Below are positions 1-25,306 of a DNA stretch of 25,306 nt, piece after piece (positions within the stretch are counted from its first letter, which is position 1; every line of letters starts with the position of its first letter). A program made the position numbers and the translations under genes. This DNA is from a virus, in IMG/VR virus record IMGVR_UViG_3300035698_001201, positions 1-25,306 of that record; one strand, 5' to 3'. Below the pieces are notes generated by a model, which was not told the origin of the DNA, did no database searches, and saw nothing but the letters and a program-made list of their open reading frames with translations.

Positions 1-1679
1 CACCACTACCAGATAACGACATTAATGCTGTCCCACCCATAGTTGTCATTTCTATCGAGCTATCGTCGTCTGTGTTGTTAAGCGTTATATCCCCATAGCA
101 ATCAATGTCATTGCCTACTGATAAATCGTTATCAACAGTTAAGTCACCACTCATGCGTACATCACCATTCACTTCAAGTTTCGCATCTGGACTTGCCACC
201 CCTATGCCGATGTTACCAGAAGATAATGTATTCTCTGTTCCATCTAAGCCAGTGCCGAAGATCAGATTACCAATGTTAAGCGTGTTGCTAGATACAGTTA
301 AATTAGCGTGTACCTCATTGCCGATAATAATATTAGCTGAACCTTCATTTAAATTCTCTCCAGACTGATTGCCAATAAAAATATTATCATCACCATTTCT
401 ATTGTCATATCCTGCCCTTCGACCTATAGCTACATTGTCTGTACCATCTTCATTCTGATAAAGACCTTCTCGCCCTAGAGCTACGTTGTAATCTCCGTCA
501 TCATTGTTTACTATAGAATAATATCCAATGCCTACGTTTGATCCACCGTCTTGATTATCATACATAGCATGTTCACCAATAGCTACATTGTTTGCGCCAC
601 CCTCATTCCTTTCCATAGCTTTGTCACCGACAGCGACATTACTGTTACCTGTCCCTTGAGCAAGCGCAAAATATCCTACAGCTACATTGCTACCGCCAGC
701 CGTAGTTGATGACATTGCATTATTACCTATTGCGGTATTCTCATTTGATGCAGTAAAAACCTCAAGTGCTTTATACCCGACCGCAACATTTGAATCACCA
801 GTGGTTTCTGCCGCTCCTGCTTTATGCCCAACAAATACATTCCAGTTACCAGTAGGAGATAAGTCTCTTCCTGCTTGAGTGCCTACTGTTGTGTTTAAAG
901 TTGTACCAGTGGACGGATCACAAACGATTGCTCTTACTCCGTCGATTGCTATGTCACCATATACATCTAACGCCTCTGCTGCTGCTACTGCGCTTCCTAC
1001 TGACATGCTAGTCGTTGTTGTAGAACCAATATCGCAGACCGCTTGTAGTGTTGAAGCAACGCCAGTCAGCTTTGATCCGTCACCATAATAGTAACCACCT
1101 ACTGTCATGTTGCCATCAATAGATAAATCTCCAGTGGATGTGTTGTTACCATTTTGTGTCCATCTTCCGTCACCAGGTTCGTATGATTGCAAAGGAATAA
1201 AATAAAATACTGATGCAGTAGATGTGCCTGTTAGCGTAGCAAGATAGTAATGATCTTTCTTTACAGGTGTAGCAAATGATTTTCTATTCGCTACATTATT
1301 TTCAGTACCGCCAGTTGCAATGTATTGTCTTACAGTCGTAGGCGGAGTAGCAGCATCAGACTTAACGATAAGCGTATAACCTGCTGCGCTTGACTCTTGC
1401 ACATAACCAACAAACATACCATCTTCATCTGCTTGGTATGTAGTGCCACTAGCCTTAATAGCCCAATCACCATACAAAGATTCTGGTGCTACACTTAATT
1501 TTGTTCCAGCAGAGTATACATCACCCTCAACATACAGATCGTTTGAGACTTCACCAGATACAGCAATGTCTTGCTCAAAGTTTACGTCACCTCTGAAGTT
1601 ACCAGAACCAAAGTTCTTCGCACACACAGGAGAAGCTATCACACACATCATTGCTACTAATAGTATTTTCTTTAACATG
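1..1679 (-). CDS. Secreted fibre-like protein with NVAxG repeats (3' partial)
   Basis: This frame is open for 559 codons and leaves the window without a stop. The ATG follows GGGAGAAAAC, a good ribosome binding site. Residues 1-20 form a Sec signal peptide: Lys-Lys, a hydrophobic core, then SPVCA before Lys21. Residues 28-55 are strand-rich and resemble the start of the fibre protein at 1832-2404, as do residues 136-163 with their PVKK motif. Around residues 196-220 is a YGDGSKLTG segment seen in fibre-type proteins. Residues 280-457 hold eleven NVAxGxxAL-type repeats, likely a beta-roll or beta-solenoid stalk. Residues 489-505 (NIGIGVASPDAKLEVNG) match the segment that often precedes a peptidase S74 (endosialidase-type) chaperone, which may lie beyond the edge. 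Function is probably adhesion or receptor binding; the signal peptide is odd for a phage fibre. Confidence 0.8.
309..842 (-). repeat. Eleven 17-residue NVAxGxxAL protein repeats
   Basis: The conserved Asn of each unit falls at residues 280, 297, 314, 331, 347, 364, 381, 398, 415, 432 and 449 of the gene at 1-1679. The spacing is 17 residues throughout, apart from one 16. The pattern is N-[VTI]-[AGFI]-[VIL]-G followed by two variable residues and a small or hydrophobic pair. The last two units are degenerate. Repeats of this type occur in trimeric adhesins (YadA-like head repeats, usually about 14 residues) and in S74-type fibre proteins. The DNA copies have diverged, so this is a protein repeat rather than a recent tandem duplication. 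Confidence 0.85.
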
Positions 1680-1687
1680 TTTTCTCC

Positions 1688-1819
1688 CTATTTTTTTGTG
1701 TAGACACCGTCAGTTTTTTCTAGAATACCATCAATAATCAACGCTTCTTTTGCTAATATGTTTATTTTCTCGTAAACGAGTCGTTGCATTTCTTGTTCTT
1801 CAGTAAGTTCGTTATTCAT
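1688..1819 (-). CDS. Small protein, 43 aa, short paralog of the 91-aa protein
   Basis: The frame starts at ATG 1819, just after a G-rich ribosome binding region, and ends at TAG, 8 nt before the next gene. Its EEQEMQRLVYEKI...LAKEALIIDG.LEK pattern aligns with the C-terminal part of the protein at 2397-2672 (EEQEVDALIKAKI...LAEDALIDDG.LEK). It therefore looks like a paralog that lacks the first half, or that half was added to the other copy. The predicted structure is a single acidic helix with a short basic tail. Function is unknown. Its place directly upstream of a fibre gene, like its paralog, suggests an accessory or assembly role for fibres (inference). Confidence 0.75.
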   Translation of the reverse strand: MNNELTEEQEMQRLVYEKINILAKEALIIDGILEKTDGVYTKK

Positions 1820-1823
1820 GTTG

Positions 1824-1831
1824 CCCCCCCC
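1824..1831 (-). repeat. G8 homopolymer in a ribosome binding site
   Basis: Eight consecutive G residues on the coding strand lie between the stop of the 190-aa gene and the ATG at 1819. The tract is 4 nt upstream of the ATG and is the only Shine-Dalgarno-like sequence there. Slippage would alter the strength or spacing of the site without changing any protein. That the tract actually varies is only inference. Confidence 0.6.
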
Positions 1832-2404
1832 TTATGTTCCCATTGGTGTCCAAAAAACTGTTGATACTGATGCAGTACCACTTACCGTCCAGTACATCCC
1901 TTTTTTAACAGGGAAATAAACGCAACAAGTACCACGCCCTGCTGAATAAGCACCACGTACATCATGGTAAGCCAATCTCATCCCACTCGTAGCAGGTGTT
2001 GTCGTATGGACATGCCCTTGCAAATACTCACTTTCTACACCAGCCGTAGAATTTGCCGTAACAAATCCATCGGTCAACGCTTCAACGTCTGTATAATCAA
2101 CCGCAGTGACATTTACTGGCGAACCAAGAACAGTGGGCGTGATGTTTAAAGAACCATCGTTTGTAATCTGTACCTCATCCCCATTACTCTCTTCTTGAAA
2201 GTATAACTCTGTCTGCGTGCCGTCGTTCTTGACAAACAGTCCACCTTGATCTGCTGCGGTTGTCGGGCCAGTAGTCTCGTCCATAACAATAGCATCGTTA
2301 AATGTAGTGACACCAGCAACTTCGAGTGTTGTATCTAATGTAACGCCATCTTCAAATGTAACAGCACCTCTGAAAGTAGCTGCACCTTTTTTCTTATCAG
2401 CCAT
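1832..2404 (-). CDS. Tail/fibre-associated structural protein, 190 aa
   Basis: A strand-rich, Thr/Val/Gly-rich protein with no signal peptide. Residues 9-36 (ATFRGAVTFEDGVTL...) are an N-terminal beta module of the kind seen in fibres. Residues 128-133 (LQGHVH) are also common in fibre shafts. Residues 164-189 (FPVKKGMYWTVSG...VFWTPMG) resemble residues 138-163 of the signal-peptide protein at 1-1679. The ATG at 2404 overlaps the end of the 91-aa gene, so translation is probably coupled. It is likely a small virion or tail-fibre component; the exact role cannot be read from the sequence. Confidence 0.65.
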   Translation of the reverse strand: MADKKKGAATFRGAVTFEDGVTLDTTLEVAGVTTFNDAIVMDETTGPTTAADQGGLFVKNDGTQTELYFQEESNGDEVQITNDGSLNITPTVLGSPVNVTAVDYTDVEALTDGFVTANSTAGVESEYLQGHVHTTTPATSGMRLAYHDVRGAYSAGRGTCCVYFPVKKGMYWTVSGTASVSTVFWTPMGT

Positions 2405-2672
2405 GTTGCACCTTCTTCTTTTTTAGTTTGCCATTCTTTTTCTCAAGAGTACCATCATCAATAAGAGCATCTTCAGCAAGAGTCTGAATCTTTGCTTTAA
2501 TTAATGCATCAACTTCTTGCTCTTCCGCAACCTCTGGGTCAACATACATATCAGGCATCTCTGAAATAGAACATGCAATATATTGATGTGTGCTTGTGTT
2601 CAACGGACGCTTATCAAAAGTCCATGTTTGTACTACATTCCCTGTTTTTCTTTCGATTGTATAACCGTACAT
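2397..2672 (-). CDS. Hypothetical protein, 91 aa, next to tail fibre
   Basis: A compact protein. Residues 1-45 are probably beta-rich (YGYTIERKTGNVVQTWTF). An acidic helix covers about residues 46-75, and the C-terminus is very basic (KKNGKLKKKK). The second half matches the 43-aa product at 1688-1819. It lies 9 nt downstream of the tail fibre gene and overlaps the next gene by 8 bp. I do not recognise the family. The position and the repeated pairing with a fibre gene point to a fibre accessory or chaperone (inference). Confidence 0.7.
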   Translation of the reverse strand: MYGYTIERKTGNVVQTWTFDKRPLNTSTHQYIACSISEMPDMYVDPEVAEEQEVDALIKAKIQTLAEDALIDDGTLEKKNGKLKKKKVQHG

Positions 2673-2681
2673 AGTATCTCC

Positions 2682-4139
2682 TTATCTTACAATGATTACA
2701 CTACAAGTAGCTGGGTCTTCTGGTGAACCAGTAGTATCTATTTTTGTGATTACTTGAACAGCGGCAGTCGTATAAGTTCCACCCTGTTTCAATGTTCCAC
2801 TTAAATTATTATCACTCGCTGCTCTTGCAGCCGTGACTGAAACAGAATAGTTCGCATCTTCAAGCGCAGAAGTAAACGATACGGTAAAGTCTCCAGCACT
2901 GTTACGAGCAACACCACTTACGTTATAGCTTGCTCCAAGGACAGGAGGCGTAGCACCAGTGAATTTAGCAAATGCAACAACCTGTGGTAACGCATCAATC
3001 TCATCGTCAACATACTTCTTCGTAGCAACATGCTTGTTGTCAGTAATCGTAGGGTCACTATCAAAGATTGGTATTGATGCTGCTGGGAATGTAATAACTC
3101 CGTTCATATCAAGAGTTCCACTCATAACGACAGCACCAGATGAGATAGTCATTGTCTGGTTGTTACCTGCCCAGAAGCGTAAGACATCTTCATCAGCAGT
3201 AGCTTCAGCAGTAATCTTTGTGTCTCCGTCTGCGTCTGTAATATTATCAACAACATTCTCAGTTGCTATACCACCTGATGCAAATACAATTATGCGCCAT
3301 GTATCAGAACCCATAGCAGTGACATGAGAAGATACGTCCAGTGTGTCTTGATCAACAGTAATACTATCGTATGCGTCATAGTCTACTATTTCATTATTCG
3401 CGTCTTTCACGAAAGCTACTGTGTCAAGTGTGTTTAGACTATGGTTGACTGTTAAGACGCCAGCCGTTAGATCAGCAGCAGTGAAATCTTCTGCATAAGC
3501 TGATGTATCACCGAGACTATACCTCGTCCATGTTCCTGCTGAACCGCAGTAATACATTTTGCCTGTGTCGTAAGCAAGGTATAAATCCCCAACAGTAGGA
3601 GACGCAGGTTTGCTCGCATCAAGCCCTGTGCTGAACGTACCGTTATATTCGCCTAAAGCTGTCAATGCACCCCAGTCGAGCGCAGAGCCGTCATTCGTTA
3701 AATACTTTCCATCTTCAAGAGAAGGGAATGTAAGATTATCAGTCGCGCTTACATCTTGAATGATAACACGGTCAATCTGCTCTTGTAAGCCTTTGCAGAT
3801 CAGCGTGAGCTTGTCCCATACGTTCTCAACAGTAGCAGCCGGAAGAGGATCGTTCTCTTGTAAGTCTGATTCTTGTGTAATTTCCATGCCTAGCTTAATG
3901 ATTATTTTATACAATGCGCTGTATGTGGCTACCGTAGTCACATCACCACCGCCAGACTCACCTGCATCAGATACCGTATAGTCTGTAGTCAGAGCGAGAG
4001 TTGTTTCTGTCCCATCGGATATGGTGTATAAGATAACCTCAAGGTTAGCGTCGGCTATAATCCTCCATGTGTAAGGAAATACTACCGTCGCTGCATCGCA
4101 TGTGTACGTTATTTTACTTGTTTCTGTGGTGATCGTCAT
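2682..4139 (-). CDS. Tail fibre protein, 485 aa
   Basis: The N-terminal ~115 residues are the podoviral fibre adaptor module that attaches the fibre to the tail: a beta domain with VVFPYTWRI and TTDYTVSDAGESGGG, then LQENDPLPAATVENVWDKLT and a short helix GLQEQIDRV. Next come strand-rich shaft segments. Around residues 365-375 is DNKHVATKKYVDDEI, a motif common in phage fibres. The last ~95 residues (VAFAKFTGATPPVL...YNVSGVARNSAGDFTVSF) are a beta C-terminal domain seen in many fibres, probably the receptor-binding tip. It follows the ejection protein by 10 nt and has a GGAG-type ribosome site. The role is host recognition. Confidence 0.85.
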   Translation of the reverse strand: MTITTETSKITYTCDAATVVFPYTWRIIADANLEVILYTISDGTETTLALTTDYTVSDAGESGGGDVTTVATYSALYKIIIKLGMEITQESDLQENDPLPAATVENVWDKLTLICKGLQEQIDRVIIQDVSATDNLTFPSLEDGKYLTNDGSALDWGALTALGEYNGTFSTGLDASKPASPTVGDLYLAYDTGKMYYCGSAGTWTRYSLGDTSAYAEDFTAADLTAGVLTVNHSLNTLDTVAFVKDANNEIVDYDAYDSITVDQDTLDVSSHVTAMGSDTWRIIVFASGGIATENVVDNITDADGDTKITAEATADEDVLRFWAGNNQTMTISSGAVVMSGTLDMNGVITFPAASIPIFDSDPTITDNKHVATKKYVDDEIDALPQVVAFAKFTGATPPVLGASYNVSGVARNSAGDFTVSFTSALEDANYSVSVTAARAASDNNLSGTLKQGGTYTTAAVQVITKIDTTGSPEDPATCSVIIVR

Positions 4140-4149
4140 TTCATCTCCT

Positions 4150-7100
4150 TTACATATATTCGTTATCTTCGTTTTCTAACATATAAGAACTGAATCCTAA
4201 TAGCTTACCTACTCCCATTCTGTAACTTTCTTCCTCTATAGCCTCAAGACCTTCTGAAACTTGTTTCAATCTCTTTGTGCTGAACCCTGCACCCATCGCA
4301 CCAACAGGCTCAGACATAAGCGATACTGCGTTTGCAATGTCTTCCCACATAATATCTTCAATCTTTATGGATGACATAACACGCTGTATCTTATTTACTT
4401 CGCTCGCAACTGGAGTTTCTGATCCGTAGTTATCAAGGCCAAGACCCCAGTTAATAGCTGATTCTATAATATCGCCCCAGAAGAAAATACCGTTTATTGA
4501 CCCAAGTATCGCGGCTCTTATCTGTTCTTCAAGGTCCAAGTGTCCCATATTAGATACTAACTGCCATATCTGTGGAAGTAAGAAATGAAATACCGCAATA
4601 GTTTTCACATCTTTCCAAGTGCTTCCATACCCTTTGCCATTTAGTATGTTTCGCGCAGCCATGTATTCTTTTCGTATATATTGATTCGGAGATGTTTGAA
4701 ACATCGTAAAAAACTTTGTGAATCCTGCTCTTGATTGAAACGTAGATAACTGATCAAGATTAGATGATTGTTGTGTCTCGTTGAAAGCCTGCTCAAATTC
4801 TCTGATAGCGTAGGTCTCTGCGTCTGCGTCGCTCATCTTGTCATCCTTCGCTTGATCGTATGCTTTGAGATATGATCCGTAGCCACCGAGATAGATAGCT
4901 CCTTTGTCTCCCCACATAGTAAAGACCATTAACGAATTTAAGAAGCTAGGCTGTGTTACAAACGATTGCCATTCTTGTGATGCCATCATATCTTGTATGT
5001 CGCGTGTGTTGCCCATGCCACGATTTTGAAGCTCAATAGACTTGTTGAGAGTATTAACGACTTTTACTGGATTAGCTGCTAACGCAAGCACTCCTTTAGT
5101 GAAATATCCTAACCCCGCATTGTCTATGAATGCGAAAGAAGATAATAGTTGCTTAATTGTCTGAGCAGGCTTTGCCATAAGCGTTGCTCTTGTGATGTTG
5201 ATTCTTAGCTTATCGACCCAATCAAATGTCTGGCTTTTGTCAATGCCGCCTCTTGCAAACTTCTGAACATGCTCACTCATTGTTCGTAAGAAGTTACCAT
5301 TACTATACTTCTGTACGTTTTCAATAAACGCTGGATCGCGCAAGACACCGTTGATTTGTCTGATTTTATCAGCAAACGCAACATAATGCGTAAGCTCTGT
5401 AACATGCCGAGCCAATACGTTTAGATCGCTGTTCTGGTCAAGATCAAGTACGCTTGAAACTCTGTCTTTCGTTGAACCAGGGGTGGCTGACTTTCTGTAA
5501 CTCACCTCTTTGAGAAACTCGCTTGTGTCTGCTTCTCTGTGATAGCCTCGTCTTTTGATTGGTGAGTACCATTCATTGAAAGTAAGTTCGCGCCCCATGA
5601 CTTTGCTATATACTTCATTGACTGGAGACCAGAACCTACGATAAAAATCTATCTGTGCCATAGCAAATGCTTTATCTTGTGGTGTAAGAAAGTTATTTAT
5701 AGCCTCTCTGATCTCTGTTGTGTAGCCCATGCCGCGTCCTTCGATCTCACCAGTCTTCGGATTCTCAGTTACCTCATATCCAAACGTAGCTTGAAGACTT
5801 GGATCGAGTAACTCCATATATCTTTTACGAGCCTCGGCTCTTGAGAATCTCAAGTCAAGCTCTTTACCGTTGGCGAACTTGAACACACCGAGGCTAACCA
5901 CTTTGTTGTCTTGATTGAACTTACGTTTCAGCCCAGCGTTTGATTTAAGTCCGTATATCTCCATAGCCTTTTCAGTGATGTCACCCATCCATGTAGAAAA
6001 CAAACCCTTCTCAACAGTTGTTTCATCAGACACTCTCATGTCTTCTTCAAACTTTTTGCGCTTCTTGTCTTTTGAATTAAACCCTGTGAGTGTGACAATA
6101 TTATTCCATGAATTTTGTGACTGACCTATGCCATGAAACTTTGCTTTAAACGAATTAGCGAAATCTTTTGCTCTGCTTGTTTTTGTTGCTCGTCCAAGCA
6201 TACCACCAACGACTGTATCATTTGCGTTTTCAACGACTGCTTGAAAATGCTCAACTTCTTGTATGAGTTGCTCAATTCTTTTAGCGCGACCTGTTGCAAT
6301 GATTTCAGTTATCTGTGTTGATGCGCTCATCATGTCATCCATATTATCAGAGTTAAGTTGTGCGATCACGTTTGCAGCATATATACGCAACGACTCTTCG
6401 GCTGAAGGAACTTCTGTCACTTTATCAGACGCGCCAAGAGTTAATTCAGCTTGTAATTCAGCTTCATTCATCTTTGATGCTGTGCGAATCGTATCAAGTA
6501 TCTTCTGTTCAAGTGCTGTGTATTTTCCTTTGTTCTTAGCTTTGAACTTTGCTTTCTTTAATTGACTCATTACCTTTGCTCTAAGTGTCTTAACAGCAGT
6601 GTCTTGCGCTATTTGATTTACCTTGTTTATCGCGCGTGACATTTGAAGATTTGTTTTGATCGACGCTGCTTTAGTAATGAGTTTGCCTCTATCCTTCATC
6701 GTGAGATTTTCACGAACATACTTTGCAAATTCTTTCTTCATATCTTCAAGGCTGTTACGTTTGTTTTTCCACTTTTCGTTTAGCTTTGCTCGCGCTTCAG
6801 CGTTCACTCTTTGTTGCGCTGTTACGTCAGATTGTAGTTGCTCCATAGTAATCTGAGGATCAAACATTACAGCAACGTCTTGAGAAATCTGTTGTGTAAC
6901 GACGTAGCTCAAGTAACTCTGTTCAGCTTCTAAACGTGCGACAGATTCTTCTATTCTCTGAGTTCCTTTATTATTAGCTTTCGCTTCAGTAAGCGCAGCG
7001 TTTAAAACATTCAAACTAGAATTAACATTCTTGAGTGATCGCGTTGTTTCTCGTCTTTTAGCTACGTTTAATACATCAACGACTTTCTGTGATGTAGGCT

Positions 7101-9621
7101 TTTGTAATTTAGCTTTCTTTGCTTTCTTTGCCTTCTTAGGCTGTGCATCTTGCCATTCTTTTAGATATTGACTCGCTTTCTTTGCTGAAAGTCCATAATG
7201 CTTTTCGCCACTAGGAAACTCATCATCAAGTCTCAGCTCTGATTTCTTAACTCTTAGTTTTACAACTTTTTCTCCATACCCCTCTGCTTGACCTTTTTCT
7301 TTGTTTGACACAAATATTTCATCTGTATTTTCTTTAGAAATAAAGTCACCATTAATGTCTGAGTTTGTCCTATGGTATACATCTACATATTCATCCTGTG
7401 CATCTTGCCATTCTTTGGTGAGTTGGTCTGCCTGTTCTTTATTTATGCTTGCGTAGCTGCCCTCTTCAGCCTCCCATGTATCAAATCCGTATTTATCTTT
7501 AAGCGTTTTTAGTAATTTCTTGTTTGTGACCTGCGCAGACAAAGTGTCAGCCTTTTCGTCTGCGATAAAGTTCTCAACGATGCCTTGCATGAGCCTATCG
7601 AGATGCCCCTTGCCCCTGTGAGACTCGTCAATCACCACATCGAACCGATGTTCCGACGGTAGGTATTCTCCGTCGAGGTAAGATGCCCCAATGAGCTTGT
7701 CTCCCTTGTAAAGTCCTATAGACGGTTCGCCAAAATTCCCAAGATTGGCGAAAGCATTTTTACCTGCCTTTTCAACGTCTGCTGCCTCGATAGGCTTCGC
7801 CACATACTCCTCAGCAGTTTTGAAATCTTGTGGTCCTTGCATTGCTTCCTCTTGTGCTGTTTCTCCAACGCTTAGAGCTTCCTCTGCTACTGCTTCACCA
7901 AGATACAAAGACGCTTGATCTTTTGCGTAACCTGCGAGTGCTTCTGATACGATTACTTGCTGATTATCTGTGAGCTTTTCACCTGCTTGCGATTTTTTGA
8001 GCGCATTTATAATCTGTTGCTTGCTACCCATCTTCTTAGCATACATCTTTTTATACCATGCAGGATTGTCAGACGTTCTGCCAGTCCTACTCACAACATA
8101 ACCTTCATCATCTTTTCCTGCGCTGCCTTGCTCAACGCTCCCGGCCTCAAGATCGCCAATCATAAAATCTATTGATTCGGCTTGGTCAACTTCCCCTATG
8201 TTTGCTCCAAACTCAAATTCATTTAATGACTTTTCTTCTGCTGCTAACGCTGCTTGATGTGTAGGATTATTAAGCAATTCTTGTGCAGTAGCTAAAGTCG
8301 CAGCTTCTTGCGGTGTAAGCTCTTGCTGACCAACTCCTTCGACTCCTTCAGATTTTATCGTAAGTGCGTCAGCAGTATCTTGCAATGTCTCGGTAGATGC
8401 GTCCACAAGATGCCCTGCGATGTAAACCTCACCCTTATCAGATGGAAACACCTCATTGTTGATTTCGTTCATTACAGAGCCTTTTAAGAGCTTTTTCTGA
8501 TTATCATACACTTTCTTGATAAACTCTTGAGATTGCGTGTCTGTGTACCCTGCGTCGCGTAATTTGCCAACAACACCCTTATTCTCAAGATGTGTGTAAT
8601 ACCCACCGACACCTGTGCCAGTAAGCAATCCCATCAATGCTGAGTAGCCAATATCTTTTGCGATCTTACCCATATCGTCATCTCGCAAGCCTGTGATACC
8701 TGCAATAGCAGCTTCGCCACCAGTTTGTAGACCTTCTTGTATTGCTTCAGTCATTCCTCTTAACGCAGTGCGAGCGAACCATGATTTGCCGACGATCTTG
8801 TTTATAGCGAAATCCATACCAAACATCTCAAGAGATCCTTCAACTGCTCCTGCTGCCGTTGATATGCTCGACGCATCAGCAGGTGACGTACCCTTGCTTC
8901 GCGCTTCTTTATACATCGCAGATTTCTGCATTAAAGAAAATGCCGCACCAGTCATTGCAGGACTTCCTGTTGCTGTAGCTATCGCGTATGAAGCACCGAC
9001 AGAACCTATAGCGTTTCCTAGATCATAGCTGAACTTGCCTACGCCTGTTTCTGGGCGCGTGAATCCTATCTTCTCAATAAAATCTTCATTTGCATAATTG
9101 ATTGTTTCTCCGAGATCGACCATTGCTTCGTCTATCTCTGTGTTGTCTGCGACCCAATTTTTGAAGACACTGCCCAACATCGTGAGTGGAGAAAGTGCTT
9201 CAACCTTATATTTAAAAGGAACCGTATCATCTAACAATATACCAAGACCTTGACTCATTTTCGCCATAGTCATATCGCTGTCCATAGTCTCGCCACCCTC
9301 AACCAATAACCCACCTGCAACTTGCGGAGTAGATAAAGCGAAACTCCCGACACCTTTAGCAACACCTACGCTCGATTCAACTGCTTGAGATGCAGCCCAT
9401 CCTACAGCGTCTCCAGTGGCTTTAAGACCTTGAGTAAAAATATTCTCACTTTCTTTCTGAGTATCTTTTTCTACCTTATCAGTATATGCAGCAGTAGCCT
9501 CTGGCGTATTCTGCTTGCCATAGTAACTGGCTGCCTTCGCCATAACCTGTTCATCAGTCACGCCATCTGGCACGTTGAATGAAATATTAAGATCATCTAA
9601 TACTACTCGTCTATCTCCCAT
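4150..9621 (-). CDS. Giant internal virion/ejection protein with GNAT and ART-like modules, 1823 aa
   Basis: By position (last of three genes after the tail tube proteins) and size, this is the analogue of T7 gp16, which is ejected into the host with the DNA. The N-terminus (ISFNVPDGVTDEQVMAKAA) is a motif common in large phage virion proteins. Residues 190-350 are Gly/Ala-rich and amphipathic. Residues 510-575 (RTGR...NPAWYKKM...GEKLTDNQQVIV) resemble a segment of phage polyvalent proteins. Residues 612-727 are GNAT-like, with HRGKGHLDRLM at 668-678. Residues 745-825 are ADP-ribosyltransferase-like, with VYHRT at 748-752. A Lys/Ala linker (828-840) and long coiled coils (845-1130) follow. 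The C-terminal 450 residues have hydrophobic helices and resemble the end of large polyvalent proteins. No transglycosylase motif was seen. The start shares an A with the upstream stop (TAATG). Confidence 0.85.
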   Translation of the reverse strand: MGDRRVVLDDLNISFNVPDGVTDEQVMAKAASYYGKQNTPEATAAYTDKVEKDTQKESENIFTQGLKATGDAVGWAASQAVESSVGVAKGVGSFALSTPQVAGGLLVEGGETMDSDMTMAKMSQGLGILLDDTVPFKYKVEALSPLTMLGSVFKNWVADNTEIDEAMVDLGETINYANEDFIEKIGFTRPETGVGKFSYDLGNAIGSVGASYAIATATGSPAMTGAAFSLMQKSAMYKEARSKGTSPADASSISTAAGAVEGSLEMFGMDFAINKIVGKSWFARTALRGMTEAIQEGLQTGGEAAIAGITGLRDDDMGKIAKDIGYSALMGLLTGTGVGGYYTHLENKGVVGKLRDAGYTDTQSQEFIKKVYDNQKKLLKGSVMNEINNEVFPSDKGEVYIAGHLVDASTETLQDTADALTIKSEGVEGVGQQELTPQEAATLATAQELLNNPTHQAALAAEEKSLNEFEFGANIGEVDQAESIDFMIGDLEAGSVEQGSAGKDDEGYVVSRTGRTSDNPAWYKKMYAKKMGSKQQIINALKKSQAGEKLTDNQQVIVSEALAGYAKDQASLYLGEAVAEEALSVGETAQEEAMQGPQDFKTAEEYVAKPIEAADVEKAGKNAFANLGNFGEPSIGLYKGDKLIGASYLDGEYLPSEHRFDVVIDESHRGKGHLDRLMQGIVENFIADEKADTLSAQVTNKKLLKTLKDKYGFDTWEAEEGSYASINKEQADQLTKEWQDAQDEYVDVYHRTNSDINGDFISKENTDEIFVSNKEKGQAEGYGEKVVKLRVKKSELRLDDEFPSGEKHYGLSAKKASQYLKEWQDAQPKKAKKAKKAKLQKPTSQKVVDVLNVAKRRETTRSLKNVNSSLNVLNAALTEAKANNKGTQRIEESVARLEAEQSYLSYVVTQQISQDVAVMFDPQITMEQLQSDVTAQQRVNAEARAKLNEKWKNKRNSLEDMKKEFAKYVRENLTMKDRGKLITKAASIKTNLQMSRAINKVNQIAQDTAVKTLRAKVMSQLKKAKFKAKNKGKYTALEQKILDTIRTASKMNEAELQAELTLGASDKVTEVPSAEESLRIYAANVIAQLNSDNMDDMMSASTQITEIIATGRAKRIEQLIQEVEHFQAVVENANDTVVGGMLGRATKTSRAKDFANSFKAKFHGIGQSQNSWNNIVTLTGFNSKDKKRKKFEEDMRVSDETTVEKGLFSTWMGDITEKAMEIYGLKSNAGLKRKFNQDNKVVSLGVFKFANGKELDLRFSRAEARKRYMELLDPSLQATFGYEVTENPKTGEIEGRGMGYTTEIREAINNFLTPQDKAFAMAQIDFYRRFWSPVNEVYSKVMGRELTFNEWYSPIKRRGYHREADTSEFLKEVSYRKSATPGSTKDRVSSVLDLDQNSDLNVLARHVTELTHYVAFADKIRQINGVLRDPAFIENVQKYSNGNFLRTMSEHVQKFARGGIDKSQTFDWVDKLRINITRATLMAKPAQTIKQLLSSFAFIDNAGLGYFTKGVLALAANPVKVVNTLNKSIELQNRGMGNTRDIQDMMASQEWQSFVTQPSFLNSLMVFTMWGDKGAIYLGGYGSYLKAYDQAKDDKMSDADAETYAIREFEQAFNETQQSSNLDQLSTFQSRAGFTKFFTMFQTSPNQYIRKEYMAARNILNGKGYGSTWKDVKTIAVFHFLLPQIWQLVSNMGHLDLEEQIRAAILGSINGIFFWGDIIESAINWGLGLDNYGSETPVASEVNKIQRVMSSIKIEDIMWEDIANAVSLMSEPVGAMGAGFSTKRLKQVSEGLEAIEEESYRMGVGKLLGFSSYMLENEDNEYM
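7141..7416 (-). repeat. 21-bp perfect direct repeats flanking the ART-like module
   Basis: Two identical 21-bp copies lie at 7141-7161 and 7396-7416. The offset is exactly 255 bp (85 codons), so both are in the same frame and both encode KEWQDAQ (residues 736-742 and 821-827). The intervening residues are the ART-like module. Recombination between the copies would remove or add the module without shifting the frame. Confidence 0.9.
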
Positions 9622-11099
9622 TACGCAAAATCCTTTGCACTAAGATGAAACTCTTGCATTGCGTTATCACCATTCTCAATCGCCTTTTGTGTCTCTAGAG
9701 GCAACTGAGAGATTGGACCAGTGTTATTACTGCGAACATACCCAAGCAATGTTTCTCGTCCTTCGTCTGTTGTGACATCTAAACTCTTTTCTGGGTAATC
9801 ATTAATGTAATCAAGATATGAATTAACAACTAATGTCTGTTGATCTGGGCCGCCGCTTGTAACTTTCATTGCGTAATTCTCAAGCAATGCGCGTACAGGC
9901 TTATCGCGTTTGATCTTCCTTATGCCTTGTTCAAGCCATGATTTTGATACGTTAGCAACAAGAATGTCATAAGTTCCTTTTGTTATCTCGCCTCGCCCGA
10001 ATCTTTCATTCTGTTTATCAAGCCACGTTCTTACGGCTTTCATTTCCTCATAATCGTTGCCATCAATACTTATGCCGCCATCTTTTTTAGTAGCCTTTCT
10101 TGTATTGATCCTTCCATCTATTATGCCTTCCAATTCTCTGATGCCAGTATAGATAACAGACATGTTGTTTCCACTGACAGAATTTGCTTTTCGTAACTTT
10201 ATCTCTGCTTGTTGTCTGGTCTTGCTTCCTATCTCAGCAGAAATGTTATATTGAAGTTGATCGTTTGAATATTCGCTAAGATCAGCATGTGCGCCGTCCC
10301 ATTCTTCTTGTTCCCTTGCGTCGTTCATATCAAACATCTTAACCTTACGGCTATACTCAGTATTAAGTGCAGCAGTTGCTTTCGTTCTTTCTTCTGGAGT
10401 CTTCAAATCTTGTATGCTGAGTAATGTTTTGTCTCTTAACGCGAGTGCTGAATCTCTCGTAGGTGCTGTAAGCATATCATCCTTAGAAGCCGCGACCCTA
10501 GCTCCCGGTATGGCTTCATTAAACTCTTTGATCTCTTGATCTATTAACTCTTGTGGATATTCTCTCAGTTCGCCATAGTTCTGAAGTCTTGCGTTGGTTA
10601 TCGCCTTTTGCTGCGCGATCTGATAAGGGTCATCCTGCATACCAACAAACAATAAATCAGCAGCAGACATTTCTTCCATCGTCGCACCAGTAACCTTAAA
10701 TTCTCTGTTAGCAAAAGTTTTGCTCGTTGTGACCTTAAACATATTAAGTCTTTGATTCGCCATAGCGATGGACTTAGTTCTGCCTCCATGTGAAGATACA
10801 TCCTCGCCAGCCGTTCCTATTAACTCTTGCGCTTTCTCATAAATAACTTTCTGATCTTTCAGGTCAACTGTTTTTGCTTCTTCTTGTAGCCCTGCAAGAC
10901 CTAAAGAAATTCTTGAATCGTCTACGGATGTTTCTCGTAATTTACGCGACTGAGCGAGTTTTGATGTAACCACTTGTAACTGTTGAGATAGATTTCCAAC
11001 AGCCTTGTTCGTGCCTTGAAACGCATCTTGTGATATTGGTGTGGCAACATCTCCCATATTTAGCCCAACGCTTTGCTTATATTGTGGTATTTTCGCCAT
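9621..11099 (-). CDS. Internal virion protein, T7 gp15-like, 492 aa
   Basis: The middle of three ejection genes. The N-terminus (MAKIPQYKQSVGL, then VATPISQDAFQG) matches the opening typical of podoviral internal core proteins. The rest is almost wholly helical, with many charged heptad-like stretches (for example residues 24-60 and 215-300). There is no signal peptide or membrane segment. Its length is somewhat below T7 gp15 (747 aa). It lies 2 nt after the gp14-like gene, and its stop overlaps the start of the giant ejection protein. It likely forms part of the inner core and, after ejection, the periplasmic tube (family knowledge). Assignment rests on position and general character rather than a diagnostic motif. 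Confidence 0.7.
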   Translation of the reverse strand: MAKIPQYKQSVGLNMGDVATPISQDAFQGTNKAVGNLSQQLQVVTSKLAQSRKLRETSVDDSRISLGLAGLQEEAKTVDLKDQKVIYEKAQELIGTAGEDVSSHGGRTKSIAMANQRLNMFKVTTSKTFANREFKVTGATMEEMSAADLLFVGMQDDPYQIAQQKAITNARLQNYGELREYPQELIDQEIKEFNEAIPGARVAASKDDMLTAPTRDSALALRDKTLLSIQDLKTPEERTKATAALNTEYSRKVKMFDMNDAREQEEWDGAHADLSEYSNDQLQYNISAEIGSKTRQQAEIKLRKANSVSGNNMSVIYTGIRELEGIIDGRINTRKATKKDGGISIDGNDYEEMKAVRTWLDKQNERFGRGEITKGTYDILVANVSKSWLEQGIRKIKRDKPVRALLENYAMKVTSGGPDQQTLVVNSYLDYINDYPEKSLDVTTDEGRETLLGYVRSNNTGPISQLPLETQKAIENGDNAMQEFHLSAKDFA

Positions 11100-11101
11100 T
11101 T

Positions 11102-11557
11102 TTAATCTCCATATTCATCTTGGTAAATGCTTATTCCACCGCTTACGCCAGCCATGAGAGTGTTCATCGCCCCAGACTGTCTTGAATATTTTTCTTGCGC
11201 TTGAAGGATAGCACCAGTAGAATTTGCTTTAGCTATCGCAGCCATCTTATTTAATTCTATCGCAAAAATATCCATTTCAACGTCTTCAACTGTACGCATC
11301 ATCATGTCTATCGGTGAACCTATAAACTTCACTCCTGCTTTCGCATAGCGAGCTTGTTGCATACCGACAAATCTGTGACCTTCTTTTCTTTTACGATCTT
11401 GCTCAAACTTAGCATTAACATTAGCTATGCGGATGTTCGCCCCATTCACTGCTTGGTTATAAGCAGCGTTAGAAGCGCCCTGTTGCCCTTGAGCATATTG
11501 AGAATACATGTTGCCAAGTGTGCTAAGTACACCCATAGCCATAAGTCCAAAAGCCAT
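11102..11557 (-). CDS. Internal virion protein, T7 gp14-like, 151 aa
   Basis: I choose ATG 11557 because a strong GGAGG lies 7 nt upstream and the ATG follows the stop of the tail tubular B gene by 2 nt. The open frame reaches 34 codons further into that gene but has no supported start. The product has a hydrophobic N-terminus (FGLMAMGVLSTLGNMYSQYA), a helical middle (NAAYNQAVNGANIRIANVNAKFEQDRKRK), then ARYAKAGVKFIGSPIDMM and VEMDIFAIELN. This is the pattern of gp14-like proteins (A..GV...GSP...). In T7, gp14 inserts in the host outer membrane during ejection. A C-terminal Gly/Ser stretch follows. Confidence 0.8.
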   Translation of the reverse strand: MAFGLMAMGVLSTLGNMYSQYAQGQQGASNAAYNQAVNGANIRIANVNAKFEQDRKRKEGHRFVGMQQARYAKAGVKFIGSPIDMMMRTVEDVEMDIFAIELNKMAAIAKANSTGAILQAQEKYSRQSGAMNTLMAGVSGGISIYQDEYGD

Positions 11558-11559
11558 AT

Positions 11560-13593
11560 TTATCCTCCGTCCGATGTCATCATAAATGGCACAATAGCCA
11601 CAAGTGTTAATGGTAATGGCTGCTCTTGCACGATAACAATATGAGCGTCTTTTCCCCACCCTTTATTGTAGCGAATAAACTTATCACCTGTGTAAACTGA
11701 TGGAGGCGCATCTGTATCATCACCGACATCTCTGAATGAAATTGTATCTTGTTTATCAGTTCCGCCAACTTTGCAACCTAATGTTTTATATAGTCTCAAT
11801 CCTATTTTGTAGATAACTTTCTGTTTAAGCTGTGAAGTACCAGCGATAGAACCATATTCAAGATTAACCGTTTGAATAGTTGAAGTGTAGGGAAGCCCTG
11901 CCTGTACCTTTGTTGCAGAAACAGCTAGGGTTACCGCCCCAGAAGCAACAGTCCTATTAGGATGTGTCGCGCCATCGACTAATAAGGCAACGGATTCTCC
12001 TTCTAAATGATCTAAGCCAGAAATCGTCGTTGTAGCAACACCATCGTAGGTAAGACCACTATCAACAAAAAAGCAATCTTCTTGATCGTCACCCCATGTC
12101 GTAGGCTTCATGTATTCTATTGTGCGTACAGTAGCCTCATTTACTGTTCTCTTGACCGCGAGCCAGACTTGATCTTCCTCACCGTTAGGAATTACTGCAA
12201 CAGATTCTACTACTGCGTTGCCTGTTCCAAAAGAACCGCCCATTATCTGACGAGTCCATGCTGATACTTTATGGCGTATCTGCCGAGTGAAGGTAGCTAA
12301 CTCTCCGTCTGTTCTTACTAACCAGAGCATGTTTTCTGGAGACTGCTGATATTCTAAATCAGTGATACCAGATTCAGTAACATGATCCGATAAGTCTGTC
12401 ATATCATTTGCTATGTAATTATCATATTCAAGACTGTAAGCAAACTCCCTCAAAGTGCGCGAGTTTCTTTGAATATAATAAACAGCGTTTCCTATTCGTT
12501 CAGTGCCAATTAATGACGCACCGAAAGTTGTTTTTCTTCTAACGACTACGTTAGCATATGTAACTGGGTTAGATTCACTTCCTGATGAAAGTGTGAATAC
12601 ACCACCAGCCGTACCGAGCATAAGCTCAATCCCCGGATCAAGCACCCTAATCTCATTTACTTGATTTGTTGCTATAACATATATAATTGCGTCTATGTCC
12701 ACTGGACCATCTCCTGTAGTATCAGTGTCCATATTGTCATACTCTTGTGAGACTGAACCCCAAATATGCTGTGGGTATGACGTTGATCCTGCGAGGAAAA
12801 GCCTTTGCTCATAAAAGCACACACATCTTGGAAATCCATTCGGTATCGAGAAAGCTCCTTCTGCCCAATCATCTGACGGTGTGGCTGAGTTATTAAGATC
12901 GCCAGCAGTTCCATCTGGCTCGTCCTGCACTGTTGCTGTAACGCTCGTTGTAGACGCTGTTGCAGTAATCTTGACATATCCATCATCAAGTCTCCATATA
13001 GAGCCGATACTGCTTGTAACTGTAAAAGGAGTGTGCCCTGTTGCGGTAATTGTTACGGAACCTGTGTCGGCTGATGCTGTTAATGTATCTGCTGTATCTG
13101 TGTTTGTTGATAAGAACGGGCCACGCTGAAAGTCAACATCAGCGATAGTCCATGCTGAATGACCAGATCGAGTGAGCTTTCGTGGAGGATAATCTTCATG
13201 TGTGATATACATAGTGTCAGCGTCTTGTGCGAATTGAAGATCAAAGAGATCAGCCGTCTTATAAGTCGTGACTAATTCATACGGAGTGCTTGGAGCAGAC
13301 TCAACCTGCCCATCGTCTTTATACACACGCATATAGAGATTGCCGAACTCTAAAACGTATACTTGCTCTGTGTTAAATTCAAACGGCAATAGACGTACTT
13401 TTTGTGAAGCAGTTTTTACTCCAGAAACATAATACGTTCCCGGTCTGCGTGATACTGTGCCATAATGAGAAACAAGCACATTCTCTAATGTATTTGCGCC
13501 AGATGTATATTGTTCAACATCAACGCGCCCATACATGCGAGGTGCAATCTCACCAGAATTAAATGTATTTATTATAGGTGCTATCTTACTCAT
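11560..13593 (-). CDS. Tail tubular protein B / nozzle, T7 gp12-like, 677 aa
   Basis: The N-terminus (PIINTFNSGEIAPRMYGRVDVEQY) with NVLVSHYGTVSRRPGT at about 38-53 is diagnostic for the podoviral tail nozzle. Residues around 105-140 (TTYKTADLFDLQFAQDADTMYITH) are the second conserved block. The remainder is beta-rich, with an inserted Thr/Ala-rich beta domain at about 165-235 (repeated TVT/TAT strands). It forms the distal tail tube that closes the channel and contacts the host surface. It lies 15 nt downstream of the gp11-like gene. Length is a little below T7 gp12 (794 aa). Confidence 0.9.
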   Translation of the reverse strand: MSKIAPIINTFNSGEIAPRMYGRVDVEQYTSGANTLENVLVSHYGTVSRRPGTYYVSGVKTASQKVRLLPFEFNTEQVYVLEFGNLYMRVYKDDGQVESAPSTPYELVTTYKTADLFDLQFAQDADTMYITHEDYPPRKLTRSGHSAWTIADVDFQRGPFLSTNTDTADTLTASADTGSVTITATGHTPFTVTSSIGSIWRLDDGYVKITATASTTSVTATVQDEPDGTAGDLNNSATPSDDWAEGAFSIPNGFPRCVCFYEQRLFLAGSTSYPQHIWGSVSQEYDNMDTDTTGDGPVDIDAIIYVIATNQVNEIRVLDPGIELMLGTAGGVFTLSSGSESNPVTYANVVVRRKTTFGASLIGTERIGNAVYYIQRNSRTLREFAYSLEYDNYIANDMTDLSDHVTESGITDLEYQQSPENMLWLVRTDGELATFTRQIRHKVSAWTRQIMGGSFGTGNAVVESVAVIPNGEEDQVWLAVKRTVNEATVRTIEYMKPTTWGDDQEDCFFVDSGLTYDGVATTTISGLDHLEGESVALLVDGATHPNRTVASGAVTLAVSATKVQAGLPYTSTIQTVNLEYGSIAGTSQLKQKVIYKIGLRLYKTLGCKVGGTDKQDTISFRDVGDDTDAPPSVYTGDKFIRYNKGWGKDAHIVIVQEQPLPLTLVAIVPFMMTSDGG

Positions 13594-13608
13594 ATCACGC
13601 CCCTTAGA

Positions 13609-14175
13609 TTATTCAATTTGTCGTGCATCTTCCCAGAGTGAATTAGTTAATTCCTGTGGTGTTCCCTCTTGAGAATCCGCGCCTCTTGCCATGTTAATTT
13701 TCTTGTAATACAAATCCATCATTGTAGTATGAAAAGTCGCATTAGCAGAGTTATTGAACGCCAACTCAGCCGCAAGACGCGCAGCAAACGCTCCGACAAA
13801 TGACGGATCCCAACTTGCAGTATCTTCTTGGCGATATACATATTTAATCTTGCACTCGCCATTATCTGTACGAATTTTGCTACCTTCAATTTGCCAATCA
13901 AAAGTTTCTTCTAATTCCATTGCCAAAACTCTTATGCAATCCGGAGGTAGCTGATATTCATAAGTGAAGCCGTAAGCCGGGGTAGAGGCCAACTGTGCGA
14001 GTGAAGCTCTGTTGATCGCAAAATTCCATGTATGTGATCTAAGAACCTCATCTCGCACAATCGTCCATAAAGCGTTTACTTCTCTTGCTTCTTCTGAATC
14101 TTCTGTAAGGGAGGTAATACGGTTAGCACCAATCAAAGTCAGTCCCATGTTTGCAATTTCAACTGAACTAGCCAT
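13609..14175 (-). CDS. Tail tubular protein A / adaptor, T7 gp11-like, 188 aa
   Basis: Residues 5-50 (EIANMGLTLIGANRITSLTED, then VNALWTIVRDEVLRSHTWNFA) are the conserved core of podoviral head-to-tail adaptor proteins. Residues 72-85 (YEYQLPPDCIRVLA) and the FVGAFAARLAAELAF helix also fit. The length is close to T7 gp11 (196 aa). The product forms the ring between portal and nozzle. It starts 13 nt after the signal-peptide gene and ends 15 nt before the nozzle gene, the usual adaptor-nozzle order. Confidence 0.9.
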   Translation of the reverse strand: MASSVEIANMGLTLIGANRITSLTEDSEEAREVNALWTIVRDEVLRSHTWNFAINRASLAQLASTPAYGFTYEYQLPPDCIRVLAMELEETFDWQIEGSKIRTDNGECKIKYVYRQEDTASWDPSFVGAFAARLAAELAFNNSANATFHTTMMDLYYKKINMARGADSQEGTPQELTNSLWEDARQIE

Positions 14176-14188
14176 ATCATTATCTCCT

Positions 14189-14884
14189 TTAGATAGTGTC
14201 GATTCCTGCGTTATACTCTAATCTTGCTCCGTAAATAGCAAAGTCATCTCCGTTAGCTACTCCAGTAACTTCAACAGTTAAAACGTCGTTTGCACCAATA
14301 ACAGTATTTGCTCCTGTCATTGTCAAATCAGAATACGCTCTAGCTGCTTGATCTACTATCGTGATAAAACCATCAAAGATTGGTGTCGTGCTTGTACTGG
14401 TGAAAACTCTCGTCTGAATATTACACGCTTCAGCACCTACTTCACTAATATCCAAAGATAAAGTGACATCACCTGCCGTGTCGTTATCATAGAAAGTTGA
14501 AGGCATAGGAAAGGTAAAACGCAAAAAATCAGCTGCGTCATCTACGACTGCATACCCTTCCGTACTCCCAATTTCATCTGTGCCAGCCGTCAACCCTGCT
14601 GCCACTTGATCATCGCCAATCCCACCGACTCTCGCCTGTGTTGCACCAACGTAAGCAATAGGCATATAAGCATACTTGTTCGCACCAGTATTGATGTTCA
14701 CAAGATCAACTGTTGCTGTATCTGCGCTAAACGAAACATCCATACCTTTGAAGTTGATATAACCTGCCTCACCTTCATAAGTACCATCGTCCTGAACAGC
14801 AATAGCCGCTAACAAGCAAGGAGCAAGAACTAAAACTAAAATCAATGAAAATAAAATTGATTTCTTCATTATTTTTTCTTTCAT
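14189..14884 (-). CDS. Secreted or virion beta-rich protein with Sec signal peptide, 231 aa
   Basis: Start candidates are ATG 14884 (MKEKIMKKS...) and ATG 14869 (MKKS...). The open frame extends to 14956 but that part overlaps the cement-like gene and has no separate support. From either start the N-terminus is a clear signal peptide: basic residues, a core (ILFSLILVLVLAPCLLA), then AIA before Val. The Cys lacks a proper lipobox (Pro precedes it). The mature part is about 200 residues, acidic, with alternating Thr/Val/Ala strands, likely a beta-sandwich (for example DVTLSLDISEVG and VLTVEVTGVANGDDFAIYGARLEY). Family not recognised. It begins 1 nt after the stop of the second cement-like gene and has no obvious Shine-Dalgarno site, so it probably depends on coupling. 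Confidence 0.75.
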   Translation of the reverse strand: MKEKIMKKSILFSLILVLVLAPCLLAAIAVQDDGTYEGEAGYINFKGMDVSFSADTATVDLVNINTGANKYAYMPIAYVGATQARVGGIGDDQVAAGLTAGTDEIGSTEGYAVVDDAADFLRFTFPMPSTFYDNDTAGDVTLSLDISEVGAEACNIQTRVFTSTSTTPIFDGFITIVDQAARAYSDLTMTGANTVIGANDVLTVEVTGVANGDDFAIYGARLEYNAGIDTI

Positions 14885-14885
14885 G

Positions 14886-15371
14886 TTAGCAAGCGTAAAT
14901 AATACCAATTGCAATGTTTTCACCAGCACCGACAGGACCAGCATCAAATGTTCCAATCAACTGGTTGTCATCGTCGTTGTCACCAATACGATACCCTAGT
15001 CCACCAGTGTACGTTGCAAGGTAATCCTCGGAAGACGTTCCGCCAGAGAATGTTGCAACTTCTGAAGGCCAAAAACCAGAGGTAGCTGTTACGGTGACAC
15101 CATCAAGATAAAGGTCTGCTGTGTTAGCATCGCCAATATCAAGAGCAGGTGTGTTTGTTAATGTATCACAGTTAATAAGAAACCCAATCACCAATGCACC
15201 GTCTGGTAATGTTGGGCCGATCTTGAACGTAGCCGTTTCAGCCGCAAGAATGACTTCTTCAAACTGAATCTTGAGCGTTCCGCCCTGCATACCTCTCGGA
15301 ATAGCTCCAGCAGCCGCGCCTTTTGTGCTTGTCAAATCTGCTCTGTTGTAATTAATGTTATTATGTGCCAT
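14886..15371 (-). CDS. Capsid cement/decoration-like protein, second copy, 161 aa
   Basis: A beta-rich protein paralogous to the gene at 15389-15871: about 70% identical by eye and identical over residues 1-34. The N-terminal 34 residues look like an extended arm with Gly/Ala (KGAAAGAIPRGMQGG). The rest alternates strands (GALVIGFLIN, ATSGFW, GTSSEDYLATY, LGYRIG). In BPP-1 a cement protein follows the capsid gene; position and size here fit that role, although I cannot confirm family membership. It is preceded by GGAGAT and a 17-nt gap. It could instead be another small head protein. Confidence 0.7.
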   Translation of the reverse strand: MAHNNINYNRADLTSTKGAAAGAIPRGMQGGTLKIQFEEVILAAETATFKIGPTLPDGALVIGFLINCDTLTNTPALDIGDANTADLYLDGVTVTATSGFWPSEVATFSGGTSSEDYLATYTGGLGYRIGDNDDDNQLIGTFDAGPVGAGENIAIGIIYAC

Positions 15372-15388
15372 CTAAATCTCCTTCATTG

Positions 15389-15871
15389 TTAAAATGCGTA
15401 AATCACGCAAACCGTAACATTTTCATCAGCACCTACAGCACCGCTAAATGTACCAATTAGTTGGTCATCATCATCTTCTGTTCCAACGCGATAGCCAAGA
15501 CCAGCAGAATATGTTGCGAGATAATCTTCGCTTGATGTTCCACCAGTAAACGTAGCGACCTTTGCTGGCCAAAATCCCGACGTAGCCGTGATAACAGCAG
15601 CCGATAAATACAATGCGGCAGTGTTAGTATCACCGATACTCAATGTACGAGTACCTGTTAGCGCGTCAGAATTAATGAGAAACCCAACTACAATAGCACC
15701 TTCTGGAAGTGTCGGCCCGATGTTAAATGTTGCGGCACTCGTTTCACAAATTACTTCTTCAATATGAAACTTTAAAGTACCACCCTGCATACCTCTAGGG
15801 ATAGCACCTGCCGCTGCGCCTTTTGTGCTTGTTAGATCAGCACGATTATAGTTAATGTTATTGTGAGCCAT
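15389..15871 (-). CDS. Capsid cement/decoration-like protein, first copy, 160 aa
   Basis: The first gene after the major capsid protein (16-nt gap, AGGAGGGT ribosome site). It shares its first 34 residues with the next gene, although at least 15 of those codons differ synonymously. The body is strand-rich with blocks GPTLPEGAIVVGFLIN, ATSGFWPAKVATF and GTSSEDYLATYSAGLGYRVG. No signal peptide or membrane segment. The likely role is to stabilise or decorate the capsid, as inferred from position and by analogy to BPP-1. The two copies may form hetero-oligomers or occupy distinct sites. Confidence 0.7.
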   Translation of the reverse strand: MAHNNINYNRADLTSTKGAAAGAIPRGMQGGTLKFHIEEVICETSAATFNIGPTLPEGAIVVGFLINSDALTGTRTLSIGDTNTAALYLSAAVITATSGFWPAKVATFTGGTSSEDYLATYSAGLGYRVGTEDDDDQLIGTFSGAVGADENVTVCVIYAF

Positions 15872-15887
15872 CTAAACCCTCCTGTTG

Positions 15888-16760
15888 TTATGCTTCTGAA
15901 CAATCTACACTTACGACTTTAACTTCTTCAAGACGAACAGCTCCGCCAGCCATCTGCGTTTGCAGACCAAGAGCGTTGCGTTTCATAGGAAGTCTATCGA
16001 CTGTAGTTGTCATGTCTTTTGATACTGCAAGTTCAATAGCACTTTTTGCATAAGCAATAGTGGTACGGATGCTTGTATCAACTGCAAGACGATTACAAAG
16101 AATAAAATTAAAACCTAAGAACGTGCCAGGTTTTCCGTTGACAAGAGCTTTTACTGAGTTGTAATCAGCATTTTTAATTTCACTGATACTCAGCAAATCA
16201 TCCAACTGTTCTGCTCCAATTACCCAAGTAATATCTTCATCTGTTACTTCGCCAGCATTAAACAATTTGCGACAATTCTGAAGTTTAGGTAACGTAAGGC
16301 CTGTCCCACCATTAGCGACAACATGAGAACCACTGTCGTATGATGCGAGTGTTGTTGAAGTTCCACCAGCTTTGCCTGAATAGGCTGTAGCTGTAGCTGC
16401 TGCGATAAGAACATCATCCCATTGACGGCCTACGGCATAACCAGCGTTGACCATTTCTTTGCTAGTTGGGTCGTTAAGACGATCAAGTTTTTCAAAAGTA
16501 TCAAACAGTTTTGCATATTCCCAATACTGTTTTCCAATACGTCTGCGTTGTGCATCTGGATCTTCCCACTCTGTATCACCCCAACGATTTGTGACTTCAC
16601 TCATTACGCCTGGGCCAATCTGATCAACGAACTTATACTCGGCTGGAAAGCCGTCTGGTGACTTATAAACTGTGTTGCTTAGTTTGGAACCTTGTTGCTG
16701 CGTGAGTATCGCTAGATTTGCTGAATACTGTTGCGCGTTCCATGTTACTGGTAATCCCAT
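15888..16760 (-). CDS. Major capsid protein, Bbp17-type, 290 aa
   Basis: The sequence shows the features of the podoviral capsid family with BPP-1 Bbp17: an N-terminal helical arm (WNAQQYSANLAILTQQQGSKL), then GVMSEVTNRWGDTEWEDPDAQRRR, and QYWEYAKLFDTFEKLDRLNDPTSKEM followed by GRQWDDVLIAA. Later come EVTDEDITWVIGAEQLDDLL, FLGFNFILCNRL and AIELAVSKDMTT...LPMKRNALGLQTQMAGGAVRLEE. This is the HK97-like fold by family. Length is close to the usual one. It is preceded by AAAAGGAGAAACATT and a 138-nt leader, the only sizeable gap in the head operon, which may allow separate control of the most abundant protein. Confidence 0.88.
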   Translation of the reverse strand: MGLPVTWNAQQYSANLAILTQQQGSKLSNTVYKSPDGFPAEYKFVDQIGPGVMSEVTNRWGDTEWEDPDAQRRRIGKQYWEYAKLFDTFEKLDRLNDPTSKEMVNAGYAVGRQWDDVLIAAATATAYSGKAGGTSTTLASYDSGSHVVANGGTGLTLPKLQNCRKLFNAGEVTDEDITWVIGAEQLDDLLSISEIKNADYNSVKALVNGKPGTFLGFNFILCNRLAVDTSIRTTIAYAKSAIELAVSKDMTTTVDRLPMKRNALGLQTQMAGGAVRLEEVKVVSVDCSEA

Positions 16761-16815
16761 AATGTTTCTCCTTTTAAGAAATTAATAATATTGTTTTCTT
16801 CCGAGTTGTCTTATA

Positions 16816-16858
16816 AAAGGCTCGTTACTACGAGTGTGTGTGGGTCCAGTGATCTGGA
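16816..16858 (-). other. Two small hairpins in the capsid gene leader
   Basis: The 138-nt gap at 16761-16898 holds two perfect 5-bp stems with 4-nt loops: 16845-16858 (TCCAG/CTGGA) and 16821-16834 (CTCGT/ACGAG). On the minus strand the second is followed by CCTTTT. This could be a leaky terminator, attenuator, or RNA processing/stabilising element ahead of the capsid gene. I see no convincing promoter in the gap. The stems are short, so the call is weak. Confidence 0.35.
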
Positions 16859-16898
16859 TTGTCCGCTTCTTAGCTTTCAGCAAAAATGAGCTATGAGG

Positions 16899-17738
16899 TT
16901 AGCTTGCCGCTTTTGCATTTATACTAAAAAGTCCTTGTACTCTTTTCACCAACGCATCATGTTCTGGATGATCAGCTTTGTAATAAGGACTTTCCATATT
17001 ACCTGTAATGCTGTTGATCTCAGCCATTGCTGCTGCTGGTGAAGGAGTGACCGACGGCGGCTCACCAGTGATTAAATCCTCACTCATGGCCTTTCCAATC
17101 CTGGCGAATGTTTGTATCACGACAGGATCGTTACCGAATTTATTCATAAACTCAGTCCCTTGTTCTCCTCCAAAGGACTTAAATGCTCTTACTGCTAAAT
17201 CTTTATTAGCTCCAAAATCTGCTCCCCAATCATTCTTGAGTTGCGTCATGCTTTCTTCATATAGTTTTCCTTGCGCCACTTCAGCGTTACCCATAGTCTC
17301 TGAGTTGATCGAGACGTTCCACTGCAATAACTCTGAAGCATTTTTCGCAGAGATACCAAGTTCGTGACATTTCTCACGATACGAATTGATTTCGTTCTCT
17401 GTGTAAAATGCAGTCATCTTCTCCGGGATGTCAACCCCGTCAAACTTGTAGCCATCTGCTGCATCTGGTCTACCGCCTGCTTTGTAAAAAGCGTCCCATT
17501 GTTCTGGTGTTGATCCTTCTCCGGGAATAACAACTTTGTCTTTCCCTAGATTCTTCTCAAGATTAATATAAGACTTTGCCAATGCTCCACTGTTCTCAAA
17601 CTTCTCCATAGACGGATGACCTTTAAGATCATCTCCCCATTCACTGCGCCAATCAACCACCTGTGCGCCTGGGTTGATTATGTTTTCATCCTTTGGGTCT
17701 TGATTGCCCGGTTTAGGGTCAAGATTATCCTCTGCCAT
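16899..17738 (-). CDS. Capsid scaffolding/assembly protein, 279 aa
   Basis: Located directly upstream of the capsid gene, as scaffolds are. The N-terminus is acidic and disordered (EDNLDPKPGNQDPKDEN). Then come WRSEWGDDLKGHPSMEKFENSGALAKSYINLEKNLG, VVIPGEGSTPEQWDAFYKAGGRPDAADGYKF and helical stretches (CHELGISAKNASELLQW). This block order is characteristic of podoviral scaffold/assembly proteins. A C-terminal helical part with HPEHDALVKRVQGLFSI may contact the shell. The GRP...DGYKF block is the strongest marker. Confidence 0.85.
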   Translation of the reverse strand: MAEDNLDPKPGNQDPKDENIINPGAQVVDWRSEWGDDLKGHPSMEKFENSGALAKSYINLEKNLGKDKVVIPGEGSTPEQWDAFYKAGGRPDAADGYKFDGVDIPEKMTAFYTENEINSYREKCHELGISAKNASELLQWNVSINSETMGNAEVAQGKLYEESMTQLKNDWGADFGANKDLAVRAFKSFGGEQGTEFMNKFGNDPVVIQTFARIGKAMSEDLITGEPPSVTPSPAAAMAEINSITGNMESPYYKADHPEHDALVKRVQGLFSINAKAAS

Positions 17739-17742
17739 AAGG

Positions 17743-18003
17743 TTACTTCCTTTCCATTTTCTGTCTGATGCTATTCATTGTAGCTTGATCAGACATGTTA
17801 GTAAGATGCAAGTAAACATCGCGCTTACCTGCGTTGTACGCCATACGGTTAGTGTCAGAGCTATAAGTGCTTTTCTTTGCGTAACATCGCAACTCTAAGT
17901 CCTTTAATACTTTACGACCAGCCTCAGTGTCAAAGCAATCGAGATACATCTGATGTCTTTTAAACATTTCATCTGATTGTTCTTGATTTAAAGTATTTCT
18001 CAT
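17743..18003 (-). CDS. Bbp19-like small protein, 86 aa
   Basis: A small helical protein with CFDTEAGRKVLKDLELRC, then AYNAGKRDVYLHLTNM. This matches the pattern of Bbp19-like phage proteins (F.T..G..VL.DL, then GR..V), which lie between portal and scaffold in BPP-1-like phages. It begins 2 nt after the portal stop and ends 4 nt before the scaffold start. The molecular role is not known to me; position implies a head-assembly function. Confidence 0.75.
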   Translation of the reverse strand: MRNTLNQEQSDEMFKRHQMYLDCFDTEAGRKVLKDLELRCYAKKSTYSSDTNRMAYNAGKRDVYLHLTNMSDQATMNSIRQKMERK

Positions 18004-18005
18004 AG

Positions 18006-19643
18006 TTACGCTTTCTTAGCTTGCGCTATGTTTTTATCAGCCTTTGAAGCAGTCTCAGCATTACCGACCATTTCTTGCGCTGATTCCTGTTGCTGTTGTT
18101 TTTCCATCATTTCTTGTCTTGCGTCTCTAAGTTCCTTGACCTTGCGCTCAGATAAAATAATTCTCGGCGGCACACCAAACACATCAGCCAATACATCCAC
18201 AATCTCGTCAGTGTCAATATTGTCAATGATGTCCGGTTTCGCTTGCGCTATGTTACCTACCATACCAAGCAAGTTATTAATAGACGTTGCCTCAGAAGCC
18301 TTCTGCGCTTTTGCAAGCGGTGAAATATATTCAACTAAAGGTTTCCCTAACTTTGACAGCGTAGGAGGTAAAGGCGGCAGGAGATTTTTGCGTAGTAGAA
18401 TGTTGAAGATCCGTTGAATGGCTGGGTCCAATAGTTCTGTCATCAGCCGCCCAAGCGTGGGTCCAAGTATGAGCATTTTCTCCGCCACCCGTTCTTGTAC
18501 CTCTGTTGCTGTCATATTCTTTTGATTCGTGAGTGCCATAAACATATCAACAAAGAAAGCACCTTTTATGGATTCACGGACTTGATTCATTAACTCAAGC
18601 GAGATAGGAATATTACCGCCTGTCTTGATCGGTTTTATTTCCATTCCCTGCGCTGCGTCTGTTTTGTAGTTAAGTCCACCCGGATCACTGTTAAGAGGCA
18701 GCAGGTAAGAATCTGAAAATACCTCAAGTGGCGGATCAACAATCTTCTGTGCTGAACGAATAGTTGTTTGAGACATCTGGTTCAACATCTTGATGTCACT
18801 CAAGCTATTCATCGCAGGTGAAAACCCATATTCTTTGCCAGACACTTTTGAGAAGCGAGGGCAAAATAAAGGAAACTCGTCAAAGCCACCTTCAGAGATT
18901 AGCTCGTTGTCCTTATACGCAATGAAGAATGAAAGGAATGGTTTGTTGAGTTTATCTAACTTCTGTATGTCACGCACTTTACGAGGCGCGATATAATGTA
19001 AGACCTCAAATCTCTCTCCCCATTTGTTCGCCTTGATTGCGGCCTCAATAGTTGGTCCAAGATTTCCTTTGCCTTCGCCCCAAAGTTCCCATAGCTGCAA
19101 AGCAGTCATCGTGTAATAACGAAATACAGAATCGACTTGCCCACGTTTGTTTTCAATTAAATAAATCTCTGATACAGAACGTGTGTAAAATCTAATTACA
19201 TCTTCGTCATCTTCTTCTAACGCGAGATTCGCAGTACCAAATGCACCAAGATCAAGATAGGTTTCATGTATCTGTTGCGAGAAGTTTGAATTGTTGATTA
19301 CATCAAACATTTTCGTTTCAACATCTGCAAACCAATTCTTAATGTTTTGGTCTTTCATTAACTCGCGGTTAGCAGGACGTAAAGAAAACCAACGAGATGC
19401 AGGATTTGTAAGATACCCATGCAACCCAGCAGAAAGCACGTTCAATGATTGAACAGCAGTCGAATCATATATATCGTCTGGTAAGATTTCTGTACTCTGT
19501 TCTTGCACTGATGCTGGATCAGTCATTGTCATACCATACTTGCGCGGTATAACATAATGAGCAATCTGATTCCACCAGCTATCTAAGCCTTTTCTGTTTG
19601 ATCGCATCGTATCAAATCGAGAAACTAAAGACCTTATATTCAT
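18006..19643 (-). CDS. Portal protein / head-tail connector, 545 aa
   Basis: Matches podoviral connectors (T7 gp8 type). Residues 21-37 (DSWWNQIAHYVIPRKYG) and 56-90 (DDIYDSTAVQSLNVLSAGLHGYLTNPASRWFSLRP) are the diagnostic N-terminal blocks. The middle shows SPAMNSLSDIKMLNQMSQTTIRSAQKIVDPP, and AMTATEVQERVAEKM-like sequence (NMTATEVQERVAEKMLILGPTLGRL) forms the conserved wing/stem helices. The Gln/Glu/Ala-rich C-terminal helix is the expected flexible barrel. The length is normal. It forms the dodecameric ring for DNA entry and exit. TAGGAGAAATT immediately precedes the ATG. Confidence 0.93.
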   Translation of the reverse strand: MNIRSLVSRFDTMRSNRKGLDSWWNQIAHYVIPRKYGMTMTDPASVQEQSTEILPDDIYDSTAVQSLNVLSAGLHGYLTNPASRWFSLRPANRELMKDQNIKNWFADVETKMFDVINNSNFSQQIHETYLDLGAFGTANLALEEDDEDVIRFYTRSVSEIYLIENKRGQVDSVFRYYTMTALQLWELWGEGKGNLGPTIEAAIKANKWGERFEVLHYIAPRKVRDIQKLDKLNKPFLSFFIAYKDNELISEGGFDEFPLFCPRFSKVSGKEYGFSPAMNSLSDIKMLNQMSQTTIRSAQKIVDPPLEVFSDSYLLPLNSDPGGLNYKTDAAQGMEIKPIKTGGNIPISLELMNQVRESIKGAFFVDMFMALTNQKNMTATEVQERVAEKMLILGPTLGRLMTELLDPAIQRIFNILLRKNLLPPLPPTLSKLGKPLVEYISPLAKAQKASEATSINNLLGMVGNIAQAKPDIIDNIDTDEIVDVLADVFGVPPRIILSERKVKELRDARQEMMEKQQQQESAQEMVGNAETASKADKNIAQAKKA

Positions 19644-19651
19644 AATTTCTC

Positions 19652-19750
19652 CTATTTGGTTTTCTTCGCTGCTGGTTTCTTTGCCGCTTTAGGTTTTGCT
19701 ATTGGCTTGACTGCTGTTGATCTGATTCCTAAATTTTTAATACCCTTCAT
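19652..19750 (-). CDS. Micro-protein, 32 aa, Lys/Ala/Pro-rich
   Basis: ATG 19750 overlaps the stop of the GNAT gene as ATGA, and AAAGGAGT lies 4 nt upstream. The stop TAG is 8 nt before the portal start and forms part of its ribosome binding site. The C-terminal half (KPIAKPKAAKKPAAKKTK) resembles tails of histone H1-like or DNA-binding proteins; the first half is MKGIKNLGIRSTAV. It is very basic, with 10 Lys of 32. It may bind DNA, be packaged, or be a lysine-acetylation substrate for the coupled GNAT (inference). It could also serve mainly to couple portal translation. Confidence 0.6.
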   Translation of the reverse strand: MKGIKNLGIRSTAVKPIAKPKAAKKPAAKKTK

Positions 19751-20196
19751 AATGACTCCTTTACAAATCGTTGTTCAAAAAGTTTATATCCTAATTTGCC
19801 GTACAACCGTGTGGCTTTCTGGCAATCTATCGTTGCCCAATTACACATCTCTATTTTATCAACGCAAGGACTAATGTATTTTTCAAACTCCATTAAAAAC
19901 TTCGCGCTGTACTTTCTGTGTTCAGGTTTGATGACCCATAATATTTCGTGAAACATCTTTACACTAGGGTCTAAAAAACAAGGAGCGATGTAACCTATTA
20001 TTCCTCCAGCAAATTCCCCATTAACAATAAGAGAAAAAGAAACTTGCTCTTTTACATAATGCGCTACGAGATTAAATACTTCTGGTAAATCAAGATTAAA
20101 CCCTAACGACTGCAACGCTGTTGGGTCATAGTTTCCCCAGAGTTCAGCTATATGCGTTACATCGTCGAGTACCCCTTTACGATATTCAACCAGCAC
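19747..20196 (-). CDS. GNAT acetyltransferase-like protein 2, 149 aa
   Basis: Starts with GTG at 20196, overlapping the 79-aa gene by 11 bp; no better start is visible. The fold signature is a helix, the strand pair SFSLIVNGEFAGGIIGYI, then HEILWVIKPEHRKYSAKFLMEFEKY (strand beta4 and the acetyl-CoA loop), and RLYGKLGYKLFEQRFVK at the end (the typical YxKxGF/Y ending). In the acetyl-CoA loop the usual R/Q-x-x-G-x-G/A is HRKYSAK, lacking Gly, so cofactor binding may be weak or lost. It is similar in order and loop (PEHRKY/PKHRKY) to the gene at 20892-21344. Substrate unknown. Confidence 0.72.
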   Translation of the reverse strand: MLVEYRKGVLDDVTHIAELWGNYDPTALQSLGFNLDLPEVFNLVAHYVKEQVSFSLIVNGEFAGGIIGYIAPCFLDPSVKMFHEILWVIKPEHRKYSAKFLMEFEKYISPCVDKIEMCNWATIDCQKATRLYGKLGYKLFEQRFVKESL

Positions 20197-20425
20197 CTAA
20201 GATTCTCTTTCCTACGTTAGCTTGCTCTTGAACATTACCAGCAAGGATGTTAGTTTTTCTTTTCTGCCGACCGCGTGTGATTTTCCCAGATTTTTGCGCT
20301 TCTGCTTCTGCTGTAGCTTTCTTCTGCGCGTCAGTTGGCCCGACTGGTGCTGGTGCTGGGGCAGGTGCGCCACCGCCACCTTTATATTTTTTATCATCCT
20401 CGTAATAAACGTAATGATTGTGCAT
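20186..20425 (-). CDS. Small virion-type protein, 79 aa, Pro/Ala and basic
   Basis: Begins with a His/Tyr-rich start (HNHYVYYEDDKKY), then GGGGAPAPAPAPVGPTDAQKK, an Ala/Glu/Lys helix, the basic run TRGRQKRKTNILAG and an ending of KRILGAG. Small podoviral proteins with a Gly/Pro/Ala-rich start and a basic RxxRxxxxIL...LLG-type ending are often found between terminase and portal and can be virion-associated (T7 gp7.3 is a distant analogue in style). It starts 2 nt after the 155-aa gene and overlaps the GNAT-2 start. Function uncertain. Confidence 0.65.
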   Translation of the reverse strand: MHNHYVYYEDDKKYKGGGGAPAPAPAPVGPTDAQKKATAEAEAQKSGKITRGRQKRKTNILAGNVQEQANVGKRILGAG

Positions 20426-20427
20426 CT

Positions 20428-20895
20428 TTATCCTCCTGCTAAAATTGGTTGATAGATTGAAGCATCGTCTTGCGCTCCCTGATTAGATGTATAAATTGTT
20501 TCACCGTATTTGTCTATTCGATACAAACGACTTCTTGCTCTACGCAATGCTTCGTCTGAAGCATCTGACTCTGCTTGTGCTGCTCGCGCTTCAATATCAG
20601 CAGCACCTGCGTTAGGATTATAATTCGGTGAGCTTGGTGACATAGCACCCATTAGCATTGAACCGCCTGCGTACACTGCTGCACCAACGGCTGCATAGCC
20701 AGCAGCAGTCGTAAGCGCACCACCTATGCCAGTAGTAAACGCGGTTGAGATCACTCCGGCCCCGATACTTGCGCCTGCTGATAGTGCAGCAGAACCAACA
20801 AAAGCTATGCCAGTAGAAATTGCTGCGGCTGTTGCGATAAATTCTTTTTTCTCTTTGCCTTCAAACTCTGGATAGTCGTAATGATAATGTTTCAT
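20428..20895 (-). CDS. Glycine-zipper, membrane-active-like virion protein, 155 aa
   Basis: Residues 1-17 are charged and aromatic (KHYHYDYPEFEGKEKKEF). Residues 18-85 are almost wholly Ala/Gly/Ser/Thr with small hydrophobics (for example IAFVGSAALSAGASIGAGV), glycine-zipper stretches long enough for two to three membrane helices. Residues 95-125 are an Ala/Asp/Glu helix ending RRARSRLYRIDKYG. The tail is ETIYTSNQGAQ...PILAGG. ATG overlaps the GNAT-1 stop as ATGA. It may be a pore, ejection or small tail protein (inference from composition and place). I do not recognise a family. Confidence 0.65.
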   Translation of the reverse strand: MKHYHYDYPEFEGKEKKEFIATAAAISTGIAFVGSAALSAGASIGAGVISTAFTTGIGGALTTAAGYAAVGAAVYAGGSMLMGAMSPSSPNYNPNAGAADIEARAAQAESDASDEALRRARSRLYRIDKYGETIYTSNQGAQDDASIYQPILAGG

Positions 20896-21344
20896 GTTAT
20901 GTCCTTTATGTACTGAACCTCCATTGGCTCATAGCCCATGCGTTTATATAAGTTTTTCATCTTGTCATCGTTGAGGCCACAAATATATCCTATGATTAAC
21001 TGAGGAACGCCTTTTGATTTGCAAAATTCCTCAAGTTTCTTAATGAGCTTGATGCCGTACTTCCTGTGTTTCGGCGTAACGTACCAGATCATCTCTTGGT
21101 ACATCGGCTTCCCAGTGAACGGTGACATTCCTATCGCACCACCTATGACACCAACGACACGATCTTCGTAAGTAAGAACAAACGACGTAGGGAAAAGAGC
21201 TTCTAATAATTTCAGCATTGACTGCTCGTTGATCGCCCCGACGAATACTTCTAATCTTTCATCTACAAAAGAAAGAACGAGTTTCATTACGTCATCAAAA
21301 TCTGAATAGGATGCTTCGCGCACCTCGTATTTAGGTTTACTCAT
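20892..21344 (-). CDS. GNAT acetyltransferase-like protein 1, 150 aa
   Basis: A clear GNAT layout: YEVREASYSDFDDVMKLVLSF (strand 1, helix 1), SFVLTYEDRVVGVIGGAIG (strands 2-3), MYQEMIWYVTPKHRKYGIKLIKKLEEFCKSKGV (strand 4, acetyl-CoA loop, helix 3), QLIIGYICG (strand 5) and LYKRMGYEPMEVQYIK. The loop RKYGIK keeps one Gly of the usual Q/R-x-x-G-x-G/A. Start ATG overlaps the terminase stop (ATGA). Single-domain GNATs of this type occur in phage late operons; what they acetylate is unknown. A paralog lies at 19747-20196. Confidence 0.8.
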   Translation of the reverse strand: MSKPKYEVREASYSDFDDVMKLVLSFVDERLEVFVGAINEQSMLKLLEALFPTSFVLTYEDRVVGVIGGAIGMSPFTGKPMYQEMIWYVTPKHRKYGIKLIKKLEEFCKSKGVPQLIIGYICGLNDDKMKNLYKRMGYEPMEVQYIKDIT

Positions 21345-22852
21345 GCGACCCTCACTCGTATGTTAGCCTTTCGCGGCAACTGTTGGGATGGTCTCTGCCG
21401 CGCCCTAGTTGCCTTGAAAGGTCTCGTTGACTCTTGCAATGTGTACGCGAGCGCATCAATCAGATCATCATGCAGAGTCTTCGCGCCGTCTTGAGCGAAC
21501 ATTAATAACTCGGATTCCAACTCAGTCAACCAACTCGCTCTCTCTGGATGGAATACTTTGCCGGCTTTGTAAAGTGGTTGCAGTAGCGAAATCCGAGCTT
21601 CCTTTTGTTTGCCCATCGGCTTAACATCTTTAATATTAAAAAAACAATTTCTTGTAGACATCTCTTTTGTAACGAAATCTTTTAGCATCGCTTGTCCTTG
21701 AACCGCTTCAATGCCGACGTTCATCGGAGCCCAACGACGGACCATCTTGAATAACATGTCGATCTTCTCGTTAGTGTCCCAACGACCATAGGCCATGTCG
21801 AGTACGAACCAGTTGCCTTCGTGATCAATGCCGACACTTGAGATCGCAGTGTAATCAGCAGACTTCTCTTTTGAGAAAGCCGGGTCCATCCTCAGAAACA
21901 CATTACATGTCGATGCGATCTTGTCAGCCTCTTGCGGAACATAGGTATGAAAGTCCTCACGGCGGAACATCCTCGTTTCATCTGCGATTGATTGGCACAT
22001 CTTGTTTCTGTACCAAATAGGGAGTTGCCCCATCTTGCGATACGACTCTTTCTCAACGAGGATGGCTTCTAAGCCTCTCTTCTGCGGCCATGTGGCTGTT
22101 TGAGTGCCGTCATCTGCGACTTGAATCTCAGGAAGCCTGTAGCAATCGTACTCAAGTTCTTTAGCGAAACGTATGACTTGCTCTAGTACACACTTGTCAC
22201 CGAGGTTGTTTCCGATCAAAAATATGCGTGTGACTTGTCCAAGAAATTTAATATCATCAAGAAACCATTGCCAGTCATCCTTTAAGATTGTGTCAGATTG
22301 CGAATCATCGTAGCTCTGAGGGTCATCAATTATCACGATCTTAGGCCTGCGCGTACCATCTGAGATACCACGAATAGCACCGCCTTTACCATAGGCTTCA
22401 ATACGCACGTTCATCTTAGAGCCATCGTCGGCATAGACATCAACTGAGAATACGTCACCAGATTCTTCTTGTATCTTAATGATTCTCTGAGATATAAGTG
22501 GATTCATCTTCGCAGAGCGTATGATCTCTTTTAGCTTGTTCTGAGCGAGCTTCGTGTTCGCTTTAACAATCGCTATATAATCTCTATCCTCGCTTGGGAA
22601 CAAGATCGCGTACAACGGAAACGCTCTCAGCACATACTGTGACTTACCAGATTCACGAAAGGCTTCAATCGCTGTGTTGCGAGTGCCGTGTAAAAGGGTG
22701 TCGGACCAATCATAATGAAACTGAGGTGATTCGACTTCTTGTTTATCTATCGGGAGAATTAATTTTCTGAACTGTATGAGGTTACTACGCGCGTCATCTA
22801 TCTTCTTACTGAGGTGTTCAAACTCTTCTGGAGTGAGTTGTTTCTTTACCAA
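21341..22852 (-). CDS. terL: Terminase large subunit, 503 aa
   Basis: The DNA-packaging motor. The ATPase Walker A is AFRESGKS (residues 64-71), Walker B IVIIDD (172-177), and a coupling-type motif IFLIGNN lies at 210-216. The nuclease domain shows D323 (FLRMDPAFS), E382 (VGIEAVQ) and HDDLIDALAY (461-470), giving the acidic metal-binding set. The start is TTG at 22852: GGAGG lies 7 nt upstream (22860-22864), and the nearby ATG and GTG codons run into a TAA in another frame. It is the first gene of the late operon, downstream of the promoter at 22904-22932. Length is usual for the family. Confidence 0.95.
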   Translation of the reverse strand: MVKKQLTPEEFEHLSKKIDDARSNLIQFRKLILPIDKQEVESPQFHYDWSDTLLHGTRNTAIEAFRESGKSQYVLRAFPLYAILFPSEDRDYIAIVKANTKLAQNKLKEIIRSAKMNPLISQRIIKIQEESGDVFSVDVYADDGSKMNVRIEAYGKGGAIRGISDGTRRPKIVIIDDPQSYDDSQSDTILKDDWQWFLDDIKFLGQVTRIFLIGNNLGDKCVLEQVIRFAKELEYDCYRLPEIQVADDGTQTATWPQKRGLEAILVEKESYRKMGQLPIWYRNKMCQSIADETRMFRREDFHTYVPQEADKIASTCNVFLRMDPAFSKEKSADYTAISSVGIDHEGNWFVLDMAYGRWDTNEKIDMLFKMVRRWAPMNVGIEAVQGQAMLKDFVTKEMSTRNCFFNIKDVKPMGKQKEARISLLQPLYKAGKVFHPERASWLTELESELLMFAQDGAKTLHDDLIDALAYTLQESTRPFKATRARQRPSQQLPRKANIRVRVA

Positions 22853-22903
22853 ATCACGACCTCCATGTAATAAAAATATAAAAATATAAAAACGCGTAGT
22901 CTT

Positions 22904-22932
22904 CTTATATCATACGAGATTGAAGTTGTCAA
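22904..22932 (-). promoter_or_regulatory. Sigma70-type promoter for the late operon
   Basis: On the minus strand, -35 TTGACA (22932-22927) and -10 TATAAG (22909-22904) are separated by exactly 17 nt. The -35 is perfect and the -10 is five of six. Transcription should start near 22897, giving a roughly 45-nt AT-rich leader (repeats of TTTTTATA) before the terminase TTG. This is the best promoter I see in the window. The -35 overlaps the first GTTNNNAAC site. Confidence 0.75.
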
Positions 22933-22979
22933 CAGGTTATTAACATTCATCAACAGGTTATTAACATTTTGTTGATAAC
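22925..22979. promoter_or_regulatory. Array of GTTNNNAAC sites, likely operator
   Basis: A 19-bp direct repeat (TCAACAGGTTATTAACATT) occurs at 22929-22947 and 22950-22968, 21 bp apart, which is two helical turns. Within and around it are four GTTNNNAAC dyads: 22925-22933, 22936-22944, 22957-22965 and 22971-22979. The first covers the promoter -35; the others lie upstream, where an activator would sit. Two copies read GTTATTAAC. A regulator of late transcription is the simplest reading. The alternative is a set of replication iterons next to an AT-rich stretch (22861-22903). Confidence 0.6.
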
Positions 22980-23160
22980 TTTTAAGGGACAGTTAAAGCA
23001 TCGCCTTATATGTCCCTATGCACAAACATGACGTTTACTAAGAACTAAAGCTAAAAACTAAGCCAATATTATGACTTTCCATCATAGACACACACCGTGT
23101 TTTTTGATACCACTTTTGTAACCCATTGATATGACTAATGCAGAATATGTGAATAAATAA
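22980..23160. other. Non-coding stretch upstream of the late promoter
   Basis: No open frame with a ribosome site on either strand. A 7-bp inverted repeat, AGGGACA at 22985-22991 and TGTCCCT at 23011-23017, spans a 19-nt loop, and TATGCACAAA at 23017-23026 recurs at 23290-23299. Neither is strong enough to assign a role. As a gap of nearly 600 bp beside terminase, the area is a candidate for packaging recognition, but nothing in it proves that. Confidence 0.4.
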
Positions 23161-23290
23161 AGAGGGTTGCTTGGATTGGTTGTTTTGGTTGTTTTGGTGG
23201 ATTAGGCGGTTTCTGTAGTTTTAAAAATTTGGTAGAGGTGGCTTGATAGGGTATAAGAAGACGGGGGCTTTTCGGGGGTGGGGGTCTTGT
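23161..23290 (-). terminator. Possible Rho loading (rut-like) region
   Basis: The minus-strand transcript downstream of the 108-aa gene is extremely C-rich and G-poor: by hand count 52 C and 8 G in 130 nt, with CC or YC every few bases and little potential for pairing. It includes a 9-nt tandem repeat (GGTTGTTTT twice on the plus strand, 23178-23195). This is the classic composition of a rut site and would end upstream transcription before the late promoter. No intrinsic terminator hairpin with a U tract was found in the gap. Confidence 0.45.
23249..23284 (+). other. G-tract cluster, possible G-quadruplex
   Basis: Plus-strand G runs of 3, 5, 5 and 5 lie at 23249-23251, 23263-23267, 23274-23278 and 23280-23284, with loops of 11, 6 and 1 nt. 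The long first loop makes a four-tetrad structure unlikely, though a two- or three-layer form is possible. It is nested in the rut-like stretch. Confidence 0.3.
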
Positions 23291-23434
23291 ATGCACAAAT
23301 AAGCATGCTTTTATGATGGATTGACATAAATGTATGCTAAGCGCATAGGGTGGCTGATTGAATTGTGTGTGATAGTATGGGGTTAGAGATGCAACGTCCT
23401 ATAACCGTGGGTATGTAACATTCGCAGGCAGGGC

Positions 23435-23761
23435 TCAATCTAACTGTTTATCATCACTGTCTTTAGGCGGTGTGATGTCGATCATATTCGGGTCATAGCC
23501 GAGTGGTTTGCTTGGATCATAGTCCTTCAGTAGATAGTTCAAGACTGCGCCTACGTTTGCTTGATCTTGTACGCGTGAGTCCTTCTGCCACTTAACTTTA
23601 AGGTATTCGACGCTTGGCTTCAGCTTCTCCATATTTGATAGAGTCTTGTCCTTTAATACCTTATAGATGTTAGTAATCGCTAAGTCAACACACCTACCCT
23701 CAAGATACTTAGCTCGTTTGTTTGGAGCGCCTGGCTTTCTCTTAATCTTTAGTTTGTTCAT
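23435..23761 (-). CDS. Hypothetical protein, 108 aa, possible small terminase
   Basis: A basic N-terminus (NKLKIKRKPGAPNKRAKYLEGR), a helical middle (CVDLAITNIYKVLKDKTLSNMEKLKPSVEYLKVKW) and an acidic tail (DITPPKDSDDKQ). Gene order (just before the large terminase), size and basic start would suit a terminase small subunit, but no diagnostic motif is visible and a regulator is equally possible. It is separated from terL by 582 bp with its own promoter, so it is not in the same operon. Its own promoter is probably that at 23818-23846. The ribosome site is weak (AAGAAAG, 13 nt upstream). Confidence 0.6.
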   Translation of the reverse strand: MNKLKIKRKPGAPNKRAKYLEGRCVDLAITNIYKVLKDKTLSNMEKLKPSVEYLKVKWQKDSRVQDQANVGAVLNYLLKDYDPSKPLGYDPNMIDITPPKDSDDKQLD

Positions 23762-23797
23762 AGTTACACACTTTCTTGTAGTTTCTGCAATTACCTC

Positions 23798-23823
23798 GTT
23801 ATCAGTCGTTATCAGTCGTTATA
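23798..23823. repeat. Tandem 10-bp GTTATCAGTC repeats at the promoter
   Basis: Two full units of GTTATCAGTC (23798-23807 and 23808-23817) plus a partial third, GTTATA (23818-23823), which is the -10 box itself. The period is close to one helical turn, so a protein bound here would cover the -10 and start site, as a repressor does. GTTATC also occurs singly at 23849-23854 and 23944-23949. Confidence 0.55.
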
Positions 23824-23846
23824 CTCTTTTATTGTGTTGATTACAA
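23818..23846 (-). promoter_or_regulatory. Promoter for the 108-aa gene
   Basis: On the minus strand, TTGTAA (23846-23841, four of six) and TATAAC (23823-23818, five of six) are separated by 17 nt, some 57 nt upstream of the ATG at 23761. A second, weaker combination (TTGCAC and TTAACT) lies further upstream and was not preferred. The tandem repeats that begin in the -10 box support this site as a controlled promoter. Confidence 0.5.
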
Positions 23847-24061
23847 GTGTTATCTTCGTGTTAATCGTGCTAATAAGTGCTTGTTCTTCTCTCTCTATAA
23901 GGTAACACTCATTACTCTCTTTTCTTTGCGCGATTCAGTAAATGTTATCTGATCTATCTTGTGACATCGATTCCTTGCTATTAATTACGCACTCAGTTAA
24001 GCTTTATGAGATCAAGTGTGCAACGTAGTCATATTGTATCACTTGATGTCTCACAACGCAT
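23847..24061. other. Non-coding stretch with an inverted repeat
   Basis: The gap between the YopX-family gene and the promoter holds no supported gene. An 8-bp perfect inverted repeat, ATCAAGTG at 24011-24018 and CACTTGAT at 24040-24047, extends with GAG/CTC after a small bulge. With a 21-nt loop and no T tract after it, it is more likely a binding site than an intrinsic terminator. A short 5-bp hairpin (CGCAT/ATGCG) covers the YopX stop at 24057-24068. Confidence 0.4.
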
Positions 24062-24421
24062 TTATGCGCGATTTAGTGGATATTTAAGTATCTCTGGATT
24101 CTCGTAGATGTTGCCAACGACTTCAACCCAGCTAAATGGGTATTCTTCTTTGTACACAAATGGAACGTCCGTCCTTATATCAATTACTGCCTCTAGATAT
24201 TCTTCATGGTCTGAAAGGTGTTTTATTACAATATCACCTTCATACACCTCAACGTCATTCTTATCATATAAGCCAGTGAACTGCATCCAGATCAAGCGAG
24301 GGTAGCGCAACGCTTGATCAAACTCATAGATAGCATACTTCTCTTCTTTGTGTAGGATGCGCTCCCAATCTTTCATTTCTTTGTGATCAGTGTCCCACGC
24401 TCTGAATCTGATTTCTCTCAT
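24062..24421 (-). CDS. YopX-family protein, 119 aa
   Basis: The N-terminus MREIRFRAWDTDHKEM and the later MQFTGLYDKNDVEVYEGDIV and VEVVGNIYENPEIL are the three hallmark blocks of YopX domain proteins. These small beta-rich proteins are common in phages and prophages and have no established function. The length is normal. ATG overlaps the stop of the 27-aa gene (ATGA), with GGAGAAG just upstream. Confidence 0.9.
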   Translation of the reverse strand: MREIRFRAWDTDHKEMKDWERILHKEEKYAIYEFDQALRYPRLIWMQFTGLYDKNDVEVYEGDIVIKHLSDHEEYLEAVIDIRTDVPFVYKEEYPFSWVEVVGNIYENPEILKYPLNRA

Positions 24422-24501
24422 GTCTTCTCCTTCAGTAACGCTTCGATTAGTTCTTCGATCTCTTTGTTTGATGGTAGGCTCGGTATGTCATCGTTTCTCA
24501 T
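24418..24501 (-). CDS. Micro-protein, 27 aa, acidic
   Basis: ATG 24501 follows AAAGGAGGGGAAAAT, a very strong ribosome site, and the TGA overlaps the YopX-family start as ATGA. The peptide is a short acidic helix (NKEIEELIEALLKEK) after a polar start. Either it is a real micro-protein or a translated leader that loads ribosomes for YopX. No family is recognised. Confidence 0.6.
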   Translation of the reverse strand: MRNDDIPSLPSNKEIEELIEALLKEKT

Positions 24502-24523
24502 ATTTTCCCCTCCTTTATTTATA

Positions 24524-24757
24524 TTAGAGTGGCCCTTGACTGTATGGCTTTTTGTAACCATTATGCGCCCATCCACCTATCACTGTTGGCCTTATCATCC
24601 TCATAATCAATTCATTTTCCATCTCACGCGCTACTTTTAAACTTGTGTCATACCCTTTCATGCACTCTTCACATTCATCGTAAAGGTTACTGATCCTTTT
24701 CTTCTCACCACATATAGCGCACTCTTTTAAGCGAGTACTAAATATGTCATGTTTCAT
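24524..24757 (-). CDS. Zinc-ribbon-like protein, 77 aa
   Basis: Residues 15-34 contain CAIC and, 12 residues later, CEEC, a CxxC...CxxC zinc knuckle. A helix follows (KVAREMENELIMRMIR). The start shares an A with the stop of the previous gene (TAATG). Nucleic-acid or protein binding is likely, but the partner is unknown. Small Zn-ribbon proteins like this are common in phage early or middle regions. Confidence 0.7.
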   Translation of the reverse strand: MKHDIFSTRLKECAICGEKKRISNLYDECEECMKGYDTSLKVAREMENELIMRMIRPTVIGGWAHNGYKKPYSQGPL

Positions 24758-25218
24758 TACGACTCCAATCCAAAGTTCTTTAGTGTTTGTTGAATCGCTC
24801 TAGCTACTTTTGGTGGTAGCTTTGGATAGTAAAGTGCATCAATCAACGGCTTCAGCTTTTCTTTGATTTCGTCTTCAGCTAAAAACAGCAAGTTTTCTTT
24901 TGTGATAGTACACGATCTCTCGTTATATGTACTATCTGTAGGTACAACATCACCATAATAAGCAGCGTCAACCCATAGAAATCTATCTTTATATAATATC
25001 TTAACCTTCTTTCTTGGCTCTGCACCTAGTTCTGGGTGTTGCTGTGCATCTTTGTGCATACTAATCTTTGCTAATTGGTCATATACTCTGTTTTCTTCCT
25101 CTAGCTTTGCTTGGAGTTTGTCATACTTGTTTCTGAACTCAAAGAATCTGCTATCCAATTGTCTTACCTTTTCATTCTCTTTCTTTAGCTGCTCGCAGTT
25201 TTCACATTGCTTTGTCAT
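24757..25218 (-). CDS. Hypothetical coiled-coil protein, 153 aa
   Basis: The ATG at 25218 has AAGGAGG 5 nt upstream. CENCEQLKKENEKV opens a coiled coil over about residues 5-55. A beta-type middle follows (KKVKILYKDRFLWVDAAYYGD), and the protein ends in a helical region (IKEKLKPLIDALYYPKLPPKVARAIQQTLKNFG). The first CxxC lacks a second pair, so zinc binding within one chain is doubtful. Family not recognised. It overlaps the HNH gene end by 17 bp and the next gene by 1 bp. Confidence 0.65.
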   Translation of the reverse strand: MTKQCENCEQLKKENEKVRQLDSRFFEFRNKYDKLQAKLEEENRVYDQLAKISMHKDAQQHPELGAEPRKKVKILYKDRFLWVDAAYYGDVVPTDSTYNERSCTITKENLLFLAEDEIKEKLKPLIDALYYPKLPPKVARAIQQTLKNFGLES

Positions 25219-25306
25219 AACGCCTCCTTGTGTTCTCGCTACGTTCTAAGTATCTGCAATTATCAAATACGTAGTTCCCTTTATTGTCTACCCTGTCGAT
25301 AGTCGG
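25202..25306 (-). CDS. HNH endonuclease, C-terminal end (5' partial)
   Basis: The frame enters from the window edge and ends at TGA 25204-25202. It reads TIDRVDNKGNYVFDNCRYLE and continues SENTRRRYDKAM. The pattern D-R-[IV]-D-N-x-G-N-Y...N-C-R-[WY] is the hallmark of the second half of phage HNH homing-type endonucleases. Such genes occur as free-standing elements in phages. The catalytic His pair lies outside the window. Confidence 0.85.
   Translation of the reverse strand, partial: PTIDRVDNKGNYVFDNCRYLERSENTRRRYDKAM

Follow-up and report, generated by a model that had tools for sequence, protein, structure and literature searches.

The 1823-aa protein encoded at the gp16 position of a T7-like podovirus carries, in its middle part, a predicted GNAT-like module followed by a compact ADP-ribosyltransferase (ART)-like module, and the latter is bracketed exactly by a 21-bp direct repeat. 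The window analysed is a complete virus record of 25.3 kb (25,306 nt), and its relevant features are collected in Table 1. In our favoured interpretation, which we hold to be reasonably probable, this is a polyvalent T7-like ejection protein with a GNAT-like domain and a recently acquired ART-like cassette, acting at entry. A sequence-only reading of the same DNA had proposed that the gp16-position protein contains a GNAT-like module besides an ART-like one, and sequence, profiles and gene order support this proposal. Both modules are located where it had placed them (7147–7790), but the upper bound is two bases off the frame. Its GNAT stretch, residues 612–727, corresponds to 7788–7441 and its ART stretch, residues 745–825, to 7389–7147, both on the minus strand, and the motifs HRGKGHLDRLM, VYHRT and GYG occur in the ORF exactly as it had written them. 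In profile and relative searches, both the GNAT part and the ART-like part exceed chance.

Table 1. Positions in the window of the gp16-position gene, its neighbours, the two predicted modules and the flanking repeat
Feature	Position	Strand	Evidence
Tail-fibre gene, after the ejection genes	2682..4139	minus	phrog_1640, E 1e-27
1823-aa gp16-position ORF, carrier of both modules	4150..9621	minus	ORF call
21-bp direct repeat AAAGAATGGCAAGATGCACAG, copy 2, end of ART-like module	7141..7161	minus	
ART-like module, residues 743–820 (YHRT, EIFVS, GYGE, LDDEF)	7162..7395	minus	relatives, phrog_6170, hhalign, composition
21-bp direct repeat AAAGAATGGCAAGATGCACAG, copy 1, encodes KEWQDAQ, end of GNAT-like module	7396..7416	minus	
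GNAT-like module, residues 604–735	7417..7812	minus	weak Pfam, HRDY3 relative, AlphaFold2, Foldseek
Candidate acetyl-CoA loop HRGKGHLDRLM, residues 668–678	7588..7620	minus	sequence, alignment with HRDY3
492-aa ORF, gp15 position	9621..11099	minus	position only
gp14-like internal virion protein	11102..11659	minus	phrog_418, E 4e-16; weak T7_gp14

From upstream, the genes are ordered as a gp12-like tail protein (phrog_376, 1.6e-198), the gp14-like protein, the 492-aa ORF, the 1823-aa ORF and the tail-fibre gene, with terminase, head-tail adaptor, major head and tail tubular genes further upstream of the ejection cluster. For the 492-aa ORF, no Pfam model scored above its cut-off and PHROGs gave no match. 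The 1823-aa ORF occupies the ejection-protein (gp16) position of a T7-like podovirus. Its product matches, in the C-terminal third, phrog_9880 (2e-14) and a 'structural protein' of Tenacibaculum phage Gundel_1 (8e-16); from the gene order and this C-terminal homology, the protein is probably ejected. Like T7 gp16, it is very large and is encoded between the gp15-position and tail-fibre genes. In T7 gp16, the N-terminal domain is a lytic transglycosylase, whereas Pfam found no such domain in the 1823-aa protein; neither a GNAT nor an ART domain is known from T7 gp16. Scans of IMG/VR with the whole protein, the GNAT part alone and gp12 revealed no close relative of the phage, its gp16 or its GNAT part. 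The sole gp12 relative (L088) shows 33% identity and lies on a contig piece that stops before any gp16.

Four Pfam models matched the GNAT part, every one of them a GNAT, with E-values of 0.012–0.12 and below their cut-offs; the best Pfam GNAT score in the protein was 16.4 bits, as compared to a cut-off of 27. A standalone 129-aa GNAT-like protein of Pseudomonas phage HRDY3 matched the same part with an E-value of 3e-7 (phmmer, ORFs of the fetched loci), and was itself matched by a Pfam GNAT model at 8e-4, below cut-off. In the AlphaFold2 model, helices and strands follow one another as in GNATs; confidence was modest overall and lowest at the acetyl-CoA loop (pLDDT 43–53). When this part was compared with the PDB by Foldseek, GNATs dominated the list (best E 1.2e-3, TM 0.45, probability up to 1.00). 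All of the high-probability matches were GNATs, namely PA3270, Naa50, AAC(6')-Ib and PseH, while the other entries were ribosomal proteins with probabilities of at most 0.35. A PDB sequence search yielded non-significant matches only, which were enriched in GNATs. The predicted fold of residues about 604–735 is likely that of a GNAT. In the alignment with the HRDY3 protein, RGKGHL of the candidate loop lies opposite RGQGHG. The loop had been described as an intact R-G-K-G acetyl-CoA loop; RGKG, and with it the R-x-x-G core, is kept, but the last G/A of R/Q-x-x-G-x-G/A is replaced by leucine. The window also encodes a separate 150-aa GNAT protein (20892–21344, minus strand), which adjoins the large terminase gene, scores 33.9 bits against Pfam Acetyltransf_1, above cut-off, and matches the acetyltransferase family phrog_1249.

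The ART-like module has many relatives. Starting from the first four members, a scan of IMG/VR confirmed 142 relatives (80 loci kept), and four more were found in bacterial genomes. The module was recovered in distantly related proteins with E-values of 1e-18 to 1e-6, and its relatives are either parts of proteins with lengths of about 500 to 3200 aa or standalone proteins of 113 aa. Almost all of those compared (23 of 24) match phrog_6170, which is the same family and for which PHROGs gives no function. Some of the larger proteins with a related module also carry the Pfam domains ART-PolyVal, LPD22 or ddrB-ParB. A core of YHxT, GYG and LDDxF is nearly invariant across the family, and Y749, H750, T752, G781, G783 and D799 are invariant among 74 module sequences. 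The median pairwise dN/dS among the relatives is 0.37, and the family is under purifying selection. The copy in the 1823-aa protein has lost helix 1, which follows YHRT, and carries phenylalanine (F770) in strand 2, where most relatives have tyrosine.

These deviations, together with the leucine at the end of the acetyl-CoA loop and the weak profile scores, could mean that both modules are folded yet catalytically dead here, and act as binding or spacer domains of the ejection protein. We consider this rather unlikely, given that the ART-like copy retains its histidine, threonine and conserved aspartate and the GNAT loop its R-x-x-G core, and that the relatives are under purifying selection.

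The assignment of the second module to the ARTs was examined by profile comparison. In hhalign, ART-PolyVal gave a score of 25.8 and KptA one of 22.4, whereas 17 control blocks, taken from the same proteins, scored 18.4 or less; the corresponding probabilities were low (21% and 6%). The alignments were in the active-site register, with YHxT opposite YHGT and the VYVT strand opposite its counterpart. Among the eleven families listed for the module relatives, weak matches included PTS_2-RNA, Tox-ART-HYD1 and Enterotoxin_a, all of the ART superfamily, and eight of 24 relatives matched PTS_2-RNA (PF01885, Tpt1/KptA), far below cut-off. A match of some relatives to CooT was dismissed as chance, as it was weak, confined to the C-terminal strands and left the motifs uncovered. 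The histidine (or arginine) of ART strand 1 is present as H750, and the strand-2 tyrosine of the H-Y-D/E clades, replaced by F770 here, is found in most relatives. An ART of the T4 Alt-type R-S-E clade was rejected because strand 1 of the module carries histidine.

The Pfam ART-PolyVal model matched the module neither in the 1823-aa protein nor in its relatives, and a PDB sequence search with the module produced only non-significant, unrelated matches. A Foldseek search of the ART-only predicted model, which has five strands and lacks helix 1, returned nothing significant from the PDB and no ART. This last result, the low hhalign probabilities and the fact that Pfam ART-PolyVal misses the module yet matches another stretch in the same proteins would agree with an unrelated, small beta-rich domain of 78 residues, present in large polyvalent proteins, whose YHxT resembles that of ARTs by chance. 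This alternative seems improbable to us: both top-scoring profiles represent ART families and align in the right register, above all controls, and in L041, L022 and L019 the module profile independently places its second-best sites on the ART-PolyVal domains, with non-significant scores. Because the match to the ART-PolyVal and KptA profiles exceeds all 17 controls, ART-like is, with good probability, the best call for the predicted domain of residues 743–820, despite the absence of ARTs from the PDB fold search. The ART assignment of the sequence-only reading is thereby upheld by the profiles but not by the fold search, and its view that the GNAT call is the firmer of the two survives.

Within the ART-like interpretation, the module resembles two known families without belonging to either in Pfam. 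The DGT...VYHGT start, the VYVT strand and the A..Y helix of ART-PolyVal (PF18760) align with it, and both domains co-occur in proteins L041 and L019. However, ART-PolyVal spans about 140 positions, as compared to 78–85 in the module, its Pfam model does not match, and the aspartate of LDDxF is only a putative counterpart of the ART-PolyVal catalytic aspartate. In Tpt1/KptA (PF01885), YHGT, the following helix, the V[HY][LV][ST] strand and the following glycine align with the module, but the KptA N-terminal lobe is missing and the scores are far below cut-off. Two standalone relatives, Enceladus gp109 (L089:2471-2815) and Faith1 gp116 (L090:1947-2303), both annotated as hypothetical, belong to mycobacteriophages of the subfamily Lclasvirinae. 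Both genes lie inside tRNA gene clusters and adjoin one whose product Faith1 annotates as a nuclease. The standalone versions amid tRNA genes and the KptA resemblance together hint at an RNA substrate, and by analogy the module may act on RNA in a KptA-like manner.

The repeat AAAGAATGGCAAGATGCACAG is the only exact direct repeat of at least 16 nt in the 1823-aa ORF, and none like it is expected by chance (shuffles). Its copies are 255 bp (85 codons) apart, which makes the bracketed segment an in-frame unit. The ART-like module is the most AT-rich stretch of the ORF and ranks among the lowest 0.3% of ORF windows for GC as well as GC3; its GC3 is 22%, as compared to 50% in the adjoining GNAT-like module (top 3% of the ORF). 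Among the module relatives with enough flanking sequence, exact flanking repeats of 25 nt in L002 and 21 nt in L001 compare with at most 11 nt in their own random-placement controls, the 14-nt repeat of L013 exceeds its control weakly, and most others have no flanking repeats above controls. As only the 1823-aa ORF, L001, L002 and, weakly, L013 exceed controls, such repeats mark some insertions and are no general feature. Repeated Pro-rich linkers (APATPKDxPEP and similar) border the module in L001 (about 850–1400) and L002 (about 7850–8700), and L002 has an additional small domain, itself set between further linker copies, as if domains had been added linker-wise. The sole other direct repeat of at least 18 nt in the window, the 19-nt TCAACAGGTTATTAACATT (22929–22968), recurs at a 21-bp step directly upstream of the terminase gene.

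The exact repeat and the shifted composition suggest that the ART-like module is a recent in-frame domain insertion, which duplicated or recombined at linker sequence. No gp16 allele lacking the 255-bp insert was seen among the IMG/VR relatives scanned, so that this history is inferred. A broader proposal, that phrog_6170 and its relatives constitute a separate compact family of histidine-type ADP-ribosyltransferases spreading among ejected proteins via short-repeat in-frame cassettes, is one that we regard as doubtful.

Iyer et al. defined polyvalent proteins in 2017 and predicted that they are injected with the DNA; ARTs and GNATs are listed among their domains, and for one GNAT family an ART is noted as the typical neighbour within a single polypeptide (PMC5512222). 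The pairing idea is therefore already known, since GNAT-ART polyvalent proteins were described in that work, and from its domain content the 1823-aa protein is a further example of this class of predicted injected proteins. It is a very large phage protein encoded among virion genes (terminase, adaptor, major head, tail tubular, gp14-like and fibre), and it combines two unrelated enzyme-like domains, GNAT-like beside ART-like, recognised by sequence and profile. It differs from the described examples (PMC5512222) in that no Pfam domain scores above cut-off, and hence no recognised polyvalent Pfam domain is present, in that neither a metallopeptidase nor an LPD was found, and in that its module is not ART-PolyVal; recognised Pfam domains do occur in proteins with a related module. 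In a 3149-aa protein of another phage contig (L015), the ART-like module (1036–1121) is followed in the same frame by a GNAT match at about 1240–1293, which appears as an independent case of the pairing; this protein also has a weak ART-PolyVal-like stretch at 2052–2185. The Gundel_1 structural protein (L006:2388-9833, 2482 aa) contains, besides a GNAT-like domain, the metallopeptidase-like motif HEFGH, and by these features shows polyvalent-protein character in a cultured phage. New here are the gp16-position example, a module outside Pfam and the repeat-bounded cassette.

In the mechanism that we propose, the gp16-position backbone protein would be packaged in the virion and would enter the cell with the DNA, carrying in its middle linker-joined accessory effector modules. 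The GNAT-like domain would transfer acetyl to an amino group of a host protein, while the compact ART-like domain would spend NAD+ in modifying a host macromolecule, both acting ahead of phage gene expression. The ART-like module would have been gained recently as an in-frame 255-bp cassette, leaving the 21-bp direct repeat at its borders. T4 Alt, to which the sequence-only reading had likened this arrangement, is a member of the R-S-E clade of ARTs (PMC5512222). The parallel holds for the proposed function, a virion-packaged ADP-ribosyltransferase delivered at infection, but not for the clade, as the first strand of the module is of the histidine type. Alternatively, the enzymes could act in the producing cell, late or in assembly, on phage or host proteins, with virion carriage as a by-product of structural fusion; the gene does lie within the late morphogenesis cluster, and standalone versions of the module occur in non-structural phage regions. 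That such modules have repeatedly been fused to very large proteins belonging to the injected class (PMC5512222) speaks for a role at entry, and we consider action in the producing cell quite unlikely.

If action at entry is true, the host would be exposed to two modifying enzymes as the DNA enters, ahead of any phage gene expression. The cassette with its flanking repeat would show concretely how ejected proteins can acquire domains. The ART-like family is common in viral contigs, and its small standalone mycobacteriophage members are open to expression and assay in laboratory strains.
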